This document shows positions 1-64,000 of a stretch of 64,000 nt of DNA, in pieces. Source of the stretch: Ideonella sp. Lineage in GTDB: Bacteria; Pseudomonadota; Gammaproteobacteria; Burkholderiales; Burkholderiaceae_C. A program made the translations under genes and the position numbers. The stretch's first letter is position 1, and each line of letters opens with the position of its first letter. Under the pieces are notes generated by a model that was not told the origin of the DNA, ran no database searches, and was given only the letters and a program-made list of their open reading frames with translations. The stretch spans positions 62,001-126,000 of the forward strand of contig JABTUC010000004.1 in NCBI GenBank assembly GCA_015075545.1, read 5' to 3'.

Positions 1-1047
1 CGATCGGCGGCGTCGATCCGGCAGCAGTTCTCCACCGAGGTCAACGTCAAGCTGTCGCGATTCGGTCTCGAGCTGCTGCGCAACCCCGATGAGTGGCTCG
101 CCGTCGACGGCGACGCGGTCGACCTGGGCTTCGTCGAATCGGGTTATCTCTTCATCGCCACCGGCGAGGCCGGCGCGCAGGCGCTGCGCGACTCGAACGC
201 GGTGCAGCGCGCGGCCGGCGCCGCGGTCAGCCTGCTGTCGCCGCGCGAACTGGCGCAGCGCGTGCCGTGGCTGCGCCACGACGACGTACAGCTCGCCAGC
301 CTCGGCGAGCGCGGCGAAGGCTGGTTCGACGGCTACGCGTTCGCGCGTGCGCTGGCGCGCAAGGCGCGTGCCATGCCGGTGCGGTGTGGCACGCCAGCGC
401 GGTGGTTGGCTTCGAGCAGCGCGCCGAGCGCTTGCACGCGGTGCGCCTGGCCGACGGCAGCCGCGTCGAGGCCGACGCGTTCGTGCTCGCCGCCGCGCGT
501 GGTCGCGCGCGGTCGGCGCGCTGGCCGGCGTCGACGTGCCGGTGTTCGCGCGCCGGCGCACGGTGTTCGTCTTCAACGCGCCCGCGCCGCTGCCCGCGCA
601 CGCCGCTGGTCGTCGACCCGTCGGGCGTCTGGTTCCGCAGCGAGGGCAGCGGCTTCATCGGCGGCTGGTCGCCGGGCGCGCGCGACGCCGATCCCGACGA
701 CCCGCCGCTCGACCAACCCGACCTCGACCAGTTCGACGCGCGGCGTGTGGCCGGCGCTCGCGCACCGCGTGCCGGTGTTCGCCGCGCTGCGCCGCACGCG
801 CGCGCGGGACGGCTACTACGAGGTGCACCCACTCGACCACAACGCGCTGGTCGGCCCGCACCCGGCGTGCCCCAACCTGCTGCTGGCGTGCGGCTTCTCG
901 GGCCATGGGCTGCAGCACGCTGCGGGCGTCGGCCGCGGCATCGCCGAGTGGCTGCTGCGCGGACGCTACGTCAGCCTCGATCTCTCGCCGTTGTCGCCGC
1001 AGCGCATCGCGCTGGGCCGACCGCTGGTCGAACGTGCGGTGATTTGA
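1..1047 (+). pseudogene. FAD-dependent oxidoreductase (DAO family), 5'-partial, multiply frameshifted
   Basis: The reading frame enters from the left edge, so the N-terminal FAD-binding Rossmann motif is outside the window. The visible part reads like the middle and C-terminus of a D-amino-acid-oxidase/FOXRED1-type flavoprotein: 'VESGYLFIATGEAG', then 'EGWFDGYAFARALARKA', and a C-terminal 'ACGFSGHGLQHAAGVGRGIAEW' region that in this family closes over the flavin. The translation is continuous only if the frame is changed at least four times, near 370, 505, 600 and 740, ending at 1047. Motifs are conserved on both sides of every break, so sequencing indels are as likely as real decay. The substrate (amino acid, sarcosine-like or dicarboxylate) cannot be told. 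Confidence 0.7.
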
Positions 1048-1069
1048 AGCCGCCTGGCGGCCCTGCGCG

Positions 1070-3278
1070 TCACTGCCGCGGCAGCCATTCGTCGAGCAGG
1101 CCGAACAGCGGTGGCTCGCCGCGCCTGAACTCGGGCAGCAGGTTCATGTCGGTGATCACCGTCGGCGCGTAGCGCGCCGAGGCGCGCAGATACTCGGCGG
1201 CAGGCTCCAGCGGCGCCCGCGCCAACCGATCGCCGACGCGGCCGCGTTCGAACAAGTCGTCAGCGAAGGCTGGCTCGTCGCCGATGCGGCAGCGGCGCAG
1301 CACCGCCTCGGCATCCGCACGCTTGACCAGCGGCTGCTGGCTCATGTAGGCGAAGCTCGCGTAACGCGCGACGTGCGGAAAGACCTCGAGTGCGGTGCGA
1401 TACGCATCGGCGCTGCCGGTCGTGTTGACCGCGAGAATGCCGCCTGGCGCGAGCAGCCGCGCAGTCAGCCGCAGGTACTCCTCGGACAGCAGCATCGTCG
1501 AGTAGGCGCGCCAGTGAAAGGTGGTGTTCTGGAAGATCAGGTCGTAGCGCCGGTCGATGTGCGCGCGCATCCAGCGTCGGCCGTCGTCGACGTGAATTCG
1601 CACCCTCGGGTCGGACAGGATCGGGGCCACCGCCGGATAGCGTTCGATCAGATCGACGTAGCCGGGTTGATTTCCACGGCGTCGACGCGCTCGACGCCGG
1701 GCATGCCCAGGACGACCCGTGTCCACGCACCGGTGCTGAGCCCGATCACCAGCACGCGGCGCGGCGCGGGATGCATCGTGGCCATCAGGTAGGCCCGATC
1801 GAGGCCGTTCATATTGGTTCGCAAATCGGTGCTGATCGCGCCGTCGTAGACGTTGCCGCCGAACGTGGTATCCCCGAATCTTCCGTCGCCGGCCAGAACA
1901 TGGATGATTCCGTGCTTGTTCTGTATGACGTGACGCAACGACCCGCCTTCTTCACGGGCCATTGCCAGCGTCTCGATGATCTGCGGCGGCTGCAGCACGC
2001 TGGCCACGCCGGTGCCGGCGATTGCTAGCGCAACCAGCCACTCATGCTGCGCGGCGCGGCGCGCACGAGGCAGATGGCCGACAGTGCCGCAGCCGTCAGC
2101 GTGCCGATCAGTGCCATCGCCGCCGCCACGCCCATCAGATCCAGCAGCCAGTAGCCCGTGACAATGGGGCCGATCGCGGCACCGAGCACGTTGGCCAGGT
2201 ACACCCGCGACACCGATCGTCCGATGCGGTGCTCGAGCGACGCGTCCGAGCCCAGGTGATGCACGATCGGAAAGATGATCGCCTTGAGCATCGCGGTCAG
2301 CGCGATCAGACCCACCAGGCCAGGCAGGCGGGCTTCTGTGTATCCGAGCACGCGCGCCGACAGGTACACCCAGGCCAGATCCACGAACGCCGCCTGTGCC
2401 AGCACGATACCGGCCGAGCGCAGCAGGTTCGGACTGCGACCACACAGCTGCTGCCGCCGACGGCCGCGCCGAGCGCGATGCCCACCAAGAACGCGGCCAG
2501 CACGATCGCAAAGGCGTGCGGCCGGCCGTTGTGGCCGAACGAAACCAGGCGCACCCACAGGATCTCCTGGCTCAGGCTGAGCAGGCCGACCCCGAACGAC
2601 AGTGCAATGGCCAGGCGCTTCACGGTCTGGCCCGCCACACCACGGCGCTGGCCACGATGGCGCTGGCCAGCAGGTTCGCGCCGGCAGCGAACTGCACCAC
2701 CTGCCGCAGGTCAAACCAATACAACAGCAGGAAACCGACCGCCAGTGCGCCGCAGGCTGCGCCCAGGGTGTTCACGAAGTACAGCGTCCCGGTGGACACC
2801 CGATGTGCCGCGTGCTGCGAAATGCATGCGCCACCAGCATCGGCAGCGTGGCGCCCATGCACACGGTCGGTATCAGCAGCAGCCCGAAACACAAGAGTGC
2901 GGCGGCAGGCCGCGACAGCCCGCTGAACGCCTCGGCGCTGCCCACCAGCAGCCCCACGCTGACCAGGCCGTAGCACGCGATTGCGATCTCGGCCAGGCAA
3001 AACGCCACCAGGATGCGCCCCGCGACGCGGTCGGCGATCCAACCGCCGAGCACCGCGCCGACGCCCATGCCGAGCATGAACGTCGATACCACGATGGTCA
3101 CCGACTCGATGTCCACGCCGACCACCACGAACAGCAGGCGTTGCCATGCCACCTGATAGACCAGCGCCGCAAAGCCCGACAGGAAGAACGCACCGGCGAC
3201 GCGCCATCGCCCGAGCGCTGTGCTGGGCCGACTCGACTGCAGCCCGCCGGCTGTCGGTATGGATTCGGAAAGGCGCAT
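1070..3278 (-). pseudogene. MFS-like membrane domain fused to spermidine-synthase-like domain, multiply frameshifted
   Basis: The N-terminal part (from about 3278) is hydrophobic, with the stretch 'LSGFAALVYQVAWQRLL' that marks the fused MFS/spermidine synthase family, and carries several membrane segments. The C-terminal part has a methyltransferase-fold aminopropyltransferase domain: 'VLVIGLSTGAWTRVVL' (SAM/dcSAM-binding loop), 'VERVDAVEINPA', then 'YDLIFQNTTFHWRAY' and 'GGILAVNTTGS'. Normal family members are a single long protein; here at least four frame changes are needed between 1650 and 2800. It lies 74 bp downstream of the sulfatase gene on the same strand, so the two probably shared a transcript. 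These fusions are seldom true polyamine enzymes; the product is unknown. Confidence 0.7.
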
Positions 3279-3352
3279 TCAGGCTCGATCTCGCAGAAAC
3301 GTCTCTGTACACGAAGCGCGTGCCGGTGCGGCCGTGCGGCGGCGTGAAGAAG

Positions 3353-4944
3353 TCACTGCTCCCGACGTTTCGGAGGCACCGCGTGGTCATGAGCCCAGTT
3401 CAGCGCAAGCGATCGCACCGCGAGGCGGGCCGCCCACGTCGTCGGCCGCGGCGTCGGCAACGTCTCGGCAGGATCCCCGGCAAGTGCCAGCCACAGCCTT
3501 GCCACGTCGCGATGGGCAATCAGGCCGGGCCGCCGAAACGGCACCAACCGCTGCGTGGCGCCAGTGGTGGCGAAGGCCTGGTTCCACAGAACCAGTGTCG
3601 GCACGTGCGTATCGCGCCGTCCGGCGGGCCCGCGTGGTAGCGCTTGCGGTTGCCATCGCTCCACAGGTTCTCGCCGTGATCGCTGGTGAACACTGCAAAC
3701 GCCGGCTTCGTTTCGGCGTCGAGCACGGCAGCGATCTCGAGCAATGTCTTGGCACCGAACTCTGCCGCCCGCTGGTAGCGCAGTGTCTCGCGCTCATCGG
3801 CCGTCAGCCCGCCGGGTTCGGGCCCGAACAGATCGGGTGGATAACGATCGGCGTAGTGGAAGTGCTGCCCCAGCAGGTGCAACAGCGCCGCACGCGAGGG
3901 CCGCGCGCGCGAGGCGAACGCGAAGTGGCGCAGCGCCAGCACAGCCGCATCGTCGTGCGGGCCCAGCTCTGCCGACGACGACAACTGCTGGACGACGTCG
4001 TGGCCCGCCTCCTTCACGATCAGCGACTCCTGGGCCGAGATCCACGCGGTATAGGCGCCGGCCGCCTGGCATGGGCCAGCAGCGTGGGCGCCTGTCGAGC
4101 CGTGCGTTCGTCGTCGGGCTCGGCCATCGTCAGCAGCCGGGGCACGGTGATGGCCGTGGCGTTGGCCGACGCGCAAGCGTCGGCCAGCCGCGCCCGCCAC
4201 CGCGATCGATGCGCTCGAGCAGTTGCTTCGACCACTGCCCCCGCTGCGCGACGGCGAGCGCGTCGGCGCGTAACGACTCCCCGAGCACGAAGACCGCCAG
4301 CCCCGGATTCGCCCGGAACGTCGCCGGCGCACGCCGACCGTCGCGCACGAACGACTGACCGCCATAGGCCCACCGTTCGAGGGCTTCTTGCGTCGAGGCG
4401 CGCAGCACGTCGACGTGCGACAGCCAGACGACGCTGCGCCATGACTCGGGCCCCATCCAGCGCAATGCGCCGGGCAGGCCGACATCCGGCGCCAGCCGCA
4501 CGAGCAGGATCAAGGCGATCAAGCCGGCGAACAGCGTCGCGGTCCGCGCGGAGCGAACGTGTTGGGCCCGGCGCCCCCACCGGCCGCGCGACGCCGATCA
4601 GCAGCCCGTGCAAAACCGAAAGCACCACGAACCATGGCCGCTGCACCGCCTCAGACACCACCGCGCCGACCTCCGAACGCGACGCGGTGACGGCGGCAAG
4701 AACCAGCGAAGAAGGGCCCGGACCCCGTGAGAATCACGCAGCCGATCCAGGTCAGTGTCAGCGGCAGGCAGACGAGCAGCGCGAAGACGCCGATCATCGG
4801 CGCTGGCGCCAACGCCGCGGCTAGCGCCGCCACGATCGACCACAGGGCGGTGGCCTGCGGATCTGCCAGCGGCCGGCCTCCGAAGGCCCAGACCAATGCA
4901 GGCTCGAGTGCCGCCAGACCGAGCGCCAGCCTCGATACCCACAA
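3353..4944 (-). pseudogene. Sulfatase/phosphoethanolamine-transferase-like membrane protein, frameshifted
   Basis: An N-terminal segment (about 4944-4650) encodes three or so membrane helices. It is followed by 'AVFVLGESLRADAL', the position of the catalytic nucleophile region in EptA/LTA-synthase-like enzymes (usually GETxR), and later by 'FTSDHGENLWSDG', the metal-binding DHGE motif. Such proteins transfer phosphoethanolamine or phosphoglycerol to envelope glycans from the periplasmic side. At least three frame changes are needed (near 4500, 4090 and 3560). The most upstream start I can support is a TTG at 4944, so the true start may lie further out. The membrane part is shorter than in EptA, so the exact subfamily is uncertain. 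Confidence 0.65.
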
Positions 4945-5293
4945 CGAGCGGTTCGCTCGTCGTGGGATCCGCTCTCGCTCCGGCCGCCGGAGCGGGCGCT
5001 GAGGATGGGTGGATCGGGTTGCACTCGGTGCCAGGCGGCAGGTCTGGGTGGCGCCGAACTATGCCCGATCGGCCCGGAAAATCGCCTGCGACCCGGCGGT
5101 TTCCTCCACCAGTTCACGAATGAGGCAGTGCACCCGGCCCGGTCGGCGCCGCGCAAGCCGCCGTCGCGACATGGTCGGCGAGCTGGCCACGGCTGCCGTT
5201 CGCAATGACCTGCGAGGTCATGTCGCGTGGCCCGACGCGGCGTGCCATATTGCCGGCGGTGCACACTGTGTCTTCGATGCGAGGAGACGCGCG
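4945..5293. other. Spacer upstream of sulfatase and enoyl-CoA hydratase, with hairpins and a doubtful short frame
   Basis: This 349-bp stretch separates a minus-strand gene from a plus-strand gene, so it should hold both promoters. Two perfect small hairpins lie at 4944-4960 (7-bp stem, 3-nt loop) and 4976-4994 (8-bp stem, 3-nt loop). A minus-strand frame ending at 5059 contains 'HCLIRELVEETAGSQAIF', which looks protein-like. It would join a start at 5221 only through a frameshift near 5155, so I do not call it a gene. No clear -35/-10 pair was seen. Confidence 0.4.
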
Positions 5294-6069
5294 ATGACGC
5301 AAGCCCCAGCCGTGCGCAGCACGATCGACGGCCCGGTGCTCACGGTGACGCTGTCGAGGCCTGCGCAGCGCAATGCCGTCGACGGCCCCACCGCGGCGCG
5401 GCTGCGCGAAGCGTTCGAAGCCTTCGAACGATCGACGCGCTGCGCGTCGCGGTACTCAGCGGCGACGGCGGCACCTTCTGCGCCGGCGCCGACCTGCGGG
5501 CACTCGGCGACCCGGCGCGACGCAACGCCATCGAGCCCACCGGCACCGCCGCCGGCCCGATGGGGCCGACGCGCATGGCGTTCGTCAAGCCGGTGATCGC
5601 CGCGATCGAAGGCTACGCGGTGGCCGGCGGCCTCGAGCTGGCGTTGATGTGCGATCTGCGCGTGGCCGCGCGCGGTGCGGTGTTCGGCGTGTTCTGTCGC
5701 CGCTGGGGCGTGCCGCTGATCGACGGCGGCACCGTGCGCCTGCCGCGGCTGGTGGGCATGGGCCGCGCGCTCGACCTCATCCTCACCGGCCGCGCGGTCG
5801 GCGCCGACGAGGCGCTGCGCATCGGCCTGGCCGATCGCGTGGTCGACGACGGCCAGGCGCTCGCGCAGGCGCAGGCGCTGGCGGCGCAGATCGCCGCGTT
5901 CCCGCAGCGATGCATGCTGGCCGACCGCGCGTCGGCGTTCGCACAGTGGGATCTGCCGCTGAATGAGGCGCTCCGCAACGAAGGCGCCGGCGGCTATCCG
6001 GTGATCGCAGCCGAGGGCCTGGCCGGTGCCGCGCGCTTCGCCGCCGGTGCCGGCCGCCACGGACGATAG
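5294..6069 (+). CDS. Enoyl-CoA hydratase/isomerase (crotonase family), one frameshift
   Basis: The protein would be about 258 residues, normal for a crotonase. ATG at 5294 follows GAGGAG by a few bases. The frame changes once near 5437; before it the protein reads 'DGPVLTVTLSRPAQRNAVDG', and after it 'GGTFCAGADL' (oxyanion-hole strand) and 'KPVIAAIEGYAVAGGLELAL' (CoA-binding and second oxyanion loop). The catalytic glutamates of true hydratases are not obvious: the loop after 'CRRWGVPLIDGGT' resembles diverged members, so isomerase, hydratase or thioesterase activity is open. It is followed after 10 bp by the P450 gene, suggesting a two-gene transcript. The frameshift may be a consensus error. 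Confidence 0.8.
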
Positions 6070-6079
6070 GACGCTCGCC

Positions 6080-7303
6080 ATGCCGCTCACCGATGCGTCG
6101 TCGATCGCCACGTTCACGCTGGCCACGGTGCCTGCAGAATTCGTCGACGACCCGTACCCGTGGTACGCGCAACTGCGCGTGCACGACCCGGTGCACGCGC
6201 TCGGCAACGACCAGTGGCTGCTGACGCGCTACGACGACGTGGCGCTGCTGTACCGCAGCGCCGCGGCGAGCTCGGACAAGCAGCGCGAGTTCGCGCCGAA
6301 ATTCGGCGCCGGCACGCCGCTGTACGAGCACCATACGACGAGCCTGGTCTTCAACGACCCGCCGCTGCACACGCGCGTGCGCCGCCTGCTGATGGGTGCA
6401 TTGAGCCAGCGCGCGATCGCGCGCATGGAGCCCGGCGTCGTGGCGCTGGTCGACGGCCTGCTCGACCGGCTGCAGGGCGAGCCCGTGGCCGACCTGATCG
6501 ACGGCTTCGCCGCGCAGATCCCGGTTGAGGTGATCGGCAACCTGCTCGACGTGCCGCGCAGCGAGCGCGGCCCGCTGCGCGGCTGGTCGCTGGCGATCCT
6601 GTCGGCACTCGAGCCGGCGCCGAACACGCAGGTGCTGGCGGCGCGGCAACGCCGCGGTGACGGATTTCCTCGCCTACCTGCGCGGGGTCGTCGCACACCG
6701 CCGTGCCCACCCCGGCGACCCGGAGGCCGACGTGCTGACGCGCCTGATCCAGGGCGAGCACGAGGGCGAGCAGCTCACCGCAACCGAGCTGCTGCACAAC
6801 TGCATCTTCCTGCTCAACGCGGGCCACGAGACGACGACCAACCTGATCGGCCGCGGTGCGCGCGCGCTGCTGACGCAGCGCGACCAGCTCGAGCGGCTGC
6901 AGCGCGAGCCGGCGTTGATCGGCCCGGGCGTCGAAGAGCTGCTGCGCTTCGAGAGCCCGCTGCAGCTCAACAACCGGCGGCTCACGGCGCCGGTGGCTTT
7001 GAGCGCGCGCGCGAGCTGCCGGCCGGCGCCTTCGTCACGCTCGGCGTCGGCGCGGCCAACCGCGACCCCGCGCAGTTCGCGTCGCCCGACACGCTCGACC
7101 TCGCGCGCAAGCCCAACCATCACCTCGCGTTCGGCCACGGCGCGCACGCCTGCGCGGGCATGAACGTGGCCCGGCTGGAGGCGCGCATCGCGATCGGCGC
7201 GCTGGTGCAGCGCTACCCGCGTATCGAGCTGGCCGGCGCCGCGGTGCGCGACCGCCGCGTGCGCTTTCGCGGGTTCAAGCGCCTGCCGGTGCGGCTCGAT
7301 TAG
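6080..7303 (+). pseudogene. Cytochrome P450, frameshifted twice
   Basis: The diagnostic P450 elements are in order: the I-helix motif 'AGHETT' (codons near 6817-6834), the K-helix ExxR in 'EELLRFESP', and the haem-binding loop 'FGHGAHACAG', with the haem-thiolate cysteine codon at 7151-7153. The soluble bacterial form of about 407 residues is expected. ATG at 6080 starts a frame that must shift near 6650 and back near 7005. All haem and oxygen-activation residues survive, so an indel error in GC runs is a good explanation. The preceding crotonase gene is 10 bp away, hinting at oxidation of a CoA-linked or terpenoid substrate. A ferredoxin partner is not present in the window. The stop overlaps the convergent PIN-toxin gene by 4 bp. 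Confidence 0.8.
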
Positions 7304-7719
7304 GGGTCGAGCACCGCCAAGGCGGCACCCGATCGAGCGAGCGCCTTGCGCAGCGCCGAGTCGAGCGTGGCCAACGGCAGCCTGCGCCGCAATGCCAGCT
7401 CGAGGTAGACGGCGTCGTAAGCGCTCAGTGCGTGGGCGGCGGCCAGGGCGTCGAGGTCGATCATCGACACCGGCTCGCGATCCACGCGCAAGCGCAGCCC
7501 GGCGGCGGCCGCCACGAGTTCGCGCCGCTTCGCATCGCTGATGCGCCTGCGCCGCTGCGCGCTCAGCAGCAGGTTGCCCATTTCGAGTTGCCACAACGCG
7601 GGAACCCAGACGTCGCGCTCGGCCGTGGCTTGCAGCGCGGCCTCGGTATAGGCGTTGGCCTCGTCGGGCAGAAACCAAGCGGCAGTGACCGAGGCATCAA
7701 CCACCAGTGCCGCGGTCAC
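7300..7719 (-). CDS. vapC: PIN-domain ribonuclease toxin (VapC-like)
   Basis: A 139-residue PIN protein. The acidic active-site residues are visible: Asp8 in 'VVDASV', Glu46 in 'QLEMGN', Asp102 in 'YDAVYLELA' and Asp120 in 'ATLD'. Together they bind Mg2+/Mn2+ for RNA cleavage. The start overlaps the stop of the upstream antitoxin gene by 4 bp (ATGA), the usual translational coupling of toxin-antitoxin operons. Family members cleave tRNA or rRNA when freed from the antitoxin. The RNA target cannot be read from sequence. The 3' end overlaps the convergent P450 gene by 4 bp. Confidence 0.85.
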   Translation of the reverse strand: MTAALVVDASVTAAWFLPDEANAYTEAALQATAERDVWVPALWQLEMGNLLLSAQRRRRISDAKRRELVAAAAGLRLRVDREPVSMIDLDALAAAHALSAYDAVYLELALRRRLPLATLDSALRKALARSGAALAVLDP

Positions 7720-7952
7720 CGGCGCCCCTCGGCAACGAGGTCGCGCGCCACAAGCTTGCCGAGGCTGACGCCCTTGCGCGAGGCACGCAGACGCGCGATG
7801 GCATCGTGCGCCCGGCCTGCGGCCTCCTGAGGGAGGGCGAGTTGCGCCACCGCCTTGCCGCGGCGGGTGATGACGATCACCTCGCCGGCCTGCACGCGTT
7901 CGATCAGTTCGGACAACCGGTTCTTGGCTTCGAACAAGGCGACGTGGGTCAT
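7716..7952 (-). CDS. vapB: Phd/YefM-type antitoxin of the PIN toxin
   Basis: A 78-residue protein that begins 'MTHVALFEAKNRLSELIERV' and continues 'AGEVIVITRRGKAVAQL', the Phd/YefM fold that binds operator DNA with its N-terminal half. The basic C-terminal tail would wrap the PIN toxin. I chose the ATG at 7952 because GAGGAG lies about 9 bases upstream; a longer start at 7979 adds nine unlikely residues. It neutralises the product of the next gene and probably autorepresses the pair through the AGCTAG-rich site upstream. Confidence 0.85.
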   Translation of the reverse strand: MTHVALFEAKNRLSELIERVQAGEVIVITRRGKAVAQLALPQEAAGRAHDAIARLRASRKGVSLGKLVARDLVAEGRR

Positions 7953-8000
7953 CGGGCGGCTCCTCGGGCCGGCACTCATCCGCCCCGTCAGGGCGGTCTG

Positions 8001-8020
8001 GCTAGCTAGCTATTCTAGCT
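8001..8020 (-). promoter_or_regulatory. Probable promoter/operator of the Phd/PIN operon
   Basis: The 20-bp tract is built from repeated GCTAGC/AGCTAG units and is strikingly AT-richer than its surroundings. On the minus strand it contains TAGAAT (8017-8012), a good -10 match, about 60 bp before the antitoxin start. No convincing -35 is visible. Palindromic repeats overlapping the -10 are what Phd-type antitoxins usually bind, so an autoregulatory operator is inferred. Confidence 0.4.
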
Positions 8021-8036
8021 CGCTCATCGGCCAGCC

Positions 8037-9239
8037 CTACCAGCTCACCTCGCGCTCCGGCGTGGCGCCGATCTTGTGGATCGACAGATCGGCGCCCGCG
8101 TGCTCCTCTTCCGGCGTGAGTCGCAGGCCCAGCGTGGCGCGCAGCGCGCCATAGACCACGAGGCCACCCACCAGTGCCCAGGCCACGCCGATCAGCGTGC
8201 CGATCACCTGCGCGCCGAAGCTCACGCCGCCCAGGCCGCCGAGCGCCGTGCTGCCGAAGATGCCGCAGGCGATGCCGCCCCACGCGCCGCACAGGCCGTG
8301 CAGCGGCCACACGCCGAGCACGTCGTCGATCTTCCAGCGGTTCTGCGTCAGCGTGAACATGGCGACGAAGATCGCGCCGGCCACGCCGCCGGTGACGAGC
8401 GCGCCGATCGGATGCATCACGTCGGAGCCGGCGCAGATCGCCACCAGCCCGGCGAGCGGGCCGTTGTGCACGAAGCCGGGGTCGTTGCGGCCGAGCAGCG
8501 TGGCCACCAGCGTGCCGCCGACCATCGCCATCAGCGAGTTCACCGCCACCAGCCCCGAGATCTTGTCGATCGTCTGCGCGCTCATCACGTTGAAGCCGAA
8601 CCAGCCGACCGACAGCACCCACGCGCCGAGCGCCAGAAACGGGATCGACGACGGCGGGTGCGCGCTGATGGCGCCGTCCTTGCGGTAGCGGTTGCTGCGC
8701 GCGCCCAGCAGCAGCACCGCGGCCAGCCCGATCCAGCCGCCCACCGCGTGCACCACCACGCTGCCGGCGAAGTCGTGGAACTGCGCGCCGGCGGTGGCCT
8801 CGAGCCAGCCCTGCACGCCGAAGCGACCGTTCCAGGCCAGCCCCTCGAACGCCGGGTAGATCAGCGCCACCAGCGCCGCGGTGGCGATCAACTGAGGCCC
8901 GAAGCGTGCGCGCTCGGCGATGCCGCCCGAGACGATCGCCGGTATCGCCGCCGCGAAGGTGAGCAGGAAGAAGAACTTCACCAGCTCGTAGCCGCTCTTG
9001 GCAGCCAGCGACTGTGCGCTGCCGAAGAAGTGCACGCCGTACGCGAGGCCATAGCCGATGAAGAAGTAGGCGACCGTCGACACCGAGAAGTCGACCAGGA
9101 TCTTGACCAGCGCGTTGACCTGGTTCTTCTTGCGCACGGTGCCCAGCTCGAGGAACGCGAAGCCGCCGTGCATCGCCAGCACCATGATCGCGCCCAGCAG
9201 GATGAACAGCGCGTCACTGCCCTGCTTCAATTGCTCCAT
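8037..9239 (-). CDS. amtB: Ammonium transporter/channel (Amt/MEP/Rh family)
   Basis: A 400-residue membrane protein with the 11-helix pattern of AmtB. The pore twin histidines are His164 in 'DFAGSVVVHAVGG' and His314 in 'WPLHGLCGAWGG', and the conserved Asp is Asp156. It conducts NH3/NH4+ across the inner membrane. ATG at 9239 is preferred because GGAGGG lies 7 bases upstream. Extending to a start at 9329 adds 30 residues that do not resemble a signal peptide. Unlike most proteobacterial amtB genes, no glnK/PII gene adjoins it, so post-translational control would need a PII protein encoded elsewhere. Confidence 0.92.
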   Translation of the reverse strand: MEQLKQGSDALFILLGAIMVLAMHGGFAFLELGTVRKKNQVNALVKILVDFSVSTVAYFFIGYGLAYGVHFFGSAQSLAAKSGYELVKFFFLLTFAAAIPAIVSGGIAERARFGPQLIATAALVALIYPAFEGLAWNGRFGVQGWLEATAGAQFHDFAGSVVVHAVGGWIGLAAVLLLGARSNRYRKDGAISAHPPSSIPFLALGAWVLSVGWFGFNVMSAQTIDKISGLVAVNSLMAMVGGTLVATLLGRNDPGFVHNGPLAGLVAICAGSDVMHPIGALVTGGVAGAIFVAMFTLTQNRWKIDDVLGVWPLHGLCGAWGGIACGIFGSTALGGLGGVSFGAQVIGTLIGVAWALVGGLVVYGALRATLGLRLTPEEEHAGADLSIHKIGATPEREVSW

Positions 9240-9410
9240 CGACACGCCCTCCGGCTGGCCCGCCATGGGCCCGGTGAGCGCGACGATCGCAAGGTCCGTG
9301 CCTGTGTTTGGTGCCCCCGGCTGCACCAAGTCGGCGTGCGCGCACCGTCGGCCGCACCATCGCGACGCACCGAAGCACCCGATGCGTGCGTGGCCGTCCG
9401 GCGACGGGCG

Positions 9411-9902
9411 CTAACGGCGGTCGTTCGGCGGGTCGCAGCGCGGGTCGGTGCCGTAGCCGGCCGAGGTGACGACGCCTTGCGCGTCGAGCTGCGCCTGCCA
9501 CCACAGGCAATCGCTGTTGAAGTAGCGCCACGACCAGATCTGGCCGTCGCGCATCATCCCCATGCGCTCGGAGGGGCGGCCGATCGCCCTCAGCAGATCG
9601 TCGGCCTTCATGCCGGCATGCAAGGTCGCGAAGTGCTTGGGCGTGAGCACCTGATCCCAGCGCACCACGCGGTGCTGCGCGTCGACGTCGACCATGAAGG
9701 TGTCGCGCCCGTAGGGGCCGCGGGCGAACTCCAGGCGCTGGCCGCCGTCGGGCAGCGCGTAGTGGCCGGTGGGCGGGCCCATGTAGTTCACCACCTCGGC
9801 TTCCGGCGCGCCCGCCCGCAGCCCGGGCGGCGGCCCGTAACCGGCACAGCCCGCCAGCAAGGCCAGCCCGGCGGCCATCGTCATCAGTCGGATCGCAGAC
9901 AT
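9411..9902 (-). CDS. Small outer-membrane assembly-type lipoprotein (SmpA/BamE-like fold suspected)
   Basis: A 163-residue protein with a lipoprotein signal ending in the lipobox 'LALLAGC' (Cys near residue 18). Two similar modules follow: 'PEAEVVNYMGPPTG' and later 'MKADDLLRAIGRPSERMG', each followed by strand-rich sequence such as 'IWSWRYF'. This repeated helix-helix-strand pattern with a G-P/G-R-P turn resembles SmpA/BamE-fold lipoproteins, but I cannot confirm the family. It stands alone between amtB and an exporter gene on the same strand. Confidence 0.75.
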   Translation of the reverse strand: MSAIRLMTMAAGLALLAGCAGYGPPPGLRAGAPEAEVVNYMGPPTGHYALPDGGQRLEFARGPYGRDTFMVDVDAQHRVVRWDQVLTPKHFATLHAGMKADDLLRAIGRPSERMGMMRDGQIWSWRYFNSDCLWWQAQLDAQGVVTSAGYGTDPRCDPPNDRR

Positions 9903-9964
9903 CGTTCGCCCCTTGTCACCTGCCGTATACGTCGAACCGGTGGCTTGGCGTCCGCCGGCGCAGG

Positions 9965-10861
9965 TCAGGCGCGCGTGCTGAGGTAGATGCCCGGCAGGAT
10001 CAGGCAGGCACCGAGCAGGTGAAAGCCTTCGATGCGCTCGCCGAGCACGGCCCACGCCAGCAATGCAGTGTAGAGCGGCCCCAGGTACAGCACCATGCCG
10101 ACGCGCGCCGCGCCGAGCTCGCGCTGCATGATCGAGTAGGCCGCATAGGCGCCGGCGCCGGGCAGCAGTGCCGCCGCGACCACCAGCGCCAGCGAACGCC
10201 ACGACAGCTCGGTGGGCCACCAGGCGAGGGCCTCCCACACGGTGAACGGCAGCAGCACCACGATGCCGGCCACGGCGATCAAGGTCAGCCGCGCCAGCGG
10301 CCCGAAGCGCGAAGGCCACGCCCGCAGCAGCAGCGAATAGACCGTCCAGCTCAGCACCGCCGCGGCGACCCAGATGTCGCCACCGTTGAAGCGCAGGTGC
10401 AGCAGGGCGGCCCAGTCGCCACGCAGCAGGATGTGCAGCACGCCGGCCAGCGCCAGCGCCACGCCGAGCCGTTGCCCGAGGCCCATGCGCTCGTGCAGCC
10501 AGAGCGCGGAAGCCAGCGCGATCAACACCGGCGCGGCGGCGTACAGCAGGCCGATGTTGATCGCGCTGGTCGAACGAGCGCCGATGTAGACGAAGGCCCC
10601 GCACACCCACATGCCGAGCGCGCCCAGCACCAGCAGTTGCTTCCACTCGGTGCGGATCGCGGCGCGCTTGTCGCGCAGCTCGGCGGTGCAGAACGCGCCG
10701 AGAACGAGCGCCGCGACGCTCCAGCGCCCGAGTGCCAGCGCGTGCGGCGCGATCACCCCCGGCGCCCAGCGGGCGACCAGGTAGTTCACGGCCCACAGCG
10801 CGGGAGTGACGAACAGCAGCACGTGCGCGAGCCGGCGCGCGTGCACAGCGGATTGCATCAT
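9965..10861 (-). CDS. EamA/DMT-family transporter
   Basis: A 298-residue protein with ten hydrophobic helices in two homologous halves, the EamA (drug/metabolite transporter) layout. The first half begins 'LLFVTPALWAVNYLVARWA' and each half ends in the typical 'E-x-hydrophobic' helix ('WLHERMGLGQRLGV' and 'LGERIEGFHLLGA'). Such carriers export amino acids, metabolites or nucleotides by proton exchange; the substrate cannot be assigned. It lies 62 bp upstream of the lipoprotein gene on the same strand and is divergent from the acyl-CoA synthetase gene. Confidence 0.88.
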   Translation of the reverse strand: MMQSAVHARRLAHVLLFVTPALWAVNYLVARWAPGVIAPHALALGRWSVAALVLGAFCTAELRDKRAAIRTEWKQLLVLGALGMWVCGAFVYIGARSTSAINIGLLYAAAPVLIALASALWLHERMGLGQRLGVALALAGVLHILLRGDWAALLHLRFNGGDIWVAAAVLSWTVYSLLLRAWPSRFGPLARLTLIAVAGIVVLLPFTVWEALAWWPTELSWRSLALVVAAALLPGAGAYAAYSIMQRELGAARVGMVLYLGPLYTALLAWAVLGERIEGFHLLGACLILPGIYLSTRA

Positions 10862-11053
10862 TGGAGAGGGCGGGCGGCCCGGGCGGCCGGTCGGCTGACG
10901 GTCGGCGCGCAGTGTCGATCATGCGACGATACCCCGAACAGTCGCCAGGGTATTCCACGATGACGGGCAGCTGCGTCGCCCCGCCGGCGCGGACGCACCC
11001 CACTCGACTAGCATGCGCCGAACTTTCAGGAGAGATCGAGACGATCGCTCGTC

Positions 11054-12550
11054 ATGGCCCCGACCCTGATCTTCGAAGGCCGCACGATCGCCGCCGAAAC
11101 GCTCGCCGATCGCGTACTGCGCGCCGCGGCCGCGCTGCGCTCGCTCGGCGTCGCCGCCGGCGACACGGTGGCGCTGATGCTGCGCAACACGCCGACGGTG
11201 ATCGAGACGATGCTGGCGCTGCGCTGGCTCGGGGTCACCTGGTGTCCGATCAACTGGCACTTCCGGCACGACGAGCTGCGCTACATCCTCGCCGACTGCG
11301 ACGCGCGCGTGTTCGTCGCCGACGCGCAGCTGCTGCGCGACCTGCACGACGCGGTGCCGCCCGGCGTGACCGCAATCGCCACCGGCGACGCCGGCGCGCA
11401 GCCGCTGCCGTGGCCGCAATGGGACGCGCTGCGCGACGCCGCGGCGCCGTGCAGCGATGCCGCTGCCACGCCGCGCGCGCCGATGCTCTACACCTCGGGC
11501 ACCACCGGCAAGCCCAAGGGCATCCGCCGCCGCGTGCCGACGTCGCAACAGGTGACGCGCTCGCTGGAGAAGGCGCGCCACTGCTACGGCATCGAGCCCG
11601 GCATGCGCGCGCTGCTCAACGCGCCGATCTACCACAGCGCGCCCAATGCCTTCGCGGTCGCGGTCAGCCAGGCCGAAGGCGCGACGCTGCTGCTCGAGCA
11701 ACGCTTCGACGCCGAGCGCACGCTGCAACTGATCGAGCAGCATCGCCTGACGCATGCCTACCTGGTGCCGACGCTGTACGTGCGCCTGCTGCGCCTGCCC
11801 GATGCCGTGAAGCGCCGGTACGACGTGCGCTCGATCCGCCATGTGAGCTCCACCGGTTCACCGTGCCCGCCCGAGGTCAAGCGCGCGATGATCGACTGGT
11901 GGGGCCCGGTGTTCAACGAGTGCTACGGCTCGAGCGAACTCGGCTACATGACCTACGTGACGAGCGCCGAGGCGCTGGCCAGGCCCGGTACCGCCGGCCG
12001 CGCGCTGCCCGACTGCGAACTCGCGATCCTCGACGAGCACGGCCGCGCGCTGCCGGCCGGGCAGCCGGGGTTGATCCATGCGCGCCTGCGCGACCTGGTG
12101 GACTTCAGCTACCAGGGTAACCACGCCGCGCGCCAGGCGATGGAGCGCGACGGCTTCCTGACGATGGGCGACGTCGGCTACCTCGACCGCGACGGCTATC
12201 TGTTCATCGTCGATCGCGCGGCCGACATGGTGATCTCGGGCGGCGTCAACATCTACCCGGCCGAGATCGAGCAGGCGCTGCTCGCGATGCCGGGCGTCGA
12301 GGACTGCGCAGTGTTCGGCATCCCGCACGACGAGTTCGGCGAGGCCTTGGCCGCGGCGGTGCAGGCGCGCGCCGGCTCGCAGGCGCCGAGCGCCGACGAC
12401 GTGCGCGCCTTCCTGCGCGAGCGTCTCGCGGGGTACAAGGTGCCTGCGGTGATCGCCTTCCACGACACGCTGCCACGCGAAGACACCGGCAAGATCTTCA
12501 AGCGCAAGCTGCGCGAGCCGTACTGGGCCGGGCACACCCGGCGCGTGTAG
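11054..12550 (+). CDS. AMP-dependent acyl-CoA synthetase/ligase
   Basis: A 498-residue ANL-superfamily enzyme that adenylates a carboxylic acid and transfers it to CoA. The P-loop is 'MLYTSGTTGKPKGI', the A5 motif is 'YGSSELGYMTY', the A7/A8 hinge region is 'GDVGYLDRDGYLFIVDR' followed by 'GGVNIYPAEIE', and the C-terminal catalytic lysine lies in 'EDTGKIFKRKLR'. AGGAGAG precedes the ATG by about 20 bases, a rather long spacing. A close relative lies at 18681-20246. The acid substrate is not predictable; similar proteins serve bile acids, aromatics or medium-chain fatty acids. Confidence 0.9.
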   Translation: MAPTLIFEGRTIAAETLADRVLRAAAALRSLGVAAGDTVALMLRNTPTVIETMLALRWLGVTWCPINWHFRHDELRYILADCDARVFVADAQLLRDLHDAVPPGVTAIATGDAGAQPLPWPQWDALRDAAAPCSDAAATPRAPMLYTSGTTGKPKGIRRRVPTSQQVTRSLEKARHCYGIEPGMRALLNAPIYHSAPNAFAVAVSQAEGATLLLEQRFDAERTLQLIEQHRLTHAYLVPTLYVRLLRLPDAVKRRYDVRSIRHVSSTGSPCPPEVKRAMIDWWGPVFNECYGSSELGYMTYVTSAEALARPGTAGRALPDCELAILDEHGRALPAGQPGLIHARLRDLVDFSYQGNHAARQAMERDGFLTMGDVGYLDRDGYLFIVDRAADMVISGGVNIYPAEIEQALLAMPGVEDCAVFGIPHDEFGEALAAAVQARAGSQAPSADDVRAFLRERLAGYKVPAVIAFHDTLPREDTGKIFKRKLREPYWAGHTRRV

Positions 12551-12716
12551 CGGCTTCGCCGGCGCACCTCGCGCGACGATCGCAGCGTCGAGGTTCGACA
12601 CCGGCGGCAAGGGCCAGCGCCACGACCGTCGAAGGCATCGACCACGAAGGCTTGTCGCGCGAGGCGGCGCCCTGTACGCTCCACGGCGCCCGACAGAGGT
12701 CGACAGGGAGACCGCC

Positions 12717-13181
12717 ATGGCATCGAAATCTGGACAAGTCGCCCGCATCAATGGTCTGTTGACCGCGTGGAAGGCGTATCGCGCGGCCCTTCCCGAACCT
12801 GCTCGCTACTGCCAACTCAAGGAAGACCTGTACAAGGTCCGCAATGCCGGGTGGAACGGCAATCCGCCGCTTGCCGCATGGCCCGCCAATCTGGTCGACC
12901 CGGACGACAGCGTCATGGCGGCCGTCGAGCACTACTTCCTGTGCCGCTGCTGGGTCGGCACCGGCCAGTACCCCGCGTGGCAGATGCGCGCGATGAACGG
13001 CATCTACGACGCTGGCAAGATGCTCGGCGCGTCGCCGAGGCACAACCCGACCAAGCCCACCACGCCGATCACGAGCACGCAAATGGCCTTTCAGGAGGCC
13101 GGCGTGCGCGACGGCGAAGCCGATCTGCGCAAGTCGGGCAAGACGGCGCCGCTCGTCGCCAAGCCGCCGACGTACTGGTGA
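12717..13181 (+). CDS. Uncharacterised protein
   Basis: A 154-residue soluble protein that I do not recognise. ATG at 12717 follows 'GGGAGACC' at good spacing. It has no signal peptide or membrane helix. The N-terminal part is helical ('GLLTAWKAYRAAL'), the centre contains two cysteines in 'HYFLCRCWVG', and the tail is rich in Thr/Pro ('NPTKPTTPITS'). Its codons are less uniformly GC-ending than those of its neighbours, which could mean a recent arrival. It sits between an acyl-CoA synthetase gene and a convergent citrate-synthase-like gene and shows no operon partner. Confidence 0.7.
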   Translation: MASKSGQVARINGLLTAWKAYRAALPEPARYCQLKEDLYKVRNAGWNGNPPLAAWPANLVDPDDSVMAAVEHYFLCRCWVGTGQYPAWQMRAMNGIYDAGKMLGASPRHNPTKPTTPITSTQMAFQEAGVRDGEADLRKSGKTAPLVAKPPTYW

Positions 13182-13212
13182 CCGCACCGCGGCTGCGGCG
13201 TCGAGCGCGGCC

Positions 13213-14442
13213 TCAAGCGGCGGCCGCCTCGACGAAGCGCGCGCGCGGCCGCAGCAGCACGCCGCTGGCCTGCTGCTCGAGCACGTGCGCGACCCAGCCG
13301 GCGCTGCGCCCGATGGCGAAGATCGCCGGGCCCATGCCCAGCGGCAGATCCAGCGCGCCGCACACCGCGGCGAGCGCGACGTCGACGTTGGGCCTGGGCC
13401 GGTGTGCGCGTGCCATCGCGTCGATCAGCGCCAGCAGCGTGCGCACGCGCGGCGCACGCGGCCTGGCCGCCACCGCCAGCGCGAGCAGCGGCGCCACGCG
13501 CGCATCGCCGTCGGGGTACAGCGGGTGGCCGAAGCCCGGCAGCTTCTCGCCGCGGCGCATGCGCTCGGCCACCGCGGCCAGCGCACCCTCGGGGTTGCCA
13601 GCCTCGAGCACCAGCCGCTCCACCTGCTCGCTCGCGCCGCCGTGCCGCGGGCCGCTGAACGCGCCCAGCGCGGCGGACAGGCACGCGTAGAGGTCGGCGC
13701 CGGTCGAAGCCGCGACGCGCGCCGCGAAGGTCGACGTGTTCAGCTCGTGATCGGCCACCAGCACCAGCGCCCCGCGCAGCAGATTGAGCGACTTGCGCAC
13801 GGGCGGCACGCCGAGCGCGAGCGCCAGCGCGCGCACCGGGTCGGTGGTGGCCGACGCCGCCGCCACGCGGCGCGCATCGAGCGCGAGCGCCACGCTCGCC
13901 GCGAGTTGCGGAATCAGCCGCCGCGCGCGCGCCACCACCGCGGTCGGCGCGGTGTCGAAGCGCAACGGATCTGCCGCCGCCAGCACCGGCAGCGTCAGCG
14001 CGAGCGCGGCCAGCGGCGGCGCGCCCGCCGGCAACAGGCGCGCCAGCGCGCGCCACGGCGGCGCCGGCGCATCGCCCGGCCAGCGCACGGGCTGCGCCGG
14101 CAGCGCGCCGCTCCACAGCAGCTCGGCCACCGCCTCGAACGGCACGCCGCGCTGCACCAGCTCGACGGCCGGCTGGCCGCGGTAGTGCGGACCCGAGGCG
14201 CTCATGCGCGTGATGCGGGTGTCGAGCACCGGCTCGCCGAAGCGCAGCGCCTGCGCGGCCGGGCCGGCGCTGCGTGCGCGCAGCGGCTCGAGATCCTCGC
14301 GGCGGTAGCGGCGGCCCTGCCCGCGCGGCCCCGGCAGCCCCTTGACGAGGCCGCGGCTGGCGTAGGCGTAGAGCGTCTGCAGCTTGATGCCCAGGTAGTC
14401 GGCCGCCTGCTGCGACGACAGCGGCTCCGCGGTGGTTTTCAT
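13213..14442 (-). CDS. Citrate-synthase-family protein with N-terminal helix-turn-helix domain
   Basis: A 409-residue two-domain protein. Residues 9-52 ('SSQQAADYLGIKLQTLYAYA' and following) form a MerR/excisionase-type DNA-binding helix-turn-helix with wing. The rest is a citrate-synthase fold: catalytic His232 in 'ADHELNTSTF', His306 in 'GFGHPLYPDGDAR' and Asp354 in 'PNVDVA'. In ordinary citrate synthases the second motif is GHRVYK; here it reads GHPLY, so an arginine-containing contact is missing. It is divergent from a second citrate synthase gene across an 84-bp spacer full of dyads. It may sense acyl-CoA or oxaloacetate and control its own promoter. That role is inference. Confidence 0.85.
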   Translation of the reverse strand: MKTTAEPLSSQQAADYLGIKLQTLYAYASRGLVKGLPGPRGQGRRYRREDLEPLRARSAGPAAQALRFGEPVLDTRITRMSASGPHYRGQPAVELVQRGVPFEAVAELLWSGALPAQPVRWPGDAPAPPWRALARLLPAGAPPLAALALTLPVLAAADPLRFDTAPTAVVARARRLIPQLAASVALALDARRVAAASATTDPVRALALALGVPPVRKSLNLLRGALVLVADHELNTSTFAARVAASTGADLYACLSAALGAFSGPRHGGASEQVERLVLEAGNPEGALAAVAERMRRGEKLPGFGHPLYPDGDARVAPLLALAVAARPRAPRVRTLLALIDAMARAHRPRPNVDVALAAVCGALDLPLGMGPAIFAIGRSAGWVAHVLEQQASGVLLRPRARFVEAAAA

Positions 14443-14462
14443 GGCCGCTATCTTGACTGATC

Positions 14463-14508
14463 GATCAACGTTGATCAACTGCGGCAAAGCCGTCATGATC
14501 ACGATCAT
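14463..14508. promoter_or_regulatory. Divergent promoter region with two dyad operators between citrate synthase genes
   Basis: GATCAACGTTGATC at 14463-14476 is a perfect 14-bp palindrome. A second dyad, ATGATC-AC-GATCAT, lies at 14495-14508. Both are in the 84-bp spacer between the HTH-citrate synthase (start 14442) and the second citrate synthase (start 14527). The spacing of 32 bp between dyad centres is about three helical turns, so a protein could bind both on one face. The obvious candidate ligand is the HTH domain of the flanking protein; this is inferred. Confidence 0.5.
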
Positions 14509-14526
14509 CGACCCCGGAGTACGACG

Positions 14527-15639
14527 ATGGACGCCAACGGACTCGAAGGCATCGTGGTGGCCGACACCACGCTCAGCGACGTCGACGGCGAGCGCGGCCG
14601 CCTGGTGATCCGCGGCCACGACGTCGAGCCGCTGGCGCTGCAGCACGACTTCGAGGCGGCCTGCGCGCTGCTGTGGAGCGGCGCCCTGCCCGACCACGGC
14701 GCGCACGCGGCGCTGCGCGCCGGCCTCGGCCGCGCGCGCGTGCACGCCTTCGCGCGCCTGGGCGCTCTCGGCGACGCGCTCGATGCACGCGACGCAATGG
14801 ACGCGCTGCGCGCCGCGCTCGCGCACCTGCACGCCGACGGCCTCGCGCCGCTGCCGCTGAAGCTCGAGATCACCGCCGCGGTGGCGGTGTCCGCGACGGC
14901 GTGGCTGCGCCGGCGCGCCGGCTGCGAGGCCATTGCACCCGACCCCGCGCTCGGCCACGCGGCCGACCTGCTGCGCATGGCGGGCATGGCCTTCGCTGCG
15001 CGCGAACAGGCGGCGCGCGCGCGTGCGCTCGACACCTACCTGGTGGCCGCATCCGACCACGGCATGAACGCCTCGACCTTCACCGCGCGCGTGGTTGCCT
15101 CGACGCACTCCGACGCGGTGTCGGCGGTGGTGGCGGCGATCGGCGCGCTCAAGGGCCCGCTGCACGGCGGCGCGCCGGGCCCGGTGCTGGCGATGCTCGA
15201 CGCCATCGGCTCCCCCGAGCAGGCGCCGCAGTGGGTCGCGCGCGAACTGGCCGCCGGGCGGCGCATCATGGGCATGGGCCACCGCGTCTATCGCGTGCGC
15301 GACCCGCGCGCCGCGGTGATGGAACGAGCGATCGAGCGGCTCGAGGCCGGCGGCGTGCGCAGCCCGCGGCTCGCACTGGCGCGCGCCGTCGAGGCGGTGG
15401 CCGTGGCCTCGCTCGGCGAGCGCCGGCCCGAACGGCGACTGGCCGCCAACGTCGAGTTCTATACCGCGGTCATCCTCGATGCGGTGGGTTTGCCGCCCGA
15501 GCTGTTCTCGGCGGTCTTCGCGGCGGCGCGCGTCGCCGGCTGGCTGGCGCACATCGACGAGCAGGTCGCCGGTGGGCGGCTGATCCGGCCGGCGTCGCGC
15601 TACGTGGGGCCGCAGCCCTCGTTGGCCGAAGCGGCCTGA
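14527..15639 (+). CDS. Citrate synthase/methylcitrate synthase family enzyme
   Basis: A 370-residue citrate synthase, the short type I-like length. Catalytic His178 ('SDHGMNASTF') and His252 ('MGMGHRVYRVRDPR') are present. The usual catalytic Asp is Glu310 in 'AANVEFY'; some citrate synthase subfamilies carry Glu there, so I do not read it as inactivation. It would condense an acyl-CoA (acetyl- or propionyl-CoA) with oxaloacetate. It is unlikely to be the main TCA enzyme, which in this group is normally about 430 residues and sits elsewhere. The divergent partner with a DNA-binding domain suggests dedicated regulation. Confidence 0.88.
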   Translation: MDANGLEGIVVADTTLSDVDGERGRLVIRGHDVEPLALQHDFEAACALLWSGALPDHGAHAALRAGLGRARVHAFARLGALGDALDARDAMDALRAALAHLHADGLAPLPLKLEITAAVAVSATAWLRRRAGCEAIAPDPALGHAADLLRMAGMAFAAREQAARARALDTYLVAASDHGMNASTFTARVVASTHSDAVSAVVAAIGALKGPLHGGAPGPVLAMLDAIGSPEQAPQWVARELAAGRRIMGMGHRVYRVRDPRAAVMERAIERLEAGGVRSPRLALARAVEAVAVASLGERRPERRLAANVEFYTAVILDAVGLPPELFSAVFAAARVAGWLAHIDEQVAGGRLIRPASRYVGPQPSLAEAA

Positions 15640-15684
15640 GTTGCGCAGGACGGCGCCTGCGCGCCGGCTTGCGCCTGCGAAGGG

Positions 15685-15706
15685 GCCGGCGCTTGCAAGC
15701 GCCGGC
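15685..15706. terminator. Perfect 22-bp palindrome between convergent genes
   Basis: GCCGGCGCTTGCAAGCGCCGGC is fully self-complementary and lies between the convergent citrate synthase and Nramp genes, where a bidirectional terminator is expected. There is no T run, so Rho-independent termination is not certain; transcript stabilisation is an alternative. Further copies of similar GCGCCGGC words surround it (15660-15715). Confidence 0.4.
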
Positions 15707-15756
15707 GCAGGCTGCAAGCCTGAGCCGGACGCGAGCCGGCTGCGGGCCCGAGGCCT

Positions 15757-16439
15757 CTAAGCGGTGGCGAACATCGCCACCACCGTCGCGGTCATCACCG
15801 CGGTGGCGAGCCATCCGGCCGCGCGCAAGCGGCGGCCGATCACGTTGACGCCCATCACGCGCGGGCTGGCGGCCAGCAGCATCATCACCGCCATGATCGG
15901 CACGGCGATCACGCCGTTGATCAATCGAGCCGCAGCGTGAAGGCCACCGCCACGTACGCCAGCAACGCCAGCGTCAGCCACTTCAACCAGCGCACGTAGC
16001 GCTGGTACGGCAGGAACACCTGCAGCACCAGGCACAGCAGGCCGAACGTCACGGCGTAGACGTGCGTCGAACCGCCTACCAGCAGCGCGAGGGCCTCGGC
16101 CATCGCCGCCAGATCGGCGGCGAGGTTCAGCGTGTTGGCCAGCAGCAGCATGCCCACCACCGCCAGCAGCACGCCGCGCGGGAAGCGCGCCTTGATGTTG
16201 GCCGCCAGGCCGCGCCGCGTGACGTAGCCGATGCGCGCACTGACGATCTGGATCGCGATCATCAACGGCAGCGTCAGCACCACCGTCCACAGCATCGCGT
16301 AGCCGAACGACGCGCCGGCCTGCGAGTAGGTGGCGATGCCGCTGGGGTCGTCGTCGGCCGCGCCGGTGATCAGGCCAGGGCCCAGGCGCCGCAACGAGAG
16401 ATGAAAGCGCAGCCGGTCGAGCGCCCGGCGCGGGCTCAT
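15757..16439 (-). pseudogene. Nramp-family divalent metal transporter with internal deletion
   Basis: The N-terminal 163 or so residues carry the family signature 'GPGLITGAADDDPSGIATYS' and about five membrane helices. After 'FTLRLD' (near 15925) the frame stops; in the next frame the sequence resumes with 'INGVIAVPIMAVMMLL' and 'SPRVMGVN', which belong to the last helices of this family. The product would be about 227 residues against more than 400 in normal members, so roughly 190 residues of the middle are lost, plus a frame change. ATG at 16439 overlaps the stop of the sensor-kinase gene (ATGA), so it was translationally coupled to it. Real deletion or assembly collapse are both possible. 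Confidence 0.75.
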
Positions 16440-17863
16440 GCGTTGCCGCCTGCCACGCGCGGCGGCGCGGGCGCCGACGGCGGCGCACACGGCGCGAACA
16501 CCACGCCGATGCGCACGCCGCCGGCCGGCGGCGACTCGCACGACACCTGGGCACCGTGGCGCTCGGCGATCTCCTTGACGATCGCCAGGCCGAGGCCCAC
16601 GCCGGCATCGGCCGACGCGTCGCCGCGCTGGAAGCGCTCGAATACCGCGGCCGGTGTCAGCGCACCGAGGCCAGGGCCGTCGTCGAGAACGTCGAGCGCA
16701 ACCGCATCGGGCCGCTGCCGCGCAACGCGCACCGTCACCACGCCGCCGCGGCGGCCGTAGCGCAGCGCGTTGTCGACCAGGTTGCCGACCAGCTCGCAGA
16801 GCAAGGTCTCGTTGCCGAACACCCACACCGGCTCGCTCGGCCCGGCGTACCCGAGATCGACCGCGCGCGCCTCGGCCGCCGGCAGAAAGCGCTGGATCGA
16901 CTGTGCCGCGACCCCGGTGAGATCGACCGCGGCGAAGTTGGCCGGTACCGAACCCGCCTCGGAGCGCGACAGCGTCAGCAGTTGCTCGATCACGTGCGCC
17001 GCGCGCGCGGCGCTGCGGTCGATCTCGTCGAGCCGGCGCCGCGTGCCCGCGGCGTCGACCTCGTCGTGCGCCAGTTGCGCCTGCAGGCGCAGCCCGGCGA
17101 TCGGCGTGCGCAATTGGTGCGCCGCGTTGGCGACGAAGCGGCGCTGCGACTCGATCGACTCCGACACGCGCTGCATCATGCGGTTGATCGCCAGGATCAG
17201 GCCGCGCACCTCGCGCGGCGCCATCGCCGGCTCGAGCGCCGCGAGGTTGGTGCCCGAGCGGGTGGCGGCTTCGGCCTCGAGCTGGCGCAACGGCTCGAGC
17301 GTGCGCGCGATGCTGCTGCGCACCAGCAGGACGGCCACCCCGATCATCAGCCCGAACAGCAGCAGCGACCCCGCCAGTGTCTGCTGCGCCATGTGCTCGC
17401 GCAGCCCCAGCGACTCGGCCACCTCGATCAGCACGGCAACGTCGCCGGGGTCGAGTTCGCGCACGGTGGCCCCGATGCGAAACGGCGTGCCGTCGATCGT
17501 CGCGTCGCGGAACTGCGTCGTGCCCGCCGGCGGCCCACCGGCGGGCCGCACGCCGAGATCGGCGTTGCCGTCGACCAGCGCGCCGCTGCGCAGATCGACC
17601 ACGCGATACAGCACACGCTCGCCCTCGTTGGAAAGCAGCCAGACGCGCGCCGCCGGCGGCAGATCGACCTGCACCTGGCCGTCGCGCAGCCCGACCTGGT
17701 TGGCCAGCGTCGTCACGTCGTCGGACAAGGCGCGGTCGTACGCCAGGTTGGCGTAGCGCGCGCCGAGCCGGTAGGCGATGGCGCCGGCGACGATGCCGAT
17801 CAGCGCGAACGCGGCCACCAGCCGCACGGTGAGCGTGCCGCGCAGCGAGTCACGCGCCCACAT
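16436..17863 (-). CDS. Sensor histidine kinase (TctE/QseC-like)
   Basis: A 475-residue inner-membrane kinase. A first membrane helix spans about 13-33, a periplasmic sensor domain 35-160 resembles the 2CSK_N domain of TctE-type kinases, and a second helix spans 163-182. HAMP-like sequence follows, then the phospho-acceptor His249 in 'NAAHQLRTPIAGLR', the N box 'NLVDNALRYG', and ATP-lid motifs 'DDGPGLG' and 'GVGLGLAIVKEI'. It lies 20 bp after its response regulator. Relatives sense tricarboxylates and control Tct transporters, yet here the downstream coupled gene is a metal transporter remnant. Confidence 0.88.
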   Translation of the reverse strand: MWARDSLRGTLTVRLVAAFALIGIVAGAIAYRLGARYANLAYDRALSDDVTTLANQVGLRDGQVQVDLPPAARVWLLSNEGERVLYRVVDLRSGALVDGNADLGVRPAGGPPAGTTQFRDATIDGTPFRIGATVRELDPGDVAVLIEVAESLGLREHMAQQTLAGSLLLFGLMIGVAVLLVRSSIARTLEPLRQLEAEAATRSGTNLAALEPAMAPREVRGLILAINRMMQRVSESIESQRRFVANAAHQLRTPIAGLRLQAQLAHDEVDAAGTRRRLDEIDRSAARAAHVIEQLLTLSRSEAGSVPANFAAVDLTGVAAQSIQRFLPAAEARAVDLGYAGPSEPVWVFGNETLLCELVGNLVDNALRYGRRGGVVTVRVARQRPDAVALDVLDDGPGLGALTPAAVFERFQRGDASADAGVGLGLAIVKEIAERHGAQVSCESPPAGGVRIGVVFAPCAPPSAPAPPRVAGGNA

Positions 17864-17883
17864 CGCGCCACTCGACGATCAGC

Positions 17884-18543
17884 CTAGGCTTCGGCCTGCA
17901 ACGAATAGCCCAGCCCCCGCACCGTCTTGATCCGCAGCCCGGCGGGCTCGAGCTTGCGCCGCAGCCGGTAGACGTAGACCTCGATCGAGTTGTCGCTCGT
18001 CGGTTCGTCGTCGGCCGCCGCGCGCTGCGCGAGCGAGGCCTTGCTGACGATGCGCCCGCCCGCATGCAGCATCGCCTCGAGAACGATGGTCTCGTTGCGG
18101 GTCAGCGTCAGCGGCTGCCCGTCGATCCATCCCTGGTGCGACTCCCACGACCATTTCAGCGCGCCGATCTCGGCGGCCGTGCCGCGGCCGCGCCGCAGCA
18201 GCGCGCGCACGCGCGCCTCGAACTCGGCGCGCTCGAACGGCTTGCCGAGGTAGTCGTCGGCACCGAGGTCGAGGCCGCGCACGCGGTCGGCGATCTGGTC
18301 GCGCGCGCTCAGGATCAGCGCCGGCGTCGCCTGCCGGCGCTGGCGCATGCGTTGCAGCACCGTGAAACCATCCATGCGCGGCAGGCCGATGTCGAGCACC
18401 ACGAGGTCGAACGCCTCGCGCGCCAGCCGGTCGTCGGCGTCGACGCCGTCGCCGCTGACCGCGGCGTGGTGCCCCGCACGCTCGAGCACCGTTCTCAGGC
18501 CATCGCTCAGCGCCGCGTCGTCTTCGACCACCAGGATGCGCAT
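17884..18543 (-). CDS. OmpR-family response regulator (TctD-like)
   Basis: A 219-residue regulator. The receiver domain (1-120) has the acidic pocket 'VEDDA', phospho-acceptor Asp51 in 'LVVLDIGLPRMDGF' and Lys101 in 'YLGKPF'. The winged-helix DNA-binding domain (130-217) ends 'SIEVYVYRLRRKLEPAG' and 'TVRGLGYSL', typical of the OmpR/PhoB class. It forms an operon with the downstream sensor kinase. Targets are unknown; the Nramp-like gene at the end of the operon and any Tct transporter operon are candidates. Confidence 0.9.
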   Translation of the reverse strand: MRILVVEDDAALSDGLRTVLERAGHHAAVSGDGVDADDRLAREAFDLVVLDIGLPRMDGFTVLQRMRQRRQATPALILSARDQIADRVRGLDLGADDYLGKPFERAEFEARVRALLRRGRGTAAEIGALKWSWESHQGWIDGQPLTLTRNETIVLEAMLHAGGRIVSKASLAQRAAADDEPTSDNSIEVYVYRLRRKLEPAGLRIKTVRGLGYSLQAEA

Positions 18544-18680
18544 CGCCGTCTCCGCGTTCAGGCTCGCTTCAGCACGGGCCCGCCGAGCATCCTAATGCGT
18601 GGCGCGACCGGGCGGCGACAGCCGGCGCTACGATGCAGGCGGCCCCGGCATCGCCGCCGGCGGCTCGGAGGGCGCCACCC

Positions 18681-20246
18681 ATGTACGCCGGCAACCACTT
18701 TGCGCAGCACCCCGAGCGCGCCGTGTTCATCATGGCCGGCAGCGGCGAGACGGTGACCTACGCCGAGCACGAGCGGCGCACCAACCGGCTGGCTCACCTG
18801 CTGCGAGCCGAAGGTCTGCGCAGGCTCGACCACTACGCGATCTTCATGGAGAACAACGCGCGCTACCTCGAGAGCAACGGGGCCGGCGAGCGCAGCGGGC
18901 TGTACTACACCTGCATCAACTCGTACCTCACCGCCGAAGAGGCGGCGTACGTCATCGACAACAGCCGGTCGCTGGTGCTGATCACCTCGGTGGCCAAGCT
19001 GCCGGTGGCGCGCGCCGCGCTGGCCAGGTGCCCGCGCGTCGTGCGCTGCCTGGTGGTCGACGGCGGCGACGCGGTGCGCGCGCTCGACGACCCACGCTGC
19101 GTCGACTTCGCCGAGGCGACCGCGAGGTTCCCCGACACGCCGATCGCCGACGAGTGGCTCGGCACACCGATGCTGTACTCGTCGGGCACCACCGGGCGGC
19201 CCAAGGGTATCATCCGCCCGCTGCCCGAGAACCCGCCGTCGCAGCCGCTGCCGCTGTTCCATTTTCTGAACAACCTGTGGCAGTGCAAGGAAGGCATGCG
19301 CTACCTCTCACCGGCGCCGCTGTACCACGCGGCGCCGCAGGCCAACGTGGCGCTCACCGTGCGCAACGGCGGCACGGTGGTGATCATGGAACAGTTCGAC
19401 CCGGAGCAGTGCCTGGCGCTGATCGAGCAGCACCGCATCACGCACATCCAGCTGGTGCCCACGATGTTCAGTCGCATGCTCAAGCTGCCCGAGGCGGTGC
19501 GCAAGCGCTACGACCTCGGCTCGCTGACGATCGCGGTGCACGCGGCGGCGCCGTGCCCAGTGCCGGTGAAGGAGCAGATGATCGAATGGTGGGGCCCGAT
19601 CGTCCACGAGTACTACGGCGCCACCGAGGGCCTGGGGTTCACCGCCTGCAACAGCGCCGAGTGGCTGGCGCACCGCGGCACGGTCGGCAAGGTGCTGCTC
19701 GGCGACCTGCACGTGCTCGACGAAGCGCGGCAGCCGGTCGCGAAGGGCCAACCCGGCGAGCTGTGGTTCAAGACCGCGACGCCGTTCGAGTACTTCAACG
19801 ACCCCGAGCGCACGCAGGCGTCGCGCTCGGCCGACGGCAGCATGACCACGGTGGGCGACGTCGGCTACCTCGACGACGACGGCTTCCTCTACCTCACCGA
19901 CCGCTCGACCTTCATGATCATCAGCGGCGGCGTCAACGTCTACCCGCAGGAGTGCGAGAACCTGCTGATCACGCACCCGCAGGTGCTCGACGCCGCGGTG
20001 TTCGGCGTGCCCAACGAAGACCTCGGCGAGGAGGTGAAGGCGGTGGTGCAGCCGATGCCCGGCGTGCCGGCCGACGAACAGTTCGAGCAAGCGCTGATCG
20101 CCTTCTGCCGCGACCACCTCGCGCCGATGAAGTGCCCGCGCACGATCGACTTCACCGACGCGCTGCCGCGGCTGCCCACCGGCAAGCTGTACAAGAAGCC
20201 GCTGCGCGACAAGTACTGGCAGGGGCGTGGCAGCCGCATCGTCTAG
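18681..20246 (+). CDS. AMP-dependent acyl-CoA synthetase/ligase
   Basis: A 521-residue ANL enzyme. The P-loop is 'MLYSSGTTGRPKGI', the A5 motif 'YYGATEGLGFT', the hinge region 'GDVGYLDDDGFLYLTDRS', then 'GGVNVYPQECE', and the catalytic lysine lies in 'LPTGKLYKKPLR'. ATG at 18681 is chosen because GGAGGG precedes it by 8 bases; an in-frame start at 18633 would add 16 unsupported residues. It is close to the enzyme at 11054-12550 over the middle ('RKRYDLGS..', 'IEWWGPIV'), so the two are paralogues. It is followed after 103 bp by an oxidoreductase gene on the same strand. Confidence 0.9.
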   Translation: MYAGNHFAQHPERAVFIMAGSGETVTYAEHERRTNRLAHLLRAEGLRRLDHYAIFMENNARYLESNGAGERSGLYYTCINSYLTAEEAAYVIDNSRSLVLITSVAKLPVARAALARCPRVVRCLVVDGGDAVRALDDPRCVDFAEATARFPDTPIADEWLGTPMLYSSGTTGRPKGIIRPLPENPPSQPLPLFHFLNNLWQCKEGMRYLSPAPLYHAAPQANVALTVRNGGTVVIMEQFDPEQCLALIEQHRITHIQLVPTMFSRMLKLPEAVRKRYDLGSLTIAVHAAAPCPVPVKEQMIEWWGPIVHEYYGATEGLGFTACNSAEWLAHRGTVGKVLLGDLHVLDEARQPVAKGQPGELWFKTATPFEYFNDPERTQASRSADGSMTTVGDVGYLDDDGFLYLTDRSTFMIISGGVNVYPQECENLLITHPQVLDAAVFGVPNEDLGEEVKAVVQPMPGVPADEQFEQALIAFCRDHLAPMKCPRTIDFTDALPRLPTGKLYKKPLRDKYWQGRGSRIV

Positions 20247-20349
20247 GAGCTTCGCGACGATGCACGCGGCGCAACGGCTGCCCGAGCGTGCTCGACGATG
20301 TCGCGTCATGTCCGGTGCATCCGGTCACCCACGCTAGGATCGGCAGCCC

Positions 20350-21954
20350 ATGGCTGCCGCGGATCCTCATTCGGTCGATGCCCTGATCGTCGGCGCCGGC
20401 CACAACGGCCTGGTGTGCGCGTGCTATCTGGCCGCCGCGGGCCTGCGCGTGCGCGTGCTGGAGAAGCGCGGCATCGTCGGCGGCGCCGCGGTCACCGAGG
20501 AGTTCGTCCCCGGCTTTCGCAACTCGACCGCGAGCTACACGGTCAGCCTGCTGAACCCGAAGGTGATCCGCGACCTGCGCCTGGCCGAGCGTGGGCTCGT
20601 GATCGTCGAGCGGCCGTTCTCGAACTTCGTGCCGCTGGCCGATGGCCGCTTCCTGCAGTTCGGCGGCGACGCCGACGCCACGCGGCGCGAAGTGGCCAAG
20701 TTCTCGGCGCGCGATGCGCAAGGGCTCGGCGCGTACCACGCACGCCTCGATCGGCTGGCCGACCAGCTCAAGAAGTGGGTGCTGCGCGCGCCACCCAACC
20801 TGGGCGGGCCGCTGGTCGTGCGAGGGCTGCGCGACGCGGCGGCGGCGGCGCGCCTGCTGCTCGACTTCGGCGCGCTGCCCACCGCGGCCAAGCGCGACCT
20901 GATCGATGTGTTCACCAAGAGCGCCGGGCACTGGCTCGACGCGACCTTCGAATCCGAGCCGTTGAAGGCGGTGCTCGGCTGGGACTCGGTGGTCGGCAAC
21001 TACGCCAGCCCTTACGCGGCCGGGTCGGCCTACGTGCTGCTGCACCACTGCTTCGGCGAGGTCAACGGCAAGGCGGGTCGCTGGGGGCACGCGGTCGGCG
21101 GCATGGGGCGCATCACCGAGCTGATGGCCGACGAAGCGCGCGCGCGCGGCGTGCAGATCGACCTCGCGCACGGCGTGCAGCGCGTGCTGGTCGAGCACGG
21201 CGCGGCGGTCGGCGTTCTCACCGATCGCGGCGAGGAGATCCGCGCGCGCGCCGTGGTGTCGAACGTGCACCCGCAGCTCCTGTATCGGCGCCTGATCGAC
21301 GCCAGCGCGCTGCCGGCGGAGTTTCGCGAGGGTGTAGACCGCTATCGCAGCGGCTCGGGCTCGCTGCGCATCAACGTCGCGCTGTCGGCGTTGCCCGACT
21401 TTGCGTGTGCGCCGGGCACGACGCCGATGCCGCACCATGCGAGCGGCATCGTCTTCGCCCCCTCGCTCGCCTACATGGACCGCGCGTGGCTCGATGCGCA
21501 GGCGCTCGACTTCTCGACGCGGCCGATCGTCGAGATGCTGATCCCGAGCGTGGTCGACGACTCGCTCGCCCCGCGAGGCGCGCACGTGGCGAGCCTGTTC
21601 TGCCAGCAGTTCAGACCCGAGGCCGATTGGGATCGGCTGAAGGAGCGTGCGGTGCAGGCGGTGTTCGACGTGGTGCAGTCGCACTGCCCGAACTTCCGCG
21701 CGTCGCTGCTCGGCCACCGCGCGCTGACGCCGCTCGACCTGGAGCGCGAGTTCGGCCTCGTCGGCGGCGACATCTTCCATGGGCAGCTTTCGCTCGACCA
21801 GCTCTTCTCGCTGCGGCCGCTGCTCGGCCACGCGCGCTACCGCGGCCCGTTGCGCGGGCTGTATCACTGTGGGTCGGGTGCGCACCCCGGCGGCGGGGTC
21901 ACGGGGGCACCCGGCCACAACGCCGCAGTCGAAATCAAGCGCGACCTGGCGTGA
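20350..21954 (+). CDS. PYROXD2/CrtI-like FAD-dependent oxidoreductase
   Basis: A 534-residue flavoprotein of the phytoene-desaturase-related family. The N-terminal dinucleotide-binding motif is 'ALIVGAGHNGLVCACYLAAA', followed by 'VLEKRGIVGGAAVTEE'. The C-terminal FAD-contacting segment is 'YHCGSGAHPGGGVTGAPGHN', characteristic of the PYROXD2 branch rather than of carotenoid enzymes. It would dehydrogenate or isomerise a hydrophobic substrate. No carotenoid genes are nearby; the adjacent acyl-CoA synthetase suggests a lipid or acyl substrate, which is inference. Confidence 0.88.
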   Translation: MAAADPHSVDALIVGAGHNGLVCACYLAAAGLRVRVLEKRGIVGGAAVTEEFVPGFRNSTASYTVSLLNPKVIRDLRLAERGLVIVERPFSNFVPLADGRFLQFGGDADATRREVAKFSARDAQGLGAYHARLDRLADQLKKWVLRAPPNLGGPLVVRGLRDAAAAARLLLDFGALPTAAKRDLIDVFTKSAGHWLDATFESEPLKAVLGWDSVVGNYASPYAAGSAYVLLHHCFGEVNGKAGRWGHAVGGMGRITELMADEARARGVQIDLAHGVQRVLVEHGAAVGVLTDRGEEIRARAVVSNVHPQLLYRRLIDASALPAEFREGVDRYRSGSGSLRINVALSALPDFACAPGTTPMPHHASGIVFAPSLAYMDRAWLDAQALDFSTRPIVEMLIPSVVDDSLAPRGAHVASLFCQQFRPEADWDRLKERAVQAVFDVVQSHCPNFRASLLGHRALTPLDLEREFGLVGGDIFHGQLSLDQLFSLRPLLGHARYRGPLRGLYHCGSGAHPGGGVTGAPGHNAAVEIKRDLA

Positions 21955-21991
21955 GACGCGGCCGCCATCGCTACGCCCGCCGTGCCTCGTG

Positions 21992-22687
21992 TCACGGCGC
22001 ATGACCGGCGCAAAGCGCTTCGAGCGCCGCCCGGCGGTGCACGACGTAGAAACCATCCTGGTGGCTCAGGTCGCCCGCCGCGAGCAGCGATGCGAGCGCG
22101 CGGTTCACGTTCTCGCGCGTGGCGCCGACGATCGAGCCGAGCGTCGCCTGCGACAGCCGCACCGGAATGCGCAGGCCCGTGCCGGTCGCCTCGCTGTGTG
22201 CCACGGCCAGGCGCAGCAAGGCCTGGGCGACCCGCGCGCGAATCTCCTCGTGCGCCACGCCGAACAGCGTCTGGCCGACATCGCGCGTCAATGCGCCGAG
22301 GTGCTCGAACATCCGGCGCATCGCGAGCGGGTTGTGCGTGAAGAACTCCAGCAGCGGTTCGCGCTCGATCTTCAGCACCTCGCTGGGCGCCATCGCTTCG
22401 GCGCTGGCGCTGCGCAGTCCGCACGGGTCGAACACGCCGATCTGCCCGAACAGGTCGCCGGGCAGTGCGAGCGTGAAGATGAGCTCGTCGCCGCCGCGGC
22501 CGACGGTGTACTGCTTGAGCTGTCCGCGCGCGACGACGAACATCGCGTCGGCCGGGTCGCCCAGCGCAAACGCGAGCTGGCCGCGCGCGAGCGCGAGCGT
22601 GCGCACCGCCGGCAGCAGCGCAGCGACGCGCGCTGGCGGAAGGTCTCCGAAGACAACGGTCTGCAGTAGGGTATCGATCGGCGCCAC
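21992..22687 (-). CDS. Crp/Fnr-family transcriptional regulator
   Basis: A 231-residue regulator. The cyclic-nucleotide-binding-like domain spans about 12-125 ('GDPADAMFVVARGQLKQY', 'LPGDLFGQIGVFD'). A dimerisation helix and a Crp-type winged helix-turn-helix follow ('LSQATLGSIVGATRENVNRA', about 176-195). No N-terminal cysteine cluster is present, so it is not an FNR oxygen sensor. The phosphate-binding arginine expected in cAMP pockets is not evident. It follows the oxidase gene at 22706-24106 by 18 bp on the same strand, so the two are probably cotranscribed. Confidence 0.88.
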   Translation of the reverse strand: MAPIDTLLQTVVFGDLPPARVAALLPAVRTLALARGQLAFALGDPADAMFVVARGQLKQYTVGRGGDELIFTLALPGDLFGQIGVFDPCGLRSASAEAMAPSEVLKIEREPLLEFFTHNPLAMRRMFEHLGALTRDVGQTLFGVAHEEIRARVAQALLRLAVAHSEATGTGLRIPVRLSQATLGSIVGATRENVNRALASLLAAGDLSHQDGFYVVHRRAALEALCAGHAP

Positions 22688-22705
22688 GCCGACACGATAC
22701 GCGCT

Positions 22706-24106
22706 CTAGTTCGGCGCCGGCACGATGTTCTGGTTGAATCGGAACAGGTTGTCCGGGTCCCACACGCGCTTGAGCGCCGACAACCGGCGGAACTTGGCCT
22801 CGCCGAAGGCAGCGCGCACGCGGCTGCCGTCGGCGTCGCTGACGAAGTTGAGCGACACGTGGCCGGCGGACCAGGGCGCCAGCGCGCGCTCGGTGTGCTT
22901 CACCCAGGCGATGTGGTCGGCGTCGTCGCCGCTCTCCCAACTGCCGTAGCAGTGCACCTGCCACGGGGCGGTGCGGCCACCGAGCGGCGTGGCATCGTCC
23001 GGCACGGCGGCGACCGCGTGGCCACCGGGCTGCAGGATGATGTTCGAGAACGGCGAGGTCGCGCGGTTCGCGCAGGCGATGATCGTGTCGATCGCACCGT
23101 CATCGAGTGCGTGCAAGTTGTCGGAGCGCCAGTAGTTGCGGCGCCCGGGCGGGTTGCCGGCATCGACGAGCGATTGCAGCGCGCAATAAGGCATCGGCTG
23201 CACCCCATCGGCAGCCGGCGCCACGACGCGGCGCAGATCACCGAGCAACGCCTGGCCGCGTGCGTGGTCAGCGAACCACGCCACGATGATGCCGACGGCG
23301 GGCTGCAGGCGCAGCGCCTCCGGCACGAACGGTGCGGGCGGCGCGACGAGGAAGGCGATGCCGCCGCCCCACTCCGGCGGCGCATCGCGCAGCAGATCGC
23401 GATACGCGCGGCACACGGGCGCGGCATCGGCGCGCGCGAACAGGAGCATGCCGCCCAGCACCATCGGCCCGACCGGGTGCAGCGCGAGTTCGAATTCGGT
23501 GACGACGCCGAAGTTGCCGCCGCCGCCCTTGAGAGCCCAGAACAGCTCGGCGTTCTCGTCCGCACTGGCGGTGATCAGCCGGCCGTCGGCCGTGACCAGC
23601 TCGGCCGACAGCAGGTTGTCGCAAGCCAGCCCGTGCAGCCGCTCGAGCCAGCCGCTGCCGCTGCCGAGGATGAAGCCGGCGATGCCCGTGCTGGTAACGC
23701 GCCCGCCGGTGGTGGCCAGACCGAAGGCCTGCGTCTGGCGATCGAGCTCGCCCCAGGTGAGGCCGGCCTGCGCGCGCACGCGCCGCCCGGCAGCGTCCAC
23801 GCGCACGCCCTTCATGGGCGCCAGGTCCAGCAGGAAGCCGCCTTCGATGGTGGAGTAGCCGGCCACCGAGTGCCCGCCCCCGCGCACCGCAAACGGCACG
23901 CGGTGCTCGCGCGCGAAGTCGACGGCAGCCATCACGTCGGCCGCGCTGGTGGCGCGCGCGATCACCGCGGGCCGCCGATCGAACATGGCGTTGAATGCGG
24001 CCCTGCCGGCGTCGAACCGTGCGCCATCGGCCGCCGTGAGCAGCTCTCCGTGAAAGCGCGAGCGCAGGATTGCGAGATCGACCATGCGCGGCAGGGTAGG
24101 CGCCAC
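22706..24106 (-). CDS. FAD-binding oxidoreductase, berberine-bridge-enzyme type
   Basis: A 466-residue protein. The PP-loop FAD-binding domain has 'VPFAVRGGGHSVAGYSTIEG', where His is the usual site of covalent FAD attachment, then 'TSTGIAGFILGSGSGWLERL' and 'GGGGNFGVVTEFEL'. The C-terminal BBE segment is 'RVWDPDNLFRFNQNI'. The second, cysteine-based flavin link of bicovalent members sits where this protein has 'GSGSGWLERLHG', so mono-covalent attachment is expected. It oxidises an alcohol or sugar with O2 or another acceptor; the substrate is not predictable. The start at 24106 leaves a short leader and could be at 24085. Confidence 0.87.
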   Translation of the reverse strand: MAPTLPRMVDLAILRSRFHGELLTAADGARFDAGRAAFNAMFDRRPAVIARATSAADVMAAVDFAREHRVPFAVRGGGHSVAGYSTIEGGFLLDLAPMKGVRVDAAGRRVRAQAGLTWGELDRQTQAFGLATTGGRVTSTGIAGFILGSGSGWLERLHGLACDNLLSAELVTADGRLITASADENAELFWALKGGGGNFGVVTEFELALHPVGPMVLGGMLLFARADAAPVCRAYRDLLRDAPPEWGGGIAFLVAPPAPFVPEALRLQPAVGIIVAWFADHARGQALLGDLRRVVAPAADGVQPMPYCALQSLVDAGNPPGRRNYWRSDNLHALDDGAIDTIIACANRATSPFSNIILQPGGHAVAAVPDDATPLGGRTAPWQVHCYGSWESGDDADHIAWVKHTERALAPWSAGHVSLNFVSDADGSRVRAAFGEAKFRRLSALKRVWDPDNLFRFNQNIVPAPN

Positions 24107-24309
24107 CGACGTCGCGCGCAGTGCCGTGCGTCACACCCGAAGCCACGACAAGATCCAACCGGGCTTGGCAACGACGGCTCGCTCGCCGTGGCGTTGTTCT
24201 CCCATCCCGACGGCCGCTGCGAGAACGCCTGGAATTCGCTGCAGGTCTGCGCCGGCCGCGGACCACCGACCGTCGAGACCAACGGCGGCAGACGGTCCCG
24301 TCGAAGCCG

Positions 24310-24738
24310 TCACCCGCGCCGTTTGATGGCGGCGAGCTGTTCGCGGATGACACGCTCGGCATCCTCGGGCGGCAGGTCGATGCCGCCCATCAGCGGGCGC
24401 ACTTCGATGCAACAGGGCTGACCGGGAAACGGTGCCGGAAAACGCCGCGCCCAGGCCAGCGCCTCGTCGTGCGAGCGCACGTCGATCAGCGTGTAGCCGG
24501 CAATCAGCTCCTTGCTCTCGGCGAAAGGACCATCCATGACGCGCGGCTGGCCGGCTGCGTCGTAGTGGACGCGAAAGCCCTGGCTGCTGGGCTGCAGGCC
24601 GGCGCCGTCGAGCAGCACGCCGGCCTTGGCCATCTCGTCGTGGAACGCCATCATGCGCGACACCAGCGTCGGATCGTCGGGGGACTCGCCGGCCTCGCTC
24701 ATCGCGTTGGCGCGAACCTGGATCATGTAGCGGGGCAT
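24310..24738 (-). CDS. YCII-related (DGPF-domain) protein
   Basis: A 142-residue protein. It has the family hallmark 'MDGPFAESKELIAGY' in the middle and a ferredoxin-like YCII fold ('PRYMIQVRANAMSEAG' at the N-terminus, 'SHDEALAWARRFP' helix). The closing segment 'VRPLMGGIDLPPEDAERVI' is typical of the larger DGPF proteins. AGGAGACC lies just upstream of the ATG at 24738. These proteins often sit next to ECF sigma factors; none is seen here. The biochemical role is not established. Confidence 0.85.
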   Translation of the reverse strand: MPRYMIQVRANAMSEAGESPDDPTLVSRMMAFHDEMAKAGVLLDGAGLQPSSQGFRVHYDAAGQPRVMDGPFAESKELIAGYTLIDVRSHDEALAWARRFPAPFPGQPCCIEVRPLMGGIDLPPEDAERVIREQLAAIKRRG

Positions 24739-24952
24739 GGAGGTCTCCTGAAGCCGCGGACCTTACACGACGAACGGCGGCGGCGCATTTCGACAAACCG
24801 CTCGACGCCCGCCGGGTCGCGCGACTGCTGGCGGCAGATCTGCAGCGACGAGGCAGGGTCAGCAACCGACCCTTCAGGCTCGACGGCGGAGGCCGACTCG
24901 GTATGCTCCATCGCCGTCGCCGGTCGCACCGTGCGAGTGTTGCACCCGCCCG

Positions 24953-26395
24953 ATGACCGAACCCCAAGCCGCTTCCGCCGCCGCCGACCCGACGCCTGCA
25001 ACACGCGGTGTTCGTTCGTTCTGGCGCGAACTGGCCGACGCCATCCGCGGCACGAACGCCGACTACACCAAGATCCCGCTGCGGCGCGCCGTGCTGCTGC
25101 TGGCGGTGCCTATGGTGCTCGAGCTCGTGCTCGAGTCGACCTTCGCGGTCGTCGACATCTGGTTCGTCGCCAGGCTGGGCCCTTCAGCGGTGGCCACGGT
25201 CGGGCTGACCGAGACCTTCCTGTTCCTGCTGTACGCGATCGGCATCGGCCTGGCGATGGCGGTGACCGCGGTGGTCGCGCGGCGCGTCGGCGAAGGCGAT
25301 CGTGCCGCCGCGGCAGTCAGCGCGGCGCAGGCGGTGTGGCTTGCGGCGCTCGTGTCGCTGCCGTTCGCGGTGGTGAGCGTCGTGTGGGCGCGCGAGCTGC
25401 TGCAACTGATGGGCGCCGACGCGTGGACGCTCACCCACGGCGTGGGGTATCTGCAGTGGATGCTGGGCGGCAACGTCGTGATCCTGCTGCTGTTCGTCTG
25501 CAACGCGGTGTTCCGCGGCGCCGGCGACGCGGCGGTGGCGATGCGCGTGCTGTGGCTGGCCAACGGCCTGAACATCGTGCTCGATCCGATCCTGATCTTC
25601 GGCTTCGGGCCGGTGCCCGCGCTCGGCGTCGAGGGCGCGGCGATCGCCACCGTCATCGGCCGCGGCGCCGGCGTGGCGATGCAGCTCACGATCCTGCTGC
25701 GCGGCAGCCGGCACATTCGCGTGGCCGCGTCGCAGCTCGCGCTCGAGGCGGCCACCTTGTGGAACATCGTGCGCACGTCGCTCGGCGGCATCGGCCAGAT
25801 GATCGTGGCCATGACGGCGTGGATCTTCCTGATGCGCATCCTGGCGGCCATCGGCAGCGAGGCCGTGGCCGGCGCGACGATCGCGATCCGGCTGATGATG
25901 TTCACGCTGATGCCGGCCTGGGGCATGTCGAACGCCGCGGCCACGCTGGTGGGCCAGAACCTCGGCGCCGGCGAGCCCGGCCGCGCCGAGGCCGCGGTGT
26001 GGCGCATCGGCTGGATGAACATGGCGTTCACCGTCGCGGTATCGGTGCTGTTCTTCCTGGTGCCGCGCGAGCTGATCGGCCTGTTCACCGGCGAGCAGGC
26101 GGTCGTCGACGTCGGCGCGCAGTGGCTGCGCATCCTGTCGTACTCGTACTTCGTTTACGGCTGGTGGATGGTCGCGGTGCAGGCCTTCAACGGCGCCGGC
26201 GACACGGTGACGCCGACCAAGATCAACCTCGTGTTCTTCTGGCTGATCCAGATCCCGCTGGCGTGGCTGCTCGCGCTGCAGCTCGACCTGCGGGCCGCCG
26301 GCGTGTTCTGGGCCGTGTTCGTGTCCGAGACCTCGGTGGGCGTGTTCACGCTGTGGCTGTTCACGCGCGGAGGGTGGAAGACGGCGCGGGTCTGA
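24953..26395 (+). CDS. MATE-family multidrug/metabolite efflux transporter
   Basis: A 480-residue membrane protein with twelve hydrophobic helices in two six-helix bundles. The N-lobe begins 'LLLAVPMVLELVLESTFAVV' and contains 'WFVARLGPSAVATVGL', a classic MATE pattern. The C-lobe has 'NAAATLVGQNLGAGEPGRAE' and 'FNGAGDTVTPTKINL'. It exports cationic compounds using H+ or Na+. A non-conserved hydrophilic N-terminal extension of about 45 residues precedes helix 1. No regulator adjoins it. Confidence 0.9.
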   Translation: MTEPQAASAAADPTPATRGVRSFWRELADAIRGTNADYTKIPLRRAVLLLAVPMVLELVLESTFAVVDIWFVARLGPSAVATVGLTETFLFLLYAIGIGLAMAVTAVVARRVGEGDRAAAAVSAAQAVWLAALVSLPFAVVSVVWARELLQLMGADAWTLTHGVGYLQWMLGGNVVILLLFVCNAVFRGAGDAAVAMRVLWLANGLNIVLDPILIFGFGPVPALGVEGAAIATVIGRGAGVAMQLTILLRGSRHIRVAASQLALEAATLWNIVRTSLGGIGQMIVAMTAWIFLMRILAAIGSEAVAGATIAIRLMMFTLMPAWGMSNAAATLVGQNLGAGEPGRAEAAVWRIGWMNMAFTVAVSVLFFLVPRELIGLFTGEQAVVDVGAQWLRILSYSYFVYGWWMVAVQAFNGAGDTVTPTKINLVFFWLIQIPLAWLLALQLDLRAAGVFWAVFVSETSVGVFTLWLFTRGGWKTARV

Positions 26396-26441
26396 AGAGG
26401 GGCTGCGCGCCCATAACGCTTGCTCGAGCATTTCGCCGGCC

Positions 26442-26470
26442 TTGGCATTCGGCTGGCGCCGTGATATTCT
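26442..26470 (+). promoter_or_regulatory. Promoter of the second Phd/PIN operon, probably leaderless
   Basis: TTGGCA (26442-26447) and TATTCT (26465-26470) are separated by exactly 17 bp, a good sigma-70 promoter. The GTG start of the antitoxin is at 26478, seven bases after the -10, about where transcription should begin. No Shine-Dalgarno sequence can fit in between, so the mRNA is predicted to be leaderless. Confidence 0.55.
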
Positions 26471-26477
26471 GGTCAGC

Positions 26478-26774
26478 GTGACTAGAAAGACATCCACAGA
26501 AGCCACCGCACAGCCTCCGCGCAGTCGCTGGCGCCTCCAAGACGCCAAGGCGCGCTTCAGCGAACTCGTGCGCAAAGCGCACAGCGATGGGCCGCAGCAC
26601 GTCACTTTGCACGGCCGCGATGCGGTGGTGGTGGTCGATGCAGACGAATTCAATCGGCTGAAAGGCACGCGAACCGGCGAGTTGCTGATCGAGGCTCTGC
26701 AAGCATCGCCCCATCGCCAGATCGAGATCGAATCTCGCCGCTCGGCGATGCCGGTGCGGGCGGTCAAGCTGTGA
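26478..26774 (+). CDS. Phd/YefM-type antitoxin
   Basis: A 98-residue protein with the Phd core 'SRWRLQDAKARFSELVRKAH' and 'HVTLHGRDAVVVVDADEFNRL'. The DNA-binding N-terminal half precedes a toxin-binding tail. I chose GTG at 26478 because the only upstream in-frame start (TTG at 26442) coincides with the -35 box of the likely promoter. The stop overlaps the start of the PIN toxin gene by 4 bp. The segment is less GC-rich than the flanking genes, as is common for mobile toxin-antitoxin modules. Confidence 0.82.
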   Translation: MTRKTSTEATAQPPRSRWRLQDAKARFSELVRKAHSDGPQHVTLHGRDAVVVVDADEFNRLKGTRTGELLIEALQASPHRQIEIESRRSAMPVRAVKL

Positions 26775-27205
26775 GTGGCTGGCTGCTCGATACCAATGTC
26801 ATTTCGGAGTTGCGTCGACCACGCCCCAGTGCGCGAGTACGACGCTTTGTTGCGGGCCGACGGCTCGAGGACTTGTTCGTCAGCACCGTCACCCTCGCCG
26901 AAATCCGCTTCGGCATCGAGGCCGTCGGCGATCCGATACGCCGCTCCGAGCTGAACGATTGGCTGCTGCACAGAGTGCGGCCCCTGTTCGATCAGCGCGT
27001 ATTGGAGGTTTCCGAGGATGTCATGTTCAAGTGGCGCCTCCTCGTCGAAGAGGGCCGCAAGGTCGGCCATACGTTTTCGCAGCCCGACCTGATCATCGCG
27101 GCAACTGCCCTGCAGCACGGGCTGACGGTCGTGACCCGCGATACCGGCGACTACCAGCGCGCCCGGGTCCCGTTGTTGAATCCGTGGGTCGACGAGGCGC
27201 CATGA
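26771..27205 (+). CDS. PIN-domain toxin (FitB/VapC-like)
   Basis: A 144-residue PIN nuclease. Active-site acids are Asp7 ('LLDTNVISELRRP'), Glu44 ('TLAEIRFGIE'), Asp106 ('FSQPDLIIAATA') and Asp124 ('VVTRDTGDYQ'). The motifs 'TNVISELRRP' and 'TRNTxDF'-like ending place it with FitB-type VapC toxins that pair with Phd or FitA antitoxins. It starts at GTG 26771, overlapping the antitoxin stop (GTGA). It would cleave RNA when unrestrained. It is unrelated in detail to the PIN toxin at 7300-7719, so the window holds two independent modules. Confidence 0.87.
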   Translation: MSGWLLDTNVISELRRPRPSARVRRFVAGRRLEDLFVSTVTLAEIRFGIEAVGDPIRRSELNDWLLHRVRPLFDQRVLEVSEDVMFKWRLLVEEGRKVGHTFSQPDLIIAATALQHGLTVVTRDTGDYQRARVPLLNPWVDEAP

Positions 27206-27218
27206 CTTCGCGCTTGCG

Positions 27219-27875
27219 TCACCGCTTGCGCGCCAGCGTCACGCCGTCGCCCACCGTCAGCAGCACGGTGTCGACGCGCTCGTCGCGCAGCAGCTTGTCG
27301 TTCAGCGCCTGCAGCGCCTGCGTCTCGGGGTCGCTCGACCGCCTGGCCACCGCGCCGCCCCACAGCATGTTGTCGAGCGCGATCAGGCCGCCCGCGCGCA
27401 GCAGTTGCAGGCAGCGCTCGAAGTAGCCGTCGTACTCGGTCTTGTCGGCGTCGATGAACGCGAAGTCGTAGGTGCCGGCCTCGCCGGCCGCGAGCCGCGC
27501 ATCGAGCGTGGCCAGCGCGGGCTGCAGCACCAGCTCGATCTTGTGCGCCACGCCGGCCCGCTGCCAGAACGGTCTGCCGACGCGGGTGAATTCGTCGCTG
27601 ATATCGCACGCCAGCAGATGCCCGTCGGCGGGCAGCGCCAGCGCGACTGCGAGCGCGCTGGCGCCGGTGAAGGTGCCGATCTCGATCGTGCGGCGCGCCC
27701 CGATCAGCCTGGCCAGCAGCGCCAGCAGCGCGCCCTGGTCGGCACCGATCTGCATGCTGGCCAGCGGATGCGAGCGCGTGGCCTCGCGCAGCGCCGCCTG
27801 CACCGGATGCTCGCGCGAATGCGCCAGCACGTAGCGCAGCGCGCGGTCGTCGATCAGCGGCGAGCGCCGCGTCAT
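27219..27875 (-). CDS. Class I SAM-dependent O-methyltransferase (CCoAOMT/catechol type)
   Basis: A 218-residue enzyme. The SAM-binding motif is 'RRTIEIGTFTGASALAVALA', followed by 'LLACDISDEFT', the metal-binding region 'YDFAFIDADKTEYDGYFERC' and 'GGLIALDNMLWGG', all standard for cation-dependent O-methyltransferases. It would methylate a catechol-like hydroxyl. ATG at 27875 is preferred; extending to 27938 adds 21 residues overlapping the neighbouring small gene region. It is convergent with the PIN toxin gene. Confidence 0.88.
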   Translation of the reverse strand: MTRRSPLIDDRALRYVLAHSREHPVQAALREATRSHPLASMQIGADQGALLALLARLIGARRTIEIGTFTGASALAVALALPADGHLLACDISDEFTRVGRPFWQRAGVAHKIELVLQPALATLDARLAAGEAGTYDFAFIDADKTEYDGYFERCLQLLRAGGLIALDNMLWGGAVARRSSDPETQALQALNDKLLRDERVDTVLLTVGDGVTLARKR

Positions 27876-27883
27876 CGCAGCGT

Positions 27884-28045
27884 TCAGCGTCGCAGCAGCA
27901 TCGCCACGCCGACCACGATCAGGATCAGCGGCCACCACTGCGCGAACAGCGGCGCCAGCCGCGGCAGCAGGCCGAGGTTGGACAGCAGGAACAGCGCGCC
28001 GAGCACGATCAGCACGACGGCACCGACAAAGGGCTTCTTGATCAT
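27884..28045 (-). CDS. Small two-helix membrane protein (LiaF-TM/DUF5668-like)
   Basis: A 53-residue protein, mostly two membrane helices separated by a short polar turn: 'GAVVLIVLGALFLLSNLG' and 'WWPLILIVVGVAMLLRR'. The 'W-P-L-I-L-I-x-x-G' end is the hallmark of the LiaF/LiaI transmembrane domain family. It has an ATG at 28045 and lies 8 bp upstream of the methyltransferase start on the same strand. Its function is unknown; envelope-stress proteins use this domain. Confidence 0.72.
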   Translation of the reverse strand: MIKKPFVGAVVLIVLGALFLLSNLGLLPRLAPLFAQWWPLILIVVGVAMLLRR

Positions 28046-28098
28046 GGAGTCCCGCGGGGCGGCTGCAGGGGCCGCCTCGGCAGATGGTACGCCGCCGC

Positions 28099-28668
28099 CT
28101 ACCGCGCGGCGCGTTGCGGCGCGCCGCGCCGCCCGACGACGCGCGTGTTCTCCAGCTCGTACACGTAGGCGGCGCGGCAGGTGCTGCCGCGCGGGCTGCC
28201 GCGCAGCAGCGCGTCGGCGTCGATGGCGGCGATGCGGCGGCGCAACTCGCGCGCGGTCTGCGTCACGCCCCACGACGACAGCGAGCCGCAAACGGTCGGC
28301 ACCTCGGGCAGCGTGGCCAGCGCCAGCACGAAGCGCGGGCAGCCGCCGCTGGCGGCGCGCAGCGCCTCGCGATGCGCCTGCACCGCACGCGCGTTGTCGC
28401 TGCGCGCGAGCCGCGCCGTCAGGCTCACCGCGTGCAGCTCGCACGCTGCCGCCCTGCGGCCGAGTGGCGCCATGGCATTCGACCAGTGCTTCACCAGGTA
28501 GGTGTTGACGGTATCGGTGTTGCCGCGCGCGAGACGGTGCTCGAGCTCGGGCAGCAGCGCGTCGCCGGCGCGAGCGCCGGCACCGAGCCACGCGGTGGCC
28601 GCGATCAGCGCACCGCCGACGCACCGCGCCGCGCGCCGGCTGAGAGCCTTCGGCTGGCGTTGCATCAT
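28099..28668 (-). CDS. Uncharacterised secreted protein
   Basis: A 189-residue protein with an N-terminal Sec signal ('GGALIAATAWLGAGARAG') and an otherwise soluble, helix-rich body containing four cysteines after the signal (in 'AAACELH', 'GGCPRF', 'TVCGSL', 'STCRAAYVYE') that could form two disulfides in the periplasm. The start overlaps the stop of the upstream gene (ATGA), so the two secreted proteins are coupled. I do not recognise the family. Confidence 0.7.
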   Translation of the reverse strand: MMQRQPKALSRRAARCVGGALIAATAWLGAGARAGDALLPELEHRLARGNTDTVNTYLVKHWSNAMAPLGRRAAACELHAVSLTARLARSDNARAVQAHREALRAASGGCPRFVLALATLPEVPTVCGSLSSWGVTQTARELRRRIAAIDADALLRGSPRGSTCRAAYVYELENTRVVGRRGAPQRAAR

Positions 28669-29225
28669 GCGTCGGGTTCGCGCCAGACCCGCTGGATCAT
28701 GCCGTCGATGTCGAGCTGCCGCCCGGCCTGCTTGGTGGCCGCCCGCCACTGCGCCGGCGCGGGCGCCACGCGGCGCGACTCGCGCCCGCCCCACAGCGAC
28801 ACCTTCAGCGCGAACACCACCGGCCCCTTGCGCGCCTCGAACGGCGCCAGCGCGGAGATGCTCGCAACGAGCCGGCGGTCCGTCCCAGGGTCGAGCAAGG
28901 TGTCGAAGTCGAGCCAGACCCTGGACTTGAGACCCGGCTTGACCGCGATCACGATGAAGCCGGCGATCGCCTGCTTCACTGCGCCGCCCTGCACCGCCAC
29001 GCGCGCCGCGGCTTCGACGGCCTGGATGTAGCGCGCCATCGCGTCGACGCTCGCCACGCGCTCTTCGAGCACGGCGCTCGACTGCAGCAGCACCACGCCG
29101 TTCTTGACGATCGGCTCGGCCGCCCACGCGAGCGGCAGCGCCATCGACAGCAAGGCCGAACCGGCGAGCGCGCGCCGGCGGCGATCGACGGCGGCGTATG
29201 CCGCGCGTGACCTGTGCAGCTTCAC
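28665..29225 (-). CDS. Uncharacterised secreted protein
   Basis: A 186-residue protein with a signal peptide ('[16 protein letters not shown]'). The mature part has the repeating pattern '[20 protein letters not shown]', '[20 protein letters not shown]' and '[14 protein letters not shown]'. It starts with GTG at 29225, overlapping the FKBP stop by 4 bp, and ends overlapping the next gene by 4 bp, so the three genes form one tightly packed operon. I do not recognise the family; periplasmic location is inferred from the signal. Confidence 0.72.
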
Positions 29226-29587
29226 GCGTCGAGCAGCTCGACCTCGAACACCAGCGTCGCGTGCGGCGGGATCACGCCGCCGGCGCCGCGCGCGCCGTAG
29301 CCGAGCTGCGGCGGGATCAACAACACCCGCGTGCCCCCGACCTGCATGCCCTGCACGCCTTCGTCCCAGCCGGCGATCACCATGCGCGCGCCGAGGTCGA
29401 AGCGAAACGGATCGTTGCGGTCCTTGCTCGAGTCGAACTTGGCACCGCGCTGCTGCGGTGCGGCCGGGTCGTGCAGCCAGCCCGTGTAGTGCACCGTCAC
29501 CTCATTGCCGGCGCGCGCGGCGGCGCCGCTGCCGACCACGGTGTCTTCGTACTGCAGGCCGCTGGCCGTGCGCGTCATGCCGGGCAT
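29222..29587 (-). CDS. FKBP-type peptidyl-prolyl cis-trans isomerase
   Basis: A 121-residue single FKBP domain. Conserved active-site elements are 'VTVHYTGWL', '[17 protein letters not shown]', '[16 protein letters not shown]' and the ending '[24 protein letters not shown]'. It has no signal peptide, so it is a cytoplasmic folding helper. The start may be the ATG at 29578 rather than 29587. It is the first gene of an overlapping three-gene operon with two secreted proteins of unknown function. Confidence 0.9.
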
Positions 29588-29700
29588 CGCTGGGTCTCCA
29601 TCGAGTAGTGCCTACCGCCATCATGCAACACTGGCGGCGCAGGCCGCACGCCGACCGAGCGCACAACGAGACGCATGCCGCGCCGCCACCGACGATTTCC

Positions 29701-30849
29701 ATGAACGAAACCCCCGCTGCAGCCCGCCGCCGCGGCGGCAGCGACCTGATCGTGCTGCGGCCGGCGGGGCTGTATTGCCCCGCGGGCGACTTCCACATCG
29801 ACCCGTGGCGCCCGGTGGCACGCGCGGTGATCACCCACGCGCATGCCGACCACGCGCGCGCCGGGCACGGCGCCTACCTCGCCACCGCCGCGGGCGAAGG
29901 CGTGCTGCGCGCGCGGCTCGGATCGGGCATCTCCCTGCAATCCCTGGCCTACGGCGAAGCCGTGGACTGCAACGGCGTGCGCGTCAGCCTGCACCCGGCG
30001 GGGCACGTGCTCGGCTCGGCGCAGGTGCGCGTCGAGCATCGCGGCCGCGTCTGGGTGGCCTCGGGCGACTACTTCGTCAGCGGCATCGAGCACGACGCCA
30101 ACACCACCTGCGCGCCGTTCGAACCGGTGCGCTGCGAGTGCTTCATCACCGAGTCGACCTTCGGGCTGCCGGTGTACCGCTGGCGTGCGCAGGCCGCGGT
30201 GCAGCGCGACATCAACGCCTGGTGGCAGGCCAACGCCGACGCCGGCCGCGCCAGCCTGTTGATGGGCTACAGCTTCGGCAAGGCGCAGCGGCTGCTGGCC
30301 GGGCTCGATTCATCGATCGGCCCGATCGTCGTGCACGACGCCGTCGAGCCGCTCAACGCCGCGTACCGCGCCGCCGGCGTGCGGTTGCCGGCGACGCGCG
30401 CGATCGACCAAGTGCCACGCCCCGAGCTGAAGCGCGCGATCGCGATCGCGCCGCCCGCGGTGCAGGGGAGCCACTGGGCGCAGCGGCTCGGCGACGACGC
30501 GGCCGACGCCTTCGCCAGCGGCTGGATGCGGCTGCGCGGCGCGCGCCGCCGCTACGGCGTCGACCGCGGCTTCGTGCTCAGCGACCACGCCGACTGGCCC
30601 GGGCTGCAGCGTGCCATTGGCGCCACCGGCGCGCAACGCGTGATCGTCACCCACGGCTACGAGGCGGTGATGGTGCGCTGGCTGCAGCAACAGGGCCTGC
30701 AGGCCGAGAGCTTCATCACCGCCTACGGCGACGATGCACTCGATGGCGACTCGGGCGCGGCACTCGGTGCGGACGGGGACGCCGCTGGCGCAGGCGACGG
30801 CGCCGCCGCGGCGACGCCCGGCGCCGCAGGCGACACGGCGGCGCCATGA
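29701..30849 (+). CDS. Ligase-associated DNA exonuclease (metallo-beta-lactamase/beta-CASP fold)
   Basis: A 382-residue nuclease. The metal motif is His46-x-His48-x-Asp50-His51 in 'VITHAHADHARAGHG', followed by 'HPAGHVLGSAQVRVE', 'VASGDYF' and 'FITESTFGLPVYRW', the pattern of the exonucleases encoded next to ATP-dependent DNA ligases. The C-terminal 35 residues are low-complexity Gly/Ala/Asp. Its stop overlaps the ligase start (ATGA), so the two are made together and probably process and seal DNA ends. This is well established as a gene pair but not as a pathway. Confidence 0.88.
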   Translation: MNETPAAARRRGGSDLIVLRPAGLYCPAGDFHIDPWRPVARAVITHAHADHARAGHGAYLATAAGEGVLRARLGSGISLQSLAYGEAVDCNGVRVSLHPAGHVLGSAQVRVEHRGRVWVASGDYFVSGIEHDANTTCAPFEPVRCECFITESTFGLPVYRWRAQAAVQRDINAWWQANADAGRASLLMGYSFGKAQRLLAGLDSSIGPIVVHDAVEPLNAAYRAAGVRLPATRAIDQVPRPELKRAIAIAPPAVQGSHWAQRLGDDAADAFASGWMRLRGARRRYGVDRGFVLSDHADWPGLQRAIGATGAQRVIVTHGYEAVMVRWLQQQGLQAESFITAYGDDALDGDSGAALGADGDAAGAGDGAAAATPGAAGDTAAP

Positions 30850-32582
30850 AGCCGTTCGCTGCGCTGTTCGCCGAGCTCGACGCCAGCGCGTCCACCGCGC
30901 ACAAGGTCGACGCGATGCAGCGCTACTTCGCTCGCACACCGGCGGCCGATGCGGCGTGGGCGGCGTACTTCCTGGCCGGCGGCAAGCCGCGGCAGGCCGT
31001 GCCCAGCGCGGTGCTGCGCGCCAGCGCGTGCGAGGCTGCCGGCATCGACGACTGGCTGTTCGACGCCTGCTACCAGGCGGTGGGCGACCTCGCCGAGACG
31101 ATCGCGCACGTGCTGCCGCTGCACGAGGAAGGTGTCGACGCCCGCTGCAACGAAGGTGCGGCGCGCACCGGCCTCGCCGAGTGGATCGAGCAGCGCCTGC
31201 TGCCGCTGCGCGCCGAGTCGCCCGCCGGGCAGGCCGATGCGCTGCGCGCCTTCTGGCGCACGCTCGATCACGACGAAGCGTTCCTGCTCGTCAAGCTGAT
31301 CGGCGGCGCGTTTCGTGTCGGCGTCAGCAAGCTGCTGGTGCAGCGCGCGCTGGCGCAGGTCGCCGGCATCGACGCCAAACTCGTGGCGCAACGCATGATG
31401 GGCTACACCGACGCGCGCGCCGCGCCGACGCCGGCACGCTACGCCGCCTTGCTGGCCGCGCACGATGCCCGGCAGCCGAGCGACGGCGGCCAGCCGTATC
31501 CGTTCTTCCTCGCGCACCAGCTCGACATCGCAGCGGGCGAGTTCGACGCACGGCTCGGCCCGTGCGGCGACTGGCTGGTCGAGTGGAAGTACGACGGCAT
31601 CCGCGCGCAGGCCGTCAAGCGCGCCGGTCGCGTGTGGTTGTGGTCGCGTGGCGAGGAGTTGGTGGGCGAGGCCTTTCCCGACGCCGCGAAGCCGCTGGCC
31701 ACGCTGTCCGACGGCACCGTACTCGACGGCGAACTGCTGGTGTGGCCCGAGGGCGCGGCGCAGCCGGCACCGTTCGCGCTGCTGCAGAAGCGCCTGAACC
31801 GCAAGACGATCGGCGCGAAGCTGCTGGCCGATGCGCCGGCGCGCTTCGTCGCCTACGACCTGCTCGAAGACGGCGGCACCGACCTGCGCGCGCTGCCGCA
31901 AAGCGAACGCCGCGCGCGCCTCGAAGCGCGGCTGCGCGACACCGCGGTCATGCTGTCGCCGCTCCTGCAAGCCACCGACTGGCCCGCCTATGCGCGGCTA
32001 CGCGAGCAATCGCGCGAGCGCGGTGTCGAAGGCCTGATGCTCAAGCACCGCAGCGCCGCCTACGGCAGCGGCCGCACCAAGGCCGACGGCACCTGGTGGA
32101 AGTGGAAGATCGACCCGATGACCGCCGACGGCGTGCTCGTCTACGCGCAGGCCGGCCACGGCCGCCGCGCCAGCGTCTACACCGACTACACCTTCGCGGT
32201 GTGGAGCCGCACGCCGCGCGATGCGCAGGAGGCGCAGGCGGTGGTCGACGCCATCGGGCGCGGCGAACCCGTGCCCGACATCGCCGCCGGCGCGCTGGCG
32301 CTGGTGCCGTTCGCCAAGGCGTACTCGGGGCTCACCGACGAAGAGTTCGCGCGCATCGACCGCGTGATCCGCGAGCACACGGTCGACCGGTTCGGCCCGG
32401 TGCGCACCGTGAAGCCGAGCCTGGTGTTCGAACTGGGGTTCGAAGGCATCGCGCGCAGCCCGCGGCACAAGAGCGGCATCGCGGTGCGCTTTCCGCGCAT
32501 GCTGCGCATCCGCGACGACAAGCCGCTGCACGAGGCCGACACGCTGGAGTCGCTGCGCGAGTTGCTCGAAGGTGCCGGCTGA
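30846..32582 (+). CDS. ATP-dependent DNA ligase
   Basis: A 578-residue ligase. An N-terminal helical DNA-binding domain (about 1-210) is followed by the nucleotidyl-transferase domain with the adenylated lysine Lys248 in 'EWKYDGIRAQ', motif III-like 'VLDGELLVW', motif IV 'GVEGLMLKHRSAAYG' and motif V 'WWKWKIDPMTADGVLV'. The OB-fold domain ends the protein. It seals nicks using ATP and is separate from the replicative NAD+-dependent LigA. The frame has no break. It is translationally coupled to the exonuclease gene. The Lhr-like helicase and phosphoesterase that often complete this cluster are not in the window. Confidence 0.92.
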   Translation: MKPFAALFAELDASASTAHKVDAMQRYFARTPAADAAWAAYFLAGGKPRQAVPSAVLRASACEAAGIDDWLFDACYQAVGDLAETIAHVLPLHEEGVDARCNEGAARTGLAEWIEQRLLPLRAESPAGQADALRAFWRTLDHDEAFLLVKLIGGAFRVGVSKLLVQRALAQVAGIDAKLVAQRMMGYTDARAAPTPARYAALLAAHDARQPSDGGQPYPFFLAHQLDIAAGEFDARLGPCGDWLVEWKYDGIRAQAVKRAGRVWLWSRGEELVGEAFPDAAKPLATLSDGTVLDGELLVWPEGAAQPAPFALLQKRLNRKTIGAKLLADAPARFVAYDLLEDGGTDLRALPQSERRARLEARLRDTAVMLSPLLQATDWPAYARLREQSRERGVEGLMLKHRSAAYGSGRTKADGTWWKWKIDPMTADGVLVYAQAGHGRRASVYTDYTFAVWSRTPRDAQEAQAVVDAIGRGEPVPDIAAGALALVPFAKAYSGLTDEEFARIDRVIREHTVDRFGPVRTVKPSLVFELGFEGIARSPRHKSGIAVRFPRMLRIRDDKPLHEADTLESLRELLEGAG

Positions 32583-32785
32583 TGCCGGGCCGCGCCGGCA
32601 GCGGTGCCACCGTCTGGCCCCACCCGCCATGGCCCGCAGTCCCCCGGGGCCCCTGGGAGACTACCGAGAACGCCCCGCCCCGGCCATTGATAGCATAGGT
32701 CACGCATCGGCGCATGCGTGCTGCTCTGCGCCAGCACGAACGATCCACCCGCGGCCCCGACGGCCCATTTCGAGGAGACCCGTTC

Positions 32786-33922
32786 ATGACCGACCAGCAA
32801 ACCCCCGTCGCCAGCAAGTCCGCACCTGGCCGGCGCAAGTTCCTCGCCGGTGCGGCCGGCGTGGCGGCGCTCGCCGCGCCGATGACCTCGGTGGCGCAAT
32901 CGCCCATCGTGCTGAAGATGCAGGGCTCGTGGGGGGCCAAGGACATCTTCAACGACATGGCCAACGAGTACGTGAAGCGCGTCAACGAGATGTCGGGCGG
33001 ACGCCTTCGCATCGACTACCTGCTCGCCGGCGCGGTGGTCAAGCCGTTCGATGTGATGGAGGCGGTGAGCAAGGGCGTGCTCGACGCCGGCCACACCGTG
33101 CCGGTGTACTGGTACGGCAAGAGCAAGGTGGCCTCGCTGTTCGGCTCGGGCCCGATCACCGGCTGCGACGCCCAGCAGACGCTGGCCTGGATCTATCGCG
33201 GCGGCGGCCTCGACCTGTACAAGGAACTGCTGACCAAGCTGGGCCTCGACGTGGTCGGCTTCTTCGCCATGCCGATGCCGACCCAGCCGCTGGGCTGGTT
33301 CAAGAAGGCCGTCAAGAGCGGCAACGACATGAAGGGCCTCAAGTACCGCACCGTGGGCCTGGCGGCCGACCTGATGCAGCAGATGGGCGCCAAGGTGACG
33401 CAGCTTCCCGGCGGCGAAATCATTCCGGCGATGGAGCGCGGCGTGATCGAGGCCTTCGAGTACAACAACCCGACCTCCGACATGCGCTTCGGCGCCCAGG
33501 ACGTCGCCAAGAACTACATGCTGGGCAGCTTCCACCAGGCGATGGAGTTCTTCGAGATCCTGATCAACAAGAAGAAGTGGGACGCGATGCCCAAGGATCT
33601 GCAGGCGATCTGGCAGTACGGCGTCGAGGCCGCTAGCTCGGCCAACTACTGGACCGCGATGGACAACTACTCGCACGATCTGCAGGAGCTGATCAGCAAG
33701 CACAAGGTCAACGTGCTGCGCACCTCGCGCTCGATCTTCCAGTCGCAGCTCGAGGCCTGGGACGTGGTGAGCAAGAAGCTGCAGGACGAGGACCCATTCT
33801 TCAAGAAGGTGGTCGAGTCGCAGAAGGCGTGGGCCAAGCGCGTCGCCTACTACATGTTCGTGAACGAAGCCGACTATCGGATGGGCTACGAGCACGTATT
33901 CAAGGCGAAGCTGCCAACCTGA
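32786..33922 (+). CDS. TRAP transporter substrate-binding protein (DctP family)
   Basis: A 378-residue periplasmic receptor. A twin-arginine signal is visible ('GRRKFLAGAAGVAALAAP', Arg16-Arg17), suggesting export in folded form. The body has the DctP pattern: 'FNDMANEYVKRVNEMSGGRL', 'KGVLDAGHTVPVYWYGKSK', and 'RTVGLAADLMQQMGAKVTQL' with the ligand-arginine region, then 'FEYNNPTSDM'. Features fit the subgroup that binds 2-oxoacids or other carboxylates. GAGGAG precedes the ATG. The membrane subunits follow after a terminator-like hairpin, a layout that gives more receptor than permease. Confidence 0.93.
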   Translation: MTDQQTPVASKSAPGRRKFLAGAAGVAALAAPMTSVAQSPIVLKMQGSWGAKDIFNDMANEYVKRVNEMSGGRLRIDYLLAGAVVKPFDVMEAVSKGVLDAGHTVPVYWYGKSKVASLFGSGPITGCDAQQTLAWIYRGGGLDLYKELLTKLGLDVVGFFAMPMPTQPLGWFKKAVKSGNDMKGLKYRTVGLAADLMQQMGAKVTQLPGGEIIPAMERGVIEAFEYNNPTSDMRFGAQDVAKNYMLGSFHQAMEFFEILINKKKWDAMPKDLQAIWQYGVEAASSANYWTAMDNYSHDLQELISKHKVNVLRTSRSIFQSQLEAWDVVSKKLQDEDPFFKKVVESQKAWAKRVAYYMFVNEADYRMGYEHVFKAKLPT

Positions 33923-33956
33923 TCGCTTGCAGGGCCGCGAGGCCCTCATCGACACG

Positions 33957-33985
33957 GGGCGGCACCGATGGTGCCGCCCTTTCTT
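33957..33985 (+). terminator. Terminator-like hairpin between TRAP receptor and permease genes
   Basis: GGGCGGCACC (33957-33966), loop GAT, and GGTGCCGCCC (33970-33979) form a perfect 10-bp stem with a 3-nt loop, followed directly by TTTCTT. This is a good Rho-independent terminator. A smaller stem with a GCGA tetraloop lies just before it at 33931-33946. Its place after dctP and before dctQM suggests partial termination that lowers permease expression. Confidence 0.65.
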
Positions 33986-34009
33986 GTTGCCATGCGCAAG
34001 GCTGACCGC

Positions 34010-34606
34010 ATGCGAAGAATCATCTACGCCATCGACCAGTTGTCGAGGACCATCGGCCACGCGTTCGCGTGGTGCATCGTGATCCTCATGATTGGCACCA
34101 CCTACGAGGTGATCGTGCGCTACGCGTTCAACGCCCCGACCGACTGGGCGTTCGACTTCAGCTACATCCTCTACGGCGGGCTGTTCTTCATGGCCGGCGC
34201 GTACACGCTGTCGCGCGGCGGCCACGTGCGCGCCGACATGTTCTCGCGCAACTGGCCGCCGCGCGTGCAGGCCACGGTCGAGATCGTGCTCTACGTGCTC
34301 TTCTTCTTTCCGGGGATCCTCGCGATGGTGGTCGCGGGCTACCACTACGCGCACGACTCGTTCCGCATCCTCGAGAAGAGCATCAACAGCCCGATCGGCG
34401 TGCCGATCTGGCAGATCAAGCTGCTGATCCCCGTGGGGGCGGCGCTGATCGCGGTGCAGGGCCTGGCAGAGGTGATGCGCGCCGCGATCTGCCTGCGCGA
34501 GGGCCGGTGGCCGCCGCGGCTGCACGACGTCGAGGAGCTCGAACAGCAGCTCATGCACGACAAGAAGACCCAGCAGGAGTACGCGGGCAAGGGAGACACG
34601 CCATGA
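34010..34606 (+). CDS. TRAP transporter small permease (DctQ family)
   Basis: A 198-residue membrane protein with four helices, the DctQ layout: 'GHAFAWCIVILMIGTTYEVI' with 'VRYAFNAPTDWAFDFSYILY' directly after, the defining DctQ signature. I placed the start at 34010 because AAGG lies about 8 bases upstream; longer starts at 33992 and 33968 overlap the terminator hairpin. The stop overlaps dctM by 4 bp. It forms the membrane unit with the large permease. Confidence 0.9.
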   Translation: MRRIIYAIDQLSRTIGHAFAWCIVILMIGTTYEVIVRYAFNAPTDWAFDFSYILYGGLFFMAGAYTLSRGGHVRADMFSRNWPPRVQATVEIVLYVLFFFPGILAMVVAGYHYAHDSFRILEKSINSPIGVPIWQIKLLIPVGAALIAVQGLAEVMRAAICLREGRWPPRLHDVEELEQQLMHDKKTQQEYAGKGDTP

Positions 34607-35946
34607 GCGACCCCGCACTCGCGCTGGTGATGCTCGGGGTGCTGGTCATCGCGATCATGATCGGCTTCCCGGTGGCCTTCACGATGATGGCGCTCGGCGT
34701 GGGCTTCGGCTACTACGCCTACTTCCAGCCCGACCAGGCGTTCTTCGACAACCGGGTTTTCTACCTGCTGACGCAGAACACCTACGGGGTGATGACCAAC
34801 GACACGTTGGTGTCGGTGCCGCTGTTCCTGTTCATGGGCTACATGGTCGAGCGCGCGAACATTCTCGACAAACTCTTCTTCAGCCTGCAGGTGGCGGCCA
34901 GACATCTGCCCGGCGCGCTCGCGGTGGCCGCCGTCATGACCTGCGCGCTGTTTGCCACCGCCACCGGAATCGTCGGCGCGGTGGTGACGCTGATGGGCCT
35001 GCTCGCCTTCCCGCAGATGCTCAAGGCGGGCTACGACGAGCGCTACGCCTCGGGGGCCATCTGCGCGGGTGGGTGCCTCGGCATCCTGATTCCGCCGTCG
35101 ATCCTGCTGATCGTCTACGGCGCCCAGGCGGGCGTTTCGGTGGTGCGACTGTATGCCGGCGCGCTGATCCCGGGCTTCCTGCTGGCCGGCCTCTACGTCG
35201 TGTATCTCATCGTCTCCGCGAAGCTGAAGCCACATTTGGCGCCCAAGCTGCCGAAGGAGCAGACCGACGTGCCGTTCATGAAGACGATGTGGTTGCTCGC
35301 GACCTCGTTCTTCCCGCTGGCGCTGCTGATCCTCGCCGTGCTCGGCACGATCATGTTCGGCCTCGCCACGCCCACCGAGGCGGCCGCCTGCGGTGCCTTC
35401 GGCGCCGTCGTGCTCGCGGCGGGCTACCGCGCCTTCACCTGGTCACGGCTCAAAGAGGCCGTGTACCTGACGGCGCGCACCTCTGCGATGGTGTGCTGGC
35501 TGTTCGTAGGGTCGGCCACGTTCGCGGCGATCTTCGCGTACCTGGGCGGCGAAGGCATCATCAAGGAGTTCGTGCTCAAGCTCGACCTGCACCCGGTAGT
35601 CTTCATGATCCTGGCGCAGATCATCATCTTCATTCTCGGCTGGCCGCTCGAGTGGACCGAGATCATCATCATCTTCGTGCCGATCTTCCTGCCGCTGCTG
35701 CCGCACTTCGGCATCGACCCGCTGATGTTCGGCATCCTGGTGGCCATCAACCTGCAGACTGCGTTCCTGTCGCCGCCGATGGCGATGGCGGCCTTCTACC
35801 TGAAGGGGATCTCGCCGCCGCACGTGCAGCTCGCACAGATCTTCCGCGGCTGCATGCCGTACGTGGGCATCGTGCTGGTGTGCATGGTGTTGATCTATGT
35901 GTTCCCCGGCCTGGTGACCGGGCTGCCCAGCCTGCTGTACGACTGA
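34603..35946 (+). CDS. TRAP transporter large permease (DctM family)
   Basis: A 447-residue membrane protein with about 12 helices, the ion-coupled transport subunit. Family motifs include 'VSVPLFLFMGYMVERANI', 'FATATGIVGAVVTLMGLLAF', 'GCLGILIPPSILLIVYG' and 'FGLATPTEAAACGAFGA'. The C-terminal half repeats the fold ('LGWPLEWTEIIIIFVPIFLP'). It is translationally coupled to dctQ and is followed after 4 bp by an amidase gene, so the imported solute may be, or be released from, an amide. Confidence 0.93.
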   Translation: MSDPALALVMLGVLVIAIMIGFPVAFTMMALGVGFGYYAYFQPDQAFFDNRVFYLLTQNTYGVMTNDTLVSVPLFLFMGYMVERANILDKLFFSLQVAARHLPGALAVAAVMTCALFATATGIVGAVVTLMGLLAFPQMLKAGYDERYASGAICAGGCLGILIPPSILLIVYGAQAGVSVVRLYAGALIPGFLLAGLYVVYLIVSAKLKPHLAPKLPKEQTDVPFMKTMWLLATSFFPLALLILAVLGTIMFGLATPTEAAACGAFGAVVLAAGYRAFTWSRLKEAVYLTARTSAMVCWLFVGSATFAAIFAYLGGEGIIKEFVLKLDLHPVVFMILAQIIIFILGWPLEWTEIIIIFVPIFLPLLPHFGIDPLMFGILVAINLQTAFLSPPMAMAAFYLKGISPPHVQLAQIFRGCMPYVGIVLVCMVLIYVFPGLVTGLPSLLYD

Positions 35947-35950
35947 AGCG

Positions 35951-37291
35951 ATGAGCCCGACGCCGTTCGAGTGGCTTTCGGCAGTGGACGCGGCGCGAGC
36001 CGTGCGCGACGGCGCAGCCAGCTCCGAGGAACTGGTCGCCGCCTGCCTCGGGCGCATCCGCGAGGTCGATGGCGCTGTGCAGGCCTGGGCGCAGCTCGAT
36101 CCCGAGCATGCGCTCGCGCAGGCGCGCGCCCTCGACCAGATGCGCCAGGCCGGCGAGGCGCTCGGCCCGCTGCACGGGGTGCCCGTGGGGATCAAGGACA
36201 TCATCGACACCGCCGACCTGCCCACCGAATGCGGCAGCCGCATCCACGCCGGGCGAACACCGGCGCACGACGCGACCGTGGTCGCGATGCTGCGCGCCGC
36301 CGGCGCCGTAGTGCTCGGCAAGACGGTGACGACCGAGTTCGCGCTCTATGCGCCGGGCAAGACGCGCAACCCGCACGATCCGTCGCGCACGCCGGGCGGC
36401 TCGTCGAGCGGGTCAGCGGCGGCGGTGGCCGCGGGCATGGTGCCGATCGCGATCGGCACCCAGACCAACGGGTCGGTGATCCGGCCCGCGGCTTTCTGCG
36501 GCGTCTACGGATTCAAGCCGACGCACGGGCTCGTTCTCGCGCGGCGGCATCCTGCGCCTGTCGCGCACGCTCGACCACGTGGGGGTGTTCGCGCGCACGC
36601 TCGACGACATCGGCCTGGCCTGCGAGCAACTGGTCGGCGGCGACCCGGCCGACCCCGACACGCGAGCGCGCGCGCGCATTCCCTTCCGCGAGATCGCGGC
36701 GGCCGAGCCGCCGCTGCCGCCCGTGCTCGCGTGGGTCGAGCCGCCCGGCTGGGAGCGCGCGCAGCCGCAGATGCGCGAGGCGTTCGACGAACTGATGGGC
36801 GCACTCGGCGACCGCGTCGTGGCGATTTCCGCTCGGCGAATCGGCCGGCCGGGCGCTCGCCATCCACCGCACCATCCTCGATGCCGAGCTGGCGTTCAAC
36901 CTCGCCGCCGAATACGAGCGCGGCGCCGACGCGATGAGCGCGCTCGCTGCGCGAGCAGATCGAGCGCGGCCGGCGCGTCACCGCCTTCGAGCACCAGATC
37001 GCCGTGTCGCGGATCGCCGCGATCAACGACGGCTTCGACGAGATCTTCGAACGCTGCGACGCGATCGTCACCGCCGCCGCGCCGGGGGTTGCGCCCGCGG
37101 GGCTCGAATCCACCGGCGACCCGTCGTACTGCACGCTGTGGTCGCTGGCAGGCATGCCGGCGCTGAGCATGCCGCTGATGAAGGGCGAGGCGGGTCTGCC
37201 GATCGGCGTGCAGCTGGTCGGGCGCCGCCACGCCGACGCGCGCCTTCTTCGCACCGCGCGCTGGCTCGCCGCCAGGCTCGCATCCAACTGA
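35951..37291 (+). pseudogene. Amidase signature enzyme, frameshifted
   Basis: The catalytic Ser-cisSer-Lys triad region is intact: Lys in 'GVPVGIKDIIDTAD' and the Gly/Ser-rich 'TPGGSSSGSAAAVAAGM' with the nucleophile serine, followed by 'TQTNGSVIRPAAFCGVYGFK'. About 446 residues are expected. The frame shifts near 36540, again near 36830, and at least once more near 36945 before the C-terminal 'YCTLWSLAGMPALSMPL' and 'LPIGVQLVGRRHAD' are read. It starts 4 bp after dctM and belongs to the TRAP operon. Conserved residues on both sides of each break favour consensus indels. Confidence 0.8.
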
Positions 37292-37307
37292 CCACCGGGG
37301 AGCCGAG

Positions 37308-37475
37308 ATGCCGCTCAAGACCGTCTACGCCGTCGTCGCCGTGGTCCTGATGCTGCTCTACCTGTCGCCCGTGCTCTACCGACTGAAGGAGCTGGACCTC
37401 GCGATCGTCGTGATCGTCGGCGTCGGGATGATGCTGCTCGACGTCTGGCAGTCGCTGAAGTCGAAGGAAGAGTGA
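37308..37475 (+). CDS. Small two-helix membrane protein
   Basis: A 55-residue protein starting at ATG 37308, with GGGGAG about 8 bases upstream. It holds two membrane helices ('VVAVVLMLLYLSPVLY' and 'DLAIVVIVGVGMMLLDVW') and a charged tail 'SLKSKEE'. It follows the amidase by 16 bp and probably ends the TRAP operon. Its short length and good ribosome-binding site suggest a real small gene, but I do not recognise a family. Confidence 0.6.
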   Translation: MPLKTVYAVVAVVLMLLYLSPVLYRLKELDLAIVVIVGVGMMLLDVWQSLKSKEE

Positions 37476-37488
37476 CGCGCCAACCCGG

Positions 37489-37890
37489 CTACAGGTGGCC
37501 GGAGAACGCCGGCGCGCCCTGCCAGCGGTCGTGCAGTCCGTCGACGAAGGTGACCGGCACGCGCGACAGCTCCTCGTCGGTCACGTCGGTCAGGCAGCCG
37601 AGGTTGACGCCATACATCCTGCCGATCGGCGTCTCGGTGCCGATGCCGAACGCGCGCACGCCGCAGTGGCGGCAGAAGTAGTGCTGGTTCTTGCGCGTGG
37701 CGAACAGGTACTGCGTCAGCTCGCCCTCGCCGGCCAGCAGGCGGAAAGCGCCCTCGCGCGCCACCGCCGGCCAGAAGCGCGTGCGCCGGCAGATCGAGCA
37801 GTTGCAGCGGTAGCTGGCCTGCTCGAGGTCGAGGTCGGCCTCGAAGCGCACGGCGCCGCAGTGACAGCTACCGCGGTAGGTCTTCAGCAT
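37489..37890 (-). CDS. GFA-family zinc-binding protein
   Basis: A 133-residue protein with the GFA/CENP-V fold. The zinc ligands are evident: 'GSCHCGAVRFE', 'RCNCSICRRT' and 'YFCRHCGVRAFG'. The family was named for a glutathione-dependent formaldehyde-activating enzyme, yet most members have no proven activity. It lies 6 bp after the MAPEG-family gene on the same strand, a pairing that fits glutathione-linked chemistry. Confidence 0.9.
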   Translation of the reverse strand: MLKTYRGSCHCGAVRFEADLDLEQASYRCNCSICRRTRFWPAVAREGAFRLLAGEGELTQYLFATRKNQHYFCRHCGVRAFGIGTETPIGRMYGVNLGCLTDVTDEELSRVPVTFVDGLHDRWQGAPAFSGHL

Positions 37891-37896
37891 CGGCGG

Positions 37897-38289
37897 TCAG
37901 TGAGCGAAGATCTGCCACGCCACCACGGCCTGGCAGACGAAGCCGACGGCGAACGCGAGTGTGCGCAGCCAAGGGATCCCCAACGCGTAGACCAGCGCGT
38001 GCACCACGCGGGCCCAGAAGTACACCACCGCCGCGGTGGCGACCGCCGCGCTCGTCACGCCCGCGGCCTGCGCGGCCAGCACCAGCGCCGCGAAGACGAC
38101 CAGGTTCTCCACCGCGTTGGCGTGCGCCTTCTTCAAGCGCTGCGCCCACGGCGACTGCGGCTTCGGGTTGTCGGGGTAGCCCACGGTGTCGGTCAGGCCC
38201 CACGCCGCCAGGCGATCGAGGATGTACGGCACCCACAGCAAGCCGGTGAGCGCAGTGACGTACGTCAGGTACAGCAGTTCGGTCTTCAC
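37897..38289 (-). CDS. MAPEG-family membrane protein
   Basis: A 130-residue protein with four membrane helices and the MAPEG patterns 'YLTYVTALTGLLWVPYILDR', 'RLKKAHANAVENLVVFAALV' and 'YFWARVVHALVYALGIPWLR'. The E-N-L and R-x-x-H motifs match glutathione- or lipid-binding MAPEG proteins. GGAGG lies just upstream of the ATG at 38289. It is probably cotranscribed with the GFA gene. Confidence 0.9.
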   Translation of the reverse strand: MKTELLYLTYVTALTGLLWVPYILDRLAAWGLTDTVGYPDNPKPQSPWAQRLKKAHANAVENLVVFAALVLAAQAAGVTSAAVATAAVVYFWARVVHALVYALGIPWLRTLAFAVGFVCQAVVAWQIFAH

Positions 38290-38413
38290 GGCAGCACCTC
38301 CTTCGTTGTCCGCGGCGGGGAATCGTCGGGCGCGGCCAGTATAGGCAGCAGCGCGGTGGCGCGCGTGCGCAGCGCCCCGCGTTGCCCGCGCACCGGTCGC
38401 GCCCGCGCCGCGC

Positions 38414-39561
38414 TCACGCGACCGTCTGCAGAAAATCCAGCAGCAACTGGTTCACCGCGGTGGCCTGCTCCTGCTGCACCCAGTGCCCGGCGCCGTCGAT
38501 CAGCTCGGCGCCCACCATGCGCGTGCATGCGATCGACTGCATCGCCTCGAAATCACCGGGCCGCTGATACGGACCCCAGTCGCTCTCGCCGGCGACGAAC
38601 AGCGCCGGCACGTCGATCGTGCGGCCCGAGAAGATCTGCAGCTCGGCGATGCACGCCGCGTCGGCTGCGCAGCGGTACCACTGCAGGCCGCCCTGGAAGC
38701 CGGTGCGCTCGTACTCGGCGCCGTAGACGTCGAGGTCGTGCTCGGGCAGCCAGGCGCAGGCGGCGACCTCGGCGTCGCCCGGCATCTCGACCGCCACCGT
38801 CTGCGGCATCGTCTGGCCGCGCTCCATCACGTAGTAGGTGGGCATGTGCGCGAGTTCGGCGGCGCTCCATTCGCGCAGAGGATGCGGGCGGTTGTCTTTC
38901 CAATCGGCGCTCTTGTGGTGGAAGTAGGCGCGCAGGAACGCGCGCACGCCCTGCTCGCAGTGCCACAGGTCGTCGTTGGCGCGGCGCGTGCCGTAGTACC
39001 ACTGGTAGTGCTGTCGCGGCCAGCGCAGTGCGCCGAGCTGCGCGTTGATCTCGGGCAGCCGCGCGCGAGCGCTGCCGCGTCGACATCCACCGGCGGCGGC
39101 CCCGCGAACGGCGCGCTCATCATCGCCAGCGAGCGGAAGACGTCGGGCCGCAGCAGCGCGCACCACGCCGCCAGCGGCGAACCGAAGTCGTGCCCGACCA
39201 CCGCGCGCACGCGCGCGATGCCCAGCGCGGCGAGCAGGCCGATCGCATCGCGCACCAGGTTGAGCATGCGAAACGAGCGCAGGTCGCCGTCGTAGCCGGC
39301 GTCCCAGCCGGTGGTGCGGCCGTAGCCGCGCTGGTCGGGCGCGATCGCGTGGTAGCCCGCGGCGGCCAACGCCGGCAGCACGCGCCGCCAGCTGTACGCC
39401 AGCTCCGGAAAGCCGTGCAGCAACAGCACCACCGGCCGCCCCGAAGGCTCGAAGCCGGCCTCGAGCACGTGCATCGTCAGGCCGTTGACGCCTTCGACGA
39501 AGCGGCTGCGCACGCCGTGCGGCAGCAGCTCGGGGCCCAGCGGCGGCTGCAGCGGCGCCAT
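38414..39561 (-). CDS. Alpha/beta hydrolase, epoxide-hydrolase-like, one frameshift
   Basis: About 380 residues once a single frame change near 39062 is allowed. The oxyanion-hole motif is 'LLLHGFPELAYSWRRVLPAL', the nucleophile elbow is Asp in 'VVGHDFGSPLAAW', and the C-terminal catalytic histidine is in 'ELIDGAGHWVQQEQ'. Lid tyrosines expected for epoxide hydrolases are plausible in 'HYQWYYGTRRAN'. It would open an epoxide or cleave a halide or ester; epoxide hydrolase is the best fit. The break lies in the lid domain and may be a sequence error. Confidence 0.82.
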
Positions 39562-39577
39562 GGGTCGGCGGCGGCGA

Positions 39578-39907
39578 CTACTTGCGCAGCGCCACCGTCA
39601 CCAGCGCCGAGGCGTCGTCGATCGCCCGCACGCCGTGCACCGCGTCGCCGCTGAGGTACAGCAGCTGCCCGGCGTGCAGGCGGTGGCTGCGGCCGCCGGC
39701 GCTGACGTCGATGCGGCCCTCGATGCACTGGATCGTGATCTCGCCGCTCACCTTGTGCGGCGGCAACGACGCCCCCGCGGGCAGCACGAGGCGCATCACC
39801 TCGAGGTCGGTGGACTTGAACAGCGCCGTCGAACGGTGCTCGGCGAGCCGGCTGCCCAGCGGGCCCACGTCGACGACCTGACCAGGGATTGCGTGCTCGA
39901 TGGCCAT
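39578..39907 (-). CDS. Small cupin-domain protein
   Basis: A 109-residue single-cupin protein. The metal-site motif is partial: 'GASLPPHKVSGEITIQCIEG' keeps one histidine and the glutamate, and 'GDAVHGVRAI' supplies a second histidine. It starts 'MAIEHAIPGQVVDVGPLGSR'. Small cupins of this type often bind a metal and a small ligand, or act as anti-sigma-like sensors. It sits 16 bp upstream of the hydrolase gene on the same strand. Confidence 0.85.
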   Translation of the reverse strand: MAIEHAIPGQVVDVGPLGSRLAEHRSTALFKSTDLEVMRLVLPAGASLPPHKVSGEITIQCIEGRIDVSAGGRSHRLHAGQLLYLSGDAVHGVRAIDDASALVTVALRK

Positions 39908-39955
39908 GGCCGCAGTATGCGCGCGTCCGGCTTCGCTGCGATGCCGGCCGAAGAC

Positions 39956-40689
39956 CTACAGCGTGCGCCGCAGCGCCTCGAAGAACAGCTCCGACTGCAG
40001 CCGCTCGCCACAGCACTGCGCGGCCACGCGGGCGGCCAGTTGCGGTGCCACCGGCGCCAGCGGCCGGCCGGTCTGCTGCGCCAGCACCTGGTGCATGCAC
40101 GCGCGCTCGAGGTAGTAGAGGTCGTCGTACGCGTGGTCGATGCGCGCGCCGCAGACGATCACGCCGTGGTTGCCGAGAAACGCGACGTCGGCGCCGGCCA
40201 TCGCGCGCGCGATGCGCTCGCCTCGGAGTCGTCGAGCGCCAGGCCGTTGTAGTGCGCGTCGATCGCCACGCGGCCGTGGAAGCGCATCGCGTTCTGCGAC
40301 AGCGTGGTGTCGAGGCCGCGCTCGGCGGTGAGCGTCAGCGCGGTGGCGAACGGCATGTGGGTGTGCAGCACGCACGCCTTGGCCGCAATGCGGTGCACGG
40401 CGGCGTGGATGAACATCGCGGTCGGCTCGACCTCGCGCTCGCCCGCGAGCCGCGCGCCGTGCGCATCGACCATCACGATGTCGTCGGCCTGCACCTCGCT
40501 CCACAGCAGCCCGCGCGGATTGAGCAGGAAGCGGCCCGAGCCGTCGGGCAGCTCGATGCTGAAATGGTTGCACACGCCTTCGCCGAGACCGTGGTGCGCG
40601 GCGGCTCGCAGCGCCAGCGCGAGGTCGTCGCGCAGCGGGCGCACGGTGGGGCCGCGGTAGTCGGCGCCGTGGGTGGACGATCGGCTCAT
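39956..40689 (-). CDS. Class II aldolase/adducin family protein, one frameshift
   Basis: About 244 residues. It shows the fold's zinc-site histidines in 'CVLHTHMPFATAL', a substrate-binding 'GEGVCNHFSIELPDG' loop, and 'FLGNHGVIVCG' that carries the third metal histidine. The frame changes once near 40220, between 'NGLALDDSEA' and 'GERIARAMAGAD'. Relatives are fuculose- or ribulose-phosphate aldolases/epimerases and non-sugar decarboxylases; the substrate cannot be told. It lies in a same-strand run with the MFS transporter upstream (34 bp) and the cupin downstream. Confidence 0.82.
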
Positions 40690-40723
40690 CGCGCGCAGTA
40701 TCGCCCGGCCGGGCGCCGCGCAA

Positions 40724-41950
40724 TCAGGTCGTCGCCAGGCCGGCCTTGCTCGAGCGATGCAGCGCGAAGCCCACCTGCACGATGCCCGCCGCCAGCCCGA
40801 GCGACACGCCGGCGTGCACCGCCGCGGTGTACGAACCGAGCCAGTCGAACAGCAGGCCGCCTCCGAAGGCACCGACGAAGCTGCCGATCTGGTGGCTGAC
40901 GAAGGCCACGCCGCCGAGCATCGCCTGCCAGCGCAGGCCGAAGACATCGGTGATCCAGGCCGCCAGCAGCGGCCCGACGCCGAGCCACAGAAAGCCCATC
41001 ACCGCGGCGAACGCCAGCGTGCCGCCGGGCGTCGGCGGCGCTGCGAAGTACCACCACAGCGTGAGCGAGCGCAGCAGGTAGATCAGCCCCAGCAGCACCA
41101 GCTTGTTCCAGCGGCCGCCGGCCCAGCCGAAGAACAGGCTGCCCAGCACGTTGAAGCCGCCGATCACGCCCAGCGCTTGCGCGCTCAGCATCGGGTCCAT
41201 GCCGCAGATCTGCAGGTACGACGGCAGGTGCGTGGTGAGGAAGATCAACTGCATGCCGCAGACGAAGTACGCCGCCGCAACGACCACGAAGGGCACGTGC
41301 TTCAACGCCATGCCGAGCGCAGCACCGGCGCTGCGGTCGAGCCCGCCGGGCGATGGCGGCAGCGGCACGCGGTCGACCCGGCCGGCGAACCAGGCCGCCG
41401 GCAGCATCGCCAGCGCGATCACGACGAAGCCCCACACCCCCGCCCGCCAGCCGTAGGCCTGGTTGAGCGCCTGGCCGATCGGCGCCGACAGCAGCGCACC
41501 GAGCGAGCCGGCGGCCGACACGACGCCGAGCATCGCGCTGCGCATCGCCTCGCTCACCGGCCGCGCGGCGGTGGCCATCGCGATCGCCGGGCCGGTGCAC
41601 GCCATCGACGCGCCGATGGCGACCCCGGCGCCGAGCACCACGCCCGCCTCGCCGTGCGCGGCGGCCAGCACCACGAGGCCCGCCAGATACAGCAGCGAGC
41701 CGCCGAGCATCAGCGGGCGGAAGCCCCAGCGCACCGCCCAGGCACCGGCCAGCGGCTGCAGCACGCCCCACACCAGGTTCTGCGTCGCGATCGCCAAGGT
41801 GAAGTCGGACACCGAGATGCCGATGTCCTGGGTCAGCGCCGGCATGAACAGGCCCAGGCTCTGGCGCAGCCCCATCGCCAGGCTGAGCATCATCGACACG
41901 CCGATCAGGATCGGCAGCGCCGGCCCCATGGCTCGCCATCGACTCGACAC
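40724..41950 (-). CDS. MFS transporter (oxalate/formate antiporter-like)
   Basis: A 408-residue, 12-helix carrier. It starts 'PALPILIGVSMMLSLAMGLR' and carries the MFS signature 'LAGAWAVRWGFRPLMLGGSL' between helices 2 and 3, with 'GRWNKLVLL' at the equivalent place in the second half. I placed the start at GTG 41950, which has GAGGAG five bases upstream; ATG at 41929 is an alternative. Close relatives transport monocarboxylates. It is divergent from the phosphoesterase gene. Confidence 0.87.
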   Translation of the reverse strand: MSSRWRAMGPALPILIGVSMMLSLAMGLRQSLGLFMPALTQDIGISVSDFTLAIATQNLVWGVLQPLAGAWAVRWGFRPLMLGGSLLYLAGLVVLAAAHGEAGVVLGAGVAIGASMACTGPAIAMATAARPVSEAMRSAMLGVVSAAGSLGALLSAPIGQALNQAYGWRAGVWGFVVIALAMLPAAWFAGRVDRVPLPPSPGGLDRSAGAALGMALKHVPFVVVAAAYFVCGMQLIFLTTHLPSYLQICGMDPMLSAQALGVIGGFNVLGSLFFGWAGGRWNKLVLLGLIYLLRSLTLWWYFAAPPTPGGTLAFAAVMGFLWLGVGPLLAAWITDVFGLRWQAMLGGVAFVSHQIGSFVGAFGGGLLFDWLGSYTAAVHAGVSLGLAAGIVQVGFALHRSSKAGLATT

Positions 41951-42054
41951 TTCTCCTCCTCGCCCGGCAGGCATCGTGCCAGCAATCGGCAGCGGCCACC
42001 GAGCCAAGGGTATCGCCGGATTGAAGCGCCGGCGCACGGCACCATCTGCCTTCG

Positions 42055-43161
42055 ATGTTCGCGATCTGGCTTTCGGCGCTGCTGCACCTGTACATCGGCT
42101 GGCGCATCGCGCCGGAGCTGCCGGCGGCCTGGGAGGGCTGGGCCCTCGCCGCGGCGCTGGTCGCCTCGGCGATCCTGATTCCGCTGGCGTTCTTCGGCCG
42201 TCGCTCGCGCAACAGGGCGCGTGCCGACCGCTTCACCTGGGCCGGCATGCTGGCGCTCGGCGCGTTCTCCATGCTGCTGCCACTGACGCTGCTGCGCGAC
42301 GTGGTGCTCTTGCTCGCATGGCCATGGCACATCGAAGCGCTCGCGCGCTGGAGTGCGGCGGCGGTGCCGCTGGCGGCGCTGGCGATCGTGACGATCGGCT
42401 TCGTCAACGCGCGGCGCACCGCGCGCGTGCGCGAGGTCGCGCTGCCGATGGCCGGGCTACCGCCGGCGCTGCACGGCTTCACGATCGCGCAGATCAGCGA
42501 TCTCCACGTCGGTCCGACGATCAAGCGGCCGTATCTGCAGCGCGTGGTCGATGCCGTCAATGCGCTGCATGCCGACGCGGTGGCCGTCACCGGCGACCTC
42601 GTCGACGGCCGCGTCGCCGACCTCGCGCCGCACGTGGCGCCGCTGGCGGCGCTGCGCTCGACGCACGGCACCTTCTTCGTCACCGGCAACCACGAGTACT
42701 ACAGCGGCGCGAACGAGTGGATCGCCGAGCTGCGGCGCCTCGGCGTGCACGTGCTGCTCAACGAACACGTGGTGCTGCGCCATGGCGGCGCGCAGCTCGT
42801 GCTGGCCGGCGTGGCCGACACCAGCGCGCACCACTTCGACCCGCAGCACAAGAGCGACCCGCAGCGCGCGCTGCGCGGCGCACCGGCCGACGCCGGGCTG
42901 CGCGTGCTGCTGGCGCACCAGCCGCGCAGCGCCGAGGCCGCCGCGCAGGCGGGCTTCGACGTGCAGTTGTCGGGCCACACGCACGGCGGCCAGTACTGGC
43001 CGTGGAGCCTGCTGGTGCGGCTGCAGCAGCCGTACACCGCCGGGCTGCACCGGCTGCGCCAGTTGCGGATCTACACCAGCCGCGGCACCGGTTACTGGGG
43101 GCCGCCGCTGCGCTTTCTGGCGCCGTCGGAGATCACGCGGCTGACGCTGGTCGGCGCGTGA
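42055..43161 (+). CDS. Membrane-anchored metallophosphoesterase (YaeI/YkuE-like)
   Basis: A 368-residue protein. Three or four membrane helices occupy the first 120 residues, then the calcineurin-like domain: 'AQISDLHVGPTI', 'AVTGDLVDGRV', 'FVTGNHEYYSG', 'LLAHQPRS' and 'QLSGHTHGGQYWPW', the complete metal-ligand set. Members with this architecture hydrolyse phosphodiesters such as UDP-linked lipids or cyclic nucleotides. The frame is intact. It is convergent with the M48 peptidase gene. Confidence 0.9.
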   Translation: MFAIWLSALLHLYIGWRIAPELPAAWEGWALAAALVASAILIPLAFFGRRSRNRARADRFTWAGMLALGAFSMLLPLTLLRDVVLLLAWPWHIEALARWSAAAVPLAALAIVTIGFVNARRTARVREVALPMAGLPPALHGFTIAQISDLHVGPTIKRPYLQRVVDAVNALHADAVAVTGDLVDGRVADLAPHVAPLAALRSTHGTFFVTGNHEYYSGANEWIAELRRLGVHVLLNEHVVLRHGGAQLVLAGVADTSAHHFDPQHKSDPQRALRGAPADAGLRVLLAHQPRSAEAAAQAGFDVQLSGHTHGGQYWPWSLLVRLQQPYTAGLHRLRQLRIYTSRGTGYWGPPLRFLAPSEITRLTLVGA

Positions 43162-43168
43162 GCGCCGC

Positions 43169-44377
43169 TCAGATGTTGCCCGTCGGCAGCGGCTGGCCGT
43201 GGCACGCCGGCGGCACCTGCGCCGGAGACAGATCGGGGCCGCCGGTGCAACTCCACTCGATGCGGCCGTCGTCGGCCTCGTCGGGCGTGAAAACGAGCGC
43301 GCCGTGCGGCGTGGTCACCGTGAGCACCATCTGGTCGGTGTCGAGCGCCAGTTCGCCGCCGCCGGGCAGGTACTCGGGGATGCCGGCCTCCTGCAGCGAC
43401 TCGGGCACGCGCTCGTTCTTGCGATAGAACTCGCCCAGCGCGTCGCGCGCGCTGCGCGTCTGCTCCACCACCTGCTCGAGCGCCGCGCGCGCGGTGTGGT
43501 CGCGATACGCGGGCAGCCCGATCGCCGCCAGCACGCCGACCACGTAGACGAGGATCAGCACGCCGAATGCGCCGCCGAGCCGTCCGGCATACGGCACCAA
43601 CGCTGCCAGCGCATACGCCAGCGCGTGGCGTGGCGGCGGTGCGGCGTCGCGATCGAGCACGCGCCAGACGCGCTTGGTCAGCCACGGGTACGGCGACGTG
43701 AGTTCGTGAAACGACATCCAGAAGCCCGACGCCTGCTGCGCCTGCTGGCGGTAGGTCTCGAGGTCGATCTGCTGCCAGCGCCGCCCGCCGGCGGCGAGCG
43801 CAGCCAGCGCGCGCGCGGCGTTGTGCGGCGCGCTGCTGCACGCGGCACCGTGGCGGTCGCAGGTGCTCTCTCTGGCCCGCGCGTACGCCGCGCCCACCAG
43901 CGGCAGCCACAGCACCGGCCAGCGCACGAACTGCCAGTGCAGTTGCTTCATTCGCAAGTGGCCCAGCTCGTGGCCGATGTAGAAGCGCACGCCATCGGGG
44001 TGGTGCCGCATCGCGTCGACCACGTCCGACAGCAGCACGACGTATTGCGAGCGCAGGAACCGGGTGGCGAACGCGTTGAGCCCGCCGTCGCCGTTGAGCA
44101 CGTAGGCCCGCGGCAGGCGCGTGATGTGCAGCCGCTCGCAGCAGGCGACCAACTGTGCGTGCAGATCGGGAAACTGCGACTGCGACAGCGCGACGCCGTT
44201 GCCCTGGATGCGCGACACCAGCGCCGACTGCGCGAACAGGTAGACCACAAAGCCGAGCACCAGCAGCAGCAACGCCGCGCCGAAGGTGCCGATCACCAGC
44301 AACAGCCACGCGAGCAGCCCGAACAGCAGCGTGAACACGCCGAGCACGCGCTCGCGCGGATAGACCAGATCGTCCAT
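43169..44377 (-). CDS. M48-family metallopeptidase with C-terminal pilin-like segment
   Basis: A 402-residue membrane protein. Two helices near 12-50 precede an M48 domain with the zinc motif 'YIGHELGHLRMKQLHWQF' and the downstream acidic ligand region 'ARESTCDRHG'. After about residue 270 a further helix reads 'YVVGVLAAIGLPAYRDHTAR', very like the hydrophobic N-terminal helix of type IV pilins, followed by 'ALEQVVEQTRSARDALGEFY' and a small globular domain with two cysteines near the end. The peptidase probably faces the cytoplasm or membrane surface and handles membrane proteins. The pilin-like part may recognise or mimic a substrate; this is inference. Confidence 0.85.
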   Translation of the reverse strand: MDDLVYPRERVLGVFTLLFGLLAWLLLVIGTFGAALLLLVLGFVVYLFAQSALVSRIQGNGVALSQSQFPDLHAQLVACCERLHITRLPRAYVLNGDGGLNAFATRFLRSQYVVLLSDVVDAMRHHPDGVRFYIGHELGHLRMKQLHWQFVRWPVLWLPLVGAAYARARESTCDRHGAACSSAPHNAARALAALAAGGRRWQQIDLETYRQQAQQASGFWMSFHELTSPYPWLTKRVWRVLDRDAAPPPRHALAYALAALVPYAGRLGGAFGVLILVYVVGVLAAIGLPAYRDHTARAALEQVVEQTRSARDALGEFYRKNERVPESLQEAGIPEYLPGGGELALDTDQMVLTVTTPHGALVFTPDEADDGRIEWSCTGGPDLSPAQVPPACHGQPLPTGNI

Positions 44378-44707
44378 GGCGCGCCTCCCGTTGGCGGTGG
44401 GGCATTGTCGCGCCGCGGCGGTGCCAGGTACCGAGCCTGCAGCGCTGCCGCCAGGCGCTGCGGCAGCATGCCGGTGTGCTGCTCGAACGCGTCGCCCGAC
44501 GACTCGGCAATCGAGTGCATCATCGCGGCGCGCAGCAACTCCGGGCCTCGCGCGGGCGCTGGCGCCCTCGGTGCCGGGGCCGCAGGATTCCCACGTCGCC
44601 AGCAGTGCGGCCAGACGCAACGATGTCGGAGATCGCCGGCCATGGTCTACGCTGCACTGCCTGCAGCTCGAGCCGTTGGGCTTGCGCATTCATCCAAGGG
44701 AGGATCC
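44378..44707. other. Spacer upstream of M48 peptidase; possible broken minus-strand frame
   Basis: This 330-bp stretch lies between divergent genes. A minus-strand frame reads 'MMHSIAESSGDAFEQHTGML' and 'PQRLAAALQARYLAPPRR' before running into the M48 start region in another frame; it looks somewhat protein-like but has no clear start or end. No promoter could be assigned with confidence. A GGGAGG Shine-Dalgarno element for the plus-strand gene is at its right end. Confidence 0.3.
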
Positions 44708-45094
44708 ATGTACGCACCGATCACGCTGCCGTTCGGCGCCAAGATGCTGTTCAACACCGTCAAGCTCAAGCCGGGGGTGAGCTTCGACGACGTCGAGCTC
44801 TCGGTGGCCGAGATGTGCAACGTCGTCAAGGAGACCTACGGGGGCGACAAGGGCGGCTTCGTCGCCGGCCAGGTCTTCAAGTTCACCGGTTTCGTCTCGG
44901 AGGGCGGCTCGCTGGGAGAAGCCGCCGCCGGCGACGAACACTACGCGATCGTCACCTACTGGCGCTCGTTCGACGAGCACGAGAAGTCGCACGCCGACCA
45001 GGTGTTCCGCGCGAAGTTCGACGCGCTGGCGACGATGTGCACCGAAACCCGCGAGTTCGGCTACGACATGCTGTGGCAGGGCACGCCCGGCTGA
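44708..45094 (+). CDS. Uncharacterised conserved-looking small protein
   Basis: A 128-residue soluble protein with GGGAGG about 8 bases before the ATG. It reads 'MLFNTVKLKPGVSFDDVELS', 'DEHYAIVTYWRSFDEHEKSH' and 'FRAKFDALATMCTETREFGY'. The strand-helix-strand pattern with 'AIVTYWRSFDEHEKSH' resembles the ferredoxin-like fold of antibiotic-biosynthesis-monooxygenase (ABM) domains, which suggests a dimeric alpha/beta barrel. I cannot assign an activity. It has no operon partner. Confidence 0.75.
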   Translation: MYAPITLPFGAKMLFNTVKLKPGVSFDDVELSVAEMCNVVKETYGGDKGGFVAGQVFKFTGFVSEGGSLGEAAAGDEHYAIVTYWRSFDEHEKSHADQVFRAKFDALATMCTETREFGYDMLWQGTPG

Positions 45095-45100
45095 TTTCCT

Positions 45101-46209
45101 TCAGCGCTCGAGCCGCAGGACGCGGCCGTCGGCGCTGTCGGTGGCCACGTAGAGCCAGCCGTCGGGGCCCTGGCGCACGTCGCGGATGCGCTCCTTCAGA
45201 TCCCGCAGCAGGCGCTCCTCGCCGACCACTTTGCGCCCGTCGAGCGTCAGGCGCACCAGCATCTCGCCGGCCAGCGCGCCGACGAACAGGCTGCCCTTCC
45301 AGCCGGGGTAGCGGTCGCTGGTGAGAAAGGCCATGCCGCTGGGCGCGATCGACGGCACCCACACCTTCAGCGGCTGCTCGAAGCCCGGCTCGGGCCCTCC
45401 TCGCCGATGCGCGTGCCGGTGCCGTAGTTGCGGCCGAAGGTGAGCAGCGGCCAGCCGTAGTTGCGCCCCGCCGCGACGATGTTGACCTCGTCGCCGCCTT
45501 GCGGGCCGTGCTCGTGCGCCCACAGTTCGCCGCTGGCCGGGTGCAGCGCCGCGCCCTGCACGTTGCGGTGGCCGAGGCTCCAGATCTCGGGCAGCGCGCC
45601 GGCGCGGCCGACGAACGGGTTGTCGGCCGGCACCTTGCCGTCGGGCTCGATGCGAACGATCTTGCCGAGGTGGCCGTCGAGCACCTGCGCGTCGTCCTTG
45701 CGCGACGAGCGGTCGCCCAGCGTGACGAACAGGCGGCCGTCGCGCGCGAACACCAGCCGCCCGCCGCAGTGCGCGCGGCTGCTCACCTTGGGGCGCTGCA
45801 CGAAGATCGTGCGCACTTCCTCCAGTGCGTTGCCCACGAGCTTGCCGCGCGCCACCGCGGTGCTGTTGCCGCCGTCGCCCGGCTCGGCGTAGCTGAAGTA
45901 GACGAGCCGGTTGTCGGCGAACTTCGGATCGAGCGCCACGTCGAGCAGACCGCACTGTCCACCGACCGAGATGGCGGGCAGCCCGGCGATCGGTGCGCCG
46001 AGTGCGCCGTCGCGCTCGACGATGCGCAACCGTCCGGCGCGCTCGGTGACGAGCAGGCGACCGTCGGGCAGGAAGGCCAGCGACCACGGGTGCGACAGGC
46101 CCTGCGCGACCGTGACCGGCCTCAGCCGCTCGGCGCCCGACGCCGCGGCCGCCAGGAGCACGAACGCCGCCAACGCGGCGCGACCGACGAGGGCAAGGAG
46201 TCTGCGCAT
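45101..46209 (-). CDS. PQQ-dependent soluble sugar dehydrogenase (YliI-like), one frameshift
   Basis: About 369 residues. A signal peptide ('[15 protein letters not shown]') sends it to the periplasm. Beta-propeller motifs follow: '[20 protein letters not shown]', '[15 protein letters not shown]', 'VYFSYAEPG', '[12 protein letters not shown]', '[17 protein letters not shown]' and '[17 protein letters not shown]', with the catalytic-base and PQQ-binding residues of the aldose/sorbosone dehydrogenase family. The frame changes near 45395, after '[12 protein letters not shown]'. It would oxidise sugars to lactones. It is 50 bp after the DUF35 gene on the same strand. Confidence 0.85.
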
Positions 46210-46259
46210 GGGGGCATCATGCCAGCGGCCGAGCCGCCGCGCAGCGCCGGGCGGGCGCT

Positions 46260-46659
46260 TCAGGCGGGAGCGAACACCGCCACCGGCGTGCCGTCGTCGC
46301 TCGGTACGAAGCGCACCCGCACCGCAGATGCCGACGCGCCAGCCCGCGGCCGGCGCGTCGACCAGGTTGGTCAGCATCGTCGGGCCCTCGTCGAGCGTCA
46401 CGTACGCCAGCGTGAACGGCGGCTCGGCGCGCCGCATCGTCGACCACGAATACACCGTGCCGCGGCCGCTGGCCGGCTTCCACTGGGTGCGGCTGCTCAG
46501 GCAGTGCGGGCACACCGCGCGCGGGTACCAATGGGTGCGGCCGCAGTCGTCGCACCAGCGCAGCAGGAACTGCCCTTGCCTGCCCGCCTCGACGAAGGCC
46601 GCGTTGTCGGCGCCGATGCCCGGCGACGGCATCGCGCGCAGCTTGGGCGTGGTGTTCAT
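46260..46659 (-). CDS. DUF35/OB-fold zinc-ribbon protein partnering a thiolase, one frameshift
   Basis: About 133 residues. The rubredoxin-like zinc ribbon is '[21 protein letters not shown]' (four cysteines), followed by an OB-fold ('[11 protein letters not shown]', '[12 protein letters not shown]'). The frame shifts near 46325, after which the expected strand '[17 protein letters not shown]' is read to the stop at 46260. In bacteria and archaea these proteins bind thiolase-like enzymes and channel acyl-CoA. It begins 8 bp after the thiolase stop, supporting that partnership. Confidence 0.82.
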
Positions 46660-46667
46660 CGGCGACG

Positions 46668-47835
46668 TCACCCGCGCTCGAGGATCAGCGTCGTGCTCGC
46701 GTGCCGGGCACCGAGGTTGCCGCCGGTACCCTGCGCCAGCGCCAGCGCGCAGCCCCGCACCTGCACCGCCGGGTGCGCCTCGCCGCGCAACTGGCGCACC
46801 GCCTCGATCACCTTGGTGATGCCGCCGCGGTTGGCCGGATGGTTGTTGCACAGCCCGCCGCCGTCGGTGTTGAACGGCAGACGGCCGACGCCCGAGATCA
46901 GGTTGCCGTCGGCGACGAAACGGCCGCCCTCGCCCCTTGCGCAGAAGCCGAGGTCCTTCGAGCTGCAGCAGCACGGTGATCGTGAAGCTGTCGTAGACGC
47001 TCGCGTACTGGATGTCGCGCGGCGCCACGCCGGCCTCGGCGAATGCCGCCGCGCCGGATACGGCGGCGCCGGTGGTGGTGAGATCGACCTCGCCCGCGCG
47101 CTGGCCGCGCACCGTCTCGCCGGCGCCGATCACGCCGACGAGCGGGCGCTTCAGGCTGCGCGCGATCTCGGGCCGCGCCACGATCAACGCGCCGCCGCCG
47201 TCGCTGACCACGCAGCAGTCCAACCGATGCAGCGGGTCGGAGATCACCGGCGAGTCGAGCACGTCGCGCACCGTCACCACCTCGCGCAGCATCGCCTGCG
47301 GGTTGTGCTGCGCGTGGTGCGACGCCGCCACCTTGATCCACGCGAGCTGCTCGCCGGTGGTGCCGAACTCGTGCATGTGCCGCATCGCCACCATGCCGTA
47401 GCCGTTGACGGTGGTCAGGCCGTACGGCGCCTCCCACGGCGCCTCGGGCGTGCCGGCGCGCGTGCGCGGCGCGGTGCCGCTCGAGCCCTCGCTGCGCGGC
47501 CGCCCGGCCAGCGTGATCAGCGCGACCGAGCAGCGGCCGGCCGCGATCGCGTCGCGCGCGTGCGCCACCAGCGCGAGGTACGACGCGCCGCCCAGGTCGG
47601 TGCTCTCGGTGTGGCGCACCTTCAGGTTCAGGCAGTCGATCATCGACACCGGCCCCATGCCCGGTGCGTCGCCCGCGCAGAAGTAGGCGTCGACGTCGTC
47701 CTTGCTCAGGCCCGCATCGGTCAGCGCACCGGCCGCGCACTCGGCATGCAACTGCGCCACGGTCTTGTCGGGCGCCTTGCGCGTCGGATGCTCGAAGGCG
47801 CCGACGATGCACGCTTTGGCGTCACGATGGGGCAC
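46668..47835 (-). CDS. Thiolase-family protein (SCP-x/acetyl-CoA acetyltransferase-like), one frameshift
   Basis: About 389 residues. It begins '[20 protein letters not shown]' and has '[20 protein letters not shown]' where classical thiolases carry the nucleophile cysteine in a CSSG-type loop; here the loop reads DLGGAS, with no cysteine. Later motifs are '[18 protein letters not shown]', '[13 protein letters not shown]' and, after a frame change near 46945, '[18 protein letters not shown]'. Lack of the usual cysteine is common in DUF35-linked thiolase-like proteins, which act as lyases or synthases. GTG at 47835 is the best start. The DUF35 gene follows at once. Confidence 0.83.
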
Positions 47836-47945
47836 TGGAGTCGAACCTCGCCGATCGGTGCGCCGAATGTACTGCCTCGACAGAGCGCCGACATCGGAAG
47901 GCCAGCCGCCCCCAGAATGTCCGACCCGAACGCGAGGCTCCTGCC

Positions 47946-48011
47946 ATGAACACACCCTCGACCTTTGCCGCCGCCCACGGCGATGGCTACGAGCTGCAGA
48001 TGGGCCGCTGG
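47946..48011 (+). pseudogene. N-terminal stub of a class I SAM methyltransferase
   Basis: ATG at 47946 opens a frame reading '[18 protein letters not shown]', which matches the start of a family of SAM-dependent methyltransferases that continue with '..GRWSRRLAPxF'. After the Trp the match ends abruptly, and the rest of the frame (to about 48239) is unlike any protein. The enzyme has lost almost everything; the neighbouring TerB gene runs across the junction from the other strand. Recognition rests on only about 20 residues. Confidence 0.4.
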
Positions 48012-48574
48012 GCCGCAGGAGCCCGCTCACACACCACCGGCGAAAGCGCCGAGCTGGTCGGCCGGGTTGCTGCGAACCGGCCAGACGCACCCCTCGGCCA
48101 AACCCGCCGGCGCTCAACCCCCGCCGCGTCGCGCGCGCGCAGCCGCGCGTTGACGTACGCCCCCTGCGGCACGTGCAGCAGGTCGGCGATGCGCCACAGC
48201 ACGTGGCGCTCGTTGTCGCTGAGGCGGCCGTCGGCGTAGGCGACGCGCCACATCTCCTCGACGATGCGGATCTTGTGCGCCGTGTCGAAGCGCTCGTCGA
48301 TGCGCGAGGTGAAGCTGTAGAGGTCGGTGGCGTGGCGCGAGGTGGTCTCGGCCAGCTCGGCCAGGCGCGCCGCCTCGTCGTCGGCCAGCGCGAACTCCTG
48401 GCGCAGCGCCTTGCGCACCGCATCGCGCTGGCGCTCGTCGATGGTCTCGTCGGCGCGCATCACTTCCACCAGCACGACCGCGGTGGCCAACCGCAGCGCC
48501 CGTTCGTCGGTCTGCGCGTCGCCGGCGGCCGGCTGCAGCAGGCTCTCGAACAGGTCTTTCAGGGTCTCGAGCAT
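47987..48574 (-). CDS. TerB-family (tellurite-resistance-like) protein with aberrant tail
   Basis: A 195-residue frame. The first 150 residues are a typical TerB helical domain: '[20 protein letters not shown]', '[20 protein letters not shown]' and '[20 protein letters not shown]', with acidic metal-binding positions, ending '[18 protein letters not shown]'. The final 43 or so residues ('[20 protein letters not shown]' onward) are not family-like and overlap the methyltransferase stub. The normal stop seems to have been lost in a rearrangement near 48110. TerB proteins bind divalent cations at the membrane; real tellurite resistance is not implied. Confidence 0.82.
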
Positions 48575-48608
48575 CGGCCAGGGCAGGCGGCACGGCGCCG
48601 CCCGCGGA

Positions 48609-49871
48609 TCACTGCGACTCGAGCCAGTCGCACGCCACGCTGGCCAGCGAACGCACGCCCAGCAGCAGCGCGCTCTCGTCGACCGAGAAGCGCGGCGAGT
48701 GGTTGGGCGCCGCCTTGGTCGGGTCGACGCCCGGCGGCGCGACGCCGACGAAGAAGAACAGCCCCGGCACCAGCTTCTGGAAGTAAGAGAAGTCTTCCGA
48801 GCCGGTGACCTTGGGCACGAACTGCACCTTGTCGGCGCCGGCCACGCGCTGCAGCGTGGGCAGCATCGCTCAGTCAGCGCCGGGTCGTTCACGGTGACCG
48901 GGTAGTTCTTCTCGATGCACACCGTGCAGCCGGCGCGCGAGCCCTGGCCACGGCCTCGGCCAGCGTGGTGACGCGCTCGTGCACGTCGTCGCGCATGCCC
49001 TCGTCGAAGGTGCGGATGGTGCCGCGCATCTCCACCGACTCGGGGATGATGTTCTCGCGCACGCCGCCCTTGATCATGCCCACCGTCACCACCGCGGGCT
49101 CGCGAGCGATGTCGATGGCACGGCTGACCACCGTCTGCAGGCCGAGCACCACCTGCGCCGAGGTGACGATCGGGTCGACGCCGAGCCACGGCGCGGCGCC
49201 GTGCGTCTGGCGGCCGTGCACCGTGATGCTGAAGCGGTCGGAGCTGGCCATCGCGGGCCCGCTGCGGTAGCCGATGTACCCCGCGTTCTGGCGCGAGGTG
49301 ACGTGCAGGCCGAAGATCGCCTGCGGCGACGGGTGCTGCAGCGCGCCCTCGGCGATCATCATCTTGGCGCCGCCGTCCGCCCTGCGGCGGCATCTCCTCG
49401 GCGCGGCTGGAAGATGAACTTCACGCTGCCGCGCAGGCGCTCGCGCAGCCCGGCGAGCACGCTGGCCACACCCATCAGGATCGCGGTGTGGCAGTCGTGG
49501 CCGCAGGCGTGCATGACGCCGACTTCCTCGCCGTTCCAGATCGTGCGCACCTTCGACGCGAACGGCAGGTCGACCTGCTCGGCCACCGGCAGCGCGTCCA
49601 TGTCGGCGCGCAGCGCCACCACCTTGCCCGGCAGCTTGCCCTTCAACAGGCCGACGACGCCGGTGTGCGCGACGCCGGTCTTGACGTCGTCGAAGCCGAG
49701 GCTCCTCAAATGCTCCGCGACGATGGCCGCGGTGCGCGTTTCGCGGTTGCCGAGTTCGGGGTGCTGATGGAAATCGCGCCGCCACGCGATCACGCGCGCT
49801 TCGATCGCGCCTGCGGCGTCGTCGATCGCAGCGGCCAGGCTGCCCGGGATGGCGGCGGTTTTGGTGTCCAT
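48609..49871 (-). pseudogene. M20-family amidohydrolase (hippurate-hydrolase-like), frameshifted
   Basis: The family's metal-binding motifs are present: 'RRDFHQHPELGNRE', 'VALRADMDALPV', 'MHACGHDCHTAILMG', then 'AIFGLHVTSRQNAGYIG' and the C-terminal 'VTGSEDFSYFQKLVPGLFFF'. About 400 residues are expected. At least four frame changes (near 49390, 48945, 48875 and between) are needed. The enzyme would hydrolyse N-acyl amino acids in the cytoplasm. It is 34 bp upstream of the TerB gene on the same strand. With every metal ligand intact, consensus errors are likely. Confidence 0.8.
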
Positions 49872-50062
49872 GGCAGACCCTATCACACCGGCGTCGCGCC
49901 TCGGCGCGCGCGCCGAACGCCCCGCCTCGCCTGCAGCTCTCGCCGTCAGCCGCGGTTCAGAAAGCGCCTACCCTCGACCCCGCGAGGGCAGGCGGTGCGG
50001 GGCTCGCACGCTGCGGTGGTTTGCCGTAGGCTGCCAGCGTCATCCGCCGCTGGAGGTTGCCC

Positions 50063-50647
50063 ATGGATTCGCAAGCCCCGTTGCCGTCGTTCCTGCTGTC
50101 GCCCGGCGTGTCGATGATCCAGGCCGCGCCGTGGCACGCGCAGCCGGTCACCCTCAGGTCGCCGGCGCTGACGGTGATGACCGACCTCACCAAGGTGAAG
50201 GCGGCCACCATCCGCCCCGAGCTGACGCTGCACCAGGCCGAGCAGACCATGATCTACCAGGGCGTGCGGCTCCTGTTCGTGGTCAGCGAGATGCCTGCGC
50301 TCGAGGGCCTGATCACCACCACCGACCTCAGCGGCGAGCGCCCGATGAGCCTGCTGCACCAGCGCAACCAGCGCTACGACGAGTTGCGCGTGGCCGACGT
50401 GATGACGCCGCTGCGCATGCTCGAGGCGATCGAGTTCGACTCGATCGCCGGCGCCATCGTCGGCAACGTGGTGGCCACGCTCAAGCGCGCCGGCCGCAAC
50501 CACCTGCTGGTGGTGCAGGCGGCGGCACACGGCGAGCCGCGGCGCGTGCGCGGCGTGATCTCGCGCGCGCAGGTCGAGCGCCAGCTGGGCACGCAGATCG
50601 CACCGGTCCCCAGCTCCTACTCCGAGATGGGGCACGCGCGGCTGTAG
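50063..50647 (+). CDS. CBS-domain protein
   Basis: A 194-residue protein made of two CBS motifs. The first is 'ATIRPELTLHQAEQTMIYQG' with 'LLFVVSEMPALEGLITTTDL'; the second 'VADVMTPLRMLEAIEFDSI' with 'NHLLVVQ..' and 'RVRGVISRAQVERQLG'. TGGAGG precedes the ATG at 50063. CBS pairs bind adenine nucleotides or SAM; a stand-alone protein like this may sense energy state. It precedes the tetR gene by 63 bp but probably has its own transcript. Confidence 0.87.
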   Translation: MDSQAPLPSFLLSPGVSMIQAAPWHAQPVTLRSPALTVMTDLTKVKAATIRPELTLHQAEQTMIYQGVRLLFVVSEMPALEGLITTTDLSGERPMSLLHQRNQRYDELRVADVMTPLRMLEAIEFDSIAGAIVGNVVATLKRAGRNHLLVVQAAAHGEPRRVRGVISRAQVERQLGTQIAPVPSSYSEMGHARL

Positions 50648-50684
50648 CCGCCCGCTGCCCGCGGCGGCGGAAGCTGCGGCCCGG

Positions 50685-50702
50685 GTTAACTGTCTGGTTA
50701 AA
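50685..50702 (+). promoter_or_regulatory. Probable TetR operator before the tetR start
   Basis: GTTAAC (50685-50690) and GTTAA (50697-50701) are spaced by one 12-bp period, forming TTAACTGTCTGGTTAA. Read on the other strand this is TTAACCAGACAGTTAA, which matches 14 of 16 positions of the site at 56668-56683 upstream of tctC. It lies only 9 bp before the tetR ATG, so binding would block transcription or early elongation of tetR. The identity of the binding protein is inferred from position. Confidence 0.6.
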
Positions 50703-50710
50703 CTGGGCGC

Positions 50711-51352
50711 ATGCCGGCCCGTCGACGCCCCGCCCCTGCACGCGACCCCGAGCCGACGCGCGCGCGCATCCTGGCGGCGGCGAAGGCCGAGTTCGCGCGC
50801 AGCGGCCTCGGCGGCGCGCGCGTCGACCGCATCGCCGAGCGCGCCGGCGCCAACAAGCGCATGCTGTACTACTACTTCGACAGCAAGGACGGCCTGTTCC
50901 GCGCCGTGCTCGAAGCCACCTACGAGCACATCCGCGAGGCCGAGAAGGCGCTGCACCTCGACGCGCTCGATCCGCACGAGGCGATCCGCCGGCTGATCGA
51001 GTTCACCTGGGACTACCACCTGCAGCACCCCGAGTTCCTGAGCCTGCTCAACAGCGCCAACCTGCACCGCGCCGAGCACCTGAAGAGCTCGACCAAGGTG
51101 CGGCGCATGCACTCGCCGTTCGTCGCGATGATCCGCGACATCCTCGAGCGCGGCGTGCGCGCAGGCGTGTTCCGCAGCGGCGTCGACGCGGTGCAGCTCT
51201 ACATCTCGATCGCCGCGCTGGCGTACTTCTACCTCGGCAACAACTACACGCTGTCGGCGATCTTCGGGCGCGACCTGAAGGCGAAGAAGGCGTGCCAGGA
51301 ACGCCTCGCCCACATGACCGAGCTGGTGCTCGGCTACCTGCGAAAGGCTTGA
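50711..51352 (+). CDS. TetR-family transcriptional regulator
   Basis: A 213-residue repressor. The N-terminal helix-turn-helix is 'RARILAAAKAEFARSGLGGA' and 'RVDRIAERAGANKRMLYYYF' with 'DSKDGLFRAVLEATYEHI', the canonical TetR/AcrR pattern. The C-terminal ligand domain is helical ('IEFTWDYHLQHPEFLSLLNS') and resembles regulators with a TetR_C RutR-like domain. It heads an operon-like run with the epimerase and DapA-like genes. A shared operator suggests it also controls the TctCBA operon 5 kb away. The inducer is probably a pathway substrate. Confidence 0.9.
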   Translation: MPARRRPAPARDPEPTRARILAAAKAEFARSGLGGARVDRIAERAGANKRMLYYYFDSKDGLFRAVLEATYEHIREAEKALHLDALDPHEAIRRLIEFTWDYHLQHPEFLSLLNSANLHRAEHLKSSTKVRRMHSPFVAMIRDILERGVRAGVFRSGVDAVQLYISIAALAYFYLGNNYTLSAIFGRDLKAKKACQERLAHMTELVLGYLRKA

Positions 51353-51360
51353 AATGAATC

Positions 51361-51440
51361 CCCCTCGATGCGCCTTCGGCGCCTCCCCCAGGGGGGCGCC
51401 GCCAGCGGCCCGGCACAGCCGGATCCGCGGCGGCCGCTTG
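51361..51440. repeat. REP-like intergenic repeat, copy 1
   Basis: The tract CCTCCCCCAGGGGGGCGCC followed by a core at 51401-51432 recurs at 57721-57810; the 32-nt cores (57768-57799 in copy 2) differ at two positions. It contains short hairpins and lies between tetR and the epimerase gene. This resembles the dispersed palindromic repeats common in Comamonadaceae-like genomes. Confidence 0.65.
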
Positions 51441-51484
51441 GTTGCGGCGGTCTCGTGCCACGCGGGTGCTGTTTGGCACCTTGG

Positions 51485-52510
51485 ATGACTGACATGCTGC
51501 CCGCACGCTTCGACAACGTCGAACACCTCGAAGAGGTGATGACCACCCCGTCGCCGGCGCTGGTGGAGACGCTCGCGCGCGTCGACGGCGACATCCTGGT
51601 GCTCGGCGTCGGCGGCAAGATGGGCCCGACCTTGGCGCGGCTGGCCAAACGCGCGGCGCCTTCCAAGCGCGTGATCGGCGTGGCGCGCTTCTCCGAGCCC
51701 GGGCTGCGGGCGGCGCTGCAGCGCCACGGCGTCGAGTGCATCGCCGCCGACCTGCTGTCGCGCGAGCAGCTCGCCGCGCTGCCCGACGTGCCCAACGTCG
51801 TCTTCATGGCCGGGCGCAAGTTCGGCTCGGCCGGCAGCGAGTGGCTGACCTGGGCGATGAACGCCCACGTGCCGGCGCTGGTGGCGCAGCGCTACGCACG
51901 CTCGCGCATCGTCGCCTTTTCCACCGCGTGCGTGTACTCGTTCGTCGACGTGCACGGCGCGGGCGCACCCGAGTCGGCGCCGCTGACTCCGCCCGGCGAG
52001 TACGCCAACTCGTGCGTCGCGCGCGAGCGCCTGTTCGAGCACTTCTCGCACGCGCTCGGCACGCCGGGGCGGCTGATCCGGCTGTCGTACGCGATCGACA
52101 TGCGCTACGGCGTGCTGCACGACCTGGCGCGCAAGCTGCTGGCGCGCGAACCGATCGACCTCGCGATGGGCCACGCCAACATCATCTGGCAGGGCGACGC
52201 CAACGAGCAGGCGCTGCGCGCGCTGGCGCACTGCACCGCCCCGACCAGCGGTCTCAACGTCAGCGGGCCGGTGCAGCGCATCCGCGACCTCGCCACCGCG
52301 CTCGCGCAGCGGCTCGGCGTGCAGCCGGCGTTCACCGGCAGCGAAGCGCCCACCGCGTGGCTGGTGGACACCGCAGAGGCGCAGCGACTGTTCGGTGCGC
52401 CCGCGGTGCCGTTGGCGTCGATGCTCGACTGGACCGCCGACTGGGTTTCACGCGACCTGGTGAGCCTGAACAAGCCCACGCACTACGAAGCGCGCGACGG
52501 CAAGTACTGA
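51485..52510 (+). CDS. NAD(P)-dependent epimerase/dehydratase (extended SDR)
   Basis: A 341-residue Rossmann enzyme. The dinucleotide motif is 'DILVLGVGGKMGPTLARLAK', the catalytic Ser/Thr strand is 'RIVAFSTACVYSF', and the active-site Tyr lies in 'GEYANSCVARERLFEHF'. In classical members Tyr is followed four residues later by Lys; here that position is Cys, so the proton relay is unusual. 'GLNVSGPVQRIRDLATALA' closes the sugar-binding domain. It lies 132 bp after tetR and 10 bp before the DapA-like gene, and is presumably part of the same pathway. Confidence 0.87.
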   Translation: MTDMLPARFDNVEHLEEVMTTPSPALVETLARVDGDILVLGVGGKMGPTLARLAKRAAPSKRVIGVARFSEPGLRAALQRHGVECIAADLLSREQLAALPDVPNVVFMAGRKFGSAGSEWLTWAMNAHVPALVAQRYARSRIVAFSTACVYSFVDVHGAGAPESAPLTPPGEYANSCVARERLFEHFSHALGTPGRLIRLSYAIDMRYGVLHDLARKLLAREPIDLAMGHANIIWQGDANEQALRALAHCTAPTSGLNVSGPVQRIRDLATALAQRLGVQPAFTGSEAPTAWLVDTAEAQRLFGAPAVPLASMLDWTADWVSRDLVSLNKPTHYEARDGKY

Positions 52511-52520
52511 GAACCACACC

Positions 52521-53587
52521 ATGCACTGGAGCGACCTTCCCGCCGACGCGCTGGCCGTGCTGCGTCGCGGCGCCGTGATGCCGGCGCACCTGCTGGCGCT
52601 CGACGCGCAGCGCCGGCTCGACCCGCGCCGCCAGCGCGCGCTGACGCGCTACTACCTCGACGCCGGCGCCGGCGGGCTGGCGGTGGGCGTGCACTCGACG
52701 CAGTTCGCGATCCGCGAGCAGGGCCTGTACGAGCCGGTGCTGGCGCTGGCGGCGCAGACCGCGCGCGAGTGGGTGCCGCTCGAAGGGCCGCGGCCGCTGT
52801 TCATGACCGCGGGGCTGGCCGGGCCCACTGCGCAGGCGCGGCGCGAGGCGCAGACGGCGCGCGGCCTGGGCTATCACGCCGGCCTGCTGAGCCTGGCGGC
52901 GCTGAAGGCGCGGGCGAAGACGAGCTGATCGCGCACTGCACCGCGATTGCCGAGGAGCTGCCGCTGGTCGGTTTCTACCTGCAGAGCGCGGTCGGCGGCA
53001 TCGAACTGCCGGTGGGTTTCTGGCGCCGATTCGCGGCGATCGACAACGTGGTGGCGATCAAGATGGCGCCGTTCAACCGCTACCGCACGCTCGACGTGAT
53101 CCGCGGCGTGGTCGAAGCCGGCGCTGAAGCGCGCGTCACGCTGTACACCGGCAACGACGACCACATCGTGCTCGATCTGGTGAGCCCGTTCGTCGTGCGC
53201 CGCGGCGGCGAAGACATCACCGTGCGCATCGAAGGCGGCCTGCTCGGCCACTGGAGCGTGTGGACGCGCGCCGCGGTGCTGCTGCTGCAGCGCATCCACG
53301 CGGCGCGCGCGTGCGGCGCGATCGACGACGCGCTGCTCTCACTCGACTCGCGCGTCACCGACTGCAACGCCGCGCTGTTCGACGTGGCGCACGGCTTCGC
53401 CGGCTGCATCGCCGGCTGCCACGAGGTGCTGCGCCGCCAGGGCCTGTTCGAAGGCATCTGGTGCCTCGACCCGGCCGAAGGCCTGAGCCCGGGCCAGGCC
53501 GACGAACTGACCCGCGTGCACGCGGCGCACCCGGAGTTGCACGACGACGACTTCGTGCGCGAGCACCTGGCGCGCTGGCTGGGCTGA
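52521..53587 (+). CDS. Dihydrodipicolinate-synthase/NAL-family aldolase, one frameshift
   Basis: About 355 residues, longer than typical DapA (about 300). The TIM-barrel features are 'YLDAGAGGLAVGVHSTQFAI' (replacing the G-T-T-G-E loop), Tyr in 'LVGFYLQSAVGG' and the Schiff-base lysine in 'NVVAIKMAPFNRYRTLDVI'. The frame changes near 52915. Members cleave or dehydrate 2-keto-3-deoxy sugar acids or form pyruvate adducts. It is 10 bp after the epimerase gene. With the enolase-family dehydratase at 60810-62255 it could form a dehydration-then-aldol-cleavage route. Confidence 0.85.
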
Positions 53588-53642
53588 GGCCGCAAGGGCC
53601 GCAGGTCCGTCGGTGGCTGCTCCCGGGACCGCCCCGGCGAGG

Positions 53643-53975
53643 TCACTTCTTCATCGCGTCTTGCTTCATCGCGTCCTTGGCCATCGCGTCCTTGGCCATC
53701 GGATCCTTCTTCATCGCATCCTTCTTGGACATGGTGTCCTTCTTCATGCCGTCCTTGTGCATGGCGTCCTTGCCCATCGGGTCCGTGCCCATCGTGTCCT
53801 TCTTCATGCCGTCGTGCTTCTTCATGCCGTCCTTGGACATGGCATCGGCCGACATCGCTTCCTTCTTCATGCCGTCCTTGGGCATCTCCTGGTTCTTCAT
53901 CGCATCCTGCGCGAGCACGGCCGTGCCGGCGCCGAGCAGGAAGGCAGAAACGATCGCGGCGGTGAGGGTCTTCAT
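53643..53975 (-). CDS. Pentapeptide MXKDX-repeat secreted protein
   Basis: A 110-residue protein. A signal peptide ('MKTLTAAIVSAFLLGAGTAV') is followed, from about residue 24 to the end, by some 17 five-residue units of the type D-x-M-x-K ('DAMKK', 'DGMKK', 'DPMAK', 'DTMSK'). This is the MXKDX-repeat family, found mostly in betaproteobacteria and of unknown function. The Met/Lys/Asp periodicity should give an amphipathic, possibly metal- or oxidant-binding helix in the periplasm. Slight irregularities ('HDGMKK', 'DTMSKK') show unit-level slippage. A cytochrome remnant lies just upstream. Confidence 0.87.
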   Translation of the reverse strand: MKTLTAAIVSAFLLGAGTAVLAQDAMKNQEMPKDGMKKEAMSADAMSKDGMKKHDGMKKDTMGTDPMGKDAMHKDGMKKDTMSKKDAMKKDPMAKDAMAKDAMKQDAMKK

Positions 53976-54052
53976 GGGGGTTCCTTGCACAGACAAAGGT
54001 TGCGCGTCGCGAGCGACGCAGAGGCGTTCGTCGGACTGCGGCGCGCACGCGC

Positions 54053-54196
54053 TCAGGATCCTCCGAACCAGTTGTAGCCCTGGTGCACCAGCACGAAGAG
54101 CGCGGCGGCGTTGAGCCAGTGCGTGGCGCGCAGCCACGCCGGGTAGATCGACGGCGCCGCGACGGCGGACCGCAGGGGAAGCGTGTGCGCTGGCAT
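54053..54196 (-). pseudogene. Cytochrome b-type membrane protein remnant, probably fused to the end of a lost gene
   Basis: A 47-residue frame from ATG 54196. It begins like the first helix of thiosulfate-reductase/YedZ-type cytochrome b proteins ('YPAWLRATHWLNAAALFVL', with the haem-ligand His of the first helix) and then ends 'VHQGYNWFGGS', which does not belong to that family and looks like the tail of another protein. The usual partner of such cytochromes near MXKDX proteins is a molybdopterin oxidoreductase. A deletion joining the two genes would give this scar. This reading is inference. Confidence 0.4.
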
Positions 54197-54287
54197 GCGG
54201 CGTAAGTCGCCCGCCATCGCGATTCCTTACAGCGGCGCCTGGGCCGCCTTCGCGCGCGGCCTGCGCCGCGCGCTATCGCAGCATGGC

Positions 54288-55070
54288 CTACTGCATGTAC
54301 CAGCCGTGGCTCACGACGATCGACTGCCCGGTCAGCGCGTTGGTCGGGAACGCGGCCAGGAAGACCGCGAGCCCGGCCACGTCTTGTGTGGTGGTGAACT
54401 CGCCGTCGACGGTCTCCTTGAGCATCACGTTGCGCACCACGTCGGCCTCCGAGATGTGCAGCTCCTTGGCTTGCTCGGGGATCTGCTTCTCGACCAGCGG
54501 CGTGCGCACGAAGCCGGGGCAGATCACGTTGGAGCGGATGCCCGCCGCAGCACCCTCCTTGGCGACCACCTTGGCCAGGCCGAGCAGGCCGTGCTTGGCG
54601 GTGACGTACGGCGCCTTCAGCGGCGAGGCCTCGTGCGAGTGCACCGAGCCCATGTAGATGATGCTGCCTCCGCGCTTGGCGGCGATCATCGCGCGCATCG
54701 CGGCGCGCGTGGTGAGGAAGGCGCCGTCGACGTGCACCGCCAGCAGGCGCTTCCAGTCGGCGAACTTCAGCTCGACCAGCGAGCTGATGATCTGGATGCC
54801 GGCGTTGCTGACCAGCACGTCGACGCCGCCCCAGGCCTTGACCATCTTGGCGAAGCCGGCTTCGACCTGCGCCTCGTCGGTGACGTTCATCGCCACCGCC
54901 ATCGCGGTGCCACCGGCCTGGGTGATCTTGGCTGCTGCGGCCTCGCCCGCGGCCAGCGAGAGGTCGGCGATGCAGACCTTGGCGCCTTCGCGCGCGAACT
55001 CGGTGGCGATCTCGTTGCCGATGCCGCTGGCAGCGCCGGTGATCAAGGCGGTCTTGTTGGTGAGTTGCAT
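54288..55070 (-). CDS. 3-Hydroxybutyrate dehydrogenase (SDR)
   Basis: A 260-residue short-chain dehydrogenase. The cofactor motif is '[20 protein letters not shown]', with 'NAGIQ' and the catalytic Ser/Tyr/Lys in '[20 protein letters not shown]' (Y-V-T-A-K follows). The ending '[18 protein letters not shown]' is characteristic of 3-hydroxybutyrate dehydrogenases. It interconverts 3-hydroxybutyrate and acetoacetate with NAD+. AAGGAG precedes the ATG. It lies 27 bp after the acetoacetate decarboxylase gene, forming a ketone-body operon that may feed polyhydroxybutyrate turnover. Confidence 0.9.
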
Positions 55071-55097
55071 GGTGAAGCTCCTTCTTCGATGGGGTTT

Positions 55098-55838
55098 TCA
55101 GCGGCGCAGGTAGTCGTGGACCACCGTGCCGAGAGGCAGCGTCGCGTCGGCGACGATGTGAACGGCCGACAACACCTCGAGCACGGGCAGCGCCGCCACC
55201 GGGGCCAGCGCGTGCGCGTGCAGGTCGAGCGCGCCGGGGCCGCTCCAGGCGCCCTTGAGGTTGATCTCGGTCATGCGGTAGCGCACCAGCTCGCAGATGC
55301 GCAGGCTGCCGTCGACGTGCGGCATGATCTTCAGCAGGTAGGCCGGCGCGCCCAGCGCGGCGGTGGCCGCGGCGGCGTCGACCGCCTTGTGCTTGAAGCC
55401 CATGGTGCCGGTGGCGACGCGGAAGTCGCTGTAGTCGAGCGTGCCGACCAGGGTGTCCTTGTGCACGCGCAGTTCGGGCCTGCCGAGCTTCTTCGGAAAA
55501 CCCCACAGTTCGCGGCCGGCGGCGATCGGCGGGTGGTCGTTGAGGTACATCGAGTGGACGTAGCCGCCCTCCTCGTTGCCGAAACGCACCGGGATCACCT
55601 GCCCCGATTCGCTGTAGGCGCCGAAGCCGGTGGAGTCGGGCATGTTGATGAACTCGTACTTGACGATCGCGTCCAACGGCACCAGCGGCGCCGGCACCAC
55701 CTTGGCCAGCGCCGCCGGGTCGGTGCGGTAGGTGATGATCAGGTACTCGCGGTCGACGAAGCGGTACGGTCCGATCGGATACGCGGGGTTGGTCAGCGGC
55801 ATCGCGAACGCTTCGCGACGCACATCGGATTCGGTCAT
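55098..55838 (-). CDS. adc: Acetoacetate decarboxylase
   Basis: A 246-residue enzyme. Hallmarks are '[20 protein letters not shown]', '[20 protein letters not shown]' with the Schiff-base lysine in the 'PKK' segment, and '[20 protein letters not shown]'. It converts acetoacetate to acetone and CO2 through an imine. AAGGAG lies 6 bases before the ATG. The downstream dehydrogenase gene shares the substrate acetoacetate, which strengthens both calls. Confidence 0.92.
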
Positions 55839-56137
55839 CGGAACTCCTTGCGCAGCATGCGGTCTGCGCTCTTTGCATGGTGTGCCGATTGACGGGTGCG
55901 CGGCCGATAAGTTCCGGCGCTGCGCCGCTGCTACGCGCCTAATCCTCGCCTCACGTTGGCCTCATGCAGCGCTCACCCGGCATCGCTAAGGTGCCGCGAC
56001 GAGAAATCCCGATGCCGATGATGTCCATGGCGCGAACGCAACTTGCCCAACGCGCCGCCGGCCGCAGTGAGGGCCGCGAAGGCGCGCGACGCATGGCACC
56101 GGGTCCGAGATCGCGCCGAGTTTCGAAGGAGATCGAC

Positions 56138-56566
56138 ATGAACCGCAACTTCCGATTGGCCGCAATGGCGGCCGTGCTCGTCACTCTGGGCCTGAGTGGG
56201 CGCGTGGTGCTGGCGGCGCAGGAGCTGCCGGCGGTGCAGCACAGCGGCGCCGTGGCCTACATCAACGGCGGGGTCGGCGAACTGCAGGCCAAGGCGATGG
56301 AGAAGGCCGGCGCCGACTGGCCGCTGATGATCGTGTACGCCAAGGACACCAAGCCGCGCAACGAGTTCATCGCCAACGCCAACACGGTGATCCGCAACGC
56401 CAAGGGCGAGGCGGTGCTGAAGGTCGACGGCGCAGGCCCGATCGTGCTGGCCAAGCTCGAGCCCGGCAACTACACGGTCGAAGCCACGCACGATGGCAAG
56501 GCGGTGCATCGCAAGGTCGACATCAAGGAAGGCGGGCACCAGCAGATCGAGATGCTCTGGCAGTGA
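56138..56566 (+). CDS. Secreted carboxypeptidase-regulatory-like protein
   Basis: A 142-residue protein with a signal peptide ('AAMAAVLVTLGLSGRVVLAA') and a beta-sandwich-like body: 'VAYINGGVGELQAKAMEKAG', 'TVIRNAKGEAVLKVDGAGPI' and 'LEPGNYTVEATHDGKAVHRK', the pattern of carboxypeptidase-regulatory or transthyretin-like domains. AAGGAG precedes the ATG by 8 bases. It is probably periplasmic. It lies between the ketone-body operon and the tct operon, and a hairpin separates it from tctC. Confidence 0.78.
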   Translation: MNRNFRLAAMAAVLVTLGLSGRVVLAAQELPAVQHSGAVAYINGGVGELQAKAMEKAGADWPLMIVYAKDTKPRNEFIANANTVIRNAKGEAVLKVDGAGPIVLAKLEPGNYTVEATHDGKAVHRKVDIKEGGHQQIEMLWQ

Positions 56567-56638
56567 GTGCCGGCGCAGGGGGCTGAGGCCCCTTGCGGCG
56601 CGCGGCGGGCGCGTCCGCAGCCGTCCGGGGTTTTCACG

Positions 56639-56684
56639 TTGACAAACCCCGGGCGCCGCAGCGATAGTTAACCACCCAGTTAAC
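56639..56684 (+). promoter_or_regulatory. tctC promoter with overlapping TetR-type operator
   Basis: TTGACA (56639-56644) is a perfect -35 hexamer. GATAGT (56663-56668), 18 bp further, is a fair -10. GTTAAC-CACCCA-GTTAAC (56667-56684) overlaps the end of the -10 and the start point, and matches the tetR upstream site in reverse orientation (14 of 16). A 9-bp inverted repeat, CCGGGGTTT/AAACCCCGG (56625-56633, 56644-56652), overlaps the -35 and may also end upstream transcripts. Repression by the nearby TetR protein is inferred. Confidence 0.6.
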
Positions 56685-56708
56685 ATCATCGTTGCGAGGA
56701 CGAAGCTC

Positions 56709-57719
56709 ATGCATCTGCGCACCTTCCTGAAATCCCTGCTGGCCGCTGCCGCCGGCCTCACGCTGGCGGGCGCCGCCCAGGCGCAGAACTGGAAGCCGAC
56801 GCGGCCGATCAACCTGATCGTGCCGTGGGCGGCCGGCGGCTCGACCGACCAGGTGACCCGCGTCGCCGCGGCCGAACTCGAGAAGGCGCTCGGGCAGACG
56901 ATCGTCGTCGTCAACCAGCCGGGCGCCTCGGGGGCCATCGGTACCAAGAGCGCGTTCGACGCGCCACGCGACGGCTACACCTGGACCGCCGGCGCCGCGC
57001 AGGACCTCGGCACCTACGAGACGCTGGGCAGCCTGAAGGCGCGCATCAGCGACTGGAACCTGTACCTCAACGTCGCCAACGTGCAGGTGATCGGCGTCAA
57101 CCCGAAGACGCCGTACCAGAACGCCAAGGAACTGCTCGACGCGATGAAGGCCAAGCCCGGCCAGATCAGCGTCGCCACCGCCGGCGTCACCTCGGCCGGC
57201 CACAACGCGATGGAGCTGATCAGCAAGGTCACCGGCGTCAAGTACCGGCACGTCACCTACGACGGCGGCAACCCCGCGGTGGTGGCCACGGTGGCCGGCG
57301 AGGCCGACGTCACGACGCAGCTCGCGGTCGAGCAGGCCGACATGATCCGCGGCAAGCGGCTGCGCCCGCTGGCCACGGTGAGCGACAAGGCGCTGGTGCT
57401 CGAAGGCTACGGCACGATCCCGCCGCTGTCGGCCACGCTGCCGGGCTTCAGCGCGCCGACCAACTACTTCGGCATCTTCATCCCGAAGGGCGTGCCCGAC
57501 GAGGTGATCAAGACGCTCGACAAGATCTGGGCCAACCAGATCGTGCACAGCGAGGCGCTCAAGAAGTACGCCGCCAGCCGCGGCGCGCTGTTCGCGCCGC
57601 AGTACGGCGAGGCGGCGCAGAAGGCGGTGTTCCCGGCGATCCAGGCCAACGCCTGGCTGCTGTTCGACGGCGGCAAGGCCAAGGTGTCGCCCGATACGGT
57701 CGGAATTCCGCGGCCATGA
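56709..57719 (+). CDS. tctC: Bug-family tripartite tricarboxylate transporter receptor (TctC)
   Basis: A 336-residue periplasmic receptor with a signal peptide ('LAAAAGLTLAGAAQAQ'). The ligand motifs are clear: 'RPINLIVPWAAGGSTDQVTR' (carboxylate loop 1), 'NQPGASGAIGTKSAFDAPRD' and 'ATAGVTSAGHNAMELISKVT'. It has the usual Bug length. It captures a carboxylate-bearing solute for TctA/TctB. A REP-like element separates it from tctB, allowing higher receptor expression. The downstream catabolic genes point to a sugar-acid-like ligand rather than citrate. Confidence 0.93.
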   Translation: MHLRTFLKSLLAAAAGLTLAGAAQAQNWKPTRPINLIVPWAAGGSTDQVTRVAAAELEKALGQTIVVVNQPGASGAIGTKSAFDAPRDGYTWTAGAAQDLGTYETLGSLKARISDWNLYLNVANVQVIGVNPKTPYQNAKELLDAMKAKPGQISVATAGVTSAGHNAMELISKVTGVKYRHVTYDGGNPAVVATVAGEADVTTQLAVEQADMIRGKRLRPLATVSDKALVLEGYGTIPPLSATLPGFSAPTNYFGIFIPKGVPDEVIKTLDKIWANQIVHSEALKKYAASRGALFAPQYGEAAQKAVFPAIQANAWLLFDGGKAKVSPDTVGIPRP

Positions 57720-57720
57720 C

Positions 57721-57810
57721 CCACCCCCGAAGCGGCCTGGCGGCCGCCTCCCCCTCGAGGGGGCAACGCCAGCGGACCGGCAAAGCCGGATCCGCGGCGT
57801 TCACTTGGTG
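57721..57810. repeat. REP-like intergenic repeat, copy 2, inside the tct operon
   Basis: The element holds the hairpins GCGGCC-TGGC-GGCCGC and CCCCCTCGAGGGGG (57749-57762) and the 32-nt core at 57768-57799 shared with copy 1 at 51401-51432. It fills most of the 148-bp gap between tctC and tctB. Such hairpins can stabilise the upstream receptor message. Copies elsewhere in the genome are expected but cannot be seen here. Confidence 0.65.
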
Positions 57811-57867
57811 AAGCGCCGCTGGAGCGGCGCTGGAGCGGCGCTGTGATGCACCCTCGCGAGCTTCGAC

Positions 57868-58401
57868 ATGTCGACACCTGAACTTGCCGAGCCGTCGGCC
57901 AGCGCGCGCACCGACTGGTTCGCCGCCTGGGGCTGGATCGTGCTCGGCACGGCGATCCTGATCGGCTCGATCACGATGGATCGGCTCGAGCACCAGCACA
58001 TCAACCCCTACACCGTGCCGGGGCTGCTGCCCGGGCTGCTCGGGCTGGCGATGATCATCCTCGGCAGCGTGCTGGCGCTGCGCAGCTGGCGCCGCGGCGC
58101 GCTGCGCGAGGCGGCACCGGCGTGGACCGAGCACCGGCGCGACGAGCGCCGCCGCATCGTCGTGGTGGCCGCGCTGTGCGCGGGCTACGGCGTGGTGCTG
58201 GTCGGGCACGGCCTGCCGTTCTGGCTCGCCTCGACGATCTACGTCACCGGCTCGATCCTGATCCTCGAAGGCATCAGCCGCGACCCGTCGGCGCGCCGCC
58301 TCACGGCGAAGTCGGTCGCGCAGGCGCTGGTGATCGGCGTCGCCGCGTCGCTGATCACGCAGTGGGTGTTCCAGGATCTGTTCCTGGTGCGCCTGCCCTA
58401 G
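57868..58401 (+). CDS. tctB: Tripartite tricarboxylate transporter small subunit (TctB)
   Basis: A 177-residue protein with four membrane helices and a hydrophilic loop, the TctB layout: 'GWIVLGTAILIGSITMDRLE', 'NPYTVPGLLPGLLGLAMIIL' with the conserved P-G-L-x-P motif, 'LPFWLASTIYVTGSILIL' and a final helix. It is essential for the transporter although its precise role is unclear. TctA follows 13 bp later. Confidence 0.88.
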   Translation: MSTPELAEPSASARTDWFAAWGWIVLGTAILIGSITMDRLEHQHINPYTVPGLLPGLLGLAMIILGSVLALRSWRRGALREAAPAWTEHRRDERRRIVVVAALCAGYGVVLVGHGLPFWLASTIYVTGSILILEGISRDPSARRLTAKSVAQALVIGVAASLITQWVFQDLFLVRLP

Positions 58402-58414
58402 AAGCGAGCCGCGC

Positions 58415-59950
58415 GTGTTCCAGGGGCTGGAGGACCTCGGGCGCGCGTACATCGGGTTCCTCAACCCGATGACGCTGCTCTACGGCCTGGGCGGCGCGTT
58501 CGTCGGCATCGTGATGGGCATCCTGCCGGGGCTGTCGGCGACGCTGGCGATCGCGCTGCTGACCACGCTGACGATCAAGCTGCAGCCCAACGACGCCATC
58601 CTGGTGCTGATCTGCTCGTACGTCGGCGCGCTGTACGGCGGCTCGCGCACCGCGATCCTGCTCAACATTCCGGGCACTGCGGCCAACGCCGCGTCGTGTG
58701 CCGACGGCCACGCGCTGGCGATGAAAGGCCAGGCCGGCCGCGCGATCGGCATCGCCACCTCGGGCGCGTTCGTCAGCACGCTGCTGGGCGTGCTGGCCCT
58801 GGCCACCTTCACGCCGGCGCTGGCCGAGGTGGCGCTGTCGTTCGGCGCCTTCGAGTTCTTCTGGCTGGCGCTGTTCGGCGTGGTGATCTCGGGCAGCATC
58901 GTCGGCAACGATCCGATCAAGGGCTGGCTGATGGGCCTGCTCGGGCTGTTCATCGCGCAGATCGGCCAGGAGGGCATCTACGCCTACGACCGCTTCACCT
59001 TCGGCTGGGACGAGCTGTCGGGCGGCATCGCGCTGATCCCGGCGCTGGTGGGCGCGTTCGGGCTGGCCGAGGTGCTGACCACGCTGGCCGACCCCATCGA
59101 GCGCCGAATCGTCGAGCTGCGCGACTCGGTGCTGCCGCGCTTTCGCGAGATCGTGCAGTACTGGCGCACCGTGCTGCGCTCGGGCGTGATCGGCGTCTTC
59201 ACCGGGCTGCTGCCCGGCGTCGGCGAAGACGCCGGCGCCTGGATGTCGTACGCCGCGGCCAAGGCGGTGAGCAAGGAGAAAGAGCAGTTCGGCAAGGGCT
59301 CGATCGACGGCCTGATGGCCGCCGAGACCGGCGACATGTCGTCGATCCCCGGCCACATCATTCCGTGCCTGGCGCTCGGCATTCCCGGCTCGGCGCCGTC
59401 GGCGGTGCTGATGGCGGCGATGATCATCCACGGCATCCAGCCCGGGCCGATGCTGATGATCCAGCATCCGCACTTCGTCTACGAGGTGGTGGCGATGACG
59501 ACGCTGGCGTCGATCACCATCTTGCTGTTCGGGCTGTTCGGCGTGCGGCCGCTGCTGCACGTGCTGCGCGTGCGGCGCACGGTGCTGATGCCGATCGTCT
59601 TCCTGCTGTGCGTGGTGGGCGCGTTCGCCACCGCGTCGCGGCTGTTCGACGTCTACGCGATGATCGCCATCGGCCTCGTCGCGTTCCTGCTGCGCCGGCG
59701 CGGCTACGAGATGGCGCCGCTGGTGCTGGGTCTGGTGCTCGGCCCGCTGCTCGACAAGAGCCTGCGCCGCGGGCTGGTCCTGTCCGACGGCAGCCTCGAG
59801 CCGTTCTTCACGCGGCCGATCTCGATGGGCTTCGCGTTCGTCACCATCTTCACGATCGCGCTCTACGTGCCGGCGTTCCGCGCGCAGGTCGACCGCGTGC
59901 GCGTCGCCACGGTCGCTGGCGTGCGGGCGCTGATCGGGCGGCGCGGGTAG
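58415..59950 (+). CDS. tctA: Tripartite tricarboxylate transporter large permease (TctA)
   Basis: A 511-residue permease with about 12 helices. Family signatures are 'GAFVGIVMGILPGLSATLAI' near the N-terminus (the G-x-x-P-G-L-s hairpin) and the repeated 'IGVFTGLLPGVGEDAGAWMS' plus 'IPCLALGIPGSAPSAVLMAA' in the second half, where the substrate and Na+/H+ sites lie. It begins at GTG 58415. It is followed 11 bp later by the isomerase gene, so transport and catabolism are cotranscribed. Confidence 0.93.
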   Translation: MFQGLEDLGRAYIGFLNPMTLLYGLGGAFVGIVMGILPGLSATLAIALLTTLTIKLQPNDAILVLICSYVGALYGGSRTAILLNIPGTAANAASCADGHALAMKGQAGRAIGIATSGAFVSTLLGVLALATFTPALAEVALSFGAFEFFWLALFGVVISGSIVGNDPIKGWLMGLLGLFIAQIGQEGIYAYDRFTFGWDELSGGIALIPALVGAFGLAEVLTTLADPIERRIVELRDSVLPRFREIVQYWRTVLRSGVIGVFTGLLPGVGEDAGAWMSYAAAKAVSKEKEQFGKGSIDGLMAAETGDMSSIPGHIIPCLALGIPGSAPSAVLMAAMIIHGIQPGPMLMIQHPHFVYEVVAMTTLASITILLFGLFGVRPLLHVLRVRRTVLMPIVFLLCVVGAFATASRLFDVYAMIAIGLVAFLLRRRGYEMAPLVLGLVLGPLLDKSLRRGLVLSDGSLEPFFTRPISMGFAFVTIFTIALYVPAFRAQVDRVRVATVAGVRALIGRRG

Positions 59951-59961
59951 GTTCGCCGGCC

Positions 59962-60813
59962 ATGCAGTTCGCGCTCTGCAACGAGGTGCTGCAGCCGCTG
60001 CCGTTCGAGCGCCAGTGCGAGCTGGCCGCGCAGCTCGGCTACGACGCGCTCGAGGTGGCACCGTTCACGCTCGCCGACGACCCGATGACGATCGACGACG
60101 CGCAGGCGCGGCAATGGCGGCGCAGCGCCGAAGACGCCGGCATCTCGATCGGCGGCCTGCACTGGCTGCTGGTGGCGCCGGCGGGGCTGTCGATCGTCGG
60201 CGCCGACGCCGCGCTGCGCGCGCGCACCGCGGCGGTGATGGAGCGGCTGGTCGAGCTGTGCGCGCTGCTCGGCGGCCGCTACCTGGTGCACGGCTCGCCC
60301 AAGCAGCGCACGCCGGGCCCCGGCGACCCACCGGCCACCGTACGCGAGCGCGCGCTCGAGTGCTTCGCGCGCGCCGCACGTCGCGCCCAAGCGTGCGGCG
60401 TCACCTACTGCATCGAGCCGCTGGCGCCGCGCGAGACCGGCTTCGTCAACACGGTGGCCGAGGCGGCGGAGCTGGTCGACACGATCGGCTCGCCGGCGCT
60501 GAAGACGATGCTCGACTGCAGCGCCGCCGGCCAGGCCGAGCGCGAGCCGGTGGCCGCGCTGCTGGCGCGCTGGATCCCGAGCGGGCACGTCGCGCACGTG
60601 CAGGTCAACGACCCCAACCGCCGCGGCCCCGGCCAGGGCACGATGGCGTTCGCGCCGATCGTTCGCACGCTGCTGCAACTGCAGGCGCAGGGGCACTACC
60701 GCGGCCTCGTCGCGGTGGAACCGTTCGACTACGTGCCCGACGGCCTCGGCTGCGCGGCGCGCGCGATCGGCTACCTGAAGGGTCTGGTCGAGGCGATCGG
60801 AGCATCGACATGA
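59962..60813 (+). CDS. Sugar phosphate isomerase/epimerase (AP_endonuc_2 TIM barrel)
   Basis: A 283-residue TIM barrel. It starts 'MQFALCNEVLQPLPFERQCE', with 'AAQLGYDALEVAPFTLADDP', and has metal-ligand strands 'YCIEPLAPRETGFVNTVAEA', 'TMLDCSAAGQAEREPVAALL', 'GHVAHVQVNDPNRRGPGQGT' and 'YRGLVAVEPFDYVP'. Glu, Asp, His and Glu positions suit a divalent metal site that isomerises a ketose or keto-acid. Its stop overlaps the next gene by 4 bp. The substrate is unknown. Confidence 0.87.
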   Translation: MQFALCNEVLQPLPFERQCELAAQLGYDALEVAPFTLADDPMTIDDAQARQWRRSAEDAGISIGGLHWLLVAPAGLSIVGADAALRARTAAVMERLVELCALLGGRYLVHGSPKQRTPGPGDPPATVRERALECFARAARRAQACGVTYCIEPLAPRETGFVNTVAEAAELVDTIGSPALKTMLDCSAAGQAEREPVAALLARWIPSGHVAHVQVNDPNRRGPGQGTMAFAPIVRTLLQLQAQGHYRGLVAVEPFDYVPDGLGCAARAIGYLKGLVEAIGAST

Positions 60814-62255
60814 CCGACGCGCCGCGCTTCGTCGTGCGCGAGATCGCGCTGCACGAGCGGCCGGTGCGCTTGAGGTTGCCGTTTCGCTTCGGCGTCGTCA
60901 CGCTCACCGAGTGCCCGCAGGCGTTCGTGCATGCGCGCATCGAGCTCTTCGATGGCCACAGCGCGTGGGGCGGCGCTGCCGAGCTGATGGCGCCGAAGTG
61001 GTTCGACAAGAACTTGGGCTTGAGCAACGACGACAACTTCGCCCAGTTGCGCGACGTGCTGCGGCTGGCGCGCGGCGCGTACCTCGCCGACGCAACGCCC
61101 GACACCGCGTTCGGCCACTTCGCGCGCCACCACGACGCGCACCAGGCCGCCGCCGCCGCGCGCGGCCACAACCCGCTGCTGGCAGCGTACGGCCCCGCGC
61201 TGATCGACCGCGCACTGCTCGACGCGCTGTGCCGCGCGCTCGGTGTCTCGTTCTACGCCGCGCTGCGCGGCAACCTCGCCGGCCTCGGCGCGCGGCATGC
61301 GCAGTTCGCGCCGTTCGACTGGCCGCGCGTGCTGCAGGGCCTACCGCCACCTGCGGCGTCGATCGCCGCACGGCACACGGTGGGGCTGGTCGACGCGATC
61401 ACCGCCGCCGACCTCGCGCACCCGGTCAACGACGGCCTGCCCGAAACACTCGAACAGGTGATCGCGCGCTACGGCCACCGCCACTTCAAGCTCAAGGTCG
61501 GCGGGCGCATCGACGACGACGTGGCGCGGCTGACGCGAATCGCCGCGGTGCTCGACCGCATCGACGCGCCCTACCTCGTCTCGCTCGACGGCAACGAGCA
61601 GTACGCCGACGCTGCGGGGGTCGACGAGCTGCTGGCGCGCATGCGGCAGACTCCGGCGCTGGCGCGGCTGTGGGCGTCGATCGCCTTCATCGAGCAGCCG
61701 ATCGCGCGCAAGACCGCGCTCGACACCGACGTGCGCGCGATCGCCGCATCGAGGCCGGTGATCGTCGACGAGTCCGACGGCGAGCTCGACGCCTTCGTGC
61801 GGGCGCGCGATCGCGGCTACAGCGGCATCTCGAGCAAGACCTGCAAGGGCGTGTACCGCTCGCTGCTCAACGCCGCGCGCTGCGCGGCGTGGAACGCACA
61901 GGCGCCGGCCGGCGCGCCGCGCTTCTTCATGTCGGGCGAAGACCTCACGACGCAGGCCGGCCTCGCGGTGCAGCAGGACCTGGCACTCGTGAACCTGCTC
62001 GGCATCGCGCACGTCGAGCGCAACGGCCACCACTACGTCGACGGCATGGCCGCGCTGCCGCAAGCCGAGCAGCGCGCGTTCCTCGCCGCGCACCCCGACC
62101 TCTACGAACACAGCCACGGCGCGACGCGGCTGCGCATCCGCGACGGCCGGCTGGCGATCGGCTCGCTCGACTGCACCGGCTACGCCAGCGCGGCGATGCC
62201 CGTGTGGGACGCGATGACGCCGCTGCAGCCCTCGCCCGCCTTCCCCAGGAGTTGA
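60810..62255 (+). CDS. Enolase-superfamily enzyme (mandelate racemase/muconate lactonizing type)
   Basis: A 481-residue enzyme, clearly longer than the 370-400 of most relatives. The active site is complete: Lys227-x-Lys229 ('HRHFKLKVGG'), metal ligands Asp260 ('SLDGNEQY'), Glu295 ('IAFIEQPIA') and Asp320-Glu321 ('PVIVDESDGE'), and Lys343 ('GISSKTCKG'). The two opposing lysines favour 1,1-proton transfer or syn elimination. A sugar-acid dehydratase or a cycloisomerase is likely. The added length sits mostly in the capping domain and C-terminus, regions that set specificity. It overlaps the isomerase gene and is followed by a dehydrogenase. Confidence 0.87.
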   Translation: MTDAPRFVVREIALHERPVRLRLPFRFGVVTLTECPQAFVHARIELFDGHSAWGGAAELMAPKWFDKNLGLSNDDNFAQLRDVLRLARGAYLADATPDTAFGHFARHHDAHQAAAAARGHNPLLAAYGPALIDRALLDALCRALGVSFYAALRGNLAGLGARHAQFAPFDWPRVLQGLPPPAASIAARHTVGLVDAITAADLAHPVNDGLPETLEQVIARYGHRHFKLKVGGRIDDDVARLTRIAAVLDRIDAPYLVSLDGNEQYADAAGVDELLARMRQTPALARLWASIAFIEQPIARKTALDTDVRAIAASRPVIVDESDGELDAFVRARDRGYSGISSKTCKGVYRSLLNAARCAAWNAQAPAGAPRFFMSGEDLTTQAGLAVQQDLALVNLLGIAHVERNGHHYVDGMAALPQAEQRAFLAAHPDLYEHSHGATRLRIRDGRLAIGSLDCTGYASAAMPVWDAMTPLQPSPAFPRS

Positions 62256-62261
62256 CCCCAG

Positions 62262-63425
62262 ATGGCCACGCAACGACTCGGCATCGTCATGAACGGCGTC
62301 ACCGGGCGCATGGGCATGAACCAGCACCTGATCCGCTCGATCGTCGCGATCCGCGCGCAAGGCGGCGTGACGCTCGCCAACGGCGATCGCGTGATGCCCG
62401 ACCCGCTGCTGATCGGCCGCAACGCCGAGAAGATCGAGGCACTCGCCCGCGCGCACGGCATCGCGCGCTTCGGCACCAACCTCGACGCCGCGCTCGCCGA
62501 CAAGAACGACAGCGTGTTCTTCGACGCCGCCACCACGCAGCAGCGCCCGACGCTGCTGGCCGCGGCGCTGCGCGCCGGCAAGCACGTGTATTGCGAGAAG
62601 CCGATCGCCACCACGCTCGCCGAGGCGCTGGAGATCTGCAAGCTCGCCAAGGCCTCGGGGCTGAAGCACGGCGCGGTGCAGGACAAGCTGTTCCTGCCCG
62701 GCCTGCGCAAGCTCGACCTGCTGCGCCGCGCCGGCTTCTTCGGCCGCATGCTGGCAGTGCGCATCGACTTCGGCTACTGGGTGTTCGAGGGCGACCTGCA
62801 GCCGATCCAGCGGCCGAGCTGGAACTACCGCGCCGAAGACGGCGGCGGCATGATCCTCGACATGATGTGCCACTGGCGCTACGTGCTCGACAACCTGTTC
62901 GGCGAGGTCAAGGCCATCACCTGCCTGGGCGCTACGCACATCGGCCAGCGTTGGGACGAAGCCGGCAAGCCGTACACCGCCACCGCCGACGACGCCGCCT
63001 ACGCCACCGCGCAGCTCGTGGGCCACCACGGCGAGCCGGTGGTCGCGCAACTGACGATGAGCTGGGCCACGCGCGTGCGCCGCGACGACCTCGTCACCTT
63101 CCACGTCGACGGCACGCACGGCTCGGCGGTGGCCGGCCTGCAGGAATGCCGCGCGCAGAGCCGCGTGACGACGCCGCGCCCGGTGTGGAACCCCGACGTC
63201 AAGCAGACGATGAACTTCTTCGACCAGTGGCAGGAGGTGCCCGACGCGCAGGAGTACGACAACGGCTTCAAGCTGCAATGGGAAGCCTTCATCCGCCACG
63301 TGGTCGAGGATGCGCCCTACCAATGGACGCTGCCCGAGGGCGCCAAGGGCGTGCAACTGGTGGAGTGCGCGCTGCAGAGCTGGAAGGAGCGGCGATGGGT
63401 GGACGTGCCGGCGTTGGCGGTATGA
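62262..63425 (+). CDS. Gfo/Idh/MocA-family oxidoreductase
   Basis: A 387-residue NAD(P)-dependent dehydrogenase. The N-terminal Rossmann region is 'RLGIVMNGVTGRMGMNQHLI' and the family motif is 'AGKHVYCEKPIATTLAEALE', with the catalytic EKP lysine. The C-terminal domain has 'GGGMILDMMCHWRYVLDNLF' (the D-x-x-x-H substrate pair). The nucleotide loop is G-V-T-G-R-M-G, which differs from the usual GxGxxG. It lies 6 bp after the enolase-family gene and ends the operon. It would oxidise a hydroxyl of the imported solute or an intermediate. Confidence 0.9.
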   Translation: MATQRLGIVMNGVTGRMGMNQHLIRSIVAIRAQGGVTLANGDRVMPDPLLIGRNAEKIEALARAHGIARFGTNLDAALADKNDSVFFDAATTQQRPTLLAAALRAGKHVYCEKPIATTLAEALEICKLAKASGLKHGAVQDKLFLPGLRKLDLLRRAGFFGRMLAVRIDFGYWVFEGDLQPIQRPSWNYRAEDGGGMILDMMCHWRYVLDNLFGEVKAITCLGATHIGQRWDEAGKPYTATADDAAYATAQLVGHHGEPVVAQLTMSWATRVRRDDLVTFHVDGTHGSAVAGLQECRAQSRVTTPRPVWNPDVKQTMNFFDQWQEVPDAQEYDNGFKLQWEAFIRHVVEDAPYQWTLPEGAKGVQLVECALQSWKERRWVDVPALAV

Positions 63426-63464
63426 GCTGTTTGGCGCCGTGGTGAATGCTTGGAGTCCTGCGCG

Positions 63465-63698
63465 GCGCGGTGGGCGGTGCCCGATGGTGGCTCCTACTGT
63501 CGCGGTCGGCCCTGCGGGCCGACTTCGCTGCGATGCTCGCATCGCAAGGGCGGCTGCGGTACCGCTCGTCGCGGCGCTGGACGCGCCACGACTTCACGGC
63601 TCCTCGCCGGTCCGGCCCTTGCGGGCCGGACTCCCCCTTGCGCTGCTGCGCTTCTCGCCGCGCCACAAGTCGCCCCCACCGGGCACCGCCCACCGCGC
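63465..63698. repeat. 234-bp element bounded by 19-bp perfect inverted repeats
   Basis: The left arm at 63465-63483 (GCGCGGTGGGCGGTGCCCG) is the exact reverse complement of the right arm at 63680-63698. At least three smaller perfect hairpins lie between the arms. No protein frame is supported. The layout is that of a palindromic non-autonomous element or a large structured transcript end. Confidence 0.65.
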
Positions 63699-63747
63699 AG
63701 AGACGCTCGTGGTGTTTGCCGACGCATGCCACGGTGGTGCCAGCAAG

Positions 63748-64000
63748 GCTGTGGGCGGGCAGGCCGGGGCGCGCGGAGGGCGCCGAGCAGCGCAGCGGAC
63801 CGAGGGGCATCGCGACGCGCGCAAGCGCGCCGCGGCGGCGAGCATGTCGAGCTCCGAGCGCAGCGGCGCTGCGCCAGCAGCGTCGCGCCCGCGCGAGGGC
63901 GAGGGGCGGAGCCGCCCTTGGGCCGCGAGCAGCGCAGGGGACCTCGGCCCGCAGGGCCGAGGCGCCCGTGGCAGCGCGCCCCGGCCTGCCCGCCCACAGC
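63748..64000. repeat. 253-bp element bounded by 26-bp perfect inverted repeats, reaching the window edge
   Basis: The arm at 63748-63773 (starting GCTGTGGGCGGGCAGGCC) is the exact reverse complement of 63975-64000. Because the right arm ends at the last base, the repeat may be longer. The interior carries the hairpins GCGCGC-AA-GCGCGC, GGGCGG-AG-CCGCCC and CCTCGGCCC-GCA-GGGCCGAGG. No terminal duplication was visible at the left end. Confidence 0.65.

Follow-up and report, generated by a model that had tools for sequence, protein, structure and literature searches.

Two 16-bp inverted repeats, one before tetR and one before tctC, are in all likelihood operators of the TetR-family protein encoded beside the first of them, which would use them to repress its own gene and the tctC operon until a ligand releases it. 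Both repeats lie within the 64,000 nucleotides that were analysed, referred to here as the window, and the original prediction had joined the two operons into one regulon and named the regulator. The proposed regulon draws its support from the presence of only two such sites in the genome, from sites before tctC and DHDPS-like genes in relatives and from the co-occurrence of the motif with TetR, and on this evidence the TetR repressor very probably controls both the tetR and the tctC operons. What began as a resemblance between two sites has in this way yielded a predicted regulon, for which both a regulator and a binding consensus can be named.

Table 1. Predicted operators, promoter and genes of the putative regulon in the window
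Feature	Position	Strand	Basis
Operator 1, inverted repeat TTAACTGTCTGGTTAA before tetR	50686..50701	.	
tetR, TetR-family regulator, 213 aa, proposed binder of both operators	50711..51352	+	Pfam
NAD-dependent epimerase-like gene downstream of tetR	51494..52510	+	Pfam Epimerase 34 bits, cut-off 20.9
DHDPS-like gene, split between two frames (frameshift)	52521..53587	+	Two ORFs
tctC promoter: TTGACA (56639-56644), 18 bp, GATAGT (56663-56668)	56639..56668	+	Promoter scan
Operator 2, inverted repeat TTAACCACCCAGTTAA before tctC	56668..56683	.	
tctC, tripartite tricarboxylate transporter solute-binding protein	56709..57719	+	Pfam TctC 97 bits, cut-off 27
tctB	57868..58401	+	Pfam TctB 49.7 bits, cut-off 29.1
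tctA	58415..59950	+	Pfam TctA 435.1 bits, cut-off 28.9
TIM-barrel sugar isomerase/epimerase-like gene	59962..60813	+	Pfam AP_endonuc_2 118.8 bits
Enolase-superfamily (MR/MLE C-terminal) gene	60810..62255	+	Pfam MR_MLE_C 46.4 bits, cut-off 29.4
Gfo/Idh/MocA-type dehydrogenase	62262..63425	+	Pfam; PDB 3oqb 631.4 bits

Two dyads in one genome

The two 16-mers lie exactly where they had been placed (Table 1), with a gap of 9 bp between operator 1 and the tetR ATG. Both are inverted repeats with the layout TTAAC-N6-GTTAA (dyad consensus TTAACYRnnYRGTTAA, 16 bp), and each is made up of one TTAACCA half and one TTAACTG half. Because of this composition the identity between them rises from 11/16 on the same strand to 14/16 when one is reverse-complemented, which reproduces the match originally reported. 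The description of the sites as having opposite orientations is correct in that the better match is on the other strand, but orientation hardly matters where the site is an inverted repeat or the regulator a dimer. The GTTAA units spaced 12 bp apart are also present in both sites, but they can equally be read as an inverted repeat, the 12-bp period arising because GTTAAC is itself palindromic. It is the sites of relatives that decide between the direct and inverted readings: TTCACCAATTGGTGAA, GTAACCAATTGGTTAC and TTAACCAGCTGGTTAA are inverted repeats, and the pairs TTCAC...GTGAA and GTAAC...GTTAC are inverted and not direct, which rules out a direct repeat of GTTAA.

A scan of positions 50600-56760 returned TTGACA-18-GATAGT as the sole sigma-70-like site (shuffle mean 0.3) and no promoter of the TTGACA/sigma-70 type for tetR. 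The first base of operator 2 is also the final one of the GATAGT −10, so that the overlap claimed with the −10/start region of a perfect-TTGACA promoter before tctC is borne out, with one base of the −10 in common.

The motif does not occur at random throughout the genome. Within the window each 16-mer pattern, allowed up to three mismatches, matches only the two operator places (shuffle means of 0.00 and 0.01 for the first and second pattern). Across the whole genome of 3,691,677 bases (3.69 Mb), estimated to be 85% complete, the dyad TTAACYRNNYRGTTAA with at most one mismatch is found at two places only, both of them predicted operators at the tetR/tctC cluster and both matched without mismatch. 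A reversed control pattern likewise counts 2 per strand at this setting, while the looser pattern TTMACYRNNYRGTKAA with no mismatches gives 2 sites vs 0 controls. A separate interspersed repeat, of different sequence and at other places than the dyad, is present in both operons and has 21 copies.

Sites and regulator among relatives

A search of 399 family genomes for relatives of the window TetR supplied the loci of its 30 best matches; others came from a search of genome contigs, where 80 loci of 187 were kept, and from 40 larger stretches. For 84 upstream regions of tetR genes whose products are at least 50% identical, a set that includes duplicates and counts the window and its sister L040 twice each, the best dyad match is exact in 5 cases, has one mismatch in 21, two in 16 and at least 3 in the other 42; permuted dyads average 0.03, 0.38 and 0.98 at 0, 1 and 2 mismatches. 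What appeared to be a second class of dyad, AATTCA-N8-TGAATT, in 8 of the 84 upstream regions is a TTCAC-type site with outer AA/TT and not a separate motif.

We trained a matrix solely on sites before tetR relatives, with 200 permuted matrices as a control, and dereplicated the loci at 90% TetR identity, which reduced them from 92 to 66 and dropped L040. At a score of at least 13 a site is present before tetR in 41/66 loci against a permuted mean of 0.36, a count that is partly circular as the matrix was trained there. The remaining 25 have no site of this score before tetR, and they include L041, whose TetR is 80% identical. Orthologues of tctC (at least 45% identity) and of the DHDPS-like gene (at least 60%) lie outside the training set. 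When sites were sought within 250 bp of the gene start, a score of at least 13 was reached before 12/17 tctC orthologues (permuted mean 0.085) and 7/10 DHDPS-like orthologues (permuted mean 0.055), leaving 5/17 tctC orthologues without a site; at a score of at least 17 the numbers are 8/17 and 7/10. Conservation of the site before the orthologues of both tetR and tctC, on which the original prediction had been staked, is seen in these fractions of the relatives.

DHDPS-like genes that are separated from tetR have a site of their own. The three DHDPS-like genes without one are those of the window and L041, which lie downstream of the epimerase gene, and that of L083, which directly follows tetR. 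Taking all sites away from tetR, the tetR-trained matrix finds 54 with a score of at least 18, distributed over 43/66 loci, and 23/66 loci combine a distant site with one before tetR. Permuted matrices give a mean of 0.83 distant sites; the one that reached 23 was perhaps a permutation that nearly restored the original matrix. In the window and L040 the two dyads score 22-26 while the next best words score at most 6.7, and operator 2 is identical before tctC in L040.

The motif tracks the presence of a close TetR, defined as a best match with E ≤6.4e-70, across the 399 family genomes. The exact degenerate form TTMACYRNNYRGTKAA occurs in 66 of the 78 genomes that encode a close TetR vs 58 of the 321 others, counts of which linkage between hit and tetR forms no part (tetR and the exact hit are on different contigs in G273 and G336). 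A reversed control of the same form is found in 15 of the 78.

Half-sites in the relatives are mainly TTAAC, TTCAC and GTAAC, and their letters appear to follow the recognition helix of the accompanying TetR. The helix was compared in 59 loci with sites scoring at least 15. Of these, 38 have Leu and 21 have Met at residue 51 (window numbering). Half-sites in which position 3 is C are present in 37/38 of the Leu51 loci, while 19/21 of the Met51 loci have none; G is mostly found at position 1 in 7/10 loci with His at residue 54 and in 3/49 with Tyr. The Fisher p value of 2.9e-12 for residue 51 against the operator letter ignores relatedness. A quick tree that leaves out the HTH columns shows just 2-3 changes in the states of residues 51 and 54, so the link between helix and operator is suggestive and not an independent proof, and a test of independent pairs for residue 51 and the operator letter gave one pair on the starred branches (two on all branches) and no significance.

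Proposed repression and its alternatives

The tetR product contains an N-terminal TetR helix-turn-helix (Pfam TetR_N, 54.1 bits, cut-off 24) and a TetR-type C-terminal domain (TetR_C_29, 156 bits, cut-off 26.2), and inverted repeats of the operator kind are found near both its own gene and a target promoter, as is typical of the family. A regulator other than this one, for example a second TetR or some global factor, might bind the sites and have tetR as just one of its targets. In favour of this are the degenerate matches in 58/321 genomes without a close TetR and the 7 further TetR-like matches in the genome (E ≤0.001). We nevertheless consider this improbable, as those seven proteins are at most 39% identical to the window TetR and match it partially, a motif found twice in the genome and both times beside the cluster does not suit a global factor, and both the distribution of the motif across genomes and the variation of its half-sites go with the window-type TetR and its recognition helix.

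It is a shade less probable again that TetR binds both sites but mainly activates, or loops the DNA between them. Some TetR-family proteins are activators, and in the window and many relatives the two operators of what would be one dimeric regulator flank the region. The position of operator 2 over the −10 suits steric repression instead, and looping as the main mechanism is not favoured because the distance between the sites varies, from approximately 6.0 kb in the window to 3.0 kb in L040 and approximately 0.7 kb in many relatives. That the resemblance of the sites is due to chance or a shared repeat element can be set aside almost entirely, for although the reversed control equals the dyad count at one mismatch and an interspersed repeat is found in both operons, the permuted controls in relatives exclude chance and that repeat differs from the two dyads in sequence, places and copy number.

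The most likely arrangement is steric repression at tctC together with autorepression at tetR, relieved by a ligand from the pathway. A TetR dimer would bind the dyad before its own gene and so repress itself, and this repression probably extends to the co-directional epimerase and DHDPS-like genes. Bound at the −10/start region of the tctC promoter, TetR would keep RNA polymerase off an operon predicted to comprise tctCBA and the isomerase, enolase and dehydrogenase genes. Release would be brought about by a small molecule, for which the substrate of the transporter and an intermediate of the pathway are the probable candidates. The sequences themselves show the sites and where they lie, that they are conserved and that they occur together with a close TetR; binding by TetR, repression, the grouping of the downstream genes into these operons and release by an inducer are what we infer from them. 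A switch of this type is an ordinary one for a nutrient pathway.

Gene content and related systems

The DHDPS-like pieces in the window have no Pfam match, but in L040, where the orthologue is intact, it matches DHDPS with 36.8 bits (cut-off 22.1). The TIM-barrel isomerase-like protein has D-psicose and D-tagatose 3-epimerases as its relatives in the PDB. None of the isomerase, enolase-type and Gfo/Idh genes reached an NCBIfam cut-off, and searches of Pfam, NCBIfam and PDB sequences did not reveal the substrate. The acetoacetate decarboxylase and 3-hydroxybutyrate dehydrogenase genes that lie between the operons are unsupported as members of the regulon: both are encoded on the opposite strand, a search with the decarboxylase matched 1 of 121 loci including the window, relatives matched the 3-hydroxybutyrate dehydrogenase at just 27-34% identity among the loci listed, and in L040 tctC follows approximately 2.9 kb after tetR.

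The transport genes resemble those of tripartite tricarboxylate transporter (TctCBA) operons in that all three subunits are present, in the order C-B-A and all above cut-off. In contrast to such operons, the equivalent gene set in relatives is accompanied by an NMT1-type ABC transporter or an MFS transporter. Part of an NMT1-type ABC transporter is present in all five relatives whose neighbours were scanned for this (L043, L049, L054, L121 and L122), and additional neighbours include PhyH-like (L121, L122), DUF993 (L054) and methionine-synthase-like (L121) genes. On a Chelatococcus plasmid TetR is accompanied by most of the gene set (ABC transporter, enolase, dehydrogenase, DHDPS-like and isomerase genes), but the matrix scan found no word scoring above 7.9 on it, which counts against the model. 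An Erwinia plasmid has dehydrogenase, isomerase, MFS and DHDPS-like genes that run divergently from tetR, and the DNA in between contains a dyad scoring 16.2. Two plasmid-borne TetR relatives in other gene settings have best scores of 9.0 and 16.0.

Taken together, these genes are best read as a sugar-type catabolic regulon under a predicted autoregulated TetR repressor, with a transporter that varies between relatives. Judged by titles and the openings of abstracts, no description of the gene set or regulon was found in the literature, and both seem undescribed so far. It is conceivable, and we suggest it only tentatively, that the regulon is widespread in proteobacteria, its Gfo/Idh dehydrogenase, TIM-barrel isomerase, enolase-superfamily enzyme and DHDPS-like protein forming an undescribed sugar-type catabolic pathway with a lineage-swapped transporter, and that the half-sites TTAAC, TTCAC and GTAAC co-diverge with residues 51 and 54 as a natural specificity code of this TetR subfamily. 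The operators offer a handle for finding the substrate of the gene set, and base selection by TetR recognition helices could be studied on the half-site variants that occur naturally.

The best NCBIfam relative of the window TetR is RutR, the TetR-family repressor of pyrimidine utilisation in E. coli. The RutR consensus is TTGACCAnnTGGTCAA, which has the layout and inner letters of the TTMACCAnnTGGTKAA seen here; half-site position 3 is G in RutR but A or C in the sites described here. The window TetR itself scores 65 bits against TIGR03613 (equivalog cut-off 368) and 47 bits against NF011584 (cut-off 230), and these scores rule out membership of RutR. The cluster also differs in content, as no pyrimidine degradation genes were found among the cluster genes scanned by Pfam. 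RutR is described in PMC10891134 as repressing its own gene and the rut operon from a palindromic operator of approximately 16 bp, and the window sites are likewise palindromes of about 16 bp with the same dyad layout. The window TetR is therefore best read as distantly RutR-like. In its arrangement the system resembles the autoregulated local catabolic repressors of the TetR family, with the regulator gene beside its putative target operon, a dyad before both, and one of the dyads overlapping the −10.

Possible wider-spaced operators before tetR relatives

Words like CGAACCGGTTCGTTAC are common to seven loci (L079, L080, L082, L084, L085, L087 and L089), where they lie about 200–230 bp before tetR and form the best, yet poor, match to the TTAAC-N6-GTTAA dyad. 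The TetRs of these loci are more distant relatives of Burkholderia type. The arrangement GTAAC-N10-GTTAC was seen in 4 of the 84 tetR upstreams, duplicates included. Both kinds of word perhaps mark an operator with wider spacing that belongs to a sister subfamily.

Features in the window and in the Chelatococcus plasmid locus L160
Feature	Position	Strand	Remarks
GTAAC...GTTAC dyad, wider spacing	L160 5803-5822		upstream of the ABC transporter operon that belongs to this TetR's gene set
Intergenic repeat	51370-51440		after tetR
DHDPS-like gene	52521-53587		split between two frames
Small secreted-looking protein	53643-53985	-	M-x-K-D-type short repeats (KDGMKKD...)
3-hydroxybutyrate dehydrogenase-like and acetoacetate decarboxylase pair	54288-55838	-	between the two operons
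Intergenic repeat	57730-57800		after tctC

Intergenic repeat

An interspersed repeat with the core GCCAGCGGMCCGGCAMAGCCGGATCCG follows both tetR and tctC; allowing up to 2 mismatches, this core has 21 copies in the genome and none in the controls.

Genes between the operons and the sister locus

The products of the reverse-strand pair scored 378 bits against a cut-off of 340 (3-hydroxybutyrate dehydrogenase-like) and 404 bits against 150 (acetoacetate decarboxylase). The gene for the small secreted-looking protein is flanked by this pair on one side and by the DHDPS-like gene on the other. The DHDPS-like gene is split in the window, the cause being a genuine frameshift or else a mistake in the assembly, while its counterpart in the sister locus L040 is a single open frame of 364 aa. 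In L040 tetR is followed by tctC, at most about 2.9 kb apart.
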